DNA of 64,000 bases from Candidatus Gastranaerophilales bacterium. GTDB lineage: Bacteria; Cyanobacteriota; Vampirovibrionia; Gastranaerophilales; Gastranaerophilaceae. Shown piece by piece: positions 1 through 64,000 of the stretch (positions are counted from its first letter, which is position 1; every line of letters starts with the position of its first letter). The position numbers and the translations under genes are program-made. The stretch lies in NCBI GenBank assembly GCA_944323995.1, contig CALUUN010000004.1:62001-126000 (forward strand). The letters run 5' to 3'. The notes under the pieces were generated by a model. That model was not told the origin of the DNA and did no database searches. It saw only the letters and a program-made list of their open reading frames with translations.

Positions 1-385
1 CTTTGTCTGTTAAGACTTTAGCGTCCTCGACACCTAATTGAAAATTATCTTCCGCGCCTTCCACCGAATACAAAAAAGCGTCTTTGCCGCCGGCGATTTT
101 GCCTTGAACCATGTCATGGGGAACGCTGAATGTCGGAGGGCATTCGGAAGCGTCAAGAATACCGAGTCTGCCGGAGGTGCCGGCTCCGAAATAGAAAAGC
201 CGTCCGCCTTTTAAAAACTGTTTTGCAATCAAATCAATTGCCTGCGCAATATGCTCCGCCTCATCTTCGACAGCCAGCGCCACAAGTTTATCTTCCTCAT
301 TCATTTTTTTGACCATATCAATAGTAGACAAAAGGTCGATATCCTTTGTGTTCTCGTTTCTGTACTCGGTAATTACTTCACTCAT
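1..385 (-). CDS. murQ: N-acetylmuramic acid 6-phosphate etherase MurQ (partial, C-terminus outside window)
   Basis: About 128 N-terminal residues are present; the gene runs off the left edge. MurQ cleaves the D-lactyl ether of MurNAc-6-phosphate to give GlcNAc-6-phosphate in peptidoglycan recycling. The SIS-domain motif [20 protein letters not shown] is typical of this family and distinguishes it from other sugar isomerases. The start at 385 has an AGGAGG Shine-Dalgarno that overlaps the stop codon of ribH, nine bases upstream, so ribH and murQ are probably co-transcribed and translationally coupled. Confident on family; the rest of the protein cannot be judged here. Confidence 0.9.
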
Positions 386-394
386 AGAGACCTC

Positions 395-856
395 CTAAAC
401 CATTTTCACTAAATTAGCCATTTCAATAGCGGTTTTTGCCGCATCAGAACCCTTGTTTCCTGCTTTTGTTCCCGCTCTTTCGATAGCCTGTTCAATGTTG
501 TCGGTTGTAAGAACACCGAAGATTACGGGGACACCGGTTTCCAGACTTACGTGTGCAACGCCTTTTGACACTTCCGCGCTCACGTAATCAAAATGCGGTG
601 TGGAACCTTTGATTACGGCGCCGAGAGTAATCAGTGCGTTATATTTGCCGGTTTTTGCAAATTTTTGAGCCGCAAGCGGAATTTCGAAAGCGCCCGGAAC
701 TTTTACTATGTCAATATTGTCGTCTGAAACGCCGTGTCTTTTAAGCTCATCTATCGCGCCTGATAATAATTTTGAACCGATAAAATCGTTAAATCTTGAT
801 ATAATTATGCAAAATTTTTCATTGCCTGTTGTCAGCTGCCCTTCAAATGTTTTCAT
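395..856 (-). CDS. ribH: 6,7-dimethyl-8-ribityllumazine synthase (RibH)
   Basis: A 153-residue protein, normal length for the family. It condenses 3,4-dihydroxy-2-butanone 4-phosphate with the ribitylamino-uracil intermediate, the penultimate step of riboflavin synthesis. Visible motifs are [12 protein letters not shown] near the N-terminus, [11 protein letters not shown], the [14 protein letters not shown] segment with the active-site histidine, and [16 protein letters not shown]. An upstream in-frame ATG at 874 exists, but the AGGAG Shine-Dalgarno lies between the two and fits the ATG at 856 (seven-base spacing), so the shorter form is preferred. No other riboflavin gene is in the window; it precedes murQ. 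Confidence 0.93.
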
Positions 857-894
857 TTTTATACTCCTTTGCATACATTTTACAACACGGAGGG

Positions 895-1596
895 CTAATT
901 TACAATAAGCGGGTGGAAAATCTTATAAAAAATATATAATGAGGCAAGAATAAGCAAAACGCCGCTTATTTTCATCAGGGAATCCGAAATTTTGTAAAAA
1001 TTATTCCGGTTTTTCAGTTCGGAGGTTAAAAACCCTGCAAGGATGAGGATTAAGCCCTGACCTATTGAAAAAAGAAACAGCATAATAATTGCGTTTATAA
1101 TATTTGCGGAAAGTGAAGCGAAAGCCATAATTCCTGCAAGAATAGGGGTGGAACACGGGCTTCCGACAAGCGCAAACGCCGCCCCAAGTATAACAGGATA
1201 AATATATGTGCGGTGTGCGTCATTTTTCGGCATTTCTTTTATAAGTACAGGAAGTTCAAAATCCAGAAATCCTATGAGTTTCAAGCCCATAACGAGAATT
1301 ATAGAGGCAAGTACAAGCCCGAAATAACCTCCGGCAAAAGATATGAACACTTTGCCGGTAACGGCGCAGATTATGCCGATAATTGAAAATACAACGGCCG
1401 TACCCAGAACAAAAAATATCATTTGCACAAGCGTTTTGGCAGGTTTTGCATCAGAATATCCTCCGACGTATCCGATTATTATAGGAAGCATGGAAAGCGA
1501 ACACGGCGATATTGAAGCAACAAGCCCGCCGAGAAAAGACAGTCCGAAAAGGATTAAAAGGCTTGTATTGTTGGTGAAAATATCGGTGTAATCCAT
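895..1596 (-). CDS. ccdA: CcdA/DsbD-type thiol-disulfide transmembrane transporter
   Basis: A 233-residue, very hydrophobic protein with about six membrane segments, the size of CcdA. The two signature cysteine motifs, SPCSLSMLP near residue 31 and [10 protein letters not shown] near residue 147, form the redox pair that passes electrons from cytoplasmic thioredoxin across the membrane. The start overlaps the stop of the upstream thioredoxin-like gene by one base (TAATG), so the two are coupled. The likely job is to keep the adjacent extracytoplasmic thioredoxin-like protein reduced. Cytochrome c maturation cannot be inferred, because no other such gene is visible. Confidence 0.88.
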
Positions 1597-1988
1597 TATT
1601 TAAGACCTTTCAGATAACTTTCCATTTCTTCTTTTTCTATGGCGCCTTCAATACGTTTGACCTGTTTGCCGGTTGAATCCAGAAGGATTATTGTCGGTAC
1701 AAGAGTTACGTTATATTTTTCTATCTGTGAATTTGTAAAAGAAGTGCTGTCTTGCACCGGAATTTCAGTTAAGATTATTGCACCTTCATACTGCGGAAAG
1801 ATTTCTTTGAATATCTGATTCATCTTCTGGCAGTCAAGACACATTGCTGATGTGAATTTTATAACCTGAGGCTTGTTAGCGGTGTTTTCGGCTGTTTGTG
1901 CGGTTGTTGCGTTTGAACGGGTCAAAGCCATATACGCGATAACAGGTACCGCAAAAATTAATAAAATTGTAATCAGATTTTTTTTCAT
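1596..1988 (-). CDS. Membrane-anchored thioredoxin-like protein
   Basis: A 130-residue protein with an N-terminal hydrophobic segment (about residues 4-21, signal anchor) and a thioredoxin fold facing the periplasm. The redox motif is CLDC at residues 50-53, and the cis-proline loop is LVPTI (Pro98). The unusual CLDC rather than CGPC or CPHC suggests a reductase partner of CcdA and not a general thioredoxin. A clear AGGAGC Shine-Dalgarno precedes the start, and the gene overlaps ccdA by one base. Substrates are unknown. Confidence 0.82.
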   Translation of the reverse strand: MKKNLITILLIFAVPVIAYMALTRSNATTAQTAENTANKPQVIKFTSAMCLDCQKMNQIFKEIFPQYEGAIILTEIPVQDSTSFTNSQIEKYNVTLVPTIILLDSTGKQVKRIEGAIEKEEMESYLKGLK

Positions 1989-2469
1989 AATTTGCTCCTT
2001 CTGATTTTATATTAACATAAAACAAAAATAAAATATTACTTAGTCGGCTAAATTTTCAGGGGAATTTTAAAGTCGTGAAGTTCATTTCTTTCGCTCCGCA
2101 CGATAATATGTCATAACGAGGGTGCCTGAGGCACGGCAACACAGTCTTGTCATTACGAGCAGACGCAGTCTGCGTAGTAATCGCATAATCGCCATAATGA
2201 TATGCCTGAAACTCCCTCCCCCCTTGAGGGGGAGGGCTGGGGTGGGGGGGCTTTAACCGTGATATAGCGGGTTTCCGCAGATTAGAAATTCCGGTGTAAA
2301 GTTGTCGGATTAGTAAATCCGACCCACAATTCTATAACGGTTGCAAGATGCAGAAACAAGTTCAGCATGACAAGTTTTACTGCAAACCAGCCTCGCCCCT
2401 TGAGGAGCAAAGCGAACCAACGAGGAACGAGTTGTGTGAGCCTGCTTCCGTAACAAAGTGAAGGTGAGA
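1989..2469. repeat. Intergenic mosaic of short palindromic repeats
   Basis: About 480 bases with no credible gene. Several separate palindromes can be read: ACGCAG-T-CTGCGT at 2163-2175, a CCCTCCCCC/GGGGGAGGG hairpin at about 2213-2236 followed by a G-rich tail ending in TGGGGGGGCTTTAAC, and GTCGGATT-AGT-AAATCCGAC at 2303-2322. Segments such as the GTCATTACGAGC stretch near 2150 and, on the minus strand, CATGCTGAACTTGTTTC near 2360 resemble dispersed intergenic repeats seen in many bacterial genomes. The block looks like an accumulation site for small non-coding repeats. Confidence 0.6.
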
Positions 2470-2666
2470 GGCCGCAGTTGTGTGAACGCAGTGAACTACA
2501 AATGCGGGTGAGGGGTCTAAATATGCATGAAGTTCTCAAATTACCCCTCACCTGAATTTCTAACACTCGTTCCTCGTGTTGAAATTCTGCCTCTCCCACA
2601 AGGGGAGAGGCTGTTCTATTGTTAAAAAGCGGTACTTGTGAAATGCTACAAATACCGCTTATTAAA
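2470..2666. repeat. Copy 1 of a ~197-bp hairpin-rich repeat downstream of pilin-like gene A
   Basis: This block is nearly identical to 14780-14977 and lies in the same place relative to a pilin-like gene stop codon. Starting from GGCCGCAGTTGTGTGAACGC it contains three nested inverted repeats: GGTGAGGGGT/ACCCCTCACC, GAATTTC..AACAC/GTGTT..GAAATTC, and CTCTCCC/GGGGAGAG. The gene-proximal end (2621-2660), read on the minus strand, is an AAGCGGTA-type stem followed by a T run. It may be a mobile hairpin element or part of the pilin cassette. Confidence 0.8.
2621..2660 (-). terminator. Rho-independent terminator of pilin-like gene A
   Basis: On the minus strand AAGCGGTATTTGT pairs with ACAAGTACCGCTT (one G-T wobble), followed by TTTTT. 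It starts about 36 bases past the stop codon and is conserved at the same place after gene B. Confidence 0.75.
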
Positions 2667-2696
2667 TATATCTTCTCCAACTTTGCGGCACTCACG

Positions 2697-3867
2697 CTAT
2701 TCCGCTAAGCACACCGCCTGAAAGTCGCTGCTGCGGCGGGCGTTGCCCCGGGCAGTGAGAGTGGAGTAGAAGGTGCGGTTGCACGCGCTGCCCTTGCTGT
2801 CCTCCTCACTCGACCACAGCCAAAAGTCGGAGCCGGGAGAGGTGACAAATCCCATTGATACTGCAAGGTCGTTATCTCTTGCGCCGTAGCTTGATCCATT
2901 TGTTGCTATTTCTGTACCGGGGTACAAGTCTCTCGCTAATTGGTTTAACTGTTCCATACTCGGTAAACTTGAACCCATATCATGGCATGCTTTTACTGCA
3001 CCTGCCCAGTAGTCATTTTTGCCATAGGGTGAATACATGCAATATTGAAGACCATATTTACTCATAAATGCTAAGTCATCAGGATCACTTGTTGTTCCGT
3101 TTGTGTCACAAGCATTCCAAACATGTGGTGTTGGTATAAAAGGTGCAGTGAAACATGTTCCGTCACTTAGTTCTATTGCGCAGTTGCTGCCACCTAAACT
3201 CGCTACGTTTAGTCCTCGTAAATCTTTTTGCTGGGTATTAGGATTCTTAAATCCGTCTACGTCATATAATATTGCAAGACAATCTGTGCCTATGCCGGTT
3301 TCTCCTATTGTTATTACATCATTACTGAATTGGTTTTGTCTGCAATCAGGATTATATGCTATTACCCCGTTTACTCCGTTTGCAAATTGAACACCTACCG
3401 TATTTGTATCCCAATCTTCCTGTCCGAAGTTCTTTGCTTTTTTAATCTTTGACATATCAACTTCTTCATCACCCCAGGTTACGGTATCCGCAAAGCATGT
3501 TGTAATATCATCGTTATCACATATTCTTGTTATCTTAATATGTTTAGACAATTCATCAACAAACGCTTCTGTTGTTGTATAACCTGCCAACGTTCCTTGA
3601 ACATTCATAACTTTTAATGCTTCACCGAGTTTTCTCTGGAATACCTGTGATGCAGTGTTCCATGCTTTTGTTTGATAATTTTGCACTAAAGTCGGGATTG
3701 TTAATGCTGCTACTATTCCGATAATCGCTAAAGTTATCAACACTTCAGCTAAAGTGAAAGCTGATTTAACTTTTGTGGTTATTAAACTGCTGTGTTCAGC
3801 ATGTGAAGCTGATTTACAGCCCCCCCCCCCCACTCAAGGAGGTGATGTAGTCTGCGTTTTTGGCCAT
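2697..3867 (-). CDS. Type IV pilin-like protein A with C-type-lectin-like C-terminus; reading frame broken at a poly-G tract
   Basis: The body begins with the pilin/pseudopilin signature AFTLAEVLITLAIIGIVAAL, where the prepilin peptidase would cut between Ala and Phe, followed by a long globular region. The C-terminus (LPSMEQLNQLARDLYP, LWSSEE, QAVCL) resembles the C-type-lectin-like fold of retroelement targets. The only start with a proper Shine-Dalgarno (GGAGG, eight-base spacing) is ATG 3867, beginning MAKNADYITS. From there the frame runs into twelve G residues (plus-strand C at 3820-3831) and then a TAA. With 11 or 14 G it would join the pilin frame with a 36-residue leader. A GTG at 3833 keeps the body open but lacks a ribosome site. 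The body is about 70% similar to gene B by eye. Confidence 0.82.
2706..2831 (-). other. Putative variable region (retroelement-type) at the 3' end of pilin-like gene A
   Basis: In the last ~42 codons, roughly two thirds of the codons end in C (AGC, GGC, TGC, AAC, CGC, ACC, TTC, TAC, TCC, CTC, GCC, GAC). The GC content is far above the AT-rich remainder of the gene. The segment is bounded by conserved LWSS and QAVCL. Codons ending in C at exposed lectin-fold positions are what adenine-directed mutagenesis of AAC codons produces. No template repeat or reverse transcriptase is in the window, so this is inference. Confidence 0.5.
3820..3831 (-). repeat. G12 homopolymer in the pilin A leader (candidate phase-variation switch)
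   Basis: Twelve consecutive C on the plus strand (G on the coding strand) lie 33 bases after the ATG at 3867. Removing one G restores a continuous frame from the ATG into the pilin; with twelve, translation stops two codons past the tract. Such tracts change length by slippage. Confidence 0.75.
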
Positions 3868-3934
3868 TTGTTTTTCCTCCGTTTTCTCTTCCATAAAAAA
3901 ATCATATCAGAAATTTTTGATTTTGGCAACTGTT

Positions 3935-4096
3935 TTAATCTTCCGGAATATAAAAATCAGCCCTTTCCAATAATTCCCTTGTGTGTTCATAGCAGCAGCT
4001 ATTGCGGCATATCTGCTGGTATTCCCGTACAATGTTAAGTACATCGTCTACGCTCATTTTTATAAGCCTTCTTTTGCCTTCTATTATTCTTGCCAT
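3935..4096 (-). CDS. Small unknown protein, 53 residues
   Basis: A short frame, MARIIEGKRRL to the end, with a good AAAGGAAA Shine-Dalgarno seven bases before the ATG. It is charged and soluble, with two adjacent cysteines (NSCCYEH) and no membrane segment or signal peptide. It sits between the rpoC2 terminator and pilin-like gene A, on the same strand as the pilin and about 67 bases upstream of the pilin ATG, so the two could share a transcript. I do not recognise the family. Ribosome site, sensible amino-acid composition and position make it a probable gene. Confidence 0.55.
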   Translation of the reverse strand: MARIIEGKRRLIKMSVDDVLNIVREYQQICRNSCCYEHTRELLERADFYIPED

Positions 4097-4196
4097 AAAA
4101 TTTCCTTTCTGTTTTCTTTTACGGCAAATTCCGGTTCAAACCTTTGCAAAATCCGCTTTTTTATTTAGAAATAATTTTTCAGATCTGAATAAGCAT

Positions 4197-4230
4197 AAAA
4201 AAATGCCCCCTTTTCAGGGAGCATTTTTTT
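4197..4230 (-). terminator. Terminator of the rpoBC1C2 operon
   Basis: On the minus strand ATGCTCCC-TGAAAA-GGGGGCAT is followed by seven T, directly after the rpoC2 stop codon. Confidence 0.85.
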
Positions 4231-4237
4231 GTATGAA

Positions 4238-7200
4238 TTATTCATCTTCATTGTCGTCAAGCTGGAAATCAGGTGAGCCGAACATGCCTTCAATTTCTTC
4301 AAGAATTGCAGACGGTTTTCTTGCCTGATTTCTTTGTGCAACCGCACGTTTTCTGGCTTCGCGTTCTTTTTCTTCGTTAGCGTTTGAAAGATGGTGGAAA
4401 CCTGTGCCGGCAGGGATTAAACGTCCGATAATAACGTTTTCTTTCAAGCCCCTGAGCATGTCTTTCTTGCCGTCAACTGCAGCTTCTGTCAGGATTCTTG
4501 TTGTTTCCTGGAATGAAGCGGCCGAAATGAAACTTTCGGTGTTCAATGAAGCCTTTGTAATACCTAACAGCATGTATTCGCATGTTGCAGGTGTTTTGCC
4601 TTCTTCTTCAATCTTTTTGTTGGTTTCTTCAAATGTTTGAAGTTCAACAAGTTCACCCGGAAGAAGGTTTGTGTCGCCCGCGTCAATAACCTTAACTTTT
4701 TTGGTCATCTGACGTACGATGATTTCAATGTGTTTGTCAGCAATTTCTACACCCTGTGAACGGTATACACGCTGTACTTCATCAACCAGATACTGCTGAG
4801 CTGCTTCAACTCCGCAAAGTCTGATTACGTCATGCGGGTTCAAAGGACCGCTTGTCAAAGGCTGGCCTTTTGTGATTTTTTGTTTATCGTGAACGATAAT
4901 ATTTGCGTCTATTGCGTATTTGATTTCGACTCTGCCGTTTTCGTTTACTAAATACAATCTCGGCAGATCTTCGTCTGTTTCAATTTCAGCAACGCCGTCT
5001 TCTTCCGCAAGGATTGCGCAGTCTTTCGGTTTGCGGCCTTCAAGAAGCTCTTCAACCCTCGGCAAACCTTGTACGATGTCGCCTGTTTTTTGTCTTTCAA
5101 ATACAAGTGTCGCAATCATGTCGCCTCTGAGTACCAGTGCGCCGGATTCAACCTGAAGCATTGTACCTGGGCTGATTAAGTAAGGACGTCCGGTTCTGAT
5201 TGTTACTTCACCTTTGTTAACCGCTGTTACAAGACCTGAAACAGGTGAGGTTTCTCCGCTTGATGAAATTATTGAATCAGTTTTTACAAAGTCGCCTTTC
5301 TTAACGCTTGCGGCTGATTTTATTTTGATAACTTCTTCATACTTTTCGCTTGTTAAAAGAAGTCTTCTGTTGTCTGTTTTTGCTTCGTTAATTGCTGCAA
5401 CACCGTCATTGATTGCAAGAACCTGTGTTTTTGCAATAGGTGTTTTCGCATCAATTGTCTGACCGTCTTTTACCAGAAGTTCTGTCTGAAGCGCTGATAA
5501 AAGTTTTGCGTTGCCTTCAAATTCACGGCGGACAATTAAGTTTTCAAGAACAACAATTCTCAAGTTGCCCTTTTCATCAAGTTCAACCATGCCTTTGAGG
5601 TGTGACAGGTATCCTTGCATTTGAAGAACAAGGCTTGTTCTTGTGATTGTTGAACCGTCAAGATTTCTTACTCTTGCGCCGTCTTTGTACTGTAATTGTG
5701 TTACCGGAACAATGTCAATCAATTCATCAGTTGTGTTGAATTTGATTGATACGTCTTTTTGTTGAACATCAAGAACCTGAACCGGTCTTACAAGAATTTG
5801 TACAGGCTGGTTTGCAATGTTGTCTTCATCAAGCGAAAGTCCTGCGTCAAGTTCTTCATCCAGATCGTCAATGTCGATTTCATCAAGTGATGAATCCATT
5901 ATTGTTACGATTGAAGTTTCTTTTGCCTTGATGCCTTCAGCGATTACCGTGCCTTTTTTAACAACTTCGCCTTCGTCAACTTTTAATTCCGAAACGCTCG
6001 GCAATGTGTGGATTTCTCCGGGTCTTACCGTGATTTCGTGAATTATGTCGTTGTATTCTTTAAATTCAACAATACCGTCTATGTGGCAGTATACGTCTTT
6101 TACAACCTCTGTTCCGGCTGTAACGTAAGCTCCGTTATCTACCATCTTTAATGAACTGTCTTTTGAAATCTGGTGGATTTCTTCAGGAATAAATACAACC
6201 GTACCGGGTTTTGTGATGATTTGGTTTTCATCAACTTCAACGTCAACGTATCTGATTTCGCCCGAGCTTGTTACAGCACATTCTTCGTCAAGAAGTTCCG
6301 CGATAATCATGCCGTTTTCAACCGTTGTGTCTACCGGCGCTTTTACTATGTATTTTTCGCCTGTCTTTTTAACAGTCCAGATTTGTTCTTTTTTGGTTTG
6401 TTCAAATGAAGCATTTTCAGGCATTAAAGAAGCAATTACAATTGTTATTTCTTTACCTTGAACAATTTTCTTAATCTTTTTGCCTTCAAAGTTTACATCT
6501 TCTATTACTAAATCTTCGCCGAAACGAACTTCGCCGCCGTGTTCCGAAATTGTTAACGTTTCCGCTAATTTTTCGCCGGCTTTGATTTTTTGTCCGTCTT
6601 TTACGATTACTTTTGAACCGCCCGGAAGGTTATATACGTCGCCTCCGAGAACCCAGATAACACCCTGTTTGTTCGTGGTTCTTGAAATGTTGCCCTGACG
6701 GTCTTTCTTTTCGTCGGCTACAAAGTCTTCGTATACAACTTCTCCGCTTAAATCAGCGTTGATATCTTTTGTCGCTTTTTCGGTTAAACGTGAACCGTCA
6801 CCCTGTGATGCGGGTTCGTATGTCGCAAGTGTGAAACCTTTTTCAACCTGCATTCCGTTTGTGAAAAATACTGTTGAGCCTGCCGGAATGTGGTATTTTT
6901 CGGTTCTTTTTGCACCTTTAACTTCAATGTCGGCTTCGTAGTTTGCTACGTTTACGATATCACCGTGACGTGTTCTCAGTTCTCTTGTTTTAACGTTAGA
7001 AATAACTTCACCGGCTGATTTTGCATCAATGTGTTTCATCGCACCGGAGCCTTTGAATACACCGCCGGTGTGGAATGTTCTCATCGTAAGCTGTGTACCG
7101 GGTTCACCGATTGATTGTGCTGCGATAATACCGATTGCTTCGCCGACATCAACAAGTTTTTGTGTTGTCATTGCCCAGCCGTAGCACTTCTGGCAGATAC

Positions 7201-8098
7201 CGTATTCAAGTCCGCAGGTTAAGCCTGATCTTACTCTCAAATGCTGTAAATTCAAATGTGCAATCTTTTTGATATCGTCACGGTTAAGTGTCGTGCCTGA
7301 TTGTACAAGAACTGTTCCGTCAGTATCTTTTATATCTTCGGCAACCGTTCTGCCCAGTAATCTGTCTATTAAGGGTACAATAACCGTATCGCCGTCAACA
7401 ATAGGTTTCATGTTAATTGATTTTGTGGTGTGGCAGTCTTCCGCTCTTATTATTACATCCTGTGCTACGTCAACAAGACGTCTTGTTAAGTATCCTGAGT
7501 CAGCTGTTTTTAACGCCGTATCTACAAGACCTTTACGTGCACCGTATGATGAAATAATGTATTCTGTAACGGATAAGCCTTCTTTAAAGTTTGATTTGAT
7601 AGGCAAGTCGATAATTTGTCCCTGTGCGTCTGCCATCAAACCGCGCATACCGACTAATTGCGATACCTGTGATAAGTTACCTCTCGCACCGGAAAATGCC
7701 ATCATATACACAGGATTTAATTTGTCAAAGTTTTCAACTACCTGTTCGGTCAGCTTTGCAGTTGTTTCCGACCAGGTGTCGATAACTTTTGTGTATCTTT
7801 CAACTTCCGTGATTTCACCTTTCAGGTATCTGTTTGTTGATTGTTCAATTTCTTTTTCAGCTTCCTGAAGCAGTTCTTTCTTTGCCGGAGGAACCTGAAG
7901 GTCAGCTATGGAAATTGTTGTACCTGATTTGGTTGCATATTTATACCCTAAATTCTTAAGGGCGTTTGCAAGTTCTGCGGTTTTTGCGCCGCCGTACTCC
8001 AGATACATCTGGGCAAGAAGATTGTTCAAACCTTTTTTGTCCATTTGTTTGTTAATATATTCCGGAGTCTTTTTTTCGTGTATGTAAGTTGTTTCCAT
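4238..8098 (-). CDS. rpoC2: DNA-directed RNA polymerase subunit beta-double-prime (RpoC2)
   Basis: A 1286-residue protein matching the C-terminal part of bacterial beta-prime. It carries the second zinc site (Cys222, Cys295, Cys302, Cys305) and the bridge-helix/trigger-loop region with SIGEPGTQLTMRTFHTGG at about 329-346. A long insertion rich in short beta-strand repeats follows, and the conserved GLPRVEELLEGRKPK and NVIIGRLIPAGTG segments lie near the C-terminus. Separation of rpoC into rpoC1 and rpoC2 is a hallmark of cyanobacteria and their non-photosynthetic relatives. An AAAGGAAA Shine-Dalgarno precedes ATG 8098. A 73-base spacer with a small GGGTT/AACCC hairpin separates it from rpoC1. 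Confidence 0.97.
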   Translation of the reverse strand: METTYIHEKKTPEYINKQMDKKGLNNLLAQMYLEYGGAKTAELANALKNLGYKYATKSGTTISIADLQVPPAKKELLQEAEKEIEQSTNRYLKGEITEVERYTKVIDTWSETTAKLTEQVVENFDKLNPVYMMAFSGARGNLSQVSQLVGMRGLMADAQGQIIDLPIKSNFKEGLSVTEYIISSYGARKGLVDTALKTADSGYLTRRLVDVAQDVIIRAEDCHTTKSINMKPIVDGDTVIVPLIDRLLGRTVAEDIKDTDGTVLVQSGTTLNRDDIKKIAHLNLQHLRVRSGLTCGLEYGICQKCYGWAMTTQKLVDVGEAIGIIAAQSIGEPGTQLTMRTFHTGGVFKGSGAMKHIDAKSAGEVISNVKTRELRTRHGDIVNVANYEADIEVKGAKRTEKYHIPAGSTVFFTNGMQVEKGFTLATYEPASQGDGSRLTEKATKDINADLSGEVVYEDFVADEKKDRQGNISRTTNKQGVIWVLGGDVYNLPGGSKVIVKDGQKIKAGEKLAETLTISEHGGEVRFGEDLVIEDVNFEGKKIKKIVQGKEITIVIASLMPENASFEQTKKEQIWTVKKTGEKYIVKAPVDTTVENGMIIAELLDEECAVTSSGEIRYVDVEVDENQIITKPGTVVFIPEEIHQISKDSSLKMVDNGAYVTAGTEVVKDVYCHIDGIVEFKEYNDIIHEITVRPGEIHTLPSVSELKVDEGEVVKKGTVIAEGIKAKETSIVTIMDSSLDEIDIDDLDEELDAGLSLDEDNIANQPVQILVRPVQVLDVQQKDVSIKFNTTDELIDIVPVTQLQYKDGARVRNLDGSTITRTSLVLQMQGYLSHLKGMVELDEKGNLRIVVLENLIVRREFEGNAKLLSALQTELLVKDGQTIDAKTPIAKTQVLAINDGVAAINEAKTDNRRLLLTSEKYEEVIKIKSAASVKKGDFVKTDSIISSSGETSPVSGLVTAVNKGEVTIRTGRPYLISPGTMLQVESGALVLRGDMIATLVFERQKTGDIVQGLPRVEELLEGRKPKDCAILAEEDGVAEIETDEDLPRLYLVNENGRVEIKYAIDANIIVHDKQKITKGQPLTSGPLNPHDVIRLCGVEAAQQYLVDEVQRVYRSQGVEIADKHIEIIVRQMTKKVKVIDAGDTNLLPGELVELQTFEETNKKIEEEGKTPATCEYMLLGITKASLNTESFISAASFQETTRILTEAAVDGKKDMLRGLKENVIIGRLIPAGTGFHHLSNANEEKEREARKRAVAQRNQARKPSAILEEIEGMFGSPDFQLDDNEDE

Positions 8099-8171
8099 TC
8101 TATATTTCCTTTTTACTTTTTAACATCTAGCTCGGGTAGGGTTTTTGAACCCGTTTTTCAGCTCACCTGCT

Positions 8172-9881
8172 CTATGCAAGTGCGTTTTTAACTGTTTCGT
8201 TAAAGATTATTCTTCCGACAGTTGTTTCCATTCTTTCGCCCTTTTCGTTTCTTACAACGATTTTGTCGTGCAAATCAATTACACCGACTTCAAGTGCGGA
8301 AATTGCGTCCTGGAAGCTGTAGAAGTAACCTTTAGGCTCCTGTTCGGGATTTTTAAGGATTGTCAGGTAATACATACCGAGTACCATATCCTGTGAAGGA
8401 GTGATAATAGGTTTGCCGTTTGCAGGCGCCAAAATGTTGTTTGTTGCAAGCATCAGCATTCTTGCTTCTGTCTGAGCTTCAATTGACAACGGTACGTGAA
8501 CAGCCATCTGGTCACCGTCGAAGTCGGCGTTGAATGCCGTACATACAAGCGGGTGTAACTGAATTGCGCGGCCTTCAACAAGTTTCGGTTCAAATGCCTG
8601 AATACCTAATCTGTGAAGGGTCGGTGCACGGTTCAATAATACCGGATGTCCGTCTATCACTTCTTCCAATATATCCCAAACTATTGCTTCGGAACGTTCA
8701 ATTTTCTTCTTGGCTGATTTGATATTTTGAACGTATCCTCTTTCAATAAGTTTATTAACAACAAACGGTTTAAACAGTTCGATAGCCATTTCTTTCGGCA
8801 GACCGCACTGGTTAAGACTCAGCTGCGGGCCGACAACAATAACGGAACGGCCTGAGTAGTCAACACGTTTACCGAGCAAGTTTTGTCTGAAACGTCCCTG
8901 TTTACCTTCGATAATATTTGATAACGATTTTAATGCACGGTTGTTCGGGCCTACTACCGTTCTTCCGCGTCTGCCGTTATCTATTAACGCATCTACAGCT
9001 TCTTGCAGCATGCGTTTTTCGTTTCTTACGATAATTTCAGGTGCGCCCATTTCCAAAAGTCTTTGCAAACGGTTGTTTCTGTTTATTACGCGTCTGTACA
9101 AATCATTCAAGTCGGATGTTGCAAAACGTCCGCCGTCCAGTTGTACCATAGGTCTTAAATCCGGAGGCGTAACAGGCAGCACATCCATTACCATCCAGGT
9201 CGGATCTGTTTCTGAAGAGATTAAAGCGTCAAGTAATCTTAAACGTTTAATCAATTTGCTTTTTCTTTGAACAGAGGTTACATTACCTGCAAGCTCGGTT
9301 CTGATTTCTTCAGCAAGTTCTTTTGTGTTGATTTCGGAAAGAAGTTCTTTGATTGCTTCTGCACCGATACCTACTTTTAATTCGGTTTCTTCGTTTTCTG
9401 CAATATAGTCTTCATATTCCTCTTCACCTAACAACTGGAATTTTTTGAACGGGCTTTCGCCGGGTTCTATTACAACATAGTTGTTAAAATAAATTACCTG
9501 TTCAAGATCTTTCAAGGTCATATCCAGAAGCAAACCGAGATAAGACGGGATACCTTTTAAGAACCAGATATGAGAAACCGGTGCCGCAAGTTTGATGTGT
9601 CCCATTCTGTGGCGTCTTACTTTTGAATCGGTAACTTCAACGCCGCAGCGTTCGCAGATAATACCTTTGTGTCTTACTCTTTTATATTTACCGCAATAGC
9701 ATTCCCAGTCTTTTGTCGGTCCGAAAATTCTTTCGCAGAACAAACCGTCGCGTTCGGGTTTTAATGTACGGTAATTGATAGTTTCCGGTTTTGTGACTTC
9801 CCCGTAGGACCATTTCAAAATCCTTTCCGGTGAAGCTATACTTATTCGTATATAGTCAAAATAATCTATGCTTGTTGACAT
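8172..9881 (-). CDS. rpoC1: DNA-directed RNA polymerase subunit gamma (RpoC1)
   Basis: A 569-residue protein, the N-terminal part of beta-prime. The zinc finger ligands are Cys61, Cys63, Cys76 and Cys79. The catalytic NADFDGD motif, whose three aspartates hold the active-site magnesium, is at 451-457. The chain ends in [12 protein letters not shown] after the active-site domain, at the position where cyanobacterial gamma subunits end. It follows rpoB by 51 bases and precedes rpoC2, giving the order rpoB-rpoC1-rpoC2. Translation starts at MSTSIDYF with an AAAAGGAG Shine-Dalgarno. The split is genuine: the second gene has its own start and ribosome site, and there is no sign of a simple frameshift. 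Confidence 0.97.
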
Positions 9882-9932
9882 TATTTTCTCCTTTTATTGG
9901 GCGGGAGAATTTTCTCCCGCTGAAATTATTTC

Positions 9933-12900
9933 TTAAATATCACCGAAAGTAGTCGGGGTTTCAAAGAAGTTGATATTCAACAACTCTGAATCTATGTCTG
10001 ACAATGTGCGTTTCGGAGCTGATTTTCTCAAATCATCCATATCGCTCATTAAGTCGACTTCTTCACCGTCTTTTTTCGCTACTCTAATATCAAGGCCGAT
10101 ACTTTGCAATTCTCTTACAAGTACCTTGAATGATTCCGGAATACCCGGTCTTGGAATGTTATCGCCTTTTACGATAGATTCGTAGGCTCTGTTTCTGCCG
10201 TTTACATCATCGGATTTGATAGTTAACATTTCCTGTAATGTATAAGCCGCGCCGTATGCTTCAAGAGCCCAAACTTCCATTTCACCGAATCTTTGTCCGC
10301 CGAACTGTGCCTTACCGCCTAAAGGCTGTTGAGTTACGAGTGAATAAGGCCCTGTTGAACGCGCGTGGATTTTGTCGTCAACGAGGTGGACAAGTTTAAG
10401 GATATATGAAAGCCCTACCGCAACCGGTTCATCAAACGGTTCGCCGGTTCTTCCGTCGATAAGTCTTACTTTACCGTCTTCGGTTACCCAATCGCAGCCG
10501 CTTTCTTTAATACCTTTTATAAGTTCGTATTTTGTAGCGATTTCTGATTGAGCTTCGCCGTACATTTCGTCAAATGACGGTGCTTCATAGTAGTTTCCTG
10601 TCAGATACGCAGCCAGACCCAGTAACAATTCATAAGTCTGTCCGACGTTCATACGGGAAGGAACACCAAGCGGGTTCAACACGATATCAACAGGTGTGCC
10701 GTCAGGCATGAAAGGCATATCTTCTTTAGGTAATATTCTTGATACAATACCTTTGTTACCGTGACGTCCCGAAAGTTTATCACCGACTGAAACCTTACGT
10801 TTTTGTGCGATGTAAACTCTGATAACCGTATTTGCTCCCGGCGGAAGTTCGTCGCCTTTTTCTCTGTCAAATACTTTAACGTCGATAACGCGGCCGCCTT
10901 CTCCGTGAGGAACTCTTAATGAGTTATCTTTTACATCTCTTGCTTTTTCCGCAAAAATTGCGCGTAAAAGTTTTTCTTCGGGCGGATGTTCAGATTCGCC
11001 TTTCGGAGTTACTTTACCTACTAATATATCATCAGCATAAACTCTTGCGCCGATACGGACAATACCGCGTTCGTCCAGATGTCTGAGAGCATCTTCCGAT
11101 ACGTTCGGAATTTCGCGGGTAATTTCTTCGGGCCCGAGTTTTGTTTGTCTTGCATCTATTTCCAATTTTTCAATGTGGATTGAAGTAAAGATGTCATCGT
11201 GTACGCATCTTTCCGATAACAGGATAGCATCTTCAAAGTTATAGCCTTCCCAGGGCATATAAGCTACGATTACGTTTTTGCCGAGAGAAAGTTCGCCGCC
11301 GCAGGTAGATGCACCGTCAGCGATTACGTCGCCGGCTTTAACCTTGTCGCCTTCGTTTACGATAGGACGCTGGTTAATGCAGGTATCCTGGTTGCTTCTT
11401 ACGTATTTCATCAACTGATATACGTGAGGATTGTTCTGTTTGTCGCGGATTACGATTTCTTCACCCACAACTCTTTCAACAACACCGTCAACATCGGATA
11501 CGATTACCATACCGGAGTCTTTTGCGGCTCTTGCTTCCAAACCTGTACCTACTACCGGTCTTTGGGTAATAAATAAAGGTACTGCCTGACGCTGCATGTT
11601 TGAACCCATCAGGGCACGGTTTGCGTCGTCGTGTTCAATGAACGGAATCATTGAGGTTGCAACAGATATAATCTGGATAGGGCAAACACCTACATAGTCA
11701 ACCTTTTTGGAATCGCCCATTGTGAATTCGGAATGATAACGCACCGGAACGTATTCATCTTTGAAGGTTCTGTCTTTATTTAATTGTACATCTGCCGGAG
11801 CGCAGCGGAAGTTTTCGTCCTCATCTGCTGTCAGGTAGTGTACTTCATCGGTTACGACACCGTCTTTTACAACAAAGAACGGTGATTCAATGAATCCGTA
11901 GTCGTTAACCTTTGCGTGAGTTGCAAGAGAACCAATCAAACCTGCGTTAGGACCTTCCGGAGTTTCTACCGGACAAATACGGCCGTAGTGTGACGGGTGA
12001 ATGTCACGAACCGCAAAGCCTGCGCGTTCTCTCATCAAACCGCCGGGGCCTAATGCCGAAATACGTCTTTTGTGTGTTAATTCGGCAAGCGGGTTTGTTT
12101 GATCCATAAATTGTGACAACTGTGAACTGCCGAAGAATTCCTTCAATGAAGCAACCAACGGTTTTGTGTTCAAAAGGTTTAGCGGTGTCAATGTTTCGGA
12201 ATCCTGTAAAGTCATTCTTTCTTTTACAATTCTTTCGATTCTTGAAAGACCGACTCTGAACTGGTTCTGCAACAATTCACCGACTGAACGGATTCTTCTG
12301 TTTCCTAAGTGGTCGATATCGTCTAAAGTTCCTTCATCATAGGTTAAGTTGATAAGGTATTCAATTGACGCAACGATATCTTGAACCGTCAATGTCCTTT
12401 GATTCTTAGGAATATTTAAGTTTAATTTCTTATTTAATTTATAACGTCCTACGCGGCCGATGTCATATTTTTTCTCATCAAAGAAACGTGCTTCAAGAAT
12501 TGAACGTCCGCCTTGAGGAGATGCGGGATCGCCCGGTCTGAGTTTTTTGTAAACTTCAATCAAGGCTTCGTCAGTGGTTTCTGAAGTATCTTTTTCGAGA
12601 GTCTTTTTCAAAAATTCAAAGTGGGTGAATAATGTTTCCATCTCGGAAACCGTGATACCCATTGCTTTTAATAAAGTTGTAGCAAGGATTTTTCTGTTTT
12701 TGTCTATTTTTACGTAAATCAAATCATTGCTGTCGGTTTCTATTTTTAACCATGCTCCGCGGTTAGGAATCATTGTTGCATTGTACAAACGTTTGCCGGC
12801 AGGCGATACTTCGCGTTTGAAATATACACCCGGCGAACGGACAATCTGAGAAACGATTACACGTTCGGCACCGTTTACAATAAATGTACCTTTGTCAGTC

Positions 12901-13250
12901 ATTGTCGGAATATCTCCGATGTAGACTTCCTGTTCTTTGATTTCACCGCTGTCACGGTTTACGAGTCTTATCATAACGCGTAATTGTTTTGCGTATGTTG
13001 CGTCATGAATTCTTGCTTCTTCAATTGTATACTTTGCGTTGTCGAAAGTATAATTCGGTAAGAAATGCAATTCCAATCTTCCGGTATAGTCTTTGATAGG
13101 GCTGAAAGACAACAATTCTTCTTTCAAACCTTCTTTTAAAAACCATTCAAAAGATTTTTTCTGCACTTCAATAAGGTCCGGTAAATCATCCAATCTGGTA
13201 TGGGGAATACCCATCGGAGTTACTCTTTCTGCGTATTTTGTCTTAGACAT
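9933..13250 (-). CDS. rpoB: DNA-directed RNA polymerase subunit beta (RpoB)
   Basis: A 1105-residue protein, close to cyanobacterial RpoB in length and shorter than the E. coli protein. It contains the rifampicin-pocket region ([20 protein letters not shown], then [10 protein letters not shown]), the [15 protein letters not shown] motif, the [15 protein letters not shown] catalytic segment and the [23 protein letters not shown]-terminal clamp segment. The first gene of the operon, it has its own predicted promoter (13413-13440) and a leader of about 155 bases, so it is not simply read through from ribosomal protein genes in this window. Confidence 0.98.
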
Positions 13251-13412
13251 TAAATTACCTCATTTTCATAAATGGTGTACGTACTAAAAAATTTTTTTAA
13301 ATTCTAACTTGAGGCTGTTAACCTTTTGCCTGAAAGCGGCAAATAATTATATTTTCGGGGCTTTTTGCGTTGAGGCACAAATCACCCCCACTTTACTTTT
13401 CCATGTTACTAT

Positions 13413-13440
13413 ATCTTATTACATCAATATATAGAGTCAA
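13413..13440 (-). promoter_or_regulatory. Predicted sigma-70 promoter of rpoB
   Basis: Minus strand TTGACT, 16-base spacer, TAAGAT. Transcription would begin near 13406, leaving a leader of about 155 bases. Assigned by consensus match only. Confidence 0.5.
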
Positions 13441-13570
13441 GAAAATTTCGTTTCATTTTTTGAAAAATGTTAAATTTTTGTTACAATATTTTCCGCTGAT
13501 TTTTGTACTGTCTGAAAGTTTGACGGTGAGCGGATTTGCCTGTCAAGGCATAAAGTGTATATATTGATCT

Positions 13571-13604
13571 GCGCGGGTTTTAGGCACAGCCTGAAAACCC
13601 GCGC
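13571..13604. repeat. Strong hairpin without a T run
   Basis: GCGCGGGTTTTAGGC and GCCTGAAAACCCGCGC form a stem of about 15 pairs with a one-base bulge and an ACA loop. There is no T tract on either side, so it is not a standard terminator. The position between two divergent promoters is unexplained. Confidence 0.6.
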
Positions 13605-13635
13605 CAAATCATAGAAACGGAAATTATGTAAACAG

Positions 13636-13664
13636 TTGCCAAATGCCGGAATTTTTGCTAGAAT
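13636..13664 (+). promoter_or_regulatory. Predicted promoter giving a leaderless transcript for the 13672 gene
   Basis: TTGCCA, exactly 17 bases, TAGAAT, then seven bases to the ATG at 13672. The expected transcription start coincides with the start codon, and no Shine-Dalgarno precedes it. Confidence 0.55.
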
Positions 13665-13671
13665 ATTTATT

Positions 13672-14274
13672 ATGAAAAAATTAATCTTATTATTATCGGT
13701 TATTATTCTCGGGCTTTCTGTTAACGCGGAAGGTGTAACTTTGACGGGCGAAGCACGTTTTGACTGGGTTGATATGACACAGATTCAGCGTGACACAAAC
13801 ATTGAGCATTACCGTAATATTCTGTTCGGCGATGAAAGTGACGGAAATTATACTAAAAAAGAGTTTAAGCAAAAATTTGAACCTTATTTGCGTGACGAAA
13901 ACAACAAAGAGCATTATATGCTTGCAAAAGATGATGTTAAGGAAACCGAGGACGCAAACATTTGCGCATTTTTCTTTAAAAAGAATATATTAATTATTTA
14001 TGCGCTTCAATATAAAAATAATCCGCATAACGTTTTTTATTATGACCCGTACGGACGTTTAAGGTACGTGGATGTTATTTCGGAAAACTATCCGGATTTC
14101 CCGTATAATTCAAAACAGTACAAATCAAACGGCAAACTTATAAGCGCAATCCATTTTATATCAAAAGATATGCAGTACATGTATGAACCGGACGGCGAAT
14201 TTAAGGGGCTCTGGTATAAAGAAAAAATGTACGACAAAAACGGAAAACAAAAAGTTATCAGAACAAACTGGTAA
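13672..14274 (+). CDS. Unknown secreted protein, 200 residues
   Basis: The N-terminus, MKKLILLLSVIILGLSVNAEG, is a clear signal peptide with a cleavage site near residue 20. The mature part is charged, and its second half is rich in aromatic short segments (YDPYGRLRYVDV, YEPDGEFKGLWYKEKMYDKNGKQK) that vaguely recall YD/MORN-like repeats. I do not recognise a family. An in-frame ATG at 13636 lies inside the promoter -35 box and lacks a ribosome site, so 13672 is the likely start. The gene is monocistronic and ends in a strong terminator. Confidence 0.7.
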   Translation: MKKLILLLSVIILGLSVNAEGVTLTGEARFDWVDMTQIQRDTNIEHYRNILFGDESDGNYTKKEFKQKFEPYLRDENNKEHYMLAKDDVKETEDANICAFFFKKNILIIYALQYKNNPHNVFYYDPYGRLRYVDVISENYPDFPYNSKQYKSNGKLISAIHFISKDMQYMYEPDGEFKGLWYKEKMYDKNGKQKVIRTNW

Positions 14275-14302
14275 CTGTAGTCTGTGTAATAAATCATAAA
14301 TT

Positions 14303-14334
14303 AAAAGGCGGAATTTTAATTCCGCCCTGTTTTT
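14303..14334. terminator. Bidirectional terminator
   Basis: AAAAGGCGGAAT-TTTA-ATTCCGCC followed by TGTTTTT on the plus strand and by CTTTTAATTT on the minus strand. It serves the convergent genes on both sides. Confidence 0.85.
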
Positions 14335-14335
14335 A

Positions 14336-14629
14336 TTATCTGTCTTTTTTATCAAATTTGTGGGGAGCTTTGCGGTCCATTTTGGGCGGCATTTTTTTGT
14401 GGAAGTCGCCGTGATGTCTGTGGTGGTCGCATCTGCATTCGTGATGATACGGCGGAGGATACATTCCGGGCATCGGCGGCATCGGAGGTTTGTTAATTGC
14501 ATGGAATAAGCATAATGCTAAAAATACACCCACAAATGACCCGCATGTTACAGCCAAAAATCTTCTGAACCATTTTGACATGCAAATGCAATCGCATTGT
14601 CTTTCTTCTGCTCTTTGTTCTTCTGTCAT
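14336..14629 (-). CDS. Small single-pass membrane protein with His/Cys-rich tail
   Basis: A 97-residue protein starting MTEEQRAEERQ, with an AAAGGAG Shine-Dalgarno. The frame stays open upstream to 14761 but without a ribosome site. Layout: a short Cys-containing cytosolic-looking head (CDCICMSKW), one hydrophobic helix (about residues 28-46), a proline-rich linker (PPMPPMPGMYPPP), then a metal-binding-looking tail (HHECRCDHHRHHGDFHKK) and a basic end. The His/Cys density suggests divalent metal binding or sensing at the membrane, which is inference. No family recognised. Confidence 0.68.
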   Translation of the reverse strand: MTEEQRAEERQCDCICMSKWFRRFLAVTCGSFVGVFLALCLFHAINKPPMPPMPGMYPPPYHHECRCDHHRHHGDFHKKMPPKMDRKAPHKFDKKDR

Positions 14630-14779
14630 AATCTTTTCTCCTTTTAGAAATAAACTAACCTTTATATCTCTTTCATAATTATAAAGATTTGTTTGGAATA
14701 TTTGTTCATTTATTTGATGGAAAAAATGAGGAAGATTAAGTTTTGGATTTTTGCTGTCCACTTTTTAGGGTACACTTCA

Positions 14780-14977
14780 GGCCGCAGTTGTGTGAACGCA
14801 GTGAACTACAAATGCGGGTGAGGGGTCTAATATGCATGAAGTTCTCAAATTACCCCTCACCTGAATTTCTAACACTCGTTCCTCGTGTTGAAATTCTGCC
14901 TCTCCCACAAGGGGAGAGGAAATTCAGCTGTTAAAAAGCGGCACTTGTGGAATTGTCACAAATACCGCTTTATTAAA
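14780..14977. repeat. Copy 2 of the ~197-bp hairpin-rich repeat, downstream of pilin-like gene B
   Basis: Nearly identical to 2470-2666 over its full length, with small differences (CTAATATG for CTAAATATG; a few changes in the terminator stem). Both copies end within about 10-30 bases of a pilin-like gene stop codon, in the same orientation. Confidence 0.82.
14931..14970 (-). terminator. Rho-independent terminator of pilin-like gene B
   Basis: Minus strand AAGCGGTATTTGTG pairs with CACAAGTGCCGCTT, followed by TTTTT, just past the stop codon. Equivalent to the one after gene A. Confidence 0.75.
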
Positions 14978-14987
14978 ACAAAGAAAT

Positions 14988-16076
14988 TTAATCACCTAAG
15001 CACACCGCCTGATAGAAGTCGTGGTAGCGTGTGCCGTATCCCCGGTTAGTTCCAACTGAGGCGAATGCGCGGTAGCCAGCGTGTTCTTCGTCTATCACCT
15101 CACCCGACCACAGATTAAACCCTGCATCAGGAGAGGTGATAAGTCCCATAGAAACTGCAAGGTCATTATTTCTATCCCCAGGACTAGCATATCCATAGAT
15201 TGTGCTTATGGTTGTATTCGGATACAAATCTTTTGCTAATTGGTCTAATTGTGCCATGCTTGGTAGACTTGCTCCCATGTCTTGACATTCTTTTACTGCA
15301 CCGGCCCAAGAATCGTTAGTACCCTCACCACTGTCCAGACAAGATGGAATATTGTATTCGCTCATAAATGCTAAGTCATCCGGGTCATTTGATTCTCCGT
15401 CTAAATTACACCCTTTCCATACATATGGTGTTGGTGTGAACGGTGCTGTGAAACATGTGCCATCACTTAGTTCTATTGAGCAATTAATTGCGCCTGCCAG
15501 TTTGTTAACATTTAAATTATCAATATCTTTATCTGCCGTATTCGGGTTTTTAAACCCGTCTACGTCATATAGTATTGCCAGGCAATTTGTGCCTATGCCG
15601 TTTTCGCCTACTGTGATTACATCATTACTGAATTGGTTCTGCGTACAACTTGGATTGTATGCCATTACACCGTTTACACCGTTTGCAAATTGTACGGCCA
15701 CTGTATTTGTATTCCAGTTATTTTGTCCAAAGTGCTTTGCTTTTTTAATCTTAGACATGTCAACTTCTTCATCACCCCAGGTTACGGTATCTGCAAAACA
15801 TGTTGTAATATCATCGTTTTCGCATATTCTTGTTATCTTAATATGTTTAGAAAGTTCATCAACAAACGCTTCTGTTGTTGTATAACCTGCTAAGGTTCCC
15901 TGAACATTCATAACTTTTAATGCTTCACCGAGTTTTCTCTGGAATACCTGTGATGCAGTGTTCCATGCTCTTGTCTGATAATTCTGAACTAACGTCGGGA
16001 TAGTCAATGCCGCAACTATTCCGATAATCGCTAATGTTATCAGCACCTCTGCGAGCGTGAAAGCGTTTTTCTTCAT
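14988..16076 (-). CDS. Type IV pilin-like protein B with C-type-lectin-like C-terminus
   Basis: A 362-residue protein. The short leader MKKNA is followed by FTLAEVLITLAIIGIVAAL, the class III signal and membrane helix processed by prepilin peptidase; Ala and not Gly is at -1. Residues about 35-150 are almost identical to gene A. The C-terminal ~110 residues (DSWAGAVKECQDMG, LPSMAQLDQLAKDLYP, LWSGEV, QAVCLGD) look like a C-type-lectin-like fold. A good GGAGAG Shine-Dalgarno precedes ATG 16076. It is divergent from an XRE regulator with an 87-base AT-rich intergenic region, and followed by the repeat and terminator also found after gene A. Likely a minor pilin or pilus-tip adhesin (inference). 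Confidence 0.85.
   Translation of the reverse strand: MKKNAFTLAEVLITLAIIGIVAALTIPTLVQNYQTRAWNTASQVFQRKLGEALKVMNVQGTLAGYTTTEAFVDELSKHIKITRICENDDITTCFADTVTWGDEEVDMSKIKKAKHFGQNNWNTNTVAVQFANGVNGVMAYNPSCTQNQFSNDVITVGENGIGTNCLAILYDVDGFKNPNTADKDIDNLNVNKLAGAINCSIELSDGTCFTAPFTPTPYVWKGCNLDGESNDPDDLAFMSEYNIPSCLDSGEGTNDSWAGAVKECQDMGASLPSMAQLDQLAKDLYPNTTISTIYGYASPGDRNNDLAVSMGLITSPDAGFNLWSGEVIDEEHAGYRAFASVGTNRGYGTRYHDFYQAVCLGD
14997..15119 (-). other. Putative variable region at the 3' end of pilin-like gene B
   Basis: Aligned with gene A, conserved LWS and QAVCL (CAGGCGGTGTGCTTA identical at DNA level) bracket about 35 codons. Most amino acids differ there (GYRAFASVGTNRGYGTRYHDFY against NRTFYSTLTARGNARRSSDF), while the CGC, TTC, CGG and GAC anchor codons are kept. 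Differences fall at discrete codon positions, typical of targeted diversification. Confidence 0.5.
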
Positions 16077-16111
16077 ATTTCTCTCCTTTATTACAATATA
16101 TTATAATATTT

Positions 16112-16140
16112 ATATTATGATATTCTAATTTAATTGTCAA
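16112..16140 (-). promoter_or_regulatory. Predicted promoter of pilin-like gene B
   Basis: Minus strand TTGACA, 17 bases, TAATAT. The -35 box is embedded in ATTGTCAAT (16133-16141), a core also present in the operator-like palindrome upstream of pilin-like gene C. Confidence 0.55.
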
Positions 16141-16163
16141 TATAATATTGTTAACATATTATT

Positions 16164-16379
16164 ATGACGGAAGAAGAATTTCTCAAAGAATTTGGTTTCA
16201 GGCTTAAAATGAGCAGGATGAAGCGCGGGTTTACGCAGGCGCAGTTAGGCGAAATGGTTGAAATTTCCGAACACAGGATAAGCCAGATTGAAAACGGTAA
16301 ATGCAACATTACGCTAAAGAGCGTCAGTAAAATATTTGACGCTCTCGGTATTAGTTTTGAAAAATGGTTTAATTTTTAA
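16164..16379 (+). CDS. XRE-family helix-turn-helix regulator (pilin B partner)
   Basis: A 71-residue protein that is essentially one Cro/C1-type HTH domain: FGFRLKMSRMKRGFTQAQLGEMV, then the recognition helix ISEHRISQIENG, then LKSVSKIFDALGISFEKWF. The size and single domain indicate a DNA-binding repressor or activator without a ligand domain. It is divergent from pilin-like gene B, so it probably controls that gene and itself from the shared 87-base region. The start has no clear Shine-Dalgarno and the leader must be very short. It overlaps the convergent M16 gene by four bases. Confidence 0.82.
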   Translation: MTEEEFLKEFGFRLKMSRMKRGFTQAQLGEMVEISEHRISQIENGKCNITLKSVSKIFDALGISFEKWFNF

Positions 16380-18952
16380 TTTTTTACGATTGAAAGCACG
16401 TAATTATCATTGAAGTATTTGTTTGCGGTTTCGATTATATCGGATTCTGTCACGCTGTTTATCAGTTTTGCATATTCATTTTTGAAGCCGTAGCCTCTGT
16501 TTGAGGCTTCAAACCAGCCTGCTGCGGAGGCTTTTTCAAGATTGGTTTCCTGACCTATTACAAACTGGCCGATTAGTTTGTCTTTGGCTTCCTGAAGCTC
16601 TTTTGTCCCGACATATTCCGTTTTGAGTCTGTTGATTTCTTCAAAAAGTTTTGTCTGTGACTTATCAAGTGTCTGCGGATTTGTGCCTATGTACATAACA
16701 AAATTTCCGCGCAGCATACTCGGGTTAAACGAGGTTCCGAGCTGGTATGCAAGCCCTTCTTGATCGCGGAGATTTTTAAAAAGTCTTGAGCTCATGCCGA
16801 CGCCCATTATGGAATCTATAACCTGAAGAGTTGCGTAATCTTTCAAATTCATAAGTCCGTCAGTCTGCCAGCCCAAAAATATCCAGGCGGTCTGAGTGGT
16901 TTTGTCTTGTTGAATTGATTTTCTTGCTGAATCTGCTGGTGTGATTGAATATTTTGTATAATCAAAAGTTTCGCCCTTTTTGCCGTTGAATATTTTTGTC
17001 AGTTCCGCAATTGTTTTTTCTTTGTCAACGTTTCCGTTAACAGATATTACTATATTTTTCGGATAAAAGATTTTGTTGTAATATTCAACTATGTCGGACT
17101 GCTGAATTTGGGGGTAGGTTTTTTCAAGAATTTTAGTCGAATTTGAATAGACCGAACCCTTATAAATTAGGGTGTTGTATTCTTCAATTGCTTTTTGCAG
17201 CGGAAGATCGCGGTTCTTTTTAATCGAATTGATTTTTTCGGTGCGAACTTTTTCTATTTCATAGTCATCAAAAATTGCGTTGTTGACAATTTCGTTTAAG
17301 ATTTCAAGAGTTTTGCCGTATTCGGATTTTGTTGTGAGAACTGAAATTGAAAACATATCGCCTTTGGATTGCGGTGAAATTTTTATGCCGTTATCTTCAA
17401 GGATTTGCGCAAGTTCTGAGGAAGAATATTTTTTTGTCCCTTTCATCATAACTGATGCGGTCATTTTTCCGGTTCCGGGAATTTTTTCAATAAATTCACC
17501 GCCTTTTGCCAGAATACTTATTGCGATAATATCGTTTGAAGTGTTCGGAGTCAAAAGAAGTTCGGCACCGTTTGAGAGTTTATATTTTTGCGTTTCGGAA
17601 TTTTCACTGACCAATTCCGCCTCGGTGTTTAAAGGTGTTATGTTGGAAACTTTAACTTCTTTTGAACTTTCCGGAAGAATTATTGAAACTGCACTTTTGT
17701 TTACGCCGAGATATTTGACGGCTGCGGTCTTAACATCTTTGGGCGTTACTTTTTTTATGTTTTCAACATAGTTTTCATAAAATTTTGTATCGCCTGTTGT
17801 CACAACCGTGTAGCCGAGTTCTCCCGCAATGTTTGTAATTGATTCTCTTGCGTAGTAAGTGTCGCGTTCTATCATGTTCTGCGCAAGTTTTACCTGTTCT
17901 GACGTCACGCCGTTTTTTTGAATTTGTTCAATTTCGTTGAATATATTTTGTTCAAGTTTTTTGCAGTTTTCAGGCGTGAAATTCGCCGAGATATAAAATA
18001 ATCCGTCCTCTTTGAATGTTGCATTGGAGGCTGAAACTGAAAATGCAAGCTGTTTGCGGTCTTTTATGTTCTGATAAAGAACTGATGATTTGCCGCCGCC
18101 GAGAATTGCGGAAAGCACATCCAGCGCGTAAGAATCTTTGTCGGTTATTTTTACGCCCCTGAATCCGATAAGCATATATCCCGATTGGGTTTGTGCATAA
18201 TCTGTTTTGCGTATTTGAGTTGTGAGAGGTTTTTCTTTCGGGTAATTGTGTTTCGGAACTTTTTTATATTCAGCGTTGAATTCGGATTTGATTTTTTCCA
18301 GCGCCGTCTGTGTATCAACATCACCGGTTATTATTGTTATCATGTTGGAAGGTGCGTAATATTTGTCAAAATATTCAAGAATTTCTTCCCGCGTTATTGT
18401 TTCTATTATCTCGTTTGTGCCGATTACTTTTCTTTTGTAAGGGTGGTTCGTATACATCATCTCTACAAGATTTTCGTAAACTTTGCTTGAGGGGGTATTT
18501 TTATCTTTTGAGATTTCTTCAAGAACCACTTTTCTTTCTCTTTCAAGCTCTTTGCGCGGGATTAAAGGGTTTTGAAGCATGTCTGCATGCATGCTTAATG
18601 CAAGGTTGAAATCTTTTGACGGAATTGTAATATAATAGTGCGTAAAATCTTTACTTGTTGCAGCATTGTTTACGGCTCCTTTTGACTCAAGAATTTTGTC
18701 AAATTCTCCTGGGGCGTGGTTTGTTGTGCCTTTGAAAAATAAATGTTCCAGAAAATGCGAAACTCCGTTGTTTTTGTCATTTTCGTTAATTGAACCCGTT
18801 TTAACCCAGGTGTCAATCGTTACAATCGGATTTGTCCGGACTTCCTCAATTATTACGGTCTGTCCGTTGTCCAGTTTGAAAACGTTAAAACCTGACGCAA
18901 ACGCAAAGTTTCCTGCAACTAACAAACACATTATTATAACCGCTTTTCTCAT
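16376..18952 (-). CDS. Two-domain M16 family zinc metallopeptidase, secreted
   Basis: An 858-residue protein with a signal peptide (MRKAVIIMCLLVAGNFAFAS). The N-terminal half has the inverted zinc motif His66-x-x-Glu69-His70 within SHFLEHLFFKG, and the downstream ligand glutamate lies in RKVVLEEISK. The second half (from about residue 430) repeats the M16 fold without an HxxEH motif (AKGGEFIEK, MMKGTKKYSS), as in fused processing-peptidase-like enzymes where the second half shapes the chamber. It probably degrades peptides in the periplasm. It stands alone between an XRE gene and a small unknown gene. Confidence 0.9.
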   Translation of the reverse strand: MRKAVIIMCLLVAGNFAFASGFNVFKLDNGQTVIIEEVRTNPIVTIDTWVKTGSINENDKNNGVSHFLEHLFFKGTTNHAPGEFDKILESKGAVNNAATSKDFTHYYITIPSKDFNLALSMHADMLQNPLIPRKELERERKVVLEEISKDKNTPSSKVYENLVEMMYTNHPYKRKVIGTNEIIETITREEILEYFDKYYAPSNMITIITGDVDTQTALEKIKSEFNAEYKKVPKHNYPKEKPLTTQIRKTDYAQTQSGYMLIGFRGVKITDKDSYALDVLSAILGGGKSSVLYQNIKDRKQLAFSVSASNATFKEDGLFYISANFTPENCKKLEQNIFNEIEQIQKNGVTSEQVKLAQNMIERDTYYARESITNIAGELGYTVVTTGDTKFYENYVENIKKVTPKDVKTAAVKYLGVNKSAVSIILPESSKEVKVSNITPLNTEAELVSENSETQKYKLSNGAELLLTPNTSNDIIAISILAKGGEFIEKIPGTGKMTASVMMKGTKKYSSSELAQILEDNGIKISPQSKGDMFSISVLTTKSEYGKTLEILNEIVNNAIFDDYEIEKVRTEKINSIKKNRDLPLQKAIEEYNTLIYKGSVYSNSTKILEKTYPQIQQSDIVEYYNKIFYPKNIVISVNGNVDKEKTIAELTKIFNGKKGETFDYTKYSITPADSARKSIQQDKTTQTAWIFLGWQTDGLMNLKDYATLQVIDSIMGVGMSSRLFKNLRDQEGLAYQLGTSFNPSMLRGNFVMYIGTNPQTLDKSQTKLFEEINRLKTEYVGTKELQEAKDKLIGQFVIGQETNLEKASAAGWFEASNRGYGFKNEYAKLINSVTESDIIETANKYFNDNYVLSIVKN

Positions 18953-19011
18953 AATTTCCCCTTTTAAAACATACTACTATTAACAGTATAATATAAAAAC
19001 CCGCAGGACGG

Positions 19012-19293
19012 TTATTTTTTAATCAAATGTTTTACCGTTTTGTAAAGCACGAACAATGCCGCTGCCCCCAGTGTGCAAAATACTGATGCAGGAGTCTTCT
19101 TGCGATCTATCGGATTATATTTTTCACCGCTTACAAAAATATCCTCGTTTAGTTTGTTAAAATCTTTGGTAGCTTGGTAATGCGAGTATAATACAGGCTC
19201 ATAATGCTTGTCCGGCGCCTGTATTACACCAAGTACAAACGGCCCGTTATGCATGGGTTTGTTTGCAATATTTTCTTTCACTACCACTTCCAT
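19012..19293 (-). CDS. Unknown small protein with C-terminal membrane helix
   Basis: A 93-residue protein. Residues about 1-70 are polar (GPFVLGVIQAPDKHYEP, DEDIFVSGEKY-like segment), followed by one hydrophobic helix (ASVFCTLGAAALFVLYKTV) and a lysine tail, so it is probably tail-anchored in the inner membrane. No family recognised. The ribosome site is weak; an internal ATG at residue 14 is an alternative start. It lies divergent from the PerR-like gene with 132 bases between. Confidence 0.55.
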   Translation of the reverse strand: MEVVVKENIANKPMHNGPFVLGVIQAPDKHYEPVLYSHYQATKDFNKLNEDIFVSGEKYNPIDRKKTPASVFCTLGAAALFVLYKTVKHLIKK

Positions 19294-19368
19294 AGTTCTA
19301 TTAAAACAGAGCGCGTGAAAAAATTGCTACATTTTTGTATTTATATTAAGAGGTAAACCGTTCATGCA

Positions 19369-19411
19369 TTGACTTTTTAACGAAAATATCGTAAAATGAG
19401 AATTATTATCA
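19369..19411 (+). promoter_or_regulatory. Promoter of the peroxide-stress cluster with overlapping Fur/PerR-type box
   Basis: TTGACT (19369-19374), 17 bases, TAAAAT (19392-19397). Directly on the -10/start region lies TGAGAATTATTATCA (19397-19411), which matches the 7-1-7 Fur-family inverted repeat TGATAAT-N-ATTATCA at 14 of 15 positions. A repressor bound here would block transcription, consistent with autoregulation by the first gene. Confidence 0.68.
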
Positions 19412-19425
19412 AGTTTTGAGGTATT

Positions 19426-19800
19426 ATGAATTATTCTAAACAAAGAGAAGTTGTTCTGGATGCATTAATTAATAATGTGATACATCCGACTGCCGAAAAA
19501 TTGTATTCAATAATTCAGATTGAATATCCGGAGGTCAGCAAGGCTACTTTGTACAGAAATTTAAATCAGCTTGCGGAAGCCGGAATAATAAAAAAAATCG
19601 ACGGACTTGAAGCACCGGCTCATTTTGACCATAACACGCATCCGCATTATCATTTTATATGCGAAAAGTGCGGACGGGTTTTTGATGTGAGCAGTGATGT
19701 TGCAAAAGATGTAGTAAGTAAGACAGAAGAAGAAACAGGCTTTAAAGTTACAAGCCATGAAATTGTGTTCAAAGGTTTGTGCAAAGACTGTCAAGAGTAA
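19426..19800 (+). CDS. perR: Fur-family peroxide-responsive regulator (PerR-like)
   Basis: A 124-residue protein with the N-terminal winged helix ([29 protein letters not shown]) and C-terminal metal-binding half. The structural zinc ligands are Cys79, Cys82, Cys119 and Cys122. The histidine-rich [12 protein letters not shown] stretch supplies regulatory metal ligands, as in PerR. PerR rather than Fur is favoured by the neighbours: rubredoxin, rubrerythrin and a flavodiiron protein. It is somewhat short for the family because the first helix is reduced. It presumably represses its own cluster under iron-replete, peroxide-free conditions. Confidence 0.88.
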
Positions 19801-19811
19801 AGGAGAAAATT

Positions 19812-19958
19812 ATGGAAAAGTATGTATGCACTGTATGCGGATACGTTTATGATCCGGCTGAAAATGACGGTGTTCCGTTCAAGAAACTGCCTGATGATTG
19901 GACATGTCCTTTATGCGCAATGCCTAAAGAAATGTTTGAACTTATGGAAGATGAATAG
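19812..19958 (+). CDS. Rubredoxin
   Basis: A 48-residue protein with AGGAG six bases before the ATG. It has the two iron-binding pairs [10 protein letters not shown] and [12 protein letters not shown], and the typical middle [13 protein letters not shown]. It carries single electrons, most likely from an NAD(P)H-linked or ferredoxin-linked reductase to the neighbouring rubrerythrin and flavodiiron protein. It lies 11 bases after perR and 17 bases before rubrerythrin, so one operon. Confidence 0.95.
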
Positions 19959-19975
19959 GAGCAGCGGAGAAAATT

Positions 19976-20515
19976 ATGGAATTAAAAGGATCTAAAACGG
20001 AAAAAAATCTTATGACCGCTTTTGCCGGTGAATCCGAAGCGAGAAATAAGTATACTTATTACGCCTCTCAAGCCAAAAAGGAAGGTTTTGTTCAGATAAG
20101 CAGAATCTTTGAAGAAACCGCAAATAACGAAAAAGAGCACGCAAAACTCTGGTTTAAATACCTTCACGACGGAAAAGTTCCCGAAACATTAAAAGCGCTT
20201 GAAGATGCGGCGAACGGCGAAAATTACGAGTGGACGGAAATGTATGCTCAATTTGCAAAAGAAGCCAAAGAAGAAGGCTTTAATGAGCTTGCCGTTCTTT
20301 TTGAAATGGTTGCAAAAATTGAAAAAGAACACGAAGAAAGATACAGAAAACTTCTGGAAAATATTAAAAATAATACTGTTTTCAACAAATCTTCCGAAGT
20401 TCTGTGGGAATGCGGAAACTGCGGGCATGTATTCAAAGGTGAAAATGCACCCGAAATCTGCCCTGTGTGCAAACATCCTAAAGCATATTTCTTTGTGAAA
20501 GCAAACAACTATTAA
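19976..20515 (+). CDS. rbr: Rubrerythrin (NADH/rubredoxin peroxidase)
   Basis: A 179-residue protein. The ferritin-like diiron domain carries the two ExxH-type half-sites (ESEARNKY at 19-26, EKEHAKLW at 52-59; [23 protein letters not shown] at 116-123). The C-terminal rubredoxin domain has Cys146, Cys149, Cys162 and Cys165. It reduces hydrogen peroxide to water with electrons from rubredoxin, a cytoplasmic defence typical of anaerobes. The gene order perR-rubredoxin-rbr supports peroxide control. Confidence 0.96.
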
Positions 20516-20520
20516 TTTTT

Positions 20521-20551
20521 TAAAGGCTTTGCTTTTTGCAAAGCCTTTTTT
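20521..20551 (+). terminator. Terminator after rubrerythrin
   Basis: AAGGCTTTGC-TTTTT-GCAAAGCC followed by six T. Read-through into the flavodiiron gene is possible; a TATAAT at 20556-20561 may provide a separate start. Confidence 0.82.
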
Positions 20552-20597
20552 ATGATATAATTTTTATGGGATTTACTACCGAAATAAGGAGATGCTT

Positions 20598-21767
20598 ATG
20601 AAATTCAGGGAAATTAAAAACAATGTATTTTATTGCGGTTTAAATGACAGAGAGCGCAAAATTTTTGATGAACTTATTCCGCTTGAGCAGGGAACAAGTT
20701 ACAATTCGTATCTTGTAAAAGGTTCTGAAAAAATTGCGCTGATTGATACAATGTATCCGCCAAAATCAGAAGAATATTTGAAAAATTTAGACGAAAATAA
20801 CATCACAAAAATTGATTATATTATCGCAAACCACGGTGAACAGGATCATACGGGAACTTTGCCGGAATTAATAAAAAAATATCCCGAAGCGATAATTGTT
20901 ACAAACCAGTTCTGCAAAAATAATATAATGGAAATGCTTTTAATTCCGGAGAATAGAATTCAGGTAATCAAAAATAATGAAGAAATTTCTCTCGGTGATA
21001 AAACTTTAAGATTTTTAATGGCTCCCGGTGTACACTGGCCCGATACAATGTTTACGTATATTGTTGAGGATAATTTGCTTTGCACATGTGATTTTCTCGG
21101 AGCGCATTATACATTTGACGATATTTTTGCGGACGACAGCAAAGAACTTGAACATTCCGCAAAACGTTATTACGCTGAAATTATGATGCCGTTCAGAAAA
21201 ATGTGTCAGAAATACACGCAGCAGGTAAAAGATTTGAAACCCGATATGATTTTGCCGAGCCACGGCCCTATTTATAAAAATCCTGAGTTTATTCTTGATT
21301 TGTATCAAGATTGGTCAAGCGATGAGCCTAAAAATCTGGTTGTTCTTCCTTATGTTTCCATGTACGGAAGCGTTGAGGAGATGATTAACTATCTTGCGGA
21401 TAAATTAAATAAAGCCGGTATACAAACAATTAAACATGATATTGTGTCAGATGACCTCGGCGATCTTGCAATGGCTATAGTCGATGCAAAAACAATTGTT
21501 CTGGGCGCGTCTATGGTCCTTTGCTCTCCGCATCCTGCGGCAGCTAACGCGGCTTATCTTGTGAATATATTGAATCCGAAAGCAAAGTATGCATCAATTA
21601 TCGGTTCTTACGGCTGGGGCGGTGATCTGGTCGGAAAACTCACAAATATGCTCTCCAATCTTAAGGTTGAATTGATTGAGCCTATTTTGATTAAGGGCAA
21701 AGCTAAACCCGAAACTTTCCAAAAACTTGACGAAATGGCACGCGTGATTATTGAAAAACACGGTTAA
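20598..21767 (+). CDS. Flavodiiron protein (rubredoxin:oxygen/nitric oxide oxidoreductase)
   Basis: A 389-residue protein. The beta-lactamase-like diiron domain has His79-x-Glu81-x-Asp83-His84 in ANHGEQDHTGTLPEL, then APGVHWPDTMF, CDFLGAHY and LPSHGPIY ligands. The C-terminal flavodoxin domain (LVVLPYVSMYGSVEEMI, GSYGWGGDLVGKL) binds FMN. It reduces O2 to water, or NO to N2O, with rubredoxin as donor. AAGGAG abuts an ATG at 20592, so the ATG at 20598 with six-base spacing is the preferred start. It completes the oxygen/peroxide detoxification set. Confidence 0.94.
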   Translation: MKFREIKNNVFYCGLNDRERKIFDELIPLEQGTSYNSYLVKGSEKIALIDTMYPPKSEEYLKNLDENNITKIDYIIANHGEQDHTGTLPELIKKYPEAIIVTNQFCKNNIMEMLLIPENRIQVIKNNEEISLGDKTLRFLMAPGVHWPDTMFTYIVEDNLLCTCDFLGAHYTFDDIFADDSKELEHSAKRYYAEIMMPFRKMCQKYTQQVKDLKPDMILPSHGPIYKNPEFILDLYQDWSSDEPKNLVVLPYVSMYGSVEEMINYLADKLNKAGIQTIKHDIVSDDLGDLAMAIVDAKTIVLGASMVLCSPHPAAANAAYLVNILNPKAKYASIIGSYGWGGDLVGKLTNMLSNLKVELIEPILIKGKAKPETFQKLDEMARVIIEKHG

Positions 21768-21791
21768 TATTTCGTTACAAAAAAGTCAATA

Positions 21792-21833
21792 AAAGTTCTT
21801 CCTGAGTTTTATAAATTCAGGAAGAATTTTTTA
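21792..21833 (+). terminator. Terminator after flavodiiron protein
   Basis: TTCTTCCTGA and TCAGGAAGAA form a ten-pair stem followed by a TTTTTT run. Confidence 0.8.
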
Positions 21834-21845
21834 AGGTGTGAAGTT

Positions 21846-22643
21846 ATGTATGTAAACAGAGTTGATTTGAATAAAACCGTAAATTACCGGCAAATGCAGG
21901 ATTCAAAGAAAAATTCACCTGCGCGGGATTATTCATTCCAAACTTCTCTTTATGATACAAAAGGCGTTAATGTACACTTCGGTTCTCTGGCACGCGGCAT
22001 CAATGCAATTGAAAATGAATGCATAGATATATTGCGTGATGCAAGGATCGGCCGATCCCGACGGTTCAGCGAATACGACATTGAAGATATTATCAAAAAC
22101 CTTAAATTTGTTAAAGATCAGCAGGAGAAACCAGATATTGTAAAATCGGTTATGGCTCTTGATGAAGAGCATTGCGGTCTTCTTCCGAACGTTGATATGT
22201 TTAAAAAATTGGTGAAAACAATTGCGGAAAGACCCGAAGATGAAAGATTTGCCATTCTTCAATTTGCACAAAGCGAGATTGAAAAAGCAGCCAAACCTAT
22301 GGAGACATTTTTTAACCTGCCGTATAAAATTCAAGACGGTCTTACAAAATTGCTTTGCAAAATTGACGATGTGAATGAGTCCTTCCTGTTCAAAGACGAC
22401 TATGCGCGTATGTCAACAATTGACTCGCTATATGATACTTTCAGGGTTGCTCTTTACGGGCATGAAGATATGGCGGATATAGACAAAATATTTAGAGGAA
22501 GTTATAAGAAAGAAAATCTTGAAATTTTGAAATCAGATTATAATTATTATAAAAAACAGGATGTGTTTAAAAATGATTTAGCAAAAGAAAAAGTACTGTC
22601 GGTTGTTCAAAGTATTACCGATTATTTTGAAAAAAATATATAA
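21846..22643 (+). CDS. Unknown protein, 265 residues
   Basis: No family recognised. There is no signal peptide or membrane segment. The first ~40 residues are polar and probably disordered (NKTVNYRQMQDSKKNSPARDY, then VNVHFGSLARG). The rest is alpha-helical and acidic/basic mixed (YDIEDIIKNLKFVKDQQEK, ERFAILQFAQSEIEKAAKPM, KILRGSYKKENLEILKSDY-like segments). It starts at ATG 21846 with AAGGTG upstream and ends in a terminator shared with the convergent thrS. A cytoplasmic lineage-specific protein is the best description. Confidence 0.65.
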   Translation: MYVNRVDLNKTVNYRQMQDSKKNSPARDYSFQTSLYDTKGVNVHFGSLARGINAIENECIDILRDARIGRSRRFSEYDIEDIIKNLKFVKDQQEKPDIVKSVMALDEEHCGLLPNVDMFKKLVKTIAERPEDERFAILQFAQSEIEKAAKPMETFFNLPYKIQDGLTKLLCKIDDVNESFLFKDDYARMSTIDSLYDTFRVALYGHEDMADIDKIFRGSYKKENLEILKSDYNYYKKQDVFKNDLAKEKVLSVVQSITDYFEKNI

Positions 22644-22671
22644 AAAAGCAGGCTGTAAAGCCTGCTTTTTC
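22643..22671. terminator. Bidirectional terminator between the unknown gene and thrS
   Basis: AAAAAGCAGGCT-GTAA-AGCCTGCTTTTT: a symmetric stem with A and T runs, placed between the two convergent stop codons. Confidence 0.85.
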
Positions 22672-24477
22672 TTATGCTTTAACAAGGTCATTTGCGAACG
22701 ATTCGGTTGAGCGTGAATGAATTTCGTTTTCAATTTTTGAAATAAATTCATCAACTTTCATTGTTCCGACCTGACCGATACCGCGAGCACGGACAGCAAC
22801 TGAATTTGACTCAATTTCTTTGTCGCCGATTACAACAACATAAGGAATTTTCTTATCTTGAAGGCTTTCTCTGATTTTGTAATTCATGCTTTCCGAGCGG
22901 TCATCAAGTCTTGCTCTGATACCTGCTGCCCGCATTTTTTTGTATACTTCTTCAGCAAAGTCAACGTGTTTTTCGTTAGATATAGGAACAATAGCAACCT
23001 GAGTCGGTGCAAGCCAGGTCGGGAATGCGCCCGCGTAATGTTCAATCAAAATTCCGTGGAAGCGTTCCATAGAACCGAATATTACACGGTGAAGCATAAC
23101 AGGGGTTTTCATTGAACCGTCTTTGTCCTGATATTTAATATCAAAACGTTCCGGAAGGTTGAAATCCAACTGAATTGTTGCACACTGCCATGTTCTTCCG
23201 ATAGCGTCTTTTACCTTGAAGTCGATTTTCGGACCGTAAAATGCGCCGTCGCCTTCGTTGATTTCGTATTTCATTCCGCGTCTGTCCATTGCTTCTTTCA
23301 GACCGGCTTCCGCTCTGTTCCAGTTCTCAATTTCGCCGACATAGCTTTCCGGACGGGTTGAAAGTTCAACTTCAAAATCCATCTTGAACATTGCCATTGT
23401 ATCTGCGACAAAATCAATGATTTCGTTGATTTCGTCAACAAGCTGTTCGGGTGTGCAGAAAATATGCGCATCGTCTTGAGTAAAGCCCTGTACACGGGTT
23501 AAACCGGACAGTGCACCTGATTTTTCTTTTCTGTAAACAGTTCCGAGTTCCGCCATTCTTAACGGCAAAGAGCGGTAGGAATATCTGTTTGCCTGATAAA
23601 TAAGAATATGGAACGGACAATTCATCGGTTTTACGATATATTGTTCGTCGTCCTCATTTTCTTTCTGGATAAAGAACATGTTTTCTCTGTAATGGTCTAT
23701 ATGTCCTGAAAGTTCCCAGAGTTTTGATTTTGCGATTTGCGGGGTATTAACGATAACGTAACCGCGTTTTCTGTGTTCCGTTCTCCAGTAATTTTCGATT
23801 TCTTCTCTCACAACAGCCAGATTCGGGTGCCACAAAACAAGTCCGCCGCCGATTTCTTCTCTTACCGAAAACAAATCAAGTTTTGTACCGAGTTTTCTGT
23901 GATCCCTTTTTTCGGCTTCTTCAAGAAAATTCAGGTAATCCGCAAGATCTTCTTTTGTCCAGAATGCCGTTGCGTAAATTCTCTGGAGCATTTTATTTTT
24001 TTCATTTCCTCTCCAGTAGGCTCCGGCAACCTTGAGTAATTTGATTGCGTTCGGTTTTATATAGCTTGTATTTGGAAGGTGAGGGCCTGCGCAAAGGTCG
24101 TTGAACAATACATTGCCGTCTTTGTCTTTTGTCAGATACAGTGTCGGATTGTCGTTTCTGTGTTCTTCCAAAAGTTCGGCTTTGTAAATTTCACCTTCTT
24201 TTTTGAATTCTTCAATCTGTGCATCAACATCTTTTACATAGTGTTTTTCAAATGTTAAATTTTGTTTTACTATGTTTTTCATTTCTTCTTCGATTTTGAC
24301 AAGGTCGTCTTCGGTGAAGGCATGCCCGTCAGTCAAATCAAAGTCGTAATAAAAACCCGTATCCGTTGCCGGTCCTATAGCCAACTTTGCCTCAGGAAAC
24401 AGCTTTTGTACGGCCTGTGCCATAATGTGCGATGTCGAGTGTCTTAATACACCCAGCGTTGATTCGTTTTTTTCCAT
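22672..24477 (-). CDS. thrS: Threonine--tRNA ligase lacking the N-terminal TGS domain
   Basis: A 601-residue class II aminoacyl-tRNA synthetase. The chain begins directly at the editing domain (His13-xxx-His17 in RHSTSHIMAQ; NDLCAGPHLPNT with the Cys/His partner). The catalytic core follows (GGGLVLWHPNLAVVREEIENYW, PMNCPFHILIY with the zinc cysteine, RVQGFTQDDAHIFC) and then the anticodon-binding domain (VAIVPISNEKHVDFAEEVYKKM). The ~60-residue TGS domain of E. coli ThrRS is missing; no start or homologous sequence lies upstream. Such shortened enzymes occur naturally in several lineages. AAAGGAAT precedes the ATG. Confidence 0.95.
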   Translation of the reverse strand: MEKNESTLGVLRHSTSHIMAQAVQKLFPEAKLAIGPATDTGFYYDFDLTDGHAFTEDDLVKIEEEMKNIVKQNLTFEKHYVKDVDAQIEEFKKEGEIYKAELLEEHRNDNPTLYLTKDKDGNVLFNDLCAGPHLPNTSYIKPNAIKLLKVAGAYWRGNEKNKMLQRIYATAFWTKEDLADYLNFLEEAEKRDHRKLGTKLDLFSVREEIGGGLVLWHPNLAVVREEIENYWRTEHRKRGYVIVNTPQIAKSKLWELSGHIDHYRENMFFIQKENEDDEQYIVKPMNCPFHILIYQANRYSYRSLPLRMAELGTVYRKEKSGALSGLTRVQGFTQDDAHIFCTPEQLVDEINEIIDFVADTMAMFKMDFEVELSTRPESYVGEIENWNRAEAGLKEAMDRRGMKYEINEGDGAFYGPKIDFKVKDAIGRTWQCATIQLDFNLPERFDIKYQDKDGSMKTPVMLHRVIFGSMERFHGILIEHYAGAFPTWLAPTQVAIVPISNEKHVDFAEEVYKKMRAAGIRARLDDRSESMNYKIRESLQDKKIPYVVVIGDKEIESNSVAVRARGIGQVGTMKVDEFISKIENEIHSRSTESFANDLVKA

Positions 24478-24654
24478 TTTATTCCTTTCGTCCTTTGGGT
24501 TCTACGGCAAATTCTGTTTAAATAATAACGTTTATATAAACTTTTGCCCCCGGGGCGGACCCCCCTAACTCTACATAAAAATTGTAGCACAAACATCTGA
24601 TTTATAATAATTATTATTCATGACATCAGGCTAATCAGTATAGGCTGTTATTAT
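24478..24654 (-). promoter_or_regulatory. thrS leader region with GC-rich hairpin
   Basis: Upstream of thrS a very GC-rich island in an AT-rich region (plus strand 24545-24566) contains the palindrome GCCCCGGGGC and a C6 run. A minus-strand TACAAT (24581-24586) may be the -10 box; no good -35 is visible. I see no T-box specifier or antiterminator sequence. Confidence 0.35.
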
Positions 24655-24690
24655 TGATTTATAAATCATATTTATATATTTATAAATCAT
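24655..24690. promoter_or_regulatory. Operator-like palindromes before the XRE gene at 24725
   Basis: A perfect 14-base palindrome, TGATTTATAAATCA (24655-24668), is followed by a second copy of most of it, TTTATAAATCAT (24679-24690). Two similar sites just upstream of a small regulator suggest autoregulation. Confidence 0.5.
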
Positions 24691-24724
24691 TAGCATGAGA
24701 TAAAAAAAGGAGTAATATATCTAT

Positions 24725-24946
24725 ATGGAAAGAGAAAAGATTATTAAAATTTTTGCGGAAAACTTGAGAGCGGAACGTGCGAGGAAAAGATTTTCACAGG
24801 AATATCTGGCGGAGAAAGCTGATATAACACCTGAATATCTTGCACGCGTTGAACATGAAAAATACAGCCCGTCGCTGGTTGTTATTGCCAAATTAGCTCT
24901 TGCGCTGGGAATAACTGTTGACAAACTTATACCGCTTGATGTTTAA
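24725..24946 (+). CDS. XRE-family helix-turn-helix regulator
   Basis: A 73-residue, single-domain Cro/C1-type HTH protein (FAENLRAERARKRFSQEYLAEKADITPEYLARVEHEKYSPSLVVIAKLALALG motif order; recognition helix around TPEYLARVEHE). AAGGAG lies 12 bases before the ATG, slightly long. It stands upstream of ssb with 82 bases between. Unlike the other two small XRE genes it is not next to a pilin-like gene. Target unknown; probably autoregulatory given the palindromes upstream. Confidence 0.8.
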   Translation: MEREKIIKIFAENLRAERARKRFSQEYLAEKADITPEYLARVEHEKYSPSLVVIAKLALALGITVDKLIPLDV

Positions 24947-25028
24947 CATTTCTTATCAATAAATCGGGTTTCGCCTCATAAAATTCGTTTTTATTGTAAT
25001 ATGTAATAAAACGAGAAAGAGGTAAAAA

Positions 25029-25364
25029 ATGAATACAGTTGTTTTAGTCGGCCGTGTCGGACGAGATGCGGAAGTCAGATATTTTGAATCCGGAAAAGTA
25101 AAGGCGAATTTTTCAGTAGCGGTTAATCGCTGGGATGCAAAGACAAAATCTGAGGTTGCCGACTGGTTTAATGTTGATGTTTGGGATAAGCAGGCTGAAT
25201 TTGCCGGTGAATATGTTAAAAAGGGCATTCTGGTTGCCGTAGACGGCCGAGTCGGCCAGAACAAGTGGACTGATAAAGCCACAGGCAGCGACAGAGAAAG
25301 TTTTATGGTTATAGCTAACAATATCAGATTGTTAGGCTCTAAAAGAGATGCAGAAGTTTTATGA
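25029..25364 (+). CDS. ssb: Single-stranded DNA-binding protein (short form)
   Basis: A 111-residue OB-fold protein (NTVVLVGRVGRDAEVRYFESGK, FSVAVNRW, WFNVDVWDKQAEFAGEYVKKG, VDGRVGQNKW). It lacks the disordered linker and the acidic DIPF-type tail that recruits repair proteins in most bacterial SSBs, ending instead at LLGSKRDAEVL. Similar short SSBs are known in cyanobacteria. The stop overlaps the next start (ATGA), tying it to the sugar-acid kinase downstream. AGAGGT precedes the ATG. Confidence 0.9.
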   Translation: MNTVVLVGRVGRDAEVRYFESGKVKANFSVAVNRWDAKTKSEVADWFNVDVWDKQAEFAGEYVKKGILVAVDGRVGQNKWTDKATGSDRESFMVIANNIRLLGSKRDAEVL

Positions 25365-26677
25365 TAATTAATTCAAACGTAGTCGGCATAATTGCGGATG
25401 ATTTGACCGGAGCAAACGATACGGCATTACAGTTTCATTTACGCGGTGCAAACACTCAAATACTTTTGAGCGATGAGATTGAGCCGTTGAATATTGCAGG
25501 GACTCAAACATGGGCGATTTCTACCGAATCAAGAAACGTTACTCCGCATGAAGCGTATGAAAAAGTTAAACATACCGCAAAAATGTTTACGGAAGTTTTA
25601 AAGCCTGACTATTTTTATAAAAAAATAGATTCGACCGTGCGCGGAAACATTGCGGTTGAATCACTCGGACTTCTTGAGGTTTTGGAATGGGATGCGGTTG
25701 TTATAATACCGGCATTTCCGTCAGAAGGCAGAGTTACGGTCGGCGGTTACCATCTTTTAAAAGGGGTTCCGATAGAGAGAACCGAAATGGCGCGGGATCC
25801 GCATTCCCCGATTTCTGATTCTTATCTGCCCAATTTGTTAAAATCACAGCTTCCGGAAGAATTTCATTCAATGGTTGCAACGCTCGGGCTGTCAACGGTT
25901 ATGAAAGGCGCGGGCCCTATTTTGAGGGAACTCAATGAGCTTATAAAGAACGGTAAAAAACTGATTGTAGCCGATGCGGTATCAACAACTGATATAGAGC
26001 AGCTTGTTCTTGCTATTGATAAATCGGAGTATAAAATTCTGCCTGCCGGAACGGCGGCCGCTGCAAGAGCTTTCAGTAATATATGGTTTGCGGACATTGA
26101 TATGCAGCAGATAAAAAAATCCATGCCTGAACTTCCCAAATTTATTGTATCAGGAAGCGCCACACAGATTACGGCAAACCAGATAGAGCGGCTTGAACAG
26201 GGTGATGAATTTGATGAAAATACGCTTGTTATAAACCTTGATTTATTGACGGTTCTGGGCGGAGTTAAAGAGGAACTTGTAGACCGAATTGTTTCAAATC
26301 TTGCCGAGAATAATATAGTTGTGGTTCACACCTCGAATTTGATAAAGAATTTTGACGGATTTTCGGATGAATCTTTGCGTGCGGAACTTACCAAGGCAGA
26401 ACTGGCCGGAGTTATAACCGACTTTTTGTCAGAACTTACGCGTCAGGTTGTTGCAAAAAAAGAGGTTATATTAATAACCCTCGGGGGCGAAACCTCTTAT
26501 AAATGCTGTGCTGAAATTAACGCAATGCAGCTTCAGCTTATAGATGAAGTTGCGCCGGCGATTGCACTTTGCCTTGACCATAATGCGCAGTGGATTGTTA
26601 CAAAATCCGGCAACCTCGGCGGGGTAAATACTTTAATTGATATTTTAAGATATTTTGATCGTCACGAGGCGGTATAA
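25361..26677 (+). CDS. Four-carbon acid sugar kinase family protein (DUF1537)
   Basis: A 438-residue protein with the family's N-terminal substrate domain (VVGIIADDLTGANDTA, FYKKIDSTVRGN, VIIPAFPSEGRVT, RDPHSPISDS) and C-terminal nucleotide-binding domain (FIVSGSATQITANQI, ILITLGGETSYKC, TKSGNLGGVNTL). Members such as DtnK and OtnK phosphorylate D-threonate or D-erythronate at the 4-position. The next gene is PdxA-like with no gap, the classical partner that oxidises the 4-phosphate (PdxA2). The pair therefore suggests aldonate catabolism. Substrate specificity cannot be read from sequence by eye. Confidence 0.88.
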   Translation: MIINSNVVGIIADDLTGANDTALQFHLRGANTQILLSDEIEPLNIAGTQTWAISTESRNVTPHEAYEKVKHTAKMFTEVLKPDYFYKKIDSTVRGNIAVESLGLLEVLEWDAVVIIPAFPSEGRVTVGGYHLLKGVPIERTEMARDPHSPISDSYLPNLLKSQLPEEFHSMVATLGLSTVMKGAGPILRELNELIKNGKKLIVADAVSTTDIEQLVLAIDKSEYKILPAGTAAAARAFSNIWFADIDMQQIKKSMPELPKFIVSGSATQITANQIERLEQGDEFDENTLVINLDLLTVLGGVKEELVDRIVSNLAENNIVVVHTSNLIKNFDGFSDESLRAELTKAELAGVITDFLSELTRQVVAKKEVILITLGGETSYKCCAEINAMQLQLIDEVAPAIALCLDHNAQWIVTKSGNLGGVNTLIDILRYFDRHEAV

Positions 26678-27565
26678 ATGGATAAAATAATTATAACAAC
26701 CGGCGATCCGAACGGTATCGGAGCGGAAATTACCGTAAAGGCTTTGAAAAAGCTGGATTTGCCTGCGTGTGATATATTGCTGGTTTCAAACAGAAAAGTT
26801 CTGGATTTTTACGGAAACCCGGATAAAGACTATGAAATTTGTGAAATTCCGTTTGACGAAGAAGTTCAGCCGGGCAAAGTTACAAAAGCCGCGGGTGAAT
26901 TTTGTTTTCAGAGTTTGAAAAAAGCCTGCGAATTAAAAGGCCGTGCAATTGTGACAGCGCCGGTTGCCAAAAACGCACTTCATCTGGCAGGGCATAATTT
27001 TAACGGGCAGACCGAAATTTTGCAAGAATTTCTGGCTCATGACGGACAGCTTGCCGAGATGCTTTTTGTTGCAGAAAACTTCAGGGTTCTGCTTTTGACA
27101 CGTCATTGCGCATTGAAAGATGTGACACTTACAAAAGAACTTGTGATTGAAAAAATTATGAATCTGCAAAAATTCTTTGCGGAAAAATTAGGAATTACAA
27201 AGCCGAAATTTGCTCTGTGCGGTTTAAATCCGCATGCCGGTGAGGGCGGAATATTAGGCAGAGAGGAAATTGAAATTTTGCAGCCTGCGGTTGAGGTTTT
27301 GCGCGGATGCGGAATTAATATCACAAACCCGCTGCCTGCGGATACATTGTTTATCAAATATGCTGATTATGATTGTATTATCGCAAACTACCACGATCAA
27401 GGTTTAATCCCGATAAAAACGGTTGCGGGTGCTAAAACGGTCAATATGACAATCGGGCTGGATGTAATAAGAACTTCCCCCGGGCATGGAACTGCCTTTG
27501 ATATTGCAGGCAAAAATCATGCCGATGAAACCGGCATGATTGAAGCCATTAAAGCCGTTTATTAA
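26678..27565 (+). CDS. pdxA: PdxA-family 4-phospho-hydroxy acid dehydrogenase (PdxA or PdxA2)
   Basis: A 295-residue protein with GDPNGIGAEITVKAL near the N-terminus and TAPVAKNALHLAGHNFNGQTE containing a metal-ligand histidine. The other metal sites are IANYHDQGLIPIKT and SPGHGTAFDIAG. PdxA oxidises 4-phosphohydroxy-threonine in vitamin B6 synthesis; PdxA2 does the analogous step on threonate/erythronate 4-phosphate. At 295 residues it is a little shorter than E. coli PdxA. Its start directly abuts the DUF1537 kinase stop, favouring a PdxA2 role, but a B6 role is not excluded since no other pdx gene is visible. It overlaps the convergent pilin-like gene C by four bases. Confidence 0.88.
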   Translation: MDKIIITTGDPNGIGAEITVKALKKLDLPACDILLVSNRKVLDFYGNPDKDYEICEIPFDEEVQPGKVTKAAGEFCFQSLKKACELKGRAIVTAPVAKNALHLAGHNFNGQTEILQEFLAHDGQLAEMLFVAENFRVLLLTRHCALKDVTLTKELVIEKIMNLQKFFAEKLGITKPKFALCGLNPHAGEGGILGREEIEILQPAVEVLRGCGINITNPLPADTLFIKYADYDCIIANYHDQGLIPIKTVAGAKTVNMTIGLDVIRTSPGHGTAFDIAGKNHADETGMIEAIKAVY

Positions 27566-28254
27566 TAATTCATTTGCCAACCTTCTGCAACGATTCGTCC
27601 GGCACATCCGAGGCCTAATGTGGGATTGTTATCACCGCAGTAATCGTTTGTTTCTGATTCGTCATCCCAGGTGTCCATGCCATGTGCTGAATATAAACCA
27701 TTTTTTTGATCCAGCATAAATATGTCACGACCAATTTGATTCGGGCCTTTTGTTCCGTTAACATCTATAAGAGCATCTGTCGTAAAGCTGTCAGGGATAA
27801 ACATTATTCCGTCTGATGTGACAAAGCCGTACCAAGATACAATGTTGAATGCACCCTGTGATGTGCTTGTTGTTCCGTTTATTTGTAATATTTCATTATA
27901 AGCAGGATAAAAATCTGTATCGTTTTGTTTGTTGGAATAATCAATTATTTTAAAATATTTTGAAAAATAGTTATTTATGCATTCTCTTTTTTCACCATCA
28001 ATATTAATAGTTGCGTTACCGTTATCTCCATAACATTTGTAGTATGCAAGTTGAGAAGGTTCAAAAACTCCTTCATCAGCCATCATAAGTTGTATACCGT
28101 TGTTAAGTATAGCTATTCCTCGTTGTAATCGGGTAACATATTCTCTTTTTTGGTAATTACTTATTAATGTCGGAATAGTCAATGCTGCAACAATGCCGAT
28201 GATTGCAAGAGTAATCAAAACTTCTGCAAGTGTAAAACCGTAATTTCTATTCAT
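27562..28254 (-). CDS. Type IV pilin-like protein C
   Basis: A 230-residue protein starting MNRNYG|FTLAEVLITLAIIG, with canonical Gly before the prepilin peptidase cut site. The start at 28254 has GAAGGAG seven bases upstream. The body differs from A and B: YVTRLQRGIAILNNGIQLMM, several aromatic segments, and a cysteine-containing end (YCGDNNPTLGLGCAGRIVAEGWQMNY) that may form a C-terminal disulfide loop as in many pilins. It has no lectin-like domain. It is divergent from an XRE regulator with a 112-base region holding a perfect palindrome. Confidence 0.85.
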   Translation of the reverse strand: MNRNYGFTLAEVLITLAIIGIVAALTIPTLISNYQKREYVTRLQRGIAILNNGIQLMMADEGVFEPSQLAYYKCYGDNGNATINIDGEKRECINNYFSKYFKIIDYSNKQNDTDFYPAYNEILQINGTTSTSQGAFNIVSWYGFVTSDGIMFIPDSFTTDALIDVNGTKGPNQIGRDIFMLDQKNGLYSAHGMDTWDDESETNDYCGDNNPTLGLGCAGRIVAEGWQMNY

Positions 28255-28317
28255 TACTTCTCCTTCCATTTTAAACCGTCTAACATGATTGATATACCTA
28301 CATGTAACATAATTTTT

Positions 28318-28334
28318 CACGATTGTCAATCGTG
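28318..28334. promoter_or_regulatory. Perfect palindrome between pilin-like gene C and its XRE regulator
   Basis: CACGATTG-T-CAATCGTG: eight-base arms around one central base. On the minus strand it contains TTGACA, a plausible -35 box for pilin C (17 bases before TACATG, a weak -10). A regulator bound here would control the pilin promoter. The core ATTGTCAAT is shared with the pilin B intergenic region. Confidence 0.62.
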
Positions 28335-28366
28335 GTAATTGTTCAAATTGCTGGGAAAATTGTTGT

Positions 28367-28576
28367 ATGACAAAGGATATCAAAAAAATTCTCGCTAAAA
28401 ACATAAAACGACTGCGAAAGCAAAAAAGATTAACTCAGGAAAATCTTTCGCTTGAACTTGAGCTTGACGGGTCTTACATCGGCAAAATCGAAAATGCTAA
28501 AATGAATATTACTATTGAAAAATTAGACTTAATCGCTAAATATTTTGAGGTCGATACATTTGAACTTTTAAAATAA
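28367..28576 (+). CDS. XRE-family helix-turn-helix regulator (pilin C partner)
   Basis: A 69-residue, single-domain Cro/C1 HTH protein (LAKNIKRLRKQKRLTQENLSLEL, recognition helix SYIGKIENAK, then TIEKLDLIAKYFEVDTFELL). About the same size as the regulator beside pilin-like gene B, and in the same divergent arrangement. It probably binds the palindrome at 28318-28334 about 33 bases upstream of its own start. The ribosome site is weak. Ends in a bidirectional terminator. Confidence 0.82.
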   Translation: MTKDIKKILAKNIKRLRKQKRLTQENLSLELELDGSYIGKIENAKMNITIEKLDLIAKYFEVDTFELLK

Positions 28577-28602
28577 AAAAGAGCCTTTTAAAGGCTCTTT
28601 TT
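28574..28602. terminator. Bidirectional terminator between XRE gene and secF
   Basis: AAAAGAGCCTTTTAAAGGCTCTTTTT: symmetric stem with flanking A and T runs between convergent genes. Confidence 0.85.
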
Positions 28603-28619
28603 ACTATTCAGAAATTTGT

Positions 28620-29618
28620 TTAAGCTGCCGGAATTTCTTTTGCGGGAGCTTTCGGAGCGTTTTTCTTGTCGTTCCAGAAATCAATCAGCATACTGCAGAA
28701 GAATATACTTGAGTATGTTCCGATTGCAATACCGAGAATCATAGCAAGAACAAAGTCCTTTGTTGTTACTCCGCCGAAGAAATACAGTGCAAACAGCGTG
28801 ATTAATGTTGTCAATGAAGTGTTGATACTTCTTGCAAGTGTCTGGTTAACAGATGCGTCAACAATTTCGCCGAAACTCATTTTCTTAGAATAATATCTTA
28901 AATTTTCTCTTATTCTGTCAAATACAACGATTGTATCGTGTACGGAAAATCCGATTACTGTCAAAATCGCCGTGATAAATAATCCGTCAATTTGTACGTT
29001 ATACAACAGCCCGAGAATTGAAAACGCACCGCAAACAAAAAGCACGTCATGCAAAATTCCGAGAATTGCCGCAACTGCATAGTCAAATCTGAATCTGAGC
29101 GAAAGGTATATACAAATTCCCAAAAATGCCAGCGCAACCGCAATAAATGAATTTTTAAACAATTCTTTGCCCATAGTCGGACCGACTGAACTTACCTGAA
29201 TCAATTCAGGGTTTTCAAACTGGCTTGAAAGTGCGTTTGTAATATTTTGTACATCCTCGGAGCTTTCGCCGATGAATTTAGTTCTGATTGAAATAATTGA
29301 ACTGATGTTGTTTTTAGTTTCTTCCTGCTGGGTGTTATTAACGTTTAAGATTTGCAGGTAAGGGTTTTCAACCCCGATTTTTTCTAAGTTGGCACGGGTT
29401 GCTGTGAGGTCGTTGTTTGTAATTTTTTGTTTAAGACCGTATTGCAAAATTGTACCGCCCGTGTAATCAATACCGACTTTCATCGGTGCGTGGTTCGGGT
29501 AGGTTACGGATGAATAAACCATCGCAACTATTCCCGGTATCAGAAGGATTGCGGATAACACCATCCACAAAATTCTGTATTTTACTATATGTACCAGATG
29601 TCTTTTTAGTGCAAACAT
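28620..29618 (-). CDS. secF: Protein-export membrane protein SecF
   Basis: A 332-residue membrane protein with six predicted transmembrane helices and the first periplasmic domain between helices 1 and 2. Family motifs are GIDYTGGTILQYGL near residue 48, SVGPTMGKELFKNSFIAVALAF, GFSVHDTIVVFDRIREN and SINTSLTTLITLFALYFFGG. Works with SecD to pull translocated proteins out of SecYEG using the proton gradient. It lies 14 bases after secD. Confidence 0.95.
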   Translation of the reverse strand: MFALKRHLVHIVKYRILWMVLSAILLIPGIVAMVYSSVTYPNHAPMKVGIDYTGGTILQYGLKQKITNNDLTATRANLEKIGVENPYLQILNVNNTQQEETKNNISSIISIRTKFIGESSEDVQNITNALSSQFENPELIQVSSVGPTMGKELFKNSFIAVALAFLGICIYLSLRFRFDYAVAAILGILHDVLFVCGAFSILGLLYNVQIDGLFITAILTVIGFSVHDTIVVFDRIRENLRYYSKKMSFGEIVDASVNQTLARSINTSLTTLITLFALYFFGGVTTKDFVLAMILGIAIGTYSSIFFCSMLIDFWNDKKNAPKAPAKEIPAA

Positions 29619-29632
29619 TTTTTAATCCTTTC

Positions 29633-30940
29633 CTAGTCTAAAATTCCGAAACGTGCTTTTTCACGTTTAGTTTCGGCTGCTTCGTAACTTTTGCCTATTT
29701 CGTCTTTAGCAAGTCCGAATAATGCCGGATATTTTAATTCACCCGTACCGAATATTAAGTGCATAAAGTTCTTTGTAATTGTTATTGCACTGAACATTGA
29801 AACGATTACACCGAGTGCAAGCGTTAGAGCAAAGCCCTTAACAATACTTGTTCCCAATAAATAAAGGATTGTACAGGTGATTATTGTTGTCATGTTTGAG
29901 TCAAATATACTCGTAAATGCACGGTCAAATCCGGAATTTATTGCCGTAAAGAGGTTTCTGCCCGCACGGAGTTCTTCTTTTGTTCTTTCAAAAATCAGGA
30001 TGTTTGCATCAACTGCCATACCTATTGAAAGAATAAAGCCCGCAATGCCGGCAAGGGTTAGAGTTACCGGAATTGTTTTGAACAGAGCAAACAGAATTAA
30101 ACTGTATATGATAAGTGCAATGTCGGCAATCAATCCGGGTAATCTGTAATAAGCAATCATAAACAGCATTACGGCTCCCAAACCGATTATACCGGCAAGT
30201 TTTGATTTTTCAATACTGTCAGCACCGAGTGTCGGGCCTACGGTGTTTTCTTCAACGATTTTGGCCGGAACCGGAAGCGCACCTGCATTTAACAGGTTAA
30301 CCATTCTTTCTGCTTCTGCGTATTCAAAGCCGCTGTTTCCGCCTGAAATCTGTGCTTTACCGCCGTAAATTGCTTCTCTGATTACAGGTGCGGATTGGAT
30401 TTCTCCGTCAAAGAAGATTGCCATCTGCTGGCCTACAAGCGATTTTGTAAGTTCGGCGAATTTTTTTGCACCGGCATCGTTAAATTCAAGAGATACAACC
30501 CACTGGCCGGTCTGGTCAGTGCTTAATGACGAACGCGACAAGTCCTGTCCGCTCAGTCCGGTTGATACCCAAATAGGGCTGCCGTCAGGTGCTGTTCCTT
30601 CTTTTTTGAATTCCAACTGCGCAGTTTCGCCCAAAAATGCTTTTGCTTCTTTTAAATCCGTAACGTTAGGGATTTCGATTAAAAGTCTTTTTTCTCCTAC
30701 CTGTTGAACTACGGTTTCTGCAACACCGAGTTTGTTTACACGGTTTTCTATTGCAAACTGCAGTCTTCCCATAACATCCGGAGTAATTTTTGCTATTGAT
30801 TCGGTGGTCTGGGCTTCCAGCATAAGACGTGAACCGCCGACCAAATCAAGTCCGAGTTTTGTGGGTTTCATAAATATTATAACCGTCGAAACGATTACGA
30901 TAAGTACGATTGCCCAAAACATAATAATTTTGTTTTTCAC
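29633..30940 (-). CDS. secD: Protein-export membrane protein SecD
   Basis: A 435-residue protein, the usual size for compact SecD. It has an N-terminal helix, the P1 domain (GLDLVGGSRLMLEAQ, LLIEIPNVTDLKEAKAFLG), FDGEIQSAPVIREAIYGGKAQISG, then the membrane half with GMAVDANILIFERTKEELRAG and SNMTTIITCTILYLLGTS. Aspartate in VDAN is the conserved proton-pathway residue. It lies downstream of dapA with a 72-base gap and upstream of secF. Confidence 0.95.
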   Translation of the reverse strand: MKNKIIMFWAIVLIVIVSTVIIFMKPTKLGLDLVGGSRLMLEAQTTESIAKITPDVMGRLQFAIENRVNKLGVAETVVQQVGEKRLLIEIPNVTDLKEAKAFLGETAQLEFKKEGTAPDGSPIWVSTGLSGQDLSRSSLSTDQTGQWVVSLEFNDAGAKKFAELTKSLVGQQMAIFFDGEIQSAPVIREAIYGGKAQISGGNSGFEYAEAERMVNLLNAGALPVPAKIVEENTVGPTLGADSIEKSKLAGIIGLGAVMLFMIAYYRLPGLIADIALIIYSLILFALFKTIPVTLTLAGIAGFILSIGMAVDANILIFERTKEELRAGRNLFTAINSGFDRAFTSIFDSNMTTIITCTILYLLGTSIVKGFALTLALGVIVSMFSAITITKNFMHLIFGTGELKYPALFGLAKDEIGKSYEAAETKREKARFGILD

Positions 30941-31012
30941 TTTTTTTTCCTCTTATAACTACTGATATTATTATTTTATCAAAAATAAAATTCCGATTAT
31001 AGCCTGTTTAGG

Positions 31013-31906
31013 CTAATCTGCACGGAACCCGTCAATTGCTGAAAAAAGAATAATCTTTTCATCCTCGTTAAGTTCCACAAGCGGTCTTCTCACATATTCT
31101 TCAATAAGTTTTTTGTGAGCAAGAGCGGCTTTTACCGGCACGGGATTAGGCGCCATAAAAAGTTTCTTAAACACCGGAAATAATTTTATGTGCATATTTT
31201 TTGCCGCAGCAGGATTTCCGGTTTTGAAATTCCGTATCATTGATTTAATTTCGGAGCCGAAAAGATGCGATGCCACCGAAATTACACCGTGTGCCCCTAA
31301 AGAAAGCATCGGCAGTGTCAGGCTGTCATCACCCGAATAAATCACAAAATCTTCAGGACAGATGAGTTTTAACTCACTCACCATATCAAGATCAGGACAG
31401 CTTTGTTTTAAAGCTACGATATTGTCGTATTTGCCGGCAAGATATGCAACCGTTTGCGGCTGCATTGTAACACCGGTTCTTGACGGGATATTGTAAAGAA
31501 TTATCGGCAGGTCAACCGCTTCCGCAATGGCGGAAAAGTGTTCAATCATTCCGCGTTGAGAAGGTTTGTTGTAGTAAGGTACAACGGATAAAATTGCGTC
31601 AACTTCTTCTTTTTGTGCTGTTTTTGCAGACATAACCGCGGTTTCCGTTGAATTTGAACCTGCACCTGCAATAACTTTTGCTCTGTTTGCACAGGCTCTT
31701 TTTACCGTGCTTATTAATTCAGCTTCTTCTTCGTGAGTCAAAGTCGGCGATTCTCCGGTTGTGCCGCAGACAAGCACTGCGTCACTGCCGTTGTCGATTA
31801 AATGTTTCGCCAGAAGTTCGGTTTTGTTATAGTCAATTTCGCGCTTTTCATCCATAGGCGTGACCATTGCTGTAATAACTTCACCTGCGTCAAATCTGAT
31901 TGGCAT
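31013..31906 (-). CDS. dapA: 4-hydroxy-tetrahydrodipicolinate synthase (DapA)
   Basis: A 297-residue TIM-barrel protein. It condenses pyruvate with aspartate semialdehyde at the start of the lysine/diaminopimelate branch needed for peptidoglycan. Visible: VLVCGTTGESPTLTHEEE near residue 43, VVPYYNKPSQRGMIEHF, LYNIPSRTGV with the proton-relay tyrosine, VALKQSCPDL with the Schiff-base lysine, and YSGDDSLTLPMLSLGAHGVISV. A short TAGCCT/AGGCTA hairpin lies at its stop codon, without a T run, so some transcription probably continues into secDF. Confidence 0.94.
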   Translation of the reverse strand: MPIRFDAGEVITAMVTPMDEKREIDYNKTELLAKHLIDNGSDAVLVCGTTGESPTLTHEEEAELISTVKRACANRAKVIAGAGSNSTETAVMSAKTAQKEEVDAILSVVPYYNKPSQRGMIEHFSAIAEAVDLPIILYNIPSRTGVTMQPQTVAYLAGKYDNIVALKQSCPDLDMVSELKLICPEDFVIYSGDDSLTLPMLSLGAHGVISVASHLFGSEIKSMIRNFKTGNPAAAKNMHIKLFPVFKKLFMAPNPVPVKAALAHKKLIEEYVRRPLVELNEDEKIILFSAIDGFRAD

Positions 31907-32052
31907 AATTTTTCCCCTTTTTTCCCTAATCCTTCTTCCTAATTATATTACAAAATTACCAATTTGCGCACAAATATTAAAGATAGTTAATATTTTCGCG
32001 GTTAATCTTTTGCAAAATTGATTATATTATTACTTCGTGCTAAACTTTTCTT

Positions 32053-32643
32053 ATGAACTGGTGGAGTAATTTGAATAAAAAGAAAAAGGCTTATATTGCG
32101 GCATTTGCGGCTATTGCATCAATAATGATATGGGCATTTGTGTCTGCGGGTGTCATTACGCATGACTTTAACCGCAGCCAGCTTTCGGTAGACAAAGACA
32201 GGCAGGAAGCCCTGATTAACGGGATTATTCTGACCGAAACAAAAAATGCTCAAAAATACTGGGAAATATATGGTGAAACCGGTTCTTACGACAGTAATAA
32301 CGAAGTTGCGCTTATGGATAACGTAATCGGAAACTTCTATAAAGATAACAAAGTTGCAATGAGTTTTCAGTCCTCAAAAGGCACCTATAACGCGGCTAAA
32401 AAGATAATTATACTTTATGCCGATACATTTGTGGTTCTGGAAGACGGAACAACCCTCAAAGCGGACAGACTGCGTTATGCCGGCAATGACAAGCCGATAA
32501 TCGCCACCGGAAATGTTCAAATTACGCGTGATGAAAATTTTCTTGCAACTTCAGACGAAGTTGAAATAAGTCCGGAGTTTAACAGTTTTAAGATTTCGGG
32601 CAATACTACTTCCAAAATGTATGATACCAAGGAGAACAAATGA
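32053..32643 (+). CDS. lptC: LPS export ABC transporter periplasmic protein LptC
   Basis: A 196-residue protein with one N-terminal membrane helix (AYIAAFAAIASIMIWAFVSAGV), then an OstA-like beta-jellyroll (WEIYGETGSYDSNNEVALMDNVIGNFY, ADRLRYAGNDKPIIATGNVQITRDENFLATSDEVE). LptC passes LPS from the inner-membrane LptBFG to LptA. The stop overlaps the next start by four bases. It opens a run of six plus-strand genes. The presence of lptC-lptA indicates an LPS-bearing outer membrane. Confidence 0.85.
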   Translation: MNWWSNLNKKKKAYIAAFAAIASIMIWAFVSAGVITHDFNRSQLSVDKDRQEALINGIILTETKNAQKYWEIYGETGSYDSNNEVALMDNVIGNFYKDNKVAMSFQSSKGTYNAAKKIIILYADTFVVLEDGTTLKADRLRYAGNDKPIIATGNVQITRDENFLATSDEVEISPEFNSFKISGNTTSKMYDTKENK

Positions 32644-33620
32644 AAAAGATACTGATTGTTTTAACAGCGGCATTACTGGTTACCGGAATTGCAGTGAGTG
32701 CGTCCGACCTTGTTATTGAATCAAAAAGCCAGACTTATGCGGAATCCGAAAGTAAAATTAAGTTTGAAGGTGATGTTAACGTCGCGATTGATGATTTGCG
32801 TGTTGTCGGAGACAAAGCCGATGTCAACGTGACGCAAGACCAGCAGCTTGATACCGCTACTTTTTACGATAAACCTTACGCTTATGAAGTAAAAAAGAAC
32901 AAAAAACGTGAAGTTAAAGCAAATATTTTGAAAGTATCTTTGATTACAAAAGTGATAAAAGCCGAAGGCGATACCCAATCGGTTGTTTTTGACGGAAAAA
33001 CTCCCATCGTGGTGATAAATGCCGATACGCAGGAATATGATACAAATACGGGCGTTATGGAAGCTGACGGTACTGTTACAATCAAGTATAAAGAAATTGA
33101 AACTTATTCAAACCATGCAACTATTAAAACAGACAAAAACGGCGATTTGAAAAATATTACCCTGACAGGCAATGCAAGGGTTAAAGAACAGAATAACGAA
33201 TCCTTTGCAGACAAATTTGTTTACGATCCCGTGACCGAGATTTTGACCGCTACCGGAAATACTACCTCCAAAGCAACTATGGAAGGCGGAGATAAACTCG
33301 TTTTGAAATCGGTTTATCAGGAATATAATAAACGGAAAAATATTTATAACGCCAGCGGAAACGTACATGTCTGGTATCAGGATTATTATGCGGTAGGCCC
33401 CAAAATGACTTTTTATCCGGATAAAGTTACCAATAAGCCCAACGAAATTTATTTTACGGGCAGATCAAGCATAACTCAGGGCGTCAGAACAATTTATGCG
33501 GATAAAATACGCATGACTCTTGAACCAAAAGATTTTGAAGCAACAGGTAATACCAGAACGGTTATTAAAAATATCGGCTCGGAAAACGGTCAGGATTCAG
33601 GCATGACACTCGGTTTATAA
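32640..33620 (+). CDS. lptA: LptA/OstA-like periplasmic LPS transport protein
   Basis: A 326-residue protein with a signal peptide (MKKILIVLTAALLVTGIAVSAS) and two to three OstA-type repeats in the pattern of beta-strand ladders (SKIKFEGDVNVAIDDLRVVGDKADV, TQEYDTNTGVMEADGTVTIKY, KNITLTGNARVKEQNNESFADKFVYD, YFTGRSSITQGVRTIYADKIRMTLEP). It is longer than E. coli LptA (~185 residues), so it may carry extra jellyroll turns in the bridge. It overlaps lptC and is followed by a TPR protein after 12 bases. Confidence 0.82.
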   Translation: MKKILIVLTAALLVTGIAVSASDLVIESKSQTYAESESKIKFEGDVNVAIDDLRVVGDKADVNVTQDQQLDTATFYDKPYAYEVKKNKKREVKANILKVSLITKVIKAEGDTQSVVFDGKTPIVVINADTQEYDTNTGVMEADGTVTIKYKEIETYSNHATIKTDKNGDLKNITLTGNARVKEQNNESFADKFVYDPVTEILTATGNTTSKATMEGGDKLVLKSVYQEYNKRKNIYNASGNVHVWYQDYYAVGPKMTFYPDKVTNKPNEIYFTGRSSITQGVRTIYADKIRMTLEPKDFEATGNTRTVIKNIGSENGQDSGMTLGL

Positions 33621-33632
33621 GGATTTGGAATA

Positions 33633-34409
33633 ATGCGGGAAAAATTGGAAAAAGCAATAGAATGTTTTAAAAAAGGCGAATGGGATAACGCTATTGATGC
33701 GTTTTCATCAATAATCGAAACTCAGCCCGAAAGCGCCGAAATTTATAATAATCTGGCGCTGTGCTATGCAAACAAAGGCGATTATGACAGAGCGGAAAAG
33801 AATTATCTTAAATCAATTGAATTAAACCCGAAAATTCCTCAGGCCTATATTAATCTTGCTGATATTTATTACAGAAAACGTGATTTTGAACACGGCATAG
33901 GACTTTTAAATACCGGAATTTATGAGCTGCCTGATGAATTGATTCTGTCGCATTATCTTGCAAGGTTTTATATGGAAGATGCAAGGCTTGATCTTGCAAT
34001 TGACGAATTGGAAAAAATTCTCGAAAAGCAGCCCGATAATTATGATGCTTATTACGATCTGGGTAAAGTCCATTTTGAACTCGGGAATTACGAGCTTGCG
34101 GCGGAAAATTTTGAAAACGTGCTTGAATATAAAGAAAATAATGAATTTATATATTATTATCTTGCACAGGCCTATGAAGCAAATGACGAGCTGGATAAAG
34201 CAATTTCAAATTATTTAAAAGCAATTGCGGTGAATGAAAAATTTCCTCCCGCATATAAAAAGGTCGCAATCTTATTTATGGCGCGGGGCGATTATGATGA
34301 CGCAATTGAATATTTTGAAGAATATCTCGGCCTTGATGTTCCGCGGGAAGAAACAGAAAACGTAAAAACTCTTATAGAGAAGATAAAGAAGAAAAAAGAT
34401 GAAAAGTAA
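33633..34409 (+). CDS. Tetratricopeptide-repeat protein
   Basis: A 258-residue soluble protein made almost entirely of about seven TPR units. Clear examples are AEIYNNLALCYANKGDYDRAEKNYLKSIELNP, PQAYINLADIYYRKRDFEHGI, YDAYYDLGKVHFELGNYELAAENF and PPAYKKVAILFMARGDYDDAIEYFEEYL in their 34-residue phase. No signal peptide or catalytic domain. A protein-interaction scaffold of unknown partner. Overlaps dprA by 11 bases, so it is expressed with the LPS and DNA-processing genes. Confidence 0.88.
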   Translation: MREKLEKAIECFKKGEWDNAIDAFSSIIETQPESAEIYNNLALCYANKGDYDRAEKNYLKSIELNPKIPQAYINLADIYYRKRDFEHGIGLLNTGIYELPDELILSHYLARFYMEDARLDLAIDELEKILEKQPDNYDAYYDLGKVHFELGNYELAAENFENVLEYKENNEFIYYYLAQAYEANDELDKAISNYLKAIAVNEKFPPAYKKVAILFMARGDYDDAIEYFEEYLGLDVPREETENVKTLIEKIKKKKDEK

Positions 34410-35481
34410 ATACTGGATTGCGCTTTCATCAATCGAGCAGATTGACAGCCGTTTTATTCAAAGATTATACAATTATTTTGGAGATATAGAGCAGGCATTT
34501 AATGCCTCTATAAGTGAATTGAGCCATATTGACGGCTTGAATATCAAAAAGGCTGAAAATTTTGTTAATATGCGTAATAAAGTTAATCCCGACAAGGTTC
34601 TGGATGAGGTTACGCAAAGGAATATTTTTTACCTGACGCTCGAAGATGAAAAATATCCGAAAATGTTAAAACAGATTTCCGATCCTCCTGCGGTTATTTA
34701 TTACAAAGGCAGTCTTGATATCTGCAACCTTGAAAAAACTCTGGCTGTTGTAGGTTCAAGAAGGGCAAGTTATCAGGCAAAAGAAGAATTAACAAAAATA
34801 ATTTCACAGTTCTCCGGCACGGATATCTGTATTGTATCCGGTCTTGCGGCCGGTATTGATTCACAGGCACATATTGCGGCTCTTGATAATAACCTTAAAA
34901 CAATCGGCGTAATCGCAAGCGGTCTGGATTTTTTCTATCCCACAAGCAACAAACACCTTTATGAAAGAATAGAAAACGGAAACGGTGCGGTTATAAGTGA
35001 ATATTTTCCGTCATTTGAGCCTTTAAAATTCAGGTTCCCGCAACGAAACAGAATTGTGTCAGGGCTTTCTTACGGAACGCTTGTTGCTGAAGCATCTTTA
35101 AAAAGCGGTGCTCTGATTACGGCAAATCTTACGCTGGAACAGGGCAGGGAATTAATGTGCATGCCGGGACTTATCTCCAACCCGAATACGGAAGGAATTT
35201 ATAAACTTCTTAAAAACGGAGCAACCCTTGTGACGTCGGCAGAAGATATTTTGAATGCCTTAAATTGGGAGGTTAAAAAAACTGAAGTTCAAAAAGAACT
35301 TCCTTTATTGACCGAAGATGAAGAAAAAATTTTTTCCGCGCTGGAAATTGAGGAGAAATCCTTTGATGAACTGGTTTTTATCACAAAACTCGGCGTGGAA
35401 AATTTGCTGACCTGCTTGACAACGATGGAGCTTAAAGGCATAATAAAACAAGTCGGTAATGACAGATATAAAAAGGTATAA
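34399..35481 (+). CDS. dprA: DNA-processing protein DprA
   Basis: A 360-residue protein. An N-terminal helix-hairpin-helix-like/SAM region (IEQAFNASISELSHIDGLNIKKAENF) is followed by the Rossmann-type DprA core (LAVVGSRRASYQAKEEL, IVSGLAAGIDSQAHIAALDNN, TIGVIASGLDFFYPTSN, RFPQRNRIVSGLSYGTLVAEA, SGALITANLTLEQGRELMCMPG) and a C-terminal winged helix. DprA loads RecA on incoming single strands during natural transformation. Together with several pilin-like genes in the window it fits a competence-capable organism. It is two bases upstream of topA. Confidence 0.95.
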   Translation: MKSKYWIALSSIEQIDSRFIQRLYNYFGDIEQAFNASISELSHIDGLNIKKAENFVNMRNKVNPDKVLDEVTQRNIFYLTLEDEKYPKMLKQISDPPAVIYYKGSLDICNLEKTLAVVGSRRASYQAKEELTKIISQFSGTDICIVSGLAAGIDSQAHIAALDNNLKTIGVIASGLDFFYPTSNKHLYERIENGNGAVISEYFPSFEPLKFRFPQRNRIVSGLSYGTLVAEASLKSGALITANLTLEQGRELMCMPGLISNPNTEGIYKLLKNGATLVTSAEDILNALNWEVKKTEVQKELPLLTEDEEKIFSALEIEEKSFDELVFITKLGVENLLTCLTTMELKGIIKQVGNDRYKKV

Positions 35482-35483
35482 TT

Positions 35484-37784
35484 TTGGCAGAGAGTGTAAA
35501 AAAACAAAATAAAAAAGAAAAATCGCTTGTAATAGTCGAGTCGCCCGCAAAATCCAAAACAATAAAAAAGATTCTCGGCGACGGATATCAGATTGAAGCA
35601 AGTTTCGGCCATATAAGAAATCTTCCCGCAAAAGATCCAAAGACCGATAACTTGGGCTTTGATGTGAATAACAATTTTGAACCTAAATTTGAAATTATTC
35701 CCGGAAAAAGAGATGTGGTAAAAAAATTAAATACTCTCGCACAAAAATTTGATAATATCTACCTTGCCTCAGACCCTGACCGTGAAGGTGAAGCAATAGC
35801 CTGGCATGTGCGTCAGGTTTTAAAAGTTCCGGATGAAAAAATTAAGCGTATAGAGTTTAACGAAATTACTCCGAAAGCCGTGAAATATTCGGTAGAACAT
35901 CCGCGTATGATAAATATGGACATGGTTCAGGCGCAGCAGACAAGACAAATTCTTGACAAACTCGTAGGCTTTAAATTAAGTCCGGTACTGTGGAAACAGA
36001 TGGGTAATTATAACCTCTCCGCCGGCCGAGTCCAATCGGTTGCGCTGCGTATGATTTGTGAACGTGAGGATGAAATAGAAGCATTTGTTCCGCAGGAATA
36101 CTGGTCAATCCACGCGGATCTTGATAAAGACGGCAAGATTTTTGAAGCTGAAGTTTCAAAATACAAAGATAAACCCGTTGAAAAAAATATCAAAAATCAG
36201 CAAGAAGCGCAAAAGATAGTTGATTATCTTCAAAATGCGGATTTTACTGTTTCAAAAGTTACCAATAAGACAACCAAACGCAAACCCACGGCGCCTTTTA
36301 TAACTTCAACCCTGCAGCGTGCCGCAAGTTCCAAGCTCGGTTTCGGAGTTCAAAAAACAATGCAGGTTGCGCAAAGACTCTACGAAGGTATTGAGCTTGA
36401 AAGCGGCGCGGTCGGTCTTATTACATACATGAGAACAGACAGCGTAAGAGTTTCCGATGATGCAATGGCAATGGCAAAAGATTTTATCCTGAATAATTTC
36501 GGTGAAAAATATTATCCCGAAACTCCGAACATTTACGCAAAAGGCAAACAAAACGTTCAGGATGCGCACGAAGCCATCAGACCGTCTTATCCGGAAAGAA
36601 CGCCCGAAAGTATTAAACAGTATCTTGATAACGATCAGTATAAGCTGTATAAACTTATCTGGGAAAAATTCATGTCCTCCCAGATGGCAAATGCGGAAGT
36701 TGCTAATAAATCAATAGAAATAACGGCCGGAGATTATACTTTGAAAGCCGGTACAAGCAAAGTTACGTTTGACGGGTTTTTAAAGCTGTATAACGATTCG
36801 GATGATGACAGAGAAAAAACCGAAGAGTCCAAAATTCCCGACCTTGAAAAAGGCGACAAAGTAATCTGCCGTAAACTTACACCAAAACAGCATTTTACCC
36901 AGCCGCCCCCGAGATATAACGAAGCCTCGCTTGTCAAAGCGCTTGAAGAGTACGGTATCGGACGTCCGTCAACTTATGCGACAATTATTACGGTTATTCA
37001 AACCCGTAAATATGTTGAGAAAAAAGATAAAACTCTTTTCCCGACTATTCTCGGCCGTGCGGTTTCCAAACAGCTTGTAACGCAATTTTCGGATATTATG
37101 GATTACAAATTCACGGCCGGCATGGAAGAAAAACTCGATAAAATTGCCGATAAAAAAGCCGTCTGGAACAAGGTCTTAAAAGACTTCTACGACCCTTTTA
37201 TGGAAGAAGTAAATTCCGTGATGAAAACCGCTCGCAAAATTAATATTGAAACCGGTATCAATTGCCCGAATTGCGGTCAGCCTATGGTTGTCAGAACAAG
37301 CAAATTCGGCACACAGTTCCTCGGTTGTTCAAACTATCCTGACTGTAAAACAGCTCTGCCTATGAATGTTCTTTCAGCGCAAAATGAGGAAAATCAGGAA
37401 GAAAAACAGGAAGAGCTTTGTAAAGAAAAGTGCGAAAAATGCGGCGCGGATATGGTATTTAAAACAGGGCCCTACGGCAAATATCTTGAATGCACCAACC
37501 CTGATTGCAAACACAGAAAACCTTACCGCAAATCAACCGGCGTAAAATGTCCGAAATGCGGAAAAGGTGAAATTGTTGAAAGAAAATCCAAACGCGGTAC
37601 GGTATTTTACGGATGTAATACTTACCCTGATTGTGATTTTGTATTATGGAATGAGCCGACAGGTGATGTCTGCCCGCAATGCGGTTCGCTCCTTGTGAAA
37701 AAAGTTTTGAAAAAAGGTAATGTAATCACTTGTTCCAATTTGAAATGCGGTTACAAAAAAGAGGTTGAAGAAAATGCTGAATAA
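35484..37784 (+). CDS. topA: DNA topoisomerase I with four C-terminal zinc ribbons
   Basis: A 766-residue type IA topoisomerase. The Toprim domain is at the N-terminus (SLVIVESPAKSKTIKKILG; YLASDPDREGEAIAWHV), and the active-site tyrosine lies in GLITYMRTDSVRVS near residue 314. The C-terminus carries four C4 zinc ribbons (CPNCGQPMVV..CSNYPDC; CEKCGADMVF..CTNPDC; CPKCGKGEIV..CNTYPDC; CPQCGSLLVK..CSNLKC). It relaxes negative supercoils. The start is a TTG at 35484 with AAGGT upstream; no ATG fits. Overlaps aroE by 11 bases. Confidence 0.95.
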   Translation: MAESVKKQNKKEKSLVIVESPAKSKTIKKILGDGYQIEASFGHIRNLPAKDPKTDNLGFDVNNNFEPKFEIIPGKRDVVKKLNTLAQKFDNIYLASDPDREGEAIAWHVRQVLKVPDEKIKRIEFNEITPKAVKYSVEHPRMINMDMVQAQQTRQILDKLVGFKLSPVLWKQMGNYNLSAGRVQSVALRMICEREDEIEAFVPQEYWSIHADLDKDGKIFEAEVSKYKDKPVEKNIKNQQEAQKIVDYLQNADFTVSKVTNKTTKRKPTAPFITSTLQRAASSKLGFGVQKTMQVAQRLYEGIELESGAVGLITYMRTDSVRVSDDAMAMAKDFILNNFGEKYYPETPNIYAKGKQNVQDAHEAIRPSYPERTPESIKQYLDNDQYKLYKLIWEKFMSSQMANAEVANKSIEITAGDYTLKAGTSKVTFDGFLKLYNDSDDDREKTEESKIPDLEKGDKVICRKLTPKQHFTQPPPRYNEASLVKALEEYGIGRPSTYATIITVIQTRKYVEKKDKTLFPTILGRAVSKQLVTQFSDIMDYKFTAGMEEKLDKIADKKAVWNKVLKDFYDPFMEEVNSVMKTARKINIETGINCPNCGQPMVVRTSKFGTQFLGCSNYPDCKTALPMNVLSAQNEENQEEKQEELCKEKCEKCGADMVFKTGPYGKYLECTNPDCKHRKPYRKSTGVKCPKCGKGEIVERKSKRGTVFYGCNTYPDCDFVLWNEPTGDVCPQCGSLLVKKVLKKGNVITCSNLKCGYKKEVEENAE

Positions 37785-38844
37785 AGATCTTTATGAAAGA
37801 TATCTGCAAAAAAAAGCTAAAAAGCTCGGTATTTCAGTCGAAGAATTAAAAGGCGAAAGCAAGCCCCAAAATGAATCGGCTCCGCAAAAAAATCCCGAAC
37901 CAGTTTTTCAGCAGCCTCAAGAGCAAGTTTTTCAGCAGTCTTTTGAACAGGTTTCAGAAAAGCCCGTAGAACAGGTTTTGCCCGAACCGGTCGTTGACAG
38001 ACGCGAAAACAAATTTTGCGTAATCGGTTACCCTCTGGGGCATTCGCTTTCATCCGTTATTCATAAGGCAGGGTTTCAAAGTCTCGGTATTCAAGCCTCT
38101 TATGAAACTATAGAAACAGCACCCGAGGATCTTGTAGAAAGAATTAAATATTTAAAAAATAACAATTATAAAGGTTTCAACGTTACTATACCTTTAAAGC
38201 TGCCGGTGGCGCTTTTTGTTGATGAAGTTGATAAATTTGCGGATATTGCAAGCGCAATTAATACTGTAGTCATAAATCCCGACAGAACAATGAAGGGGTA
38301 TAATACCGATGTTTTGGGATTTCGCCGTGCGATTCCTCAGGATTTTAATCTTACCGGAAAAGTCGCCGGAATTTTGGGAACAGGCGGTGCAGGTCATGCG
38401 GCATCTGTTGCTCTGGCAGATTCAGGTGTTAAAGAAATACGTTTTTATACCCGCAGTATCCCTAATTCGCTTGAACTTTTGACTTATATGCGCAAACTCT
38501 TTCCGAATGTTAAATTTGATGCATATCAAATTGAATATATAAGAGATTTGTCAATGGTTGATATACTTGTAAATACTACCCCGATCGGAATGCTCGGAAG
38601 ATCGGCTGACATGACTCCGGTTGAAAAACCGCAGCTTATGACACTGCCTGAGCATGCACTTGTTTATGATGTTATTTATAACCCCAAAAATACCGTGCTT
38701 TTAAAATTGGCACAACAAGCCGGTTACAGAACAGTGAACGGTGTTGATATGTTTATCGGACAGGCTGCCGCTGCAGAAGAAATCTGGACCGGCCGCACCC
38801 CCAATACCGACGCCATGAAAATAGCCCTTCTGGAAGTTCTCTAG
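37774..38844 (+). CDS. aroE: Shikimate dehydrogenase with an unusual N-terminal extension
   Basis: A 356-residue protein; the enzyme part starts near residue 78 (FCVIGYPLGHSLSSVIHKAGF) and runs to normal length (~275 residues). It has the shikimate-binding NNYKGFNVTIPLK lysine, AINTVV, the NADP-binding GTGGAGHAASVAL and NTTPIGM. Ahead lies a ~75-residue charged coil (NKDLYERYLQKKAKKLGISVEEL) followed by a Gln/Pro/Glu-rich spacer with QEQVF-type repeats. I know no standard role for that extension. ATG 37774 lies inside the topA end with GAGG eight bases upstream; a TTG at 37765 is less likely. Confidence 0.92.
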   Translation: MLNKDLYERYLQKKAKKLGISVEELKGESKPQNESAPQKNPEPVFQQPQEQVFQQSFEQVSEKPVEQVLPEPVVDRRENKFCVIGYPLGHSLSSVIHKAGFQSLGIQASYETIETAPEDLVERIKYLKNNNYKGFNVTIPLKLPVALFVDEVDKFADIASAINTVVINPDRTMKGYNTDVLGFRRAIPQDFNLTGKVAGILGTGGAGHAASVALADSGVKEIRFYTRSIPNSLELLTYMRKLFPNVKFDAYQIEYIRDLSMVDILVNTTPIGMLGRSADMTPVEKPQLMTLPEHALVYDVIYNPKNTVLLKLAQQAGYRTVNGVDMFIGQAAAAEEIWTGRTPNTDAMKIALLEVL

Positions 38845-39044
38845 TCGGGAGTATATTCAAGAAGATCGTCCAAACTGCATTTCAGGTAATTGCAAAGGAT
38901 ATTTATTGTGTGTAAACCTACATTGGTGTGTTTATTGCGCATTATGTTGGATAAATTCGCTTTGTTCAGACCAGTTGCCCTGTTTATTTCGGCCGCTGTC
39001 ACATCCTTTTCCCACATAACTTCTCTAAGTCTTATTTTAATCAT
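38841..39044 (-). CDS. XRE-family helix-turn-helix regulator
   Basis: A 67-residue HTH protein of the small Cro-like type (MIKIRLREVMWEKDVTAAEI, recognition helix GLNKANLSNIMRNK, then LHTINILCNYLKCSLDDLLEY). It overlaps the convergent aroE by four bases. No Shine-Dalgarno precedes the ATG; instead TATAAT lies six bases upstream on the minus strand, so the message may be leaderless. On the other side is an AT-rich palindromic region with a strong plus-strand promoter, an arrangement resembling the divergent pilin/XRE pairs but without a pilin. Confidence 0.8.
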   Translation of the reverse strand: MIKIRLREVMWEKDVTAAEINRATGLNKANLSNIMRNKHTNVGLHTINILCNYLKCSLDDLLEYTPD

Positions 39045-39254
39045 AATATTATTATATTGGCAGTTTATGTAATATTGACATTTAATCTGTTATAATATAT
39101 TATCGTATCGTTAATAATATTATAATTATACAAATCTTAATGTAAGGCAGAGTGATGAAGAATTTTTGTTTTCAGTTGTTGGAAGACTTATTCCAAAATT
39201 TTACATATATAATAAAACAAATAAAATTACCCGACCGGCGGATTTTTTAGAACT
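39045..39254 (+). promoter_or_regulatory. AT-rich region with a strong promoter and possible 31-codon gene
   Basis: TTGACA (39075-39080), 17 bases, TATTAT (39098-39103) is a near-consensus plus-strand promoter, with ATAATATATTAT-type palindromes around the -10. Downstream, ATG 39155 with AAGG upstream opens a 31-residue frame (MKNFCFQLLEDLFQNFTYII and 11 more) ending at 39250. Nothing recognisable; it may be a small peptide, a remnant, or a transcript antisense to the efflux permease. Confidence 0.35.
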
Positions 39255-40484
39255 TTATTCATATCTCAATGCATCAATCGGATTCAGCAGTGATGCTTTA
39301 TAAGCCGGATAATATCCGAAAAGAACACCTATAGCGCCCGAAAATCCCAGAGAAAGAATTATTGAGCTGCCGGAAATTGAAATAGTCATTGCATCGGTTA
39401 ATTCAACAATTTTTGCACCCAGAATTCCGATAGCAACACCTATAACCCCGCCTATAATTGACAGCAAAAATGATTCAATCAAAAACTGAACTCTGATGTC
39501 GGAGGCTTTGGCGCCTATTGCCATACGGATACCGATTTCTTTTGTTCTTTCGGTTACCGAAACGAGCATAATATTCATAATCCCTATACCGCCGACCAAA
39601 AGTGATACGGAAGCTATTGCACCCAGAAGAATTGACATTGTTCTGGCGGAGGACTTGATTGTTTCCTGCATTTCGGCAAGGTTTCTGATTTCAAAATCAT
39701 CCTCTTGATTTTTGCCGATATTGTGTCTGTTTCTTAAAAGGTCGGTGATATCTTCCTGCGCAATATCAAGCACATCAGCATTCTGGGCTTTTATGTTAAT
39801 CATTTTAACCGAGCCCGGATATTCCGTACCAAAGGCTTTTTTCTGCGCCGTTGTTATCGGAATAAAAACCAGATCATCCTGATCCATGCCCATGCCGCTC
39901 TGGCCTTTTGTTTTTAAAAGACCTATAATTTTAAACGGAACATTTCCGATACGCATTGTTTTGTTAATCGGGTTCATATCGCCAAAAAGTTCGGTTGCGA
40001 TTGTACTTCCGATAATAGCCACTTTGGTATTGTTTTTCACATCTTCGGGGATAAAATTACGTCCGGATTCTATTTCGTAATTTCTGATGAATAAGTATTC
40101 GGCAGTAGTGCCGCCGACTGTTGTCGACCAGTTTTGATTTCCGTAGGTCAACTGGCTTGTTGCGGAAGAATAAGGAGCGACAGCCAGTATTCCGCGGCAA
40201 TTTTTTTCAATAGCTTCCGCATCTTTCAATGTTAAAGAAGGTTTTGTACCGAAACCCATTCTGACACCGCCCGAGGTTGCGGAGGCTGACCTTATCATTA
40301 AAAGGTTGCTGCCCATAGATTCCATATCTTTGGCGATTTTTTTGCTGGCGCCGGAGCCGACGGCAAGCATTATTATTACCGCGCTTACGCCGATAATTAT
40401 GCCGAGGCTTGTTAAAATAGAGCGCATTTTGTTTATTTTCAGCGAAACTACTGCCATTTTTAAAGTTGATTTAAAGTCTATCAT
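39255..40484 (-). CDS. macB: MacB-type ABC transporter permease (FtsX domain)
   Basis: A 409-residue membrane protein: N-terminal helix (MRSILTSLGIIIGVSAVIIMLAVG), a large periplasmic MacB-PCD domain (about residues 50-270), and the FtsX-type block of three helices (SVSLLVGGIGIMNIMLVSVTERTKEIGIRMAIGAKASDIRVQFLIESFLLS order). It is the permease half only; the ATPase is the separate preceding gene, with a four-base overlap. Works with the upstream membrane-fusion and TolC-like proteins to export a substrate such as a peptide, lipid or drug. Last gene of the cluster. Confidence 0.9.
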   Translation of the reverse strand: MIDFKSTLKMAVVSLKINKMRSILTSLGIIIGVSAVIIMLAVGSGASKKIAKDMESMGSNLLMIRSASATSGGVRMGFGTKPSLTLKDAEAIEKNCRGILAVAPYSSATSQLTYGNQNWSTTVGGTTAEYLFIRNYEIESGRNFIPEDVKNNTKVAIIGSTIATELFGDMNPINKTMRIGNVPFKIIGLLKTKGQSGMGMDQDDLVFIPITTAQKKAFGTEYPGSVKMINIKAQNADVLDIAQEDITDLLRNRHNIGKNQEDDFEIRNLAEMQETIKSSARTMSILLGAIASVSLLVGGIGIMNIMLVSVTERTKEIGIRMAIGAKASDIRVQFLIESFLLSIIGGVIGVAIGILGAKIVELTDAMTISISGSSIILSLGFSGAIGVLFGYYPAYKASLLNPIDALRYE

Positions 40485-41167
40485 CTTTTCACCTCATCGG
40501 AAATTATGTTTCCGTCTTTAAATCTCACAACACGTTTGCAATATTCCGCTATATCGGGTTCGTGGGTTACAAGCACGATAGTTTTTCCCATCTGCTCGTT
40601 GAGTTTTACGAAAAATTCCATAACTTCAATACTTGTTTTCGTATCCAGATTACCTGTCGGTTCATCCGCAAGAATAAGGGGCGGATCATTTACTATTGCG
40701 CGGGCAATTGCAACACGCTGCTGCTGGCCGCCTGACATCTGGTTTGGCATGTGATCTTCTCTGTTTTCAAGTCCTACGATTTTAAGAGCTTCTTTTGCTT
40801 TTATTTTACGTTCTTCTTCGGGAATTCCTTTGTATATCATTGGCAGTTCAACATTTTCAAGTGCGGTTGTTCTTGAGATAAGGTTAAACCCCTGAAAAAC
40901 AAAACCCATTTTAAGATTACGAACCTCGGCAAGTTCATTCGGGCCGAGTGTGAGCATATTAACTCCGTCTAAAAAGTAGCTGCCGCTGTTTGGCTTGTCA
41001 AGTGTGCCGAGCATATTCATAAAAGTTGACTTGCCGGAACCGGAGGCGCCCATTATGGCGACAAACTCACCCTTTTCTATGCTTAATGACACATTATTCA
41101 TTGCATTAAAGCTGTCTTCACCTGTTTGGTAGGTTTTTATAGCGTTTTTAACTTCAATCAATGCCAT
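40481..41167 (-). CDS. ABC transporter ATP-binding protein (MacB/LolD type)
   Basis: A 228-residue ATPase. Walker A is GASGSGKSTFMNMLG, the Q-loop is FVFQGFNLISRTTALENVELPM, the signature is MSGGQQQRVAIARAI, Walker B is PLILADEPTGNLDTKTS and the switch histidine is in VLVTHEPDIAEYC. The ALENVELPM and GNLDTKTS segments are characteristic of the MacB/LolD subfamily. It abuts the membrane-fusion gene and overlaps the permease. Confidence 0.94.
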   Translation of the reverse strand: MALIEVKNAIKTYQTGEDSFNAMNNVSLSIEKGEFVAIMGASGSGKSTFMNMLGTLDKPNSGSYFLDGVNMLTLGPNELAEVRNLKMGFVFQGFNLISRTTALENVELPMIYKGIPEEERKIKAKEALKIVGLENREDHMPNQMSGGQQQRVAIARAIVNDPPLILADEPTGNLDTKTSIEVMEFFVKLNEQMGKTIVLVTHEPDIAEYCKRVVRFKDGNIISDEVKR

Positions 41168-42328
41168 TTAGAACATTCCTCTGCGTCTTCTTGGAGTTTG
41201 TGCGGTTGATTTTTTGCCGCCTGTTGAGCCGGTCAGGACAAGATCTCCTTCTTTTATTTTGTCTGAAATAACTTCAAATCTGGTGTCGTCGCTTGCTCCC
41301 TGTTCTATATCAATTCTGACAGGTTTATTTTTTTGTAAAATCCAGATACCCTGATTTTTGTATTTTTGGCCTGAGGTTTCCGGAGTGAATTTAAGCGCAA
41401 CATTCGGGACGCATAGAACATCTTCTCTTTTGTCGGTAATTATTGAAACGTTTGCGGTCATTCCGGGGATTAGTTTTAAATCTTCGTTATGCACGTCAAC
41501 AATAACAACGTAGGTAACAACATTTGACACTGTGGTGGGCGAAATTCTTACCTGAGTCACTTTGCCCGTAAAATCGGTATCAGGATATCCGTCAAGGGTG
41601 TAGGTAACTTCTTGTCCGACTTTTACTTTTCCGATATCGGCTTCCGAAACATTCACCTCAATTTGCATATTGGTCAAGTCCTGCGCGATTGTAAATAACT
41701 GCGGAGCCTGAAAACTTGCGGCAACAGGCTGGCCGAGGTCAATTTCACGTGAAATTATTGTTCCGTCAACCGGTGCAATTATTTTTGTATAACCGAGGTT
41801 TGTGATTGCTGTATTGTATGTTGCGCGGGCCTGTGCAATTTGTGCTTTTGCCGCTCCGACCTGTGCAAGGTTTGACAGGTAATCGCTTTCCGCCTGATCA
41901 AGTTCGCTTTTTGCTATAAAGTTTTTTGCGTAAAGGTTTTTATAACGGACATAAGTTTTTCTGGACATTTCGGTTACCGCGTTCATTCTTGCCAGATTGG
42001 ATTCTGCGTTATTTATTTGCGCGGTTGCCTGATCAACCGAGGCTTGAAAGTTTGCCGGGTCAATTTGTGCTAAAATTTGCCCTTTTTTAACAACCGAATT
42101 GAAATCGACATAAATTTCTTTGATAAGCCCTGATACCGTAGAACCTACGCTGACCGTGTTAACCGGATTAACCGTTCCGGAGGCTTCGACAACTTCGGTT
42201 ATTGTACAGCGGCGGACTTTTCTGGTCTGGTATTTTACGCCGTTTGCCTGCGCGTTTATTACAACCAGAAGTATTATTGCAAGAATTGCCGCGGTTAAGA
42301 TTATTATCTGATTTTTCTTTATTTTCAT
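41168..42328 (-). CDS. MacA-like periplasmic membrane-fusion protein
   Basis: A 386-residue HlyD/RND-type adaptor. N-terminal membrane anchor (IIILTAAILAIILLVVINAQ), first lipoyl half (SGTVNPVNTVSVGSTVSGLIKEIYVDFNSVVKKGQILAQID), an alpha-helical hairpin rich in Ala/Gln (about residues 100-170), second lipoyl half and beta-barrel (TKIIAPVDGTIISREIDLGQPV, VGQEVTYTLDGYPDTDFTGKV). The C-terminus is basic (TPRRRRGMF). It bridges the MacB-type transporter to the TolC-like channel encoded immediately upstream. One-base overlap with that gene. Confidence 0.92.
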   Translation of the reverse strand: MKIKKNQIIILTAAILAIILLVVINAQANGVKYQTRKVRRCTITEVVEASGTVNPVNTVSVGSTVSGLIKEIYVDFNSVVKKGQILAQIDPANFQASVDQATAQINNAESNLARMNAVTEMSRKTYVRYKNLYAKNFIAKSELDQAESDYLSNLAQVGAAKAQIAQARATYNTAITNLGYTKIIAPVDGTIISREIDLGQPVAASFQAPQLFTIAQDLTNMQIEVNVSEADIGKVKVGQEVTYTLDGYPDTDFTGKVTQVRISPTTVSNVVTYVVIVDVHNEDLKLIPGMTANVSIITDKREDVLCVPNVALKFTPETSGQKYKNQGIWILQKNKPVRIDIEQGASDDTRFEVISDKIKEGDLVLTGSTGGKKSTAQTPRRRRGMF

Positions 42329-43788
42329 TAATTCACGTCCTCAATTGCTATTGTAACATCCTGCGGCAGTGCCATTGCTTTTTCAAGAGCGGCACGCGCC
42401 ACATTATAATTATATACCGTTTGAACATAATTGTGCTGGGCATTATTGTATTGAACTTTAGCGTCTTGAAGTTCTATAAAATCACCGAGTCCCACAGCGT
42501 ATCTTCCGTCAGCCAGTTCAAAATTCTCAAGTGTTTGTCTTACTTTTACCGCCAGCAGCGGGATTTGTTTTTCAAGTTCTATCATATTTACGTATGCGTT
42601 TTGAACTTCAAAATAGACATTTTGTTTCAAAAGATCTATTTCGTTCTGCGCGAGTTTTACCTGAAGTTTGCCGCTGTCGATTTCGTGTTTTTTGCTTAAA
42701 ATATTCACGCTGCTGGATAATGTTACGCCGACGTTGAATGAGCTGGTTGAATTCATGTTTCTGTAACCGTAGCCGGCACTTGCCGAAAGTTCAGGGAAAT
42801 ATTCGCGTTTTATGTATAAAAGGTTTTCTTCCATTGCCTTTAATGTTGCGTCATAGGCTTTTAAATCAGGGCGGTTTTTGTAAGCAAGTTCCACTGATTT
42901 TTCAAATGTGTATGGAAATTCTTCAAATTTGTAATCCGTTATTATATCTGTTTTTTCGACTGAAGAGGTGAGGGTTGCATCCTGAACATCTTCGGGCAGA
43001 GTATCCAAATTGTTTCTTTTGTCCAATTCTTCAAGGTCAATTGTATATGTGCTCAAGTTAAACGTTTCGGTCGGAGTGATTTCATAATCCGGTGTGAAGG
43101 CAATGTACATAGAGTTATTCAGCGTAACCATTGCGTTTTTGTAGGCTTTTTCAGCATTAACAAGGGTTACTTTTGAATCGCTCAGGTTAACTTCCGCGTT
43201 TACGAGGTCTATTTTTGACCTTATTCCCTCGTCAAAATAGGCTTTTGTTCTTTGATAATTGCGTTCGTTAATCTGGACATTTGCCTTATTGATGTCAACG
43301 GCGGCTTTTGCGGCGAGAACTCCGTAGTAGTTTGTTTTTACTTCATAAATCGTATCCAGAACTCCGTCATCAAAGTTAAATAATGCGGTTATGAGGTTGA
43401 ATTTTTGCATGCGGATATTTGCGTTTGTTTTGCCGAAATTCCAGATTAACTGGTTTAAAGATGCCTGCACATTGTAATTATTTGTGCCGGTCATATTTCT
43501 GCTGTATCTGCTTGAGCTGGCCGTATCATTGAATGTATAACCGGTACTGACGCCGAGAGTCGGGAAATAGGCTGCCTTTGCGATTCCGACGTTACTTTTT
43601 GAAACTCCGTAATTGTATTTAAACCTTTTTATAATCGGACTGTTTTCAAGCGCGATTCTTATACAGTCATTTATGGTTACGATGCTGTCTTTTTCAATAG
43701 TAATTTCTTCAATAGCGCATGCGGAAATGCTTGTCAAAAGGGTAAATGACAGGCAAAGTGCTATAATATTTTTTATACAAAACCGCAA
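42328..43788 (-). CDS. TolC-like outer-membrane efflux protein
   Basis: A 486-residue protein with a signal peptide (IIALCLSFTLLTSISACA). It has two outer-membrane efflux protein repeats: NSPIIKRFKYNYGVSKSNVGIAKAAYFPTLG-type and YKNRPDLKAYDATLKAMEENL with long coiled segments (NLSDSKVTLVNAEKAYKNAMVTLNNS; QLQVKLAQ-like). The C-terminal helix ends in YNYNVARAALEKAMALPQD. It forms the trimeric exit duct for the MacA/MacB-type proteins that follow. The start is TTG at 43788 with GAGG nine bases upstream. Confidence 0.9.
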   Translation of the reverse strand: MRFCIKNIIALCLSFTLLTSISACAIEEITIEKDSIVTINDCIRIALENSPIIKRFKYNYGVSKSNVGIAKAAYFPTLGVSTGYTFNDTASSSRYSRNMTGTNNYNVQASLNQLIWNFGKTNANIRMQKFNLITALFNFDDGVLDTIYEVKTNYYGVLAAKAAVDINKANVQINERNYQRTKAYFDEGIRSKIDLVNAEVNLSDSKVTLVNAEKAYKNAMVTLNNSMYIAFTPDYEITPTETFNLSTYTIDLEELDKRNNLDTLPEDVQDATLTSSVEKTDIITDYKFEEFPYTFEKSVELAYKNRPDLKAYDATLKAMEENLLYIKREYFPELSASAGYGYRNMNSTSSFNVGVTLSSSVNILSKKHEIDSGKLQVKLAQNEIDLLKQNVYFEVQNAYVNMIELEKQIPLLAVKVRQTLENFELADGRYAVGLGDFIELQDAKVQYNNAQHNYVQTVYNYNVARAALEKAMALPQDVTIAIEDVN

Positions 43789-43856
43789 AATCGCTATCCT
43801 CTTTTTTATATAACGATTTAAGCATGTTTTTTGTTCATTTTAATCATTTATTCAAA

Positions 43857-45326
43857 TTAATTTTGCTTGAAATTCCAGAAATCACGTTCCAGAAGCACAA
43901 GGAACGGAATTAATTCAAGACGTCCGACAAGCATATTTGCCGTAAAAATTAATTTTGAAGATACATGCAGGCTGCTGAAATTTCCCATCGGCCCGATTAC
44001 CGGCCCGAAACCGGGGCCTGAATCGCCCAGAGTCGTTATTGCACCAGAAACACCTATTACGGTATTTTGTTCGATTAAGGATACAGTTAATGCTGTTAAT
44101 AAAAATATAAAGAAATAGAAAAATACAAAAACAATAATCTGTCTGATAATTTCCGGCTGAATTATCATATTATCAACCTTAATATTTACCACTGCATTCG
44201 GGTGTAAAATTCTGAAAATTTCACTTTTCATTGATTTGAAAACAAGAATCCAGCGTGTCATTTTGATACCGCCGCCGGCAGATCCTGCGCAGGAGCCTGT
44301 AAACATGGCAATGAACAGTAAAAGTTTTGCGCTTAAACTCCATTGTGCAAAATCCGCACTTGCACTTCCTGTTGAAGTTGTGAGGCTTATTACCTGATAA
44401 AATCCGGCCGTTACCGCGTCAAATAAATTATAATGATCGTTTAAATACAATGCGGCTGCAACAAGTCCGGACAGAATTAAAACTACGTAAGTATAAACCC
44501 GAAATTCTTCACTTTTAAAAAGAACAAACGGATTTTTTTGTTTTATTGCACGTAATTGCAGCAAAAAGTTGGCGCCTGCGAGAAACATAAAAAATGTCAT
44601 AATCCAGGTAATCAGGTTTGAATTATAGCCCATTGTGCTTTGAGAATTTGGAGAAAAACCTCCTGCGGCAAGTGTTGACATAGCATTGCAGACAGCGTCA
44701 AATTTAGGCATTCCGGCCATAACCAGAAGTATTGCGGCAAGTATTGTAAGCCCCAGATAAATTCCCCACAGTGCAGATGCCGTATTTCTGATTCTGGGTG
44801 ACAATTTTTCTTCAACAGGGCCCGGAGCTTCCGCAAAAAACATCTGCCTTCCTGCAACCGCAAATTGAGGAAGTACGGCAACGAACAATACTATAATTCC
44901 CATACCGCCCAGCCATTGCGTAAATGAACGCCAGAAAAACATGGTTTTAGGGTAATTGTAGTGCGTTAATATTGTTGCGCCGGTTGTCGTAATTCCGGAA
45001 ACCGATTCAAACAAAGCATCAACCGGATTAATCCCGTAAAACAAAAACGGCAGCGCCGCAAGAATTCCGAAAATTACCCATGAAATGGCGACTATAAAAA
45101 GGGCTTCCGATTTTTTTATGTCGTTCAGATTTGATATTTCGCAATTTTTGCAGGCAATTTTTTTTGTTAATACGCCGAAAATTACCGAAATCAACCCGAT
45201 GCTTAAAAACGGAACTGTTGAATAAAAATCTTTATAATAAACAGCAACTAATATCGGTACAAAAAGCATAATCCCGACATATTTTGTGACTATTCCCAAA
45301 GCATAAAGCAAATAATTTATACGCAT
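43857..45326 (-). CDS. trkH: Trk-type potassium uptake protein, membrane subunit (TrkH)
   Basis: A 489-residue protein with about ten membrane helices and four pore-loop regions bearing the filter glycines (SVSGITTTGATILTHY; AMSTLAAGGFSPNSQSTMGY; QVISLTTSTGSASADF; GAITTLGDSGPGFGPVIGPMGNF). Takes up K+ using the membrane potential or Na+. It overlaps trkA by one base, giving the complete Trk system. Downstream (68 bases) begins the TolC/Mac efflux cluster on the same strand. Confidence 0.94.
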   Translation of the reverse strand: MRINYLLYALGIVTKYVGIMLFVPILVAVYYKDFYSTVPFLSIGLISVIFGVLTKKIACKNCEISNLNDIKKSEALFIVAISWVIFGILAALPFLFYGINPVDALFESVSGITTTGATILTHYNYPKTMFFWRSFTQWLGGMGIIVLFVAVLPQFAVAGRQMFFAEAPGPVEEKLSPRIRNTASALWGIYLGLTILAAILLVMAGMPKFDAVCNAMSTLAAGGFSPNSQSTMGYNSNLITWIMTFFMFLAGANFLLQLRAIKQKNPFVLFKSEEFRVYTYVVLILSGLVAAALYLNDHYNLFDAVTAGFYQVISLTTSTGSASADFAQWSLSAKLLLFIAMFTGSCAGSAGGGIKMTRWILVFKSMKSEIFRILHPNAVVNIKVDNMIIQPEIIRQIIVFVFFYFFIFLLTALTVSLIEQNTVIGVSGAITTLGDSGPGFGPVIGPMGNFSSLHVSSKLIFTANMLVGRLELIPFLVLLERDFWNFKQN

Positions 45327-46666
45327 TATCCTACCTTAAAGTATTCTTTTATACCTTCCGCATCTTTAGCCATAGTGAACGTAATCAAAACATCTCCGGT
45401 TTTTATTTGAGTATCGCCGTAAGGAATTATAACGGAATTTTTCCTGTGGATTGCCCCGATAACCGTTCTGCCCGGAAATCTCAATTCCATAATCTTTTTG
45501 TTGTTAAATTCTTCTTTTACGGTAATTTCAAGAACTTCACCCTGACCTTGTTCGACTGTTGCAAGAATATCAACGTTATTTTCTTCCAGATCGTTTTTAA
45601 CCTCATTAATTGCGGAATTTTTCGGAGAAATCGCAATATCAATTCCGACTTTTTCAAAAAGAGGGATGTTTAAAACTTTTGCAACGCGTGCGATAACACG
45701 TTTTACGCCGAGCTGTTTGCAAAGCAGAGAACACAGAAGATTTCTCTCATCGTTATTGGTAACACTGATTACGATGTCGCTTGAGCCGATGTCTTCTTCA
45801 TCAAGAATTTTTAAATTTGTTCCGTCGCCGTGGATAATCATTGTCCGTTCAAGAATTTGCGATAAAAACTGGCAGCGTTCGTAATCTTTTTCAATGATTT
45901 TTGTTTTAATTTTTAAATCATCAAGGCTTTTTGCAAGCATTGCGCCGACATTTCCTCCGCCAATAATTGCGGCTGATTTGACCTGCTCTTTTTCGTGGAA
46001 AAAAGTACCGGCAAGAATATCAAGCGAATGCGGGGTGCCCATAAATATCAATTTGTCATCAGAAAGAATTTCGGTTTCGCCGTTCGGGATAAAAAGTTTG
46101 CTGTCGCGTGTTACGCCGACAATTACGGTATCTTTTGTAAACCCGATATCTTTGATTTTTTTATTAACAATGGGCAGGCCGGGTTTGACTTTATATTCCA
46201 GAAGTCTTGCCTTGCCGTCCGCGAAATTTTCAACATCAAGCGCGTGTGCAACGGTTACAATTCTGAAGATATCCTGAGTCAAAAGTTCTTCCGGCCAGAT
46301 TATGTAATCAATGAAAAAGTCGCAGTAATAGCTGTCATTTTGATTTTTATTTAAGGCATTTTTGTATTCTTCTTTACTTACAAAACATATTGTTCTAATG
46401 CCGCTGACTTTTTTTGCTGCAAGACAGGCAACGATATTCGCTTCATCAACGGCTGTGCAGGCTATGAATACATCGGCATTTCTTATATCCGCCTGACGGA
46501 GAATTTCGGTATCTGTTGCGTTCCCGTGGACAAAACTTATGTCGAGTTTGTCAAATTCATCCGTTCTGTTTTCTTCTTTGTCTATAATTGTTATGTCGTG
46601 GTCTTCAAAAAATTCCGTTGCAAGCAGGCATCCTACTTCTGTTGCGCCAAAAATTATAATTTTCAC
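45326..46666 (-). CDS. trkA: Trk potassium uptake regulatory protein TrkA
   Basis: A 446-residue cytoplasmic protein with two tandem RCK units, each an NAD(H)-binding Rossmann fold plus TrkA-C domain. The first begins MKIIIFGATEVGCLLATEFFED with acidic DITIIDKEE; the second begins KSAAIIGGGNVGAMLAKSLDDL near residue 232. It gates TrkH in response to nucleotides. The GATEVG motif deviates slightly from GxGxxG in the first unit, as often seen in TrkA. Confidence 0.94.
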   Translation of the reverse strand: MKIIIFGATEVGCLLATEFFEDHDITIIDKEENRTDEFDKLDISFVHGNATDTEILRQADIRNADVFIACTAVDEANIVACLAAKKVSGIRTICFVSKEEYKNALNKNQNDSYYCDFFIDYIIWPEELLTQDIFRIVTVAHALDVENFADGKARLLEYKVKPGLPIVNKKIKDIGFTKDTVIVGVTRDSKLFIPNGETEILSDDKLIFMGTPHSLDILAGTFFHEKEQVKSAAIIGGGNVGAMLAKSLDDLKIKTKIIEKDYERCQFLSQILERTMIIHGDGTNLKILDEEDIGSSDIVISVTNNDERNLLCSLLCKQLGVKRVIARVAKVLNIPLFEKVGIDIAISPKNSAINEVKNDLEENNVDILATVEQGQGEVLEITVKEEFNNKKIMELRFPGRTVIGAIHRKNSVIIPYGDTQIKTGDVLITFTMAKDAEGIKEYFKVG

Positions 46667-46681
46667 GTCAATATCACCTTT

Positions 46682-46948
46682 TTACTTAAATCCCAGCAAA
46701 ATATATACAATAAGATTCTGAACAATCTGCAAAACAATAAGCGCGACAATGGGCGAAAAATCCAATCCTCCCAGCGGCGGAATCCGGCGTCTGAATACAT
46801 TCAGATAAATATCCGTAATATCGCGCAAAGTGCTCCAGGGCTGATTTTCCCAGCGCAGGCCGGGAATCCAGCTCAAAAATATCCTCAGTATAATCAAGAA
46901 AAAATACAGGTTAAAAATATTATTTATGCCGTGAATTATTCCTATCAT
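46682..46948 (-). CDS. YggT family membrane protein
   Basis: An 88-residue protein with two hydrophobic helices (IFNLYFFLIILRIFLSWIPG and SPIVALIVLQIVQNLIVYIL) and the family motif RRIPPLGGLDFSPIVA. YggT proteins occur near cell-division and osmotic-adaptation genes; the exact role is not settled. It lies between mtnP (12 bases upstream) and trkA (15 bases downstream) and is probably co-transcribed. Confidence 0.88.
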   Translation of the reverse strand: MIGIIHGINNIFNLYFFLIILRIFLSWIPGLRWENQPWSTLRDITDIYLNVFRRRIPPLGGLDFSPIVALIVLQIVQNLIVYILLGFK

Positions 46949-46960
46949 ATATATCCTTTC

Positions 46961-47764
46961 TTATAATTGTGAGTGCTGTTTGGTTAATGCGCATTCGCAA
47001 TTATTTCTTTCGTGCGGAATATTTTCAATCATATTAAACAATAATGATTTAAGATTTGCAACATTGTTATTAAACACTTCAATAACTTCGTGGTGCGAAA
47101 CCGGCGGAACATCTCCGACAAGTCCGGCATCGTAATCCGTTATCAAAGATATATTTAGCGGGCACATATCAAGTTCTTTTACAAGATAGGCTTCAGGGAA
47201 TGCGGACATATTGATTACATGCCAGCCCTGGCTTGTAAAGAATTTTGATTCTGCTTTTGTTGAAAATCTCGGGCCGTTGATAACAACAACAGTTCCGGTT
47301 TCATGAATATTAATACCTAATTTTTTACCCTGTTCAATCGCCAGTTTTCTAAGTTCCGGACAATAAGGATCCGCTGCAGACGGGTGGGTTACGACAGGGC
47401 CTTCAAAGAAAGTTGATTTTCTTCCGTTCGTCCAATCCACAAACTGATCGCAGATTACAAAATCTCCGGGTTTAACTTCTTTTTGCAAACTTCCGGCAGC
47501 ACAGGGCGAAATTACTCTTTTGCATCCGATTGATTTCATTGCCCATACGTTTGCTCTGTAGTTAATTAAATGCGGCAAAATAGTATGGTTTCTGCCGTGT
47601 CTGGGCATAAATGCAACTTTGTGCGAGCCGATTTTGCCCAGAAATATATTGTCACTCGGCATTCCGTACGGTGTTTCCACCTTAATTTCTTCAATATCGT
47701 CAAGAAATTTGTAAAATCCTGAACCGCCGAATACACCTATTGTTGCTAAATTTTTATTTTCCAT
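46961..47764 (-). CDS. mtnP: S-methyl-5'-thioadenosine phosphorylase
   Basis: A 267-residue protein of the PNP/MTAP family. The phosphate-binding loop is IGVFGGSGFYKF, with MPRHGRNHTILPHLINYRANVWAMKSIG, SPCAAGSLQKEVKPGDFVICDQF and NMSAFPEAYLVKELDMCPLNISLITDYDAG. It cleaves methylthioadenosine to adenine and methylthioribose-1-phosphate in methionine salvage after polyamine synthesis. The INMSAFPEA segment agrees with methylthioadenosine rather than inosine/guanosine specificity. The 277 bases upstream, shared with the divergent transglycosylase, hold no obvious gene. Confidence 0.9.
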   Translation of the reverse strand: MENKNLATIGVFGGSGFYKFLDDIEEIKVETPYGMPSDNIFLGKIGSHKVAFMPRHGRNHTILPHLINYRANVWAMKSIGCKRVISPCAAGSLQKEVKPGDFVICDQFVDWTNGRKSTFFEGPVVTHPSAADPYCPELRKLAIEQGKKLGINIHETGTVVVINGPRFSTKAESKFFTSQGWHVINMSAFPEAYLVKELDMCPLNISLITDYDAGLVGDVPPVSHHEVIEVFNNNVANLKSLLFNMIENIPHERNNCECALTKQHSQL

Positions 47765-48041
47765 TTTTTTCTCCTGTTATGAGATTTATTTTAGCATAAA
47801 CATTTTGATAAATACATTTTAGCAAAATAATGTATTTCAGCCTTAAATGTTAAGCGGCTGAAATTATCTCACAGAGTGCATTTTAGGCACATGCAGGATT
47901 GCGGATTTTTAATTTGGACTTGAAATTTAAAATTTTTGTATTACGATGTTTATATAAAAATTATTCCAAAGAGTTATAATTTAAACAACCGTTTAAAAAG
48001 AAGGCTTGGAGGATTTCAATTTACAACCAGAGGATTACATT

Positions 48042-48653
48042 TTGAAAAAACTGTTACTATTCACTACTGCGATAGTGTTTATGTTATTTTCACAGGCATA
48101 CGCATCAGACATAAATACAATTAAGGCAACGATAGTAAAGCATTCAATTGAAATGGGGGTAGACCCTGCAATTGCCTTGAGTATCGCAAGAGCGGAATCA
48201 GGATTCCGTCATGAAGCAAGAAGTGCCCACGGCGCTGTCGGAGTATTTCAATTAATGCCTTCAACCGCAAAGAGAATGGGTTTGAACGCATATTCGCTGA
48301 ATGATAATATCAGAGGCGGAATTATGTATTACAAGAACATGTATAAAATGTTCGGTTCTATGGAATTGGCGCTTGCTGCTTATAATGCTGGCCCGGGCAA
48401 CGTAAAAAGATATAACAATAAAGTTCCGCCGTATGCGGAAACAAAACGTTTTATCGCAAAAATCATGTCAGATTATCACAGATTAAAATCAAACCCCGAT
48501 CCTGCGATGATAAATGCTTCAAAACCGCAGACTATGGCGCCTAAGGCTGCTCCGGCACCTGTTGTGTCAAGGGTAGAGGACAAGCTGCAGGTTGAGGTTC
48601 TGGATGAAGACCCGCTTGATTTGGAATTGAATCCGGAAACGTTCTCTATATAA
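48042..48653 (+). CDS. Lytic transglycosylase (SLT domain), secreted
   Basis: A 203-residue protein with a signal peptide (KKLLLFTTAIVFMLFSQAYA) and an SLT/goose-lysozyme domain: catalytic Glu52 in ARAESGFRHEARSAHGAVGVFQLMP, then LALAAYNAGPGNVKRY. It cleaves peptidoglycan glycosidic bonds. After residue ~150 there is an Ala/Pro-rich linker and an acidic tail. The start is taken as TTG 48042, with AGAGGA eight bases upstream and the signal peptide directly after. A further TTG at 48006 would put 12 polar residues before the signal peptide and is less likely. Confidence 0.88.
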   Translation: MKKLLLFTTAIVFMLFSQAYASDINTIKATIVKHSIEMGVDPAIALSIARAESGFRHEARSAHGAVGVFQLMPSTAKRMGLNAYSLNDNIRGGIMYYKNMYKMFGSMELALAAYNAGPGNVKRYNNKVPPYAETKRFIAKIMSDYHRLKSNPDPAMINASKPQTMAPKAAPAPVVSRVEDKLQVEVLDEDPLDLELNPETFSI

Positions 48654-48666
48654 CAAATTTTAATAA

Positions 48667-48698
48667 TAAAAAACGACCCTATAAGGGTCGTTTTTTTA
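48667..48698. terminator. Bidirectional terminator
   Basis: AAAAAACGACCC-TATA-AGGGTCGTTTTTTT between the transglycosylase and the convergent unknown gene; symmetric. Confidence 0.87.
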
Positions 48699-50573
48699 TG
48701 AGAATGCTTTGAAAGATCGTTCAACGTTCTTTTCAATAACGCTCTTAACTGAATCGTATTCAGTCTGGAGTGCATTGTGTTCGGTATCAAGTTTTTTAAG
48801 ATCGTTGTCGTATTTTTTGTCTTTGGCTTCTATTTCGTTAAGTTTTTTTGTATATTCTGCTTCTGCGCGGGCTATTGCAACTTCGTCTTCAACTTCTGTG
48901 ATATCAGAACAGCTTCCGTAAGTAGTTGCGGTCCATTTTGAATATTCAAGACCGGTATCGTCTTCAGCTTCTTCAACAAATCTTACCTGTTCCAGCATAA
49001 CAACGCCGTGCTCAAGCGCAAACTGCAGCCAGGTGTCGCTGTTTAGAAGGTTATCGTCTAACTGTTTATAGTATGTTCCGTTTTTACCTTCGGTTGATTT
49101 ATCGTCGCTTGCACCGTTCATTCTGTGCCAGAGGTTGATGTACCATTCAGTTTTCGGATCTTCGGGGTCGGGAATTTCCGGTGCGGGAATGTTATCAAGG
49201 TCTTCGGTGTAATCTTTTTTTGCATTTTCAATCCGTGTTAACCATGCACTTACTGAATTTTTCCACGCATTAACATCAGATTGATATTTAGCTTCGTCAA
49301 ACCTTGTGGTCAAAGAGCCTGCAAGTTCTGCCTGGAAATTTTTGAGATATGGTTTCAACTCATCATAAGTTATTGACGGATCCTTAAAAGATGCTCTGTT
49401 TTGTACTACATAGAAAAGGTCAACGACTTTTTCTTTAAATGTTTTCAAAACTTTTTCGCCGTTTACAAACTTGTAGTTGCTCAATAATTTATAAAGCTCA
49501 GGAGAGCTTTCAGTTGTCGTATCATCAGGGTCACTTGCAGCCATAACATTGTTGTCAGGGTTACAGATGAATTCCGAAACCTCTGACATATCTTCAGAAT
49601 AACCGGTACTTTGAATGGTTGATCCGTTGATATTGTTGTCTGTAATTGTTACTGTGTGGTTGCCGGTAGTAGTCGTGTATACACGTTCATAATCTGTTGG
49701 TACAGCAGGAGATCCATATTTTGATTCCGTTAAATCACCAGCAGATAAATCAAGTAAATGAGCTAATACGTGAAGATAACAAGTGGAGGAAGTCCTCATA
49801 GCAGCATTATAGCAGCCGCTTGATGCATCAATGAATTTGTTCGCAAGGTCCTGGCTGCCGCCGGTTTGGATTTCTTCGGTGTAGTCTTCTTCTTTAGGAA
49901 AACTCGGAGTAAAGTTCAAAAGTTCATCAACATAAGCTCCGAAAGAACCTGACAATGCATTCGGATCTTCTACTCCGTTTGTTTTAAACGAATTTGTCCA
50001 TTTTTGTATTGCATTTAAGACTGTTTGTCCGTCTGCTTCTGTCAAATCTTTAGGGTCTTTTGTTACTAATTGTTTAATTGTGGATAAATCTCCGCTTGTA
50101 AATCCGTCGATAGTTGTGTTCCAGCCGTATTTATCATTAGCATCAAAATATTGACCGTAATTTTCACCGTATATTGCCTCAAGTGCGGCGGTATATTTCG
50201 GGTTATCAACAAGTTCCACACCGTATTTTGATACAAATTCGCTTACGTTTGCGCTGTTTTCAAAATTCATTGCATCTGTTGCGCTTACCAGCAATTGACC
50301 TGATGTATTTGATATCCCGTACTGGTTTTTCATATCTGCGTACTGGTACATCAAACCCGCGGTTAACGGATTCTGTATTGTACCGCCGTCTGAATTGTAT
50401 GTTGTAAACACTAACTTTGTTGCGTTTAATGAGTCAAGATATTCCTGACTTGCTTCCTGAGTTTTGTCAGCAAGACGAACTTTTGAATTCGCTATCTGCT
50501 GCGAATGCAATTCGTTATCAGATAACCTTGCGGTTATGCTCAACAATCTCGCCTGTGACGCTGATAATCCCAT
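48696..50573 (-). CDS. Large unknown protein with conserved coiled ends and variable centre (inverted paralogue 1)
   Basis: A 625-residue protein with no signal peptide or membrane segment. The first ~100 residues (MGLSASQARLLSITARLSDN onward) and last ~150 (from IPAPEIPDPEDPKTEWY to NVERSFKAFS) are nearly identical to the divergent gene at 50838. The middle ~370 residues cannot be aligned with it. Both ends are predicted long helices, the C-terminal one a coiled coil (EAEYTKKLNEIEAKDKKYDN). Conserved helical ends with a variable centre recall flagellin-like self-assembling proteins, but I do not recognise the family. The start has AAAGGA at good spacing. Confidence 0.78.
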   Translation of the reverse strand: MGLSASQARLLSITARLSDNELHSQQIANSKVRLADKTQEASQEYLDSLNATKLVFTTYNSDGGTIQNPLTAGLMYQYADMKNQYGISNTSGQLLVSATDAMNFENSANVSEFVSKYGVELVDNPKYTAALEAIYGENYGQYFDANDKYGWNTTIDGFTSGDLSTIKQLVTKDPKDLTEADGQTVLNAIQKWTNSFKTNGVEDPNALSGSFGAYVDELLNFTPSFPKEEDYTEEIQTGGSQDLANKFIDASSGCYNAAMRTSSTCYLHVLAHLLDLSAGDLTESKYGSPAVPTDYERVYTTTTGNHTVTITDNNINGSTIQSTGYSEDMSEVSEFICNPDNNVMAASDPDDTTTESSPELYKLLSNYKFVNGEKVLKTFKEKVVDLFYVVQNRASFKDPSITYDELKPYLKNFQAELAGSLTTRFDEAKYQSDVNAWKNSVSAWLTRIENAKKDYTEDLDNIPAPEIPDPEDPKTEWYINLWHRMNGASDDKSTEGKNGTYYKQLDDNLLNSDTWLQFALEHGVVMLEQVRFVEEAEDDTGLEYSKWTATTYGSCSDITEVEDEVAIARAEAEYTKKLNEIEAKDKKYDNDLKKLDTEHNALQTEYDSVKSVIEKNVERSFKAFS

Positions 50574-50837
50574 AGAGTCCTTTCCGTATCAATAATCTGT
50601 TCATGATTACGGAAATTTTCGGGGATGACTTTAGGGGTAAAAACGCACTTAGACCATACCATACCATACCATACAGGCATTGTAACAGGGTTTCAGCCCG
50701 TTGACAAAAGTTGTTACATTTGTTTACAAGCTGTTTTAATATTACAAAATCTTAATATTTAAACAACTATATTTAAAGATAACGGCACAAAAATCCGTAA
50801 ATACATGTGGTATCAATAAAAAAGGAAATTTTTTCAG
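50574..50837. promoter_or_regulatory. Divergent promoter region of the inverted paralogue pair
   Basis: Minus-strand promoter TTGTCA (50702-50707), 17 bases, TACAAT (50679-50684) for the left gene. Overlapping it on the plus strand, TTGACA (50701-50706) with TACAAG at 18 bases may serve the right gene, so the two promoters share their -35 DNA and could exclude each other. Four tandem copies of ACCAT (50653-50672) sit at the predicted start of the left transcript. Confidence 0.6.
50653..50672. repeat. Pentanucleotide tandem repeat (ACCAT)x4
   Basis: Four perfect units in the divergent promoter region, at the expected transcription start of the 50573 gene. Short tandem repeats in such positions can vary in copy number. 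Confidence 0.85.
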
Positions 50838-52697
50838 ATGGGATTGTCAGCATCACAAGCAAGACTATTGAGCATAACCGCAAGGTTATCTGATAATGAA
50901 TTGCATTCGCAGCAAATAGCGAATTCAAAAGTTCGTCTTGCTGACAAAACCCAGGAAGCAAGTCAGGAATATTTAGATTCATTAAACGCAACAAAGTTAG
51001 TGTTTACAACATACAATTCAGACGGCGGTACAATACAGAATCCGTTAACCGCGGGTTTGATGTACCAGTACGCAGATATGAAAAACCAGTACGGGATATC
51101 AAACACATCAGGTCAATTGCTGGTAAGTGCAACAGATGCAGCAAATTTTGAAAACAGCGCAAACGTAAATGAATTTGTATCAATGTACGGAGTAGAATTA
51201 ACAGACAACCCGAAATATACAGCCGCATTAGAAACGTTGTACGGACAGGATTACAACTTGTTCTATAACACAGCAGACAACACAGTAAACGACGGATTAA
51301 ACAACTTTGCAAACGGAGTAAAAGGCTGGGTCGGTGGCTGGAATACCGGCATGACGCAGCAGCAGTATGATGCCTGGAAATCACAGAGTGACTGGATAGA
51401 CGGATATATCGGTCAGGCAAGCGGCCTGTACGGAGAATTGCTGAACAAGTTAAAAGATATTCCGATATCACCGGCAGACAAGCCAACCCCACCGACAAAA
51501 CCGACAATGCCGACAATGCCGGATATGCCGGACTTTGCAGCATTAGCGGCTGCATATAACGGTTCTGCTTGCCATGGCAGTGTTAACGGAACAGGAGCCA
51601 ACGGAATTTGGCACATGGAACACAACCTGTGTCACCTAATCTGGGGCCCGGGCGGGTTCTGTGAGGACGGTACAATTACTAATTCTGACGGAACTATTAC
51701 AATTACTGCAAATAAATCTCAATTGGATGATAACAGTATAACATCCGGTTTCGGAGGTTCAGGAAAAGATGCAGCAACAAAATTATTGAACGGTTTTAAA
51801 CAAAACAACGTTATGGAAGAGTATGATTGCGTTAAAGAAGTTATACAATCTTTGATTGATTTATATTGTGATGTTGTTAATTACTTATCAACAACCGGTG
51901 GTTATTCAATATACGGCACAATAAGCAGTGCGGAAAATCCAAAATCCTCAGGAGAACTTTATACCCAGTGGCAGCAATTCTATACTGATTTGGCAAATTT
52001 GGAAAATGCAGGTAAGCAGGAATATGAAGATAAAAAAGCCGAATGGATGGAAGAATACAACAAACAAATGGAAATATACAATAAAGAATATGCAGAGTAT
52101 GAGAAAGAACTTGCTGAATATCAAGAAGCACTATTAGACGGCACTGCATGGCAGCAGGCCTGCAACGAGCTTTATGACCAGTATCAGGAAGCCATTGCAA
52201 ATCTCCCGACACCGGAAATCCCCGACCCTGAAGATCCGAAAACAGAATGGTACACCAATCTCTGGCACAGAATGAACGGTGAAAGCGATTACAAATCGAC
52301 CGAAGGTAAAAACGGAACATACTATAAACAGCTTGAAGATAATCTTCTAAACAGCGACACCTGGCTGCAGTTTGCGCTTGAGCACGGCGTTGTTATGCTG
52401 GAACAGGTAAGATTTGTTGAAGAAGCTGAAGACGATACCGGTCTTGAATATTCAAAATGGACAGCAACTACTTACGGAAGCTGTTCCGATATCGCAGAAG
52501 TTGAAGACGAAGTTGCAATAGCCCGCGCAGAAGCAGAATATACCAAAAAACTTAACGAAATAGAAGCTAAAGACAAAAAATACGACAACGATATTAAAAA
52601 ACTTGATACCGAACACAACGCACTCCAGACTGAATACGATTCAGTTAAGAGTGTTATTGAAAAGAACGTTGAACGATCTTTCAAAGCATTCTCATAA
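50838..52697 (+). CDS. Large unknown protein with conserved coiled ends and variable centre (inverted paralogue 2)
   Basis: A 619-residue protein, the mirror-image partner of the gene at 48696-50573. N-terminal ~100 residues and C-terminal ~150 residues are nearly the same, including DNA stretches of over 100 bases with no or few changes. The centre is unrelated: a Trp/Gly-rich stretch, a proline-rich hinge (PADKPTPPTKPTMPTMPDMP), a Cys-containing segment near MEHNLCHLIWGPGGFC, and a long Tyr/Glu coil (YNKQMEIYNKEYAEYEKELA). Cytoplasmic or secreted by a non-Sec route. Good AAAGGAAA ribosome site. Confidence 0.78.
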   Translation: MGLSASQARLLSITARLSDNELHSQQIANSKVRLADKTQEASQEYLDSLNATKLVFTTYNSDGGTIQNPLTAGLMYQYADMKNQYGISNTSGQLLVSATDAANFENSANVNEFVSMYGVELTDNPKYTAALETLYGQDYNLFYNTADNTVNDGLNNFANGVKGWVGGWNTGMTQQQYDAWKSQSDWIDGYIGQASGLYGELLNKLKDIPISPADKPTPPTKPTMPTMPDMPDFAALAAAYNGSACHGSVNGTGANGIWHMEHNLCHLIWGPGGFCEDGTITNSDGTITITANKSQLDDNSITSGFGGSGKDAATKLLNGFKQNNVMEEYDCVKEVIQSLIDLYCDVVNYLSTTGGYSIYGTISSAENPKSSGELYTQWQQFYTDLANLENAGKQEYEDKKAEWMEEYNKQMEIYNKEYAEYEKELAEYQEALLDGTAWQQACNELYDQYQEAIANLPTPEIPDPEDPKTEWYTNLWHRMNGESDYKSTEGKNGTYYKQLEDNLLNSDTWLQFALEHGVVMLEQVRFVEEAEDDTGLEYSKWTATTYGSCSDIAEVEDEVAIARAEAEYTKKLNEIEAKDKKYDNDIKKLDTEHNALQTEYDSVKSVIEKNVERSFKAFS

Positions 52698-52703
52698 ATC
52701 TTG

Positions 52704-53864
52704 TTAAGAATTATAAGCCTCAAACAGTGATTGGAGAAGTTTTTGGCCCTGAATCATTGTTTTGTAATCAACGTATTCGTCTGCTGAATGCATGTTGCAT
52801 ACGGTTGCCAGTCCGACAAGATAGGGCGCGAATTTTTCACCGTCTGCGTTTGTTTGGTTCGCATATATGTGGGTTTCCGCACCTGCGTGGAATGAAGAAA
52901 TTTCGGGCGTTATGCCTTGTTTTTTTGCAACAGTTTCAAATAATATCGGGATATAATCGTCTTCGACTTTTTCAAAGGCGGGCATATGTTCTTTAAATGT
53001 TATCTTAGCCTGTGCTGTTCCTGCGTATTCTTTATTAAAATCATCGACCAAGAACTTCATTAAATCTTTCAGTTCTTCTTCTTTTTTCTTGTTTGAACTT
53101 CTTATTGAATAGGTTGCCTCGCCGTGAGTGTTTATAATATTTGTAACATCAAGGTTTCCGGAAGATATTCCGCCGATGTTGCAGGAGGTGATTACCTGAT
53201 TGTTTTCGGAATAGAATACGCCCTGCGGAAATTCCGCTATAAGTTCCGCAATAAGTTTGGCGGCATTTTCGCGGGTCTCGTCGCCTATGTCGATTCCTGA
53301 GTGTCCGCCTTTGAAAGAATTAACTTCAACTTTTGCAAGAGTGTAGCTGGCACCGGAGGTCAAAAGCTGGCCTAAAGTGTCGCTGTCAAGCACAAGGACA
53401 TACTTTGAACGGATTTTTGAAAAATCAATGTTTTTAATTCCGGTCATGCCTGATTCTTCATCTCTTGTGAAAATTAATTCAAGTCCGCCGTGTTTCATAT
53501 CGGATTTTGCAAGCTGTACGGCAAAATAAAGCGCGTTTGCAACGCCGGCTTTGTCATCGGCTCCGAGAGTTCTGCCTTCGGCTTTTATTAAATCTCCGTC
53601 GAGATGTATTTTTACCGGAGAATCATCCCCTATAACATCCATGTGCGCCGACAAAAGTATGGGCTGTTTTGTTTCATCCGTTGCATTTACAGTAATATGG
53701 ACATTTTTGTATGCGTCGAGTTCGCAGTTTAAATTTTTGTCTTTGCAGTACTCCAGAATCCGGTTGGCCAAGTTCTCTTCCTTCAAAGACGGGGAAGGAA
53801 TTTCCGCCAGACTGCAAAATAAATCTATCAATTCGTTTTCTTTTCTTAAAGTATTTATGTCCAT
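52704..53864 (-). CDS. M20 family metallopeptidase (PepT-like)
   Basis: A 386-residue zinc peptidase. Metal and catalytic motifs: LLSAHMDVIGDD, GRTLGADDKAGVANAL, FTRDEESGMTG, VLDSDTLG and the final histidine in SSFHAGAETHIY. The dimerisation (lid) domain lies around residues 185-290 (FKGGHSGIDIGDETRENAAKL). Resembles tripeptidase T and related aminoacylases; cytoplasmic peptide turnover is the likely job. It lies convergent with the 50838 gene, with only six bases between them and no terminator seen. Confidence 0.9.
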   Translation of the reverse strand: MDINTLRKENELIDLFCSLAEIPSPSLKEENLANRILEYCKDKNLNCELDAYKNVHITVNATDETKQPILLSAHMDVIGDDSPVKIHLDGDLIKAEGRTLGADDKAGVANALYFAVQLAKSDMKHGGLELIFTRDEESGMTGIKNIDFSKIRSKYVLVLDSDTLGQLLTSGASYTLAKVEVNSFKGGHSGIDIGDETRENAAKLIAELIAEFPQGVFYSENNQVITSCNIGGISSGNLDVTNIINTHGEATYSIRSSNKKKEEELKDLMKFLVDDFNKEYAGTAQAKITFKEHMPAFEKVEDDYIPILFETVAKKQGITPEISSFHAGAETHIYANQTNADGEKFAPYLVGLATVCNMHSADEYVDYKTMIQGQKLLQSLFEAYNS

Positions 53865-53917
53865 TTTATTACTCCTTGTAGTTTAAAAATTTTAACATAT
53901 AAATCAAATATTGTAAA

Positions 53918-56284
53918 TCAATTAATATCAACAATACTGATTCCGTCACCGCCCTCGCCGTCTTCGCCGGGTCTGAATTTAGCGACATAAGGCGAAGTTG
54001 AGAGAAAATCTCTCACGGCTGATTTGAGTGCACCTGTTCCGTGGCCGTGGATTATACGAACCGGCGACAGGTTGGCAAGACTTGCTTTGTCAAGATAAAA
54101 TTCAAGACTGTCGAGCGCGTCTTCAACTCTGTACCCTCTCAAATCCAGCGTGCTTGAAATATTTACCCGCTTAAGTTCAAATTTTTCAAAACTGCTCGGG
54201 GTATAGATTTTGGGATGTTCTTTATAATTTTCGTCCAATACGGCAAGTTTGTCAATTTTTATTTTTGTTTTAATGTTTCCCATCTGAACGAGAACATTGC
54301 CGTGTTTGTCCGGTTTTTCAAGTACGACAACCGGCTGATGAAGCTCTTTGAGCATAACTTTGTCGTCCGGTTGAATTTTATCCGGATCAATTTCAAGGTA
54401 TTTTTGTTTTTCATCCAGTTCATCAAGTTTTCCGCGGAAACTTTGTTCAAGTTTTGCAAGCCGTGCGTATGACCGGCGCGCAATTTTTTCTGATTTTTCG
54501 CGCCTGAGTTCATCAAGAATGTCCTTGATTTCAGCTTTAACCGTCATTAATTCTCTGTCAAATTTGTCCTTAATATTTTTTAATGTTTTCTTTTTATCCT
54601 TTTTAAGATTTGAAAGATTTTCTTCGTATTCCTGCTTGACGGAAAGCGAACTTTCTTTGAGTTCTTCCGCTTCTTCCAGATTTTTGGACAATTGCTGCTG
54701 GGTTTCCTGAAGTTTTTCAACAACAAGAATAGACGGGTCTTTTTGCGAAACAAGAATGTTTTTGGCTTTTTCCACAATATTTTTTTCAAGACCTAAATTG
54801 GACGAAATAGCAATTGCGTTGCTTAATCCCGGAATACCTAAAAGCAATTTATAGGTAGGTTTCAGACTTTCTGTATCAAATTCCACCGAGGCATTTTTGA
54901 AATAAGGATTTGTGTATTCAAGCGACTTGAGTTCGCCGTAATGCGTTGTAACAGTTGAAAAAACGCCTTTTGCAGCCAGATTTTCGAGTATTACCTGTGC
55001 GAGCACTGCGCCTTCCTGCGGATCTGTTCCCGCGCAAATTTCGTCAAGCAGAACAAATGTGTCCTCGTCCGCCCTGTTTACTGTTTCAATTATGTTTGTC
55101 ATGTGAGAAGAAAACGTGGAAAGGCTTTGTTGTATGCTTTGCGAATCGCCAATGTCTGCAAAAATCTGCCTGAACGGGTAAACTTTTGCCATTGAGCACG
55201 GCAGGAAAAAGCCGGCTTTTGTCATAAGCAAAAACAGCCCGATTGTTTTCAGTGTAACTGTTTTGCCGCCCGTGTTTGAACCCGTTATTATTACCGATTT
55301 GTAATTTTTGCCGATTTCAAAGTCGTTGGATACAACGTTGTCAACATTTCCGATTAAAAGCGGATGGCGCATATTTTCCAGAATTACTTCTTTTGAATTT
55401 GTTATCTCGGGTTCGACAGCCTGAATTTTAACGGCATAGCGAGCTTTTGCAAAATGAAAATCAATCTGCGCAAGCAATTTTTCCGAAAGTTTAATATTTT
55501 CGATTTCCGCTTTAACAAGGCCTGTAAGTTCCGCCAGAATTCTTATTAATTCCGCATGAATTTTGGATTTTAATTCTCTTATTTTGTTGTTCAGCGGCAC
55601 AATTTGCGCAGGTTCAATATAGAAAGTTTTATTTGTTGCGGAAACGTCGTGGACAATTCCCGGAACTTTGCTTTTGGAAGATGCCATGACCTGAAACACA
55701 ATCCTCTCATCGCGCGTTGTGTAAATGTTTTCCTGCAAATGTTTTGAAAATTCATTTGAGGTCATCAGCTCATTAACTTTTGTTTTAAGATTTTTTTCGG
55801 TTTCTTTTAAAGAGGCAAAAAGCCCTTTTAATTCAGGTGTTGCATCCTGTTTTATGTTCAAACTTTCGTCAAAAGTCGAAAATATTTTTTCTTCAAGTTC
55901 TCTGTTAACCGTCAAATCTTTTGAAAGATTTTTTAAAATTGAATCCGGCAAAGTGTTTTCAGCCAGAAATTTTTTCACGAGTCTTGAAGTTCTGAGCGTC
56001 TTTGCGATATCGTTTAGTTCTTCTTCATTAAGATAGCTTACGAGAGAATTTTGTTCGATTTTTTCAATGTCAGCCGCAAACTCAACCGGTATGTCGAGCG
56101 CATTATCAAGAATTTTTTTTGCTTCTTTTGTAAATTCAAGCTGTTGTTTTATATCGTTTATTCCGTCAAAAATCTTTGCGTTCAAACAGAGTTCCCTGCT
56201 TTGTTTGAGCTTTGCAAAACAGGAAATTTTTTCAAGAACTTTATCAAATTCCAGAGAGCTGATTGTCTTAGATACAATATCCAT
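53918..56284 (-). CDS. mutS2: Endonuclease MutS2
   Basis: A protein of 788 residues from ATG 56284 (a TTG at 56302 could add six). MutS-type clamp/lever helices lead to the ATPase with Walker A IITGSNTGGKTVTLKTIG, DEICAGTDPQEGAVLAQVIL and STVTTHYGELKSL. A long coiled coil (about 520-630), a KOW-like segment and a C-terminal Smr nuclease domain (STLDLRGYRVEDALDSLEF, RIIHGHGTGALK) follow. It lacks the mismatch-recognition domain of MutS. In other bacteria MutS2 acts on recombination intermediates and stalled ribosomes. Given the slippage tracts in this genome, note that it is not the mismatch-repair MutS. Confidence 0.95.
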   Translation of the reverse strand: MDIVSKTISSLEFDKVLEKISCFAKLKQSRELCLNAKIFDGINDIKQQLEFTKEAKKILDNALDIPVEFAADIEKIEQNSLVSYLNEEELNDIAKTLRTSRLVKKFLAENTLPDSILKNLSKDLTVNRELEEKIFSTFDESLNIKQDATPELKGLFASLKETEKNLKTKVNELMTSNEFSKHLQENIYTTRDERIVFQVMASSKSKVPGIVHDVSATNKTFYIEPAQIVPLNNKIRELKSKIHAELIRILAELTGLVKAEIENIKLSEKLLAQIDFHFAKARYAVKIQAVEPEITNSKEVILENMRHPLLIGNVDNVVSNDFEIGKNYKSVIITGSNTGGKTVTLKTIGLFLLMTKAGFFLPCSMAKVYPFRQIFADIGDSQSIQQSLSTFSSHMTNIIETVNRADEDTFVLLDEICAGTDPQEGAVLAQVILENLAAKGVFSTVTTHYGELKSLEYTNPYFKNASVEFDTESLKPTYKLLLGIPGLSNAIAISSNLGLEKNIVEKAKNILVSQKDPSILVVEKLQETQQQLSKNLEEAEELKESSLSVKQEYEENLSNLKKDKKKTLKNIKDKFDRELMTVKAEIKDILDELRREKSEKIARRSYARLAKLEQSFRGKLDELDEKQKYLEIDPDKIQPDDKVMLKELHQPVVVLEKPDKHGNVLVQMGNIKTKIKIDKLAVLDENYKEHPKIYTPSSFEKFELKRVNISSTLDLRGYRVEDALDSLEFYLDKASLANLSPVRIIHGHGTGALKSAVRDFLSTSPYVAKFRPGEDGEGGDGISIVDIN

Positions 56285-56359
56285 ATTTTTATTAAAAAAC
56301 AAGCAAGAATTATTTGCAATTGTTATTTTTTTCTGTACAATAATTTATGGGAGATAAAA

Positions 56360-57730
56360 ATGGCGGCAGAAAGACAAAAAGTTAAGGAACAGGATAAATT
56401 TGAAAGACGGCACAACTTTGATCCGGTAGAGAGCAACTTGACTCCGGAACAGGTAAAACTTGAAGCCTCAAGATGTTTGAATTGTAAAAACCCCGGATGC
56501 GTCAAAGGGTGTCCGGTTAATATTCAAATCCCTCAGTTTATACAGGCGTTGAAAGAAGATAATCTTGAAAAAGCAGGCGAAATAATCCGCGAAACAAGTA
56601 TGCTTCCGTCAGTTTGCGGCCGTGTCTGCCCGCAGGAAAGGCAGTGCGAAGGCAAATGCGTACTGGGTATAAAAGGGCAGTCCGTTGCAATCGGTGCTCT
56701 TGAAAGATATGTCGGCGATAATACCGGAGCCGAAACTGTTGAAATCAAACCGTCAGGTAAAAAAGTTGCCGTAATCGGTTCAGGCTGCGCAGGTATTACT
56801 GCGGCAGCGGATTTGCGCAAAGCGGGGCATGAAGTTGTTGTCTTTGAAGCGCTTCATGAGCTCGGAGGTGTTTTAAGATACGGCATTCCGCCATTCAGAT
56901 TACCCAGAACCGTTCTTGACCGCGAGATTACCAACCTTAAAAATATGGGAGTTGAATTTAAGAAAAATGTTATTGTCGGCAAATCAATTACCCTGAAACA
57001 GTTAAAAGAGGACGGTTTTGACGCAATATTTATTTGTTCCGGCGCAGGACTTCCGAAAATGCTTCATATTCCGGGCGAGAATTTGAACGGTGTGTTTTCT
57101 GCAAACGAATTTTTAACCCGCGTTAATTTAATGCACGCAGGTCAACCCGACAGTCCGACTCCGCTCAAAGTCGGCAAAAAAGCTGCTGTATTCGGCGGCG
57201 GAAACGTTGCGATGGATGCTGCGAGAACAGCTGTGCGCGTCGGATTTGAAGAAGTTTATATTATATACAGACGCACGGAAAAAGAACTTCCGGCTCGTCT
57301 TGAAGAAATCCGTCACGCAAAAGAAGAAGGCGTAATATTTAAATTTTTGTACGCTCCTAAAGAAATACTCGGTGAAAACGGTTATGTCAAATCTGTGGAA
57401 CTTGAGGTTATGGAGCTCGGCGAACCGGATGAAACAGGCCGCTGCAGGCCGGTTGCAACCGGAAAAATTGAAACCGTTGAGCTGGATACGGTTATTGTGG
57501 CACTCGGCACCGGCCCGAATCCGATTATACAAAAGTCAGCCCAAGCCGAAGGTCTGGAAATTATTACGGACAAACGCGGATATATTACTGTTGACGGAGA
57601 AACAAGAGCAACAAATATTCCGGCGGTATATGCAGGCGGTGACGTTGCACCCGTCGGGGAATCAAACGCCATTAACGCAATGGGAGCCGGCAAAAAAGCG
57701 GCAAAAGCTATAAATGAATTACTTAAATAA
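56360..57730 (+). CDS. gltA: Glutamate synthase small-subunit-type NADPH oxidoreductase (GltA/NfnB family)
   Basis: A 456-residue flavoprotein. Two cysteine clusters for [4Fe-4S] centres come first (CLNCKNPGCVKGCPVNIQIP; CGRVCPQERQCEGKC). Then FAD-binding GSGCAGITAAADLRKAGHEVVVFE, NADPH-binding GGGNVAMDAARTAVRVG and the FAD-closing YAGGDVAP. The length and lack of a large subunit nearby match the homotetrameric glutamate synthase/NfnB/sulfide dehydrogenase subfamily; which of these it is cannot be decided by eye. Start 56360 with GGGAGA upstream; the frame is open further upstream but has no ribosome site there. Overlaps the next gene by 17 bases. Confidence 0.9.
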   Translation: MAAERQKVKEQDKFERRHNFDPVESNLTPEQVKLEASRCLNCKNPGCVKGCPVNIQIPQFIQALKEDNLEKAGEIIRETSMLPSVCGRVCPQERQCEGKCVLGIKGQSVAIGALERYVGDNTGAETVEIKPSGKKVAVIGSGCAGITAAADLRKAGHEVVVFEALHELGGVLRYGIPPFRLPRTVLDREITNLKNMGVEFKKNVIVGKSITLKQLKEDGFDAIFICSGAGLPKMLHIPGENLNGVFSANEFLTRVNLMHAGQPDSPTPLKVGKKAAVFGGGNVAMDAARTAVRVGFEEVYIIYRRTEKELPARLEEIRHAKEEGVIFKFLYAPKEILGENGYVKSVELEVMELGEPDETGRCRPVATGKIETVELDTVIVALGTGPNPIIQKSAQAEGLEIITDKRGYITVDGETRATNIPAVYAGGDVAPVGESNAINAMGAGKKAAKAINELLK

Positions 57731-58583
57731 ATTTTTTGTATTATTAATATGCTTTAATCTGGCATTGGCGCCGGTTTCGGCTCTGGAATTTGATTTGTCG
57801 GTTGATGACGAAATAAGGAAAAATTACAATCCGTCAAAATTGGAATTGGAGTCGCTGCCTCCTCTGCCGTCTGTAAAACCGTCCGAGTCTCAGGCAAAAC
57901 CGCCGCTTGAGCCGATTGAAATTCCTGACGCCAAACCGATTGGCAGTCTTCCGCCGCTTACTCCCGCCGATAAAAAGCCGGTGATTTCAAAAATTGATAA
58001 GTCCGCCGCAATTAGGATTAAAAAAGGTACAAAATTTAAGGTTAAGTCTTCTCAAACGATTTCTGATGCTGCAAGAGCCGGCACAAGGCTTTCTTTTGTT
58101 TCACAACAGGCTGTTACGCAAAGATATGTTACAATCCCTCAGGGAACGGTTTTTAAAGGTGAAATCGCAAATTCACACCTTCCGCAGCTTTCCGGAAACG
58201 GAGGCCTGATTGTAATTTCAATCGACAGCATGGTGTTTAAAGGTTCGACAGTCGGAATTGACGCTAAGATAACAAAAGCTAACCATAAGAAAATATTTTT
58301 GAATAATATAAAAGGCAAAAGACAATACTGGAAAGGTGTTTCCAATTCACTGAAACCAGGCACAAAATTCTACAAAAAAATGATGCGCGCTACCTCAAAG
58401 TTAGCGGATAATCCGTTTACTGTTATCTTAACCCCCGTAACCGTTGTGGCGGGTGTCGGCGTTTACGCCGTAAATTTTGCCGGCTCGCCCCTGTTCGGAC
58501 TTTTTAACAAAGGCGGCAGAATATCAATCCCCGCCGGCAGTGAGTTTGAAATAAAATTGCTTGAGGATGTTTATTTGTATTAA
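57714..58583 (+). CDS. Unknown secreted protein with proline-rich linker
   Basis: A 289-residue protein. Signal peptide (NKFFVLLICFNLALAPVSA), then a Pro/Glu/Lys-rich stretch (about residues 40-95: LPPLPSVKPSESQ, EPIEIPDAKPIGSLPP), then a globular part with beta-strand pattern (IKKGTKFKVKSSQTISDAARAGTRLSFVSQQAV, TIPQGTVFKGEIANSHLPQ, RISIPAGSEFEIKLLEDVYLY). The alternation of 'kkGTkfkv', 'IPqGTvfkG' and 'IPAGSEFEIKL' looks like repeats seen in periplasmic barrel or secretion proteins. No family recognised. Translationally coupled to gltA by overlap. Confidence 0.72.
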   Translation: MNYLNKFFVLLICFNLALAPVSALEFDLSVDDEIRKNYNPSKLELESLPPLPSVKPSESQAKPPLEPIEIPDAKPIGSLPPLTPADKKPVISKIDKSAAIRIKKGTKFKVKSSQTISDAARAGTRLSFVSQQAVTQRYVTIPQGTVFKGEIANSHLPQLSGNGGLIVISIDSMVFKGSTVGIDAKITKANHKKIFLNNIKGKRQYWKGVSNSLKPGTKFYKKMMRATSKLADNPFTVILTPVTVVAGVGVYAVNFAGSPLFGLFNKGGRISIPAGSEFEIKLLEDVYLY

Positions 58584-58762
58584 TTGCCCAGTGCGTCATT
58601 TACGGCGTCGGCGTTTTGCCGGCGGCTTTCTGTAACTGCCTGAATTGTTTTTTCGCTTTTTACCGTGTTTATGGTGTTAGTTTTAACCGCGTTAAAGTCA
58701 ATATTGTTGTAACACCACCATGCTCCGTAACATACTGCCAAAATTAATAAAATTCTTATCAT
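58580..58762 (-). CDS. Small membrane protein, 60 residues
   Basis: Starts MIRILLILAVCYGAWWCYNN with GGAGG five bases upstream, so the ATG at 58762 is chosen over upstream codons. One N-terminal membrane helix with two cysteines and a Trp pair, then a polar tail (TINTVKSEKTIQAVTESRRQNADAVNDALGN). No family recognised. It overlaps the convergent gene by four bases. Confidence 0.6.
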   Translation of the reverse strand: MIRILLILAVCYGAWWCYNNIDFNAVKTNTINTVKSEKTIQAVTESRRQNADAVNDALGN

Positions 58763-58886
58763 AAATTCCTCCACTGTGTAATATAACAAATTTTTTTGCA
58801 TCTTGTCAAATTTTTACTCTTGCCAAAATTTAAAAAATCTGGTATTATTACATTTGTTAAACCAAAAAAAAGAGGAGAAAAAAGAA

Positions 58887-59727
58887 ATGAAACAGTCAAA
58901 AGTGTTGCAAATCGCAAATCGGGGGGGCGACTCCTCTAAGCAGAATTAGCAAGGGTTTCGGCAAAGACGAAGCCGGAAATGCAGTTAGTGACAGCGCCGC
59001 AGCTTTACGGTATTATCAATCCGCAAACTATGCATTTACTCTGGCGGAAGTTTTAATAACAATAGGTGTAATCGGTATTGTAGCCGCAATTGCTATTCCG
59101 TCATTAATTAATCATTATAACGACAAGGTGCTTGAAACAAGATATCAACGCTCAAAAAACATACTCGTCAACGGCTACAAATTAATGATGTCAAAAGAGC
59201 AGGTCTTTGACATAAAAGATTTGTCCGTAATGAAATGCGGACAGAGGGATATTGATTGCATAATAAATGCACATAAAGAAGTATTCAAAATGATGCGTGA
59301 CTCATCAAACCCTGATATATCGGAAGCATTTGCAAGTGATTATACAATACCCGGAGAGCCGGAAAAAGGAGACCTCTCAAGTATGGTGTCACAATTGCCT
59401 ACATTCCAAACAACTGACGGCATGTCTTATATGGTTATGGGGTTAGATCGCAGCCGTGGCGCTGTGCAGCTATACGCGGATTTAAACGGTAAAAGCAAAC
59501 CGAATGTAATAGGTGAAGATTTATTTACGTTCGCAATCTATGGAAACGGTATTTTTGTTGATCTGACAGATAGTGAATTTTTTGGTAAACTTTCTTGTAA
59601 TATATTTACGCCGGGGGGTTGCACAACTGAAGGAAGCTGTCAGGCACTTAATAACGGATATTCGTGTAAAGGAGGTTTTGTTTGGGATGGCAATCGTTGC
59701 AGGTTTTCTGGCAACTACTGTCGTTAG
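58887..59727 (+). CDS. Type IV pilin-like protein D; reading frame broken at a poly-G tract
   Basis: The only start with a good ribosome site (AGAGGAG, eight bases) is ATG 58887 (MKQSKVLQIAN). It meets seven G at 58921-58927 and stops at a TAG 12 codons after the first G. The pilin body is open in the +1 frame from the tract onward: a polar leader ending NYA, then FTLAEVLITIGVIGIVAAIA. With six (or nine) G a single 279-residue protein with a 49-residue leader results. The C-terminus is cysteine-rich (CNIFTPGGCTTEGSCQALNNG, then CKGGFVWDGNRCRFSGNYC), suggesting disulfides. A terminator follows. Either phase-off, a recent pseudogene, or a base-call error. Confidence 0.75.
58921..58927 (+). repeat. 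G7 homopolymer in the pilin D leader (candidate phase-variation switch)
   Basis: Seven G at codon 12 after ATG 58887. Six or nine would restore the frame into the pilin signature; seven gives early termination. Confidence 0.65.
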
Positions 59728-59739
59728 AATTTCATAATT

Positions 59740-59772
59740 AAAAAAATCCGGACATTTTGTTCGGATTTTTTT
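59740..59772 (+). terminator. Terminator of pilin-like gene D
   Basis: AAAAATCCG and CGGATTTTTTT pair around an ~11-base loop, just past the stop codon. Confidence 0.75.
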
Positions 59773-59781
59773 GTAACAAAC

Positions 59782-59809
59782 TTGCTAAAAAAAATATTTG
59801 GATTATAAT
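59782..59809 (+). promoter_or_regulatory. Predicted promoter of hppA
   Basis: TTGCTA, 16 bases, TATAAT, leading to a transcript start near 59816 and a leader of about 29 bases with GGAGG. Confidence 0.6.
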
Positions 59810-59844
59810 TAGGCTGGAAATTGTAACTTTTAGTGGAGGATATT

Positions 59845-62265
59845 ATGATTAAAAAGTTATTCAGTCCAAAAGCAATGATGGCGTTATTTGGCGCGTTATT
59901 GCTCGGCGTTGCTCCCTCACTTGCGGGAGAAGCAGATTTGGTAGTTCCGAATATCCACCGGTTATCACCTGACAGTTTTAACTTATTGTTAATCGGCATG
60001 GTGATTTCTTTAATCGGATGTATTTTCGGTTTTATTGAATTTTTGCGTATCAAAAAATTGCAAGTGCACACTGCCATGGCAGAAATCGGTAACACTATTT
60101 TTGAAACGTGCAAAACTTACCTGATTCAGCAAGGTAAATTCTTGCTTGTGCTGGAAGTTTTGATCGGCTTGTGTATCGCGTTTTATTTCGGATACTTGCA
60201 GCAGATGGGACTTTCAGGAGTGTTAACCATTCTTGCATGGTCGGTAATCGGTATTTTGGGATCATACGGTGTTGCATGGTTCGGTATCAGAATGAACACT
60301 CTTGCAAACGCAAGAACAGCTTTTGCATCACTCAAGGGCGATCCTTTAAACATTATGAATATTCCGTTAAAAGCCGGAATGAGCATAGGTGTATTGCTGG
60401 TATCGGTTGAATTGATTTTGATGTTAACAATTCTCTTGTTTGTACCGGGACATCTTGCAGGCGCTTGCTTTATCGGTTTTGCAATCGGTGAATCATTAGG
60501 CGCATCAGCTTTGCGTGTAGCGGGCGGTATCTTTACAAAAATTGCGGATATCGGCTCTGATCTGATGAAAATTCAGTTCGGTATTAAAGAAGATGACCCG
60601 AGAAACCCCGGTGTTATCGCTGACTGTACCGGTGACAACGCAGGCGATTCTATCGGACCGACTGCTGACGGTTTTGAAACTTACGGTGTAACAGGTGTTG
60701 CACTTGTTTCATTTATTCTTCTGGGTGTTATGCCCGAATATCAGGTTCAGTTATTGACCTGGATATTCACTATGAGATTTTTGATGATTGTAACTTCTGT
60801 TGTTGCATACTGGATTAACGGTATCGCAGACAGATTTTACGCGGCAAAAACCGCTAAGTTTGACTTTGAACAGCCTTTGACAAACCTTGTATGGCTGACA
60901 TCAATCTTGTCAATCGCAATGACTTTCGGCGTAAGCCACTGGTTATTGGCTCCTTTAGGCGGAAGTTTGTGGCTTGTACTTTCAGGTATTATTTCTTGCG
61001 GAACTTTAGGTGCTGCTTTGATTCCTGAATTTACAAAAATCTTTACTTCTCCTAAAGCAAAACATACCGAAGAAGTTGTTACAGCTTCAAAAGAAGGCGG
61101 TGCATCTCTTACAATCCTTTCAGGTATTGTATCAGGTAACTTCTCCGCATTCTGGATCGGTATGGTAATCGTTCTTTTAATGGGTCTTGCATATTTTGCA
61201 AGCACATTCATACCGGCAGATATTATGGTTTATTCATCAGTATTTGCATTCGGTCTGGTTGCATTCGGTTTCCTTGGTATGGGGCCTGTTACAATCGCTG
61301 TTGACAGCTACGGCCCTGTTACCGACAACGCTCAATCGGTTTATGAATTGTCATTAATCGAAGAAAGAGAAGGCGTTGCCGAAGAAATCGAAAAAGATTA
61401 CGGTTTCAAACCTGATTTTGAAAACGCTAAACAGTATCTGGAAGAAAACGACGGTGCAGGTAATACTTTCAAAGCAACTTCAAAACCTGTTTTGATAGGT
61501 ACTGCGGTTGTCGGTGCAACAACAATGATTTTCTCATTGATTCTTGTAATCCAGAATACTCTCGGTATCCAGCCTGAAATGATTTTGAACATGCTGAATC
61601 CTTACACATTGCTCGGTCTTTTAACCGGCGGTGCCGTAATTTACTGGTTCAGCGGTGCTTCTATGCAGGCTGTTACAACAGGTGCTTACCGCGCAACCGA
61701 GTATATTAAAGACAATATCAAACTTGATGATGCAAATTGCAAAAGTGCAAATGTTTCTAACTCCAAAGAAGTTGTAAAAATTTGTACGCAGTATGCTCAA
61801 AAAGGTATGATTAATATCTTTATTTCATTGTTTGCATTTGCGCTTGCACTTGCATGTCTTTCAGCACCGGCAGGTGATAATTCACACCCTGTAGCATTTT
61901 TCGTAAGCTACCTGATTGCAATTGCCGTATTCGGCTTGTTCCAGGCAGTATTTATGGCTAATGCAGGCGGATGCTGGGATAATGCTAAGAAAATTGTTGA
62001 AGTTGATATGAAAGAAAAAGGCACTCCGCTTCACGAAGCAACAGTTGTCGGCGACACTGTGGGTGACCCGTTCAAAGATACTTCATCAGTTGCAATGAAC
62101 CCGATTATCAAATTCACCACTCTGTTCGGACTTTTGGCTATGGAAATCGCTATCAGCGAATCTTTCAAAGCTATCGCTCCGATTGCAGGCTGGATATTAC
62201 TGGTAATCGCTTTGATTTTCGTAATCCGTTCGTTCTACGGAATGCGGATTCCGACTTCAAAATAA
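59845..62265 (+). CDS. hppA: Membrane-bound ion-pumping pyrophosphatase, diverged type
   Basis: An 806-residue protein with about 16 membrane helices. Active-site motifs include EDDPRNPGVIADCTGDNAGDS, then GPTADGFETYGVTG, AVDSYGPVTDNAQS, FMANAGGCWDNAKK and VGDTVGDPFKDTSS. It hydrolyses pyrophosphate and pumps H+ or Na+. The usual DVGADLVGKVE segment here reads DIGSDLMKIQF, and NVGDNVGDCAGMAADLFE reads CTGDNAGDSIGPTADGFE. This places it in the diverged branch reported from organisms such as Chlorobium and Clostridium leptum rather than the plant/Rhodospirillum type. It is longer than typical members. GGAGG is five bases before ATG 59845. Confidence 0.92.
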   Translation: MIKKLFSPKAMMALFGALLLGVAPSLAGEADLVVPNIHRLSPDSFNLLLIGMVISLIGCIFGFIEFLRIKKLQVHTAMAEIGNTIFETCKTYLIQQGKFLLVLEVLIGLCIAFYFGYLQQMGLSGVLTILAWSVIGILGSYGVAWFGIRMNTLANARTAFASLKGDPLNIMNIPLKAGMSIGVLLVSVELILMLTILLFVPGHLAGACFIGFAIGESLGASALRVAGGIFTKIADIGSDLMKIQFGIKEDDPRNPGVIADCTGDNAGDSIGPTADGFETYGVTGVALVSFILLGVMPEYQVQLLTWIFTMRFLMIVTSVVAYWINGIADRFYAAKTAKFDFEQPLTNLVWLTSILSIAMTFGVSHWLLAPLGGSLWLVLSGIISCGTLGAALIPEFTKIFTSPKAKHTEEVVTASKEGGASLTILSGIVSGNFSAFWIGMVIVLLMGLAYFASTFIPADIMVYSSVFAFGLVAFGFLGMGPVTIAVDSYGPVTDNAQSVYELSLIEEREGVAEEIEKDYGFKPDFENAKQYLEENDGAGNTFKATSKPVLIGTAVVGATTMIFSLILVIQNTLGIQPEMILNMLNPYTLLGLLTGGAVIYWFSGASMQAVTTGAYRATEYIKDNIKLDDANCKSANVSNSKEVVKICTQYAQKGMINIFISLFAFALALACLSAPAGDNSHPVAFFVSYLIAIAVFGLFQAVFMANAGGCWDNAKKIVEVDMKEKGTPLHEATVVGDTVGDPFKDTSSVAMNPIIKFTTLFGLLAMEIAISESFKAIAPIAGWILLVIALIFVIRSFYGMRIPTSK

Positions 62266-62270
62266 GATAT

Positions 62271-62299
62271 GAAAAGCTCCCGAAAGGGAGCTTTTTTTA
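62271..62299. terminator. Bidirectional terminator between hppA and rlmN
   Basis: AAAAGCTCCC-GAAA-GGGAGCTTTTTTT, with an A run on one side and a T run on the other. Confidence 0.88.
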
Positions 62300-63325
62300 T
62301 ACTCCGTTTTCAACTTTTCCTTTTAATTGGCCGCAGGCAGCATCAATATCCGCCCCGCGTTCCAGCCGCACCGTAACCTTTTTGCCTGAATGTTCAAGCA
62401 GACATTTGAATTTCATAATTGAATTATTGGAAGGCCGTTTGTAATCGTTATCTGCTGTCGGGTTATACGGTATTAAATTTATATTGCATTTTATATCGTG
62501 CAAATATTCGGCAAGCTGTTTTGCGATTTCGGTTGTATCGTTTAAATCTTTAATAAGCAAATATTCAATCGTAATTCGTCTTCCGGTTTTTTCGACATAT
62601 TTTTTTAATGCTGTTTTCAAATCTTTGAGGTTGTATTTTTCTTCAACCGGCATTAATTTTTTCCGCAGTTCATGATTTGGGGCATGCAGGGATATAGCAA
62701 GTGTTGACTGCATGTCTATTTCCGCAAGCCTGTTTATGCCGGGAATAATCCCGCTTGTCGAAACGGTCAGTCGCCTTTGCCCGATTTGGAAACTGTCATT
62801 GAAAATTTCCATTGCCTTCAATACGTTATCAAGGTTCAAAAGCGGTTCACCCTGCCCCATAAAGACAATATTTGTCACTTTTAAACCGGTATCCCGCTGG
62901 ATTGTCAAAACCTGTTCAATAATTTCTTTATAATTAAGGTTCCTTATGAATCCGCGTTTGCCGGTAGCGCAAAAAGAACAATTTACTGCGCATCCGACCT
63001 GAGAACTTACGCAGGCGGTCAGATTTGCGCGGTTGTCAAATCGCATCAGAACGGTTTCCACGCACTCGCCGTCGGGATATTCAAGAAGATATTTAATTGT
63101 GCCGTCAGAGCTTACCTGTTTGGTCTTTATTCTGACGTCAGATACTTTTGCGACTTTTTTTAAATCTTCCCTGAAATTTTTTGACAGATCTGTCATATCG
63201 TCAATTGATTTTGCCGACTTTAAATAAATCCAGTTGTGAATCTGCTGCGCTCTGAATTTAGACTGACGGAGCGCGTCGGTTATTTTTTCTATTTCTTCCC
63301 GGCTAAGTCCTGTTAATGTTTGCAT
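62297..63325 (-). CDS. rlmN: 23S rRNA/tRNA adenine-C2 methyltransferase RlmN
   Basis: A 342-residue radical SAM enzyme. The CxxxCxxC cluster motif is in GCAVNCSFCATGKRGF, with the GEPLLN motif in VFMGQGEPLLNLDNV, and the C-terminal cysteine needed for the methyl-transfer intermediate in RGADIDAACGQLKG. Methylates A2503 of 23S rRNA and A37 of some tRNAs. Its start lies within the end of the upstream YkgJ-type gene (23-base overlap), indicating coupling. Confidence 0.95.
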   Translation of the reverse strand: MQTLTGLSREEIEKITDALRQSKFRAQQIHNWIYLKSAKSIDDMTDLSKNFREDLKKVAKVSDVRIKTKQVSSDGTIKYLLEYPDGECVETVLMRFDNRANLTACVSSQVGCAVNCSFCATGKRGFIRNLNYKEIIEQVLTIQRDTGLKVTNIVFMGQGEPLLNLDNVLKAMEIFNDSFQIGQRRLTVSTSGIIPGINRLAEIDMQSTLAISLHAPNHELRKKLMPVEEKYNLKDLKTALKKYVEKTGRRITIEYLLIKDLNDTTEIAKQLAEYLHDIKCNINLIPYNPTADNDYKRPSNNSIMKFKCLLEHSGKKVTVRLERGADIDAACGQLKGKVENGV

Positions 63326-63986
63326 TTATATTTTCCTTGTAATATTCAATAATTTCCAGCATGGAATGGAGCATTAAAGCAACCGGTTCCACTTCTTCTT
63401 TCCATTTTACATAACCGCAGGATTTTGGCAAGAGTGCAAGCGGATTGTCAGGAAAGTCGCGGCAGATTTGCGGTCTGTTGTTATAATCCGAACATCTGCT
63501 GCAGTCGGTTAATTTCGGGCAGTGATAAAAGTATACTTCGTCCTCTTTATTATCTTCAAGCATTTTGATGTATTCGGGATAGATTTTTCGTGCATCTTCT
63601 TTTGACTCATACGGAACAAAAACGCTTAAAAATTGTTTTGCGAATCTGTCGCCGTTTTCAGATTTTGTTTTTAATTGTTCCGGTGAAAATTCACTGCATG
63701 CCAGCCTGCAGCAGGTGCCGCATCCGGTGCAGGAAAATTCTTTTCTGTAAAGCAGAATTTCATTCCATTTGCGGTATATTTCTTTGCAGATATCGTTGTC
63801 AAACATTTCCAGAACTGCTTTTTGCCATTTTTCTCCGGCTGAATTTGACGGGTATTTGTCAAATATATCAACAACTCCGGCAGGTTTTAACGCCAGCACT
63901 CTTTTTTCAATTTCTTTGACCGATGTATGAAATATCTCCCGGTATTTTGACCGTAAATTATTTACCGATGCCGTTAAATCTTCCAT
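63303..63986 (-). CDS. YkgJ-type cysteine-cluster protein
   Basis: A 227-residue protein. The Fe/Zn-chelating YkgJ domain has CTGCGTCCRLACSEF at about residue 96 and CPKLTDCSRCSDYNNRPQICRDFP at about 165, with an extra N-terminal helical region (LRSKYREIFHTSVKEIEKRV). Members are small metal-cluster proteins whose substrate is mostly unknown; some are linked to flagellin lysine methylation. It overlaps rlmN, another Fe-S enzyme. The start ATG 63986 is 15 bases from the window edge, so upstream context is missing. Confidence 0.82.
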   Translation of the reverse strand: MEDLTASVNNLRSKYREIFHTSVKEIEKRVLALKPAGVVDIFDKYPSNSAGEKWQKAVLEMFDNDICKEIYRKWNEILLYRKEFSCTGCGTCCRLACSEFSPEQLKTKSENGDRFAKQFLSVFVPYESKEDARKIYPEYIKMLEDNKEDEVYFYHCPKLTDCSRCSDYNNRPQICRDFPDNPLALLPKSCGYVKWKEEVEPVALMLHSMLEIIEYYKENINANINRT

Positions 63987-64000
63987 AACAACAGTTTAGC

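Follow-up and report, generated by a model that had tools for sequence, protein, structure and literature searches.

The window analysed here, a 64,000-nucleotide stretch of a Candidatus Gastranaerophilales genome, contains a pilin-like gene (gene A) whose upstream start codon is separated from the pilin reading frame by a homopolymer: a run of twelve C on the plus strand at 3820–3831, which is G12 on the minus strand from which the gene is read. This arrangement raises the question of whether the tract is an assembly error, a recoding or recombination element, or a switch that turns translation ON and OFF. We consider it highly probable that G12 is a slipped-strand translational ON/OFF switch, placed within that part of a type IV prepilin-like gene which encodes the leader to be discarded, and one of about 30 such switches in the genome of the window (G000, a 1.75-Mb Gastranaerophilales assembly in 35 contigs that is 99.9% complete).

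The split reading frame of gene A

A GGAGG Shine–Dalgarno (SD) sequence, noted by a first-pass annotation of the sequence, lies at 3876–3880 (−) and is separated from the ATG at 3865–3867 by an 8-nt spacer. The ATG and the 11 codons that follow it form a pre-tract leader ORF (3832–3867, −; MAKNADYITSLS) belonging to the class I leader family, and the G12 tract (3820–3831, −), the proposed slippage switch of gene A, starts 36 nt after ATG 3867. At 12 G the ATG frame passes at once through GGGG and CTG to a TAA at 3814–3816 (−), the stop that had been annotated, giving MAKNADYITSLSGGGGL-stop, that is, MAKNADYITSLS-GGGG-L-stop. The pilin frame runs uninterrupted from the tract down to its stop codon at 2697–2699. 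It reads CKSASHAEHSSLITTKVKSA, the post-tract part of the prepilin leader (3759–3819, −), and continues as FTLAEVLITLAIIGIVAALTIPTL into the mature pilin-like protein (2697–3758, −), which begins FTLAEVLITL... and comprises 353 residues counted from F, plus the stop. The two frames are joined only if the tract length n = 2 mod 3, so that 11 or 14 G would indeed yield the continuous prepilin that the annotation foresaw.

Gene A carries a class III signal motif (F1, E5 and a hydrophobic stretch), and its prepilin motif matches the profiles PF07963 (23.6 bits against a cut-off of 21.2) and TIGR02532 (23.5 bits against 16.3); geopilin/PilA chains match the protein over about residues 1–50. The predicted leader, about 36 aa in gene A and far longer in some relatives, is of unusual length. 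For G9 in the window, dinucleotide shuffles give an expectation of 0.10 matches; four overlapping matches are seen, a count reached by 0 of 100 shuffles.

The window also contains other pilins. On the plus strand, a pre-tract leader ORF (58887–58920; MKQSKVLQIAN) runs into a G7 tract (58921–58927) that is OFF, and behind it lies a mature pilin-like protein of 230 aa (59035–59724); sister copies of this second tract-bearing pilin have G9 tracts, one ON (L051) and one OFF (L063). Paralogue B (14991–16076, −) is tract-free and of the constant type, with MKKNA, FTLAEV... and a mature part 76% identical to that of gene A. The first codons of the gene A leader (MAKNA) do resemble MKKNA, as had been pointed out, but this likeness is weak evidence because the pre-tract peptide varies completely by leader class, with no third-codon-position bias (differences of 779/643/655 by codon position). 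We also considered conservation of the pre-tract peptide as proof of translation; it was unsupported, as the peptide bears no codon-position signature of selection, a point that also weighs against the switch reading.

If translation instead started in or after the tract, tract length would matter little. The ORF-finder start of gene A, GTG 3833, lies at the tract edge, and in some copies an in-frame GTG (n = 12) or ATG (AAATGGGG, class II, n = 9) overlaps that edge. However, such starts lack an SD sequence and are present only at certain lengths, and GTG 3833 is absent from many sister copies. Furthermore, L049, L050, L059 and, for their first motifs, L061 and L066 contain no start codon at all from the in-frame stop onward to the motif. 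Instead, an SD-ATG precedes the tract in nearly every case: among 158 tracts preceding an open prepilin leader, 155 have an SD-ATG with an open frame 12–52 nt upstream, an arrangement seen for 2 of 158 when the opposite strand is read and at 3.4% of positions chosen at random. An internal start is scarcely credible on these grounds, and the ON/OFF contingency layout that the first-pass annotation proposed for gene A is supported and generalises to other loci.

Between rpoC and gene A, the minus strand at 3935–4096 holds a small ORF (MARIIEGKRRLIKMSVDDVLNIVREYQQICRNSCCYEHTR...), and similar small ORFs occur in the rpoC-end neighbourhood of three further loci (L275, L283 and L286). In the rpoC neighbourhood of 12 congeners, one of them cut at a contig end, no tract-bearing pilin was found at the same place and in the same orientation. 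A search of phage DNA returned no match.

Long G tracts across the genome and the order

The gene A locus is not special but belongs to a genome-wide system. G000 contains 31 tracts of at least 9 G, each of which is found on the coding strand of a long prepilin leader, about 25–40 nt downstream of an SD-ATG. A prepilin motif is visible downstream of 28 of the 31, and the other three are at contig ends and have the same leader as sister copies. The gene A pilin has at least 51 relatives within G000, in which the FTLAEV motif occurs 80 times. When all motif hits were examined, 33 were found behind a tract of 7–13 G, corresponding to 29 genes (four with two motifs), and 40 tract-free pilins had an ordinary short SD-ATG leader of the paralogue B type; 9 hits were cut by contig ends or had no clear start. 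The same examination identified three ON alleles, two of which are one duplicated copy. Class I leaders belong to 10 genes, gene A and its sister copies, with tracts of 10, 12 and 13 G, and class II leaders have G9 in 12 of 12 copies. G000 also encodes a prepilin peptidase (PF01478 at G000:C5), and a single protein at G000:C2 with two PF00482 matches is a PilC-type platform protein.

The assembly of G000 breaks in or beside tract-bearing leaders at the right ends of C3, C9, C14, C25 and C28 and at the left end of C11, and the true count of switch genes is therefore probably higher. Homopolymers and repeated leaders are difficult for short reads, and such contig ends would also fit an assembly artefact in which tracts that are really in frame were recorded with a length off by one. 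This is very improbable: the errors would have to lengthen the tracts of certain classes (11 to 13 G) and shorten those of others (9 G), identical lengths recur across independent genomes, and the tract, its position and the split frame are independent of exact length.

We searched for the arrangement in related genomes with a strict pattern, G9 followed by a prepilin motif within about 10–70 nt, so that genome counts are lower bounds. The pattern is present in at least 56 of 146 genomes of the order and at least 14 of 40 genera, and 54 of the 56 pattern-bearing genomes belong to the window's own family; a reversed-pattern control gave 0 matches among the 146 genomes. Among 292 genomes drawn from the phylum, about 160 fall outside that family, and none of these has the strict pattern. 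Poly-C tracts on the coding strand occupy the same leader position in congeners. The named relatives are Candidatus Gastranaerophilales metagenome assemblies, including chick29__bin14 and the BRZ series, and the tract recorded there is a consensus. One congener (G003) has 341 overlapping G9 matches, far above the other congeners, and one of its loci (L117) has a G12 for which the sequence inspected showed neither an SD-ATG nor a pilin.

Frame, length and the excess of OFF alleles

Loci fetched from many genomes yielded 184 distinct tracts of at least 9 G or C, with a length spectrum biased against shorter tracts because the relatives' loci were mostly picked by a tract of at least 9. We scored the 160 that have an SD-ATG and open frame before the tract and an open prepilin leader after it. 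Lengths are those of the assemblies, in which repeated leaders may be homogenised. The first-pass annotation had named a fixed tract of 12 without in-frame variants among relatives as a refutation; we found varied lengths and in-frame alleles. Two leaders that differ by 1 nt across 97 nt of flank carry 10 G (L001) and 12 G (L045). Within single leader classes, MTSLNN-G9 is OFF and MTSSNN-G10 is ON, the poly-C alleles MLKKVVTKAVQIV-C9 and MLEKVVTKAVQIL-C10 are OFF and ON, respectively, and a further class has G11 OFF and G10 ON. Such pairs, with the ON allele a single unit away from the common OFF allele, recur in several classes and are the outcome expected of slipped-strand switching.

Across the scored set, 19 of 160 tracts are in frame (ON) and 141 are OFF, corresponding to 12% ON against the 33% expected from free switching (p = 7e-10 assuming independence). 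When each of the 62 leader clusters is counted once, the ON share is 12.5% (95% interval 6–20%, p = 4e-4), and the OFF excess also holds in G000. Translation from the SD-ATG in the two OFF frames would meet a stop after a median of 3 and 4 codons, compared with 7 in off-frames inside mature genes.

An excess of OFF lengths could also be the working state of the genes if RNA polymerase slipped, or ribosomes shifted frame, on the G run and so gave a small, steady in-frame product. The size of the excess is consistent with this proposal, as is the dominance of one OFF length in several classes (G9 in class II, and G10 in 11 of 14 members of the largest G055 leader cluster). A programmed frameshift needs one fixed offset, however, and offsets 0, 1 and 2 are all seen, also inside single leader classes. 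Among the 141 OFF tracts, 95 need +1 nt and 46 need −1 nt, and both OFF frames occur even within class I (12 against 10 or 13 G). True ON alleles exist within the same classes, and poly-C serves at the same place. We thus regard programmed slippage during expression as unlikely.

We return to slipped-strand switching as the preferred reading. Replication slippage would alter the tract by one or a few G, and every third length alone would join the SD-ATG frame to the pilin frame, with the other two leading to a stop within a few codons. The prepilin motif suggests that the leader is cut off by a prepilin peptidase, in which case the tract glycines would leave the mature pilin unaltered. With about 30 independent switches, of which about a tenth are ON, each cell would show few of its pilins; single cells would thus display differing small sets of adhesive pilins, with most genes OFF at any time. 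Selection against making many pilins together may explain the OFF excess, as may a population consensus of loci that are each ON in a minority of cells. The low ON share together with the uniformity of some classes could stem from slow switching, assembly homogenisation or expression-level slippage. We also considered mismatch-repair loss as the cause of the long tracts; this was ruled out because G000 has MutS, as do 143 of the 146 genomes drawn from the order. Given MutS, slippage need not be fast.

Mature proteins, variable heads and known systems

The mature ORF reaches at least 200 aa in 120 of 141 OFF genes, some of the short ones being cut by locus ends, and OFF–OFF pairs have a median dN/dS of 0.235. 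The genes are thus mostly intact and, like the mature part of gene A, under purifying selection, indicating that OFF genes are used at times. By region, OFF–OFF dN/dS rises from 0.09 N-terminally to 0.46 C-terminally, which suggests a conserved filament part and a faster-evolving variable head. The head of gene A (2700–3185, −; residues 192–353) has no Pfam match; its model is confident (pLDDT 94) and suggests a possible C-type-lectin-like fold. Its top neighbours in a structure search are nearly all C-type-lectin-fold families, none individually significant (best E = 0.07), and include the Bacteroides fimbrial protein 4eps, the link modules of LYVE-1 and TSG-6, FGE, EgtB, Legionella Lcl and CLEC. 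The N-terminal half of the full-length model is poor (mean pLDDT 68), and this model gave weak structural matches only. The approximately 30 switches of G000 all appear to serve one dispersed pilin family with heads that vary and, as modelled, look lectin-like.

The mature part of gene A is closest (87%) to that of L054, which has the other leader class, suggesting that leaders and heads recombine into mosaics. Such mosaics, and the many near-identical leaders, would also be produced if the tract were a recombination or G-quadruplex element driving pilin gene conversion, comparable to the Neisseria pilE G4, with the frame incidental. In Neisseria pilE/pilS, pilin diversity comes from many copies through gene conversion between silent cassettes and one expression locus. 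Each Gastranaerophilales copy, in contrast, has its own SD, start and switch, with no single expression site, and congeners have poly-C on the coding strand at the same position. A conversion element would also leave the frame link and the early stops unexplained, and we find it distinctly unlikely as the role of the tract. For the slipped-strand switch, we lean towards a wider reading in which an entire bacterial family of gut Melainabacteria maintains a mostly silent repertoire: dozens of pilin-type adhesin genes per genome would each have their own G or C tract in the leader that is cut away, selection would keep all but a few per cell OFF, and shifting lectin-like combinations would arise without a shared expression site or recombinase.

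G-tract phase variation is best known from pathogens. The Neisseria Opa family has CTCTT repeats in the signal-peptide region and pilC has poly-G; as proposed for Gastranaerophilales, translation of an exported protein is switched by a repeat close to the 5′ end of its gene, and several loci of one surface family switch independently. Unlike Opa and pilC, the Gastranaerophilales loci would switch the pilin-like subunit itself, through a tract in the class III (prepilin) leader. In Campylobacter jejuni the tracts belong to a wide range of gene families, with surface-sugar enzymes accounting for many, and are not dedicated to one pilin family as in G000. With 29 poly-G/C phasome loci, C. jejuni NCTC11168 (PMC4965091) resembles G000 in having G/C tracts by the tens and of similar length. 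Each genome of Neisseria meningitidis, N. gonorrhoeae and N. lactamica has about 15–19 poly-G tracts, distributed among many gene families (PMC5953494), whereas all long G tracts of G000 serve one family, with about 30 loci in an unrelated gut commensal lineage. Closest in setting are the sortase-dependent pili of Bifidobacterium breve, a gut commensal with the same two-ORF anatomy, in which poly-G lies between a start ORF and the pilin ORF (bbr_0113 and bbr_1889). At bbr_0113 lengths are mixed, with G11 at about 37% and G12 at about 60%; in-frame alleles make pili, and the ON state is enriched in mice (PMC9187656). The B. breve system differs: a genome has one or two such loci, the pili are Sec/LPXTG sortase pili of a Gram-positive, and there is no dispersed repertoire.

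The mechanism itself is thus already known from Neisseria Opa/pilC, Campylobacter and Bifidobacterium pili. What appears to be new is that long G tracts are given over almost entirely to one pilin family, that they lie in the prepilin leader, how many of them a genome has, the lineage in which they occur and their bias towards OFF. A search of papers readable without subscription found nothing linking Gastranaerophilales, Vampirovibrionia or Melainabacteria to pilus phase variation, an absence that is not proof. In an uncultured, common gut lineage related to cyanobacteria, long G tracts seem to be reserved for a single pilin family, at about 20–30 switches per genome and possibly more. This predicts cell-to-cell pilus diversity in a commensal and offers a natural test of what keeps the majority of loci in a switchable family OFF. 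It also carries a warning for annotation, in that gene callers miss or mis-start tract-bearing pilins.

Some leaders have two FTLAE motifs in tandem (L056, L060, L061 and L066 in G000, and L014 and L017), separated by translated intergenic repeats (HCEERSDVAIA and NPLPLGEGGTQCRVRV in G000). These double-motif leaders look like a repeat-element insertion or a fusion of two pilin 5′ ends inside the leader. Just downstream of gene A, the window at 2100–2640 contains dense intergenic repeats of the CCCTCCCCCCTTGAGGGGGAGGG type and a G7 at 2244–2250, and repeats related to these appear translated in other pilin leaders.
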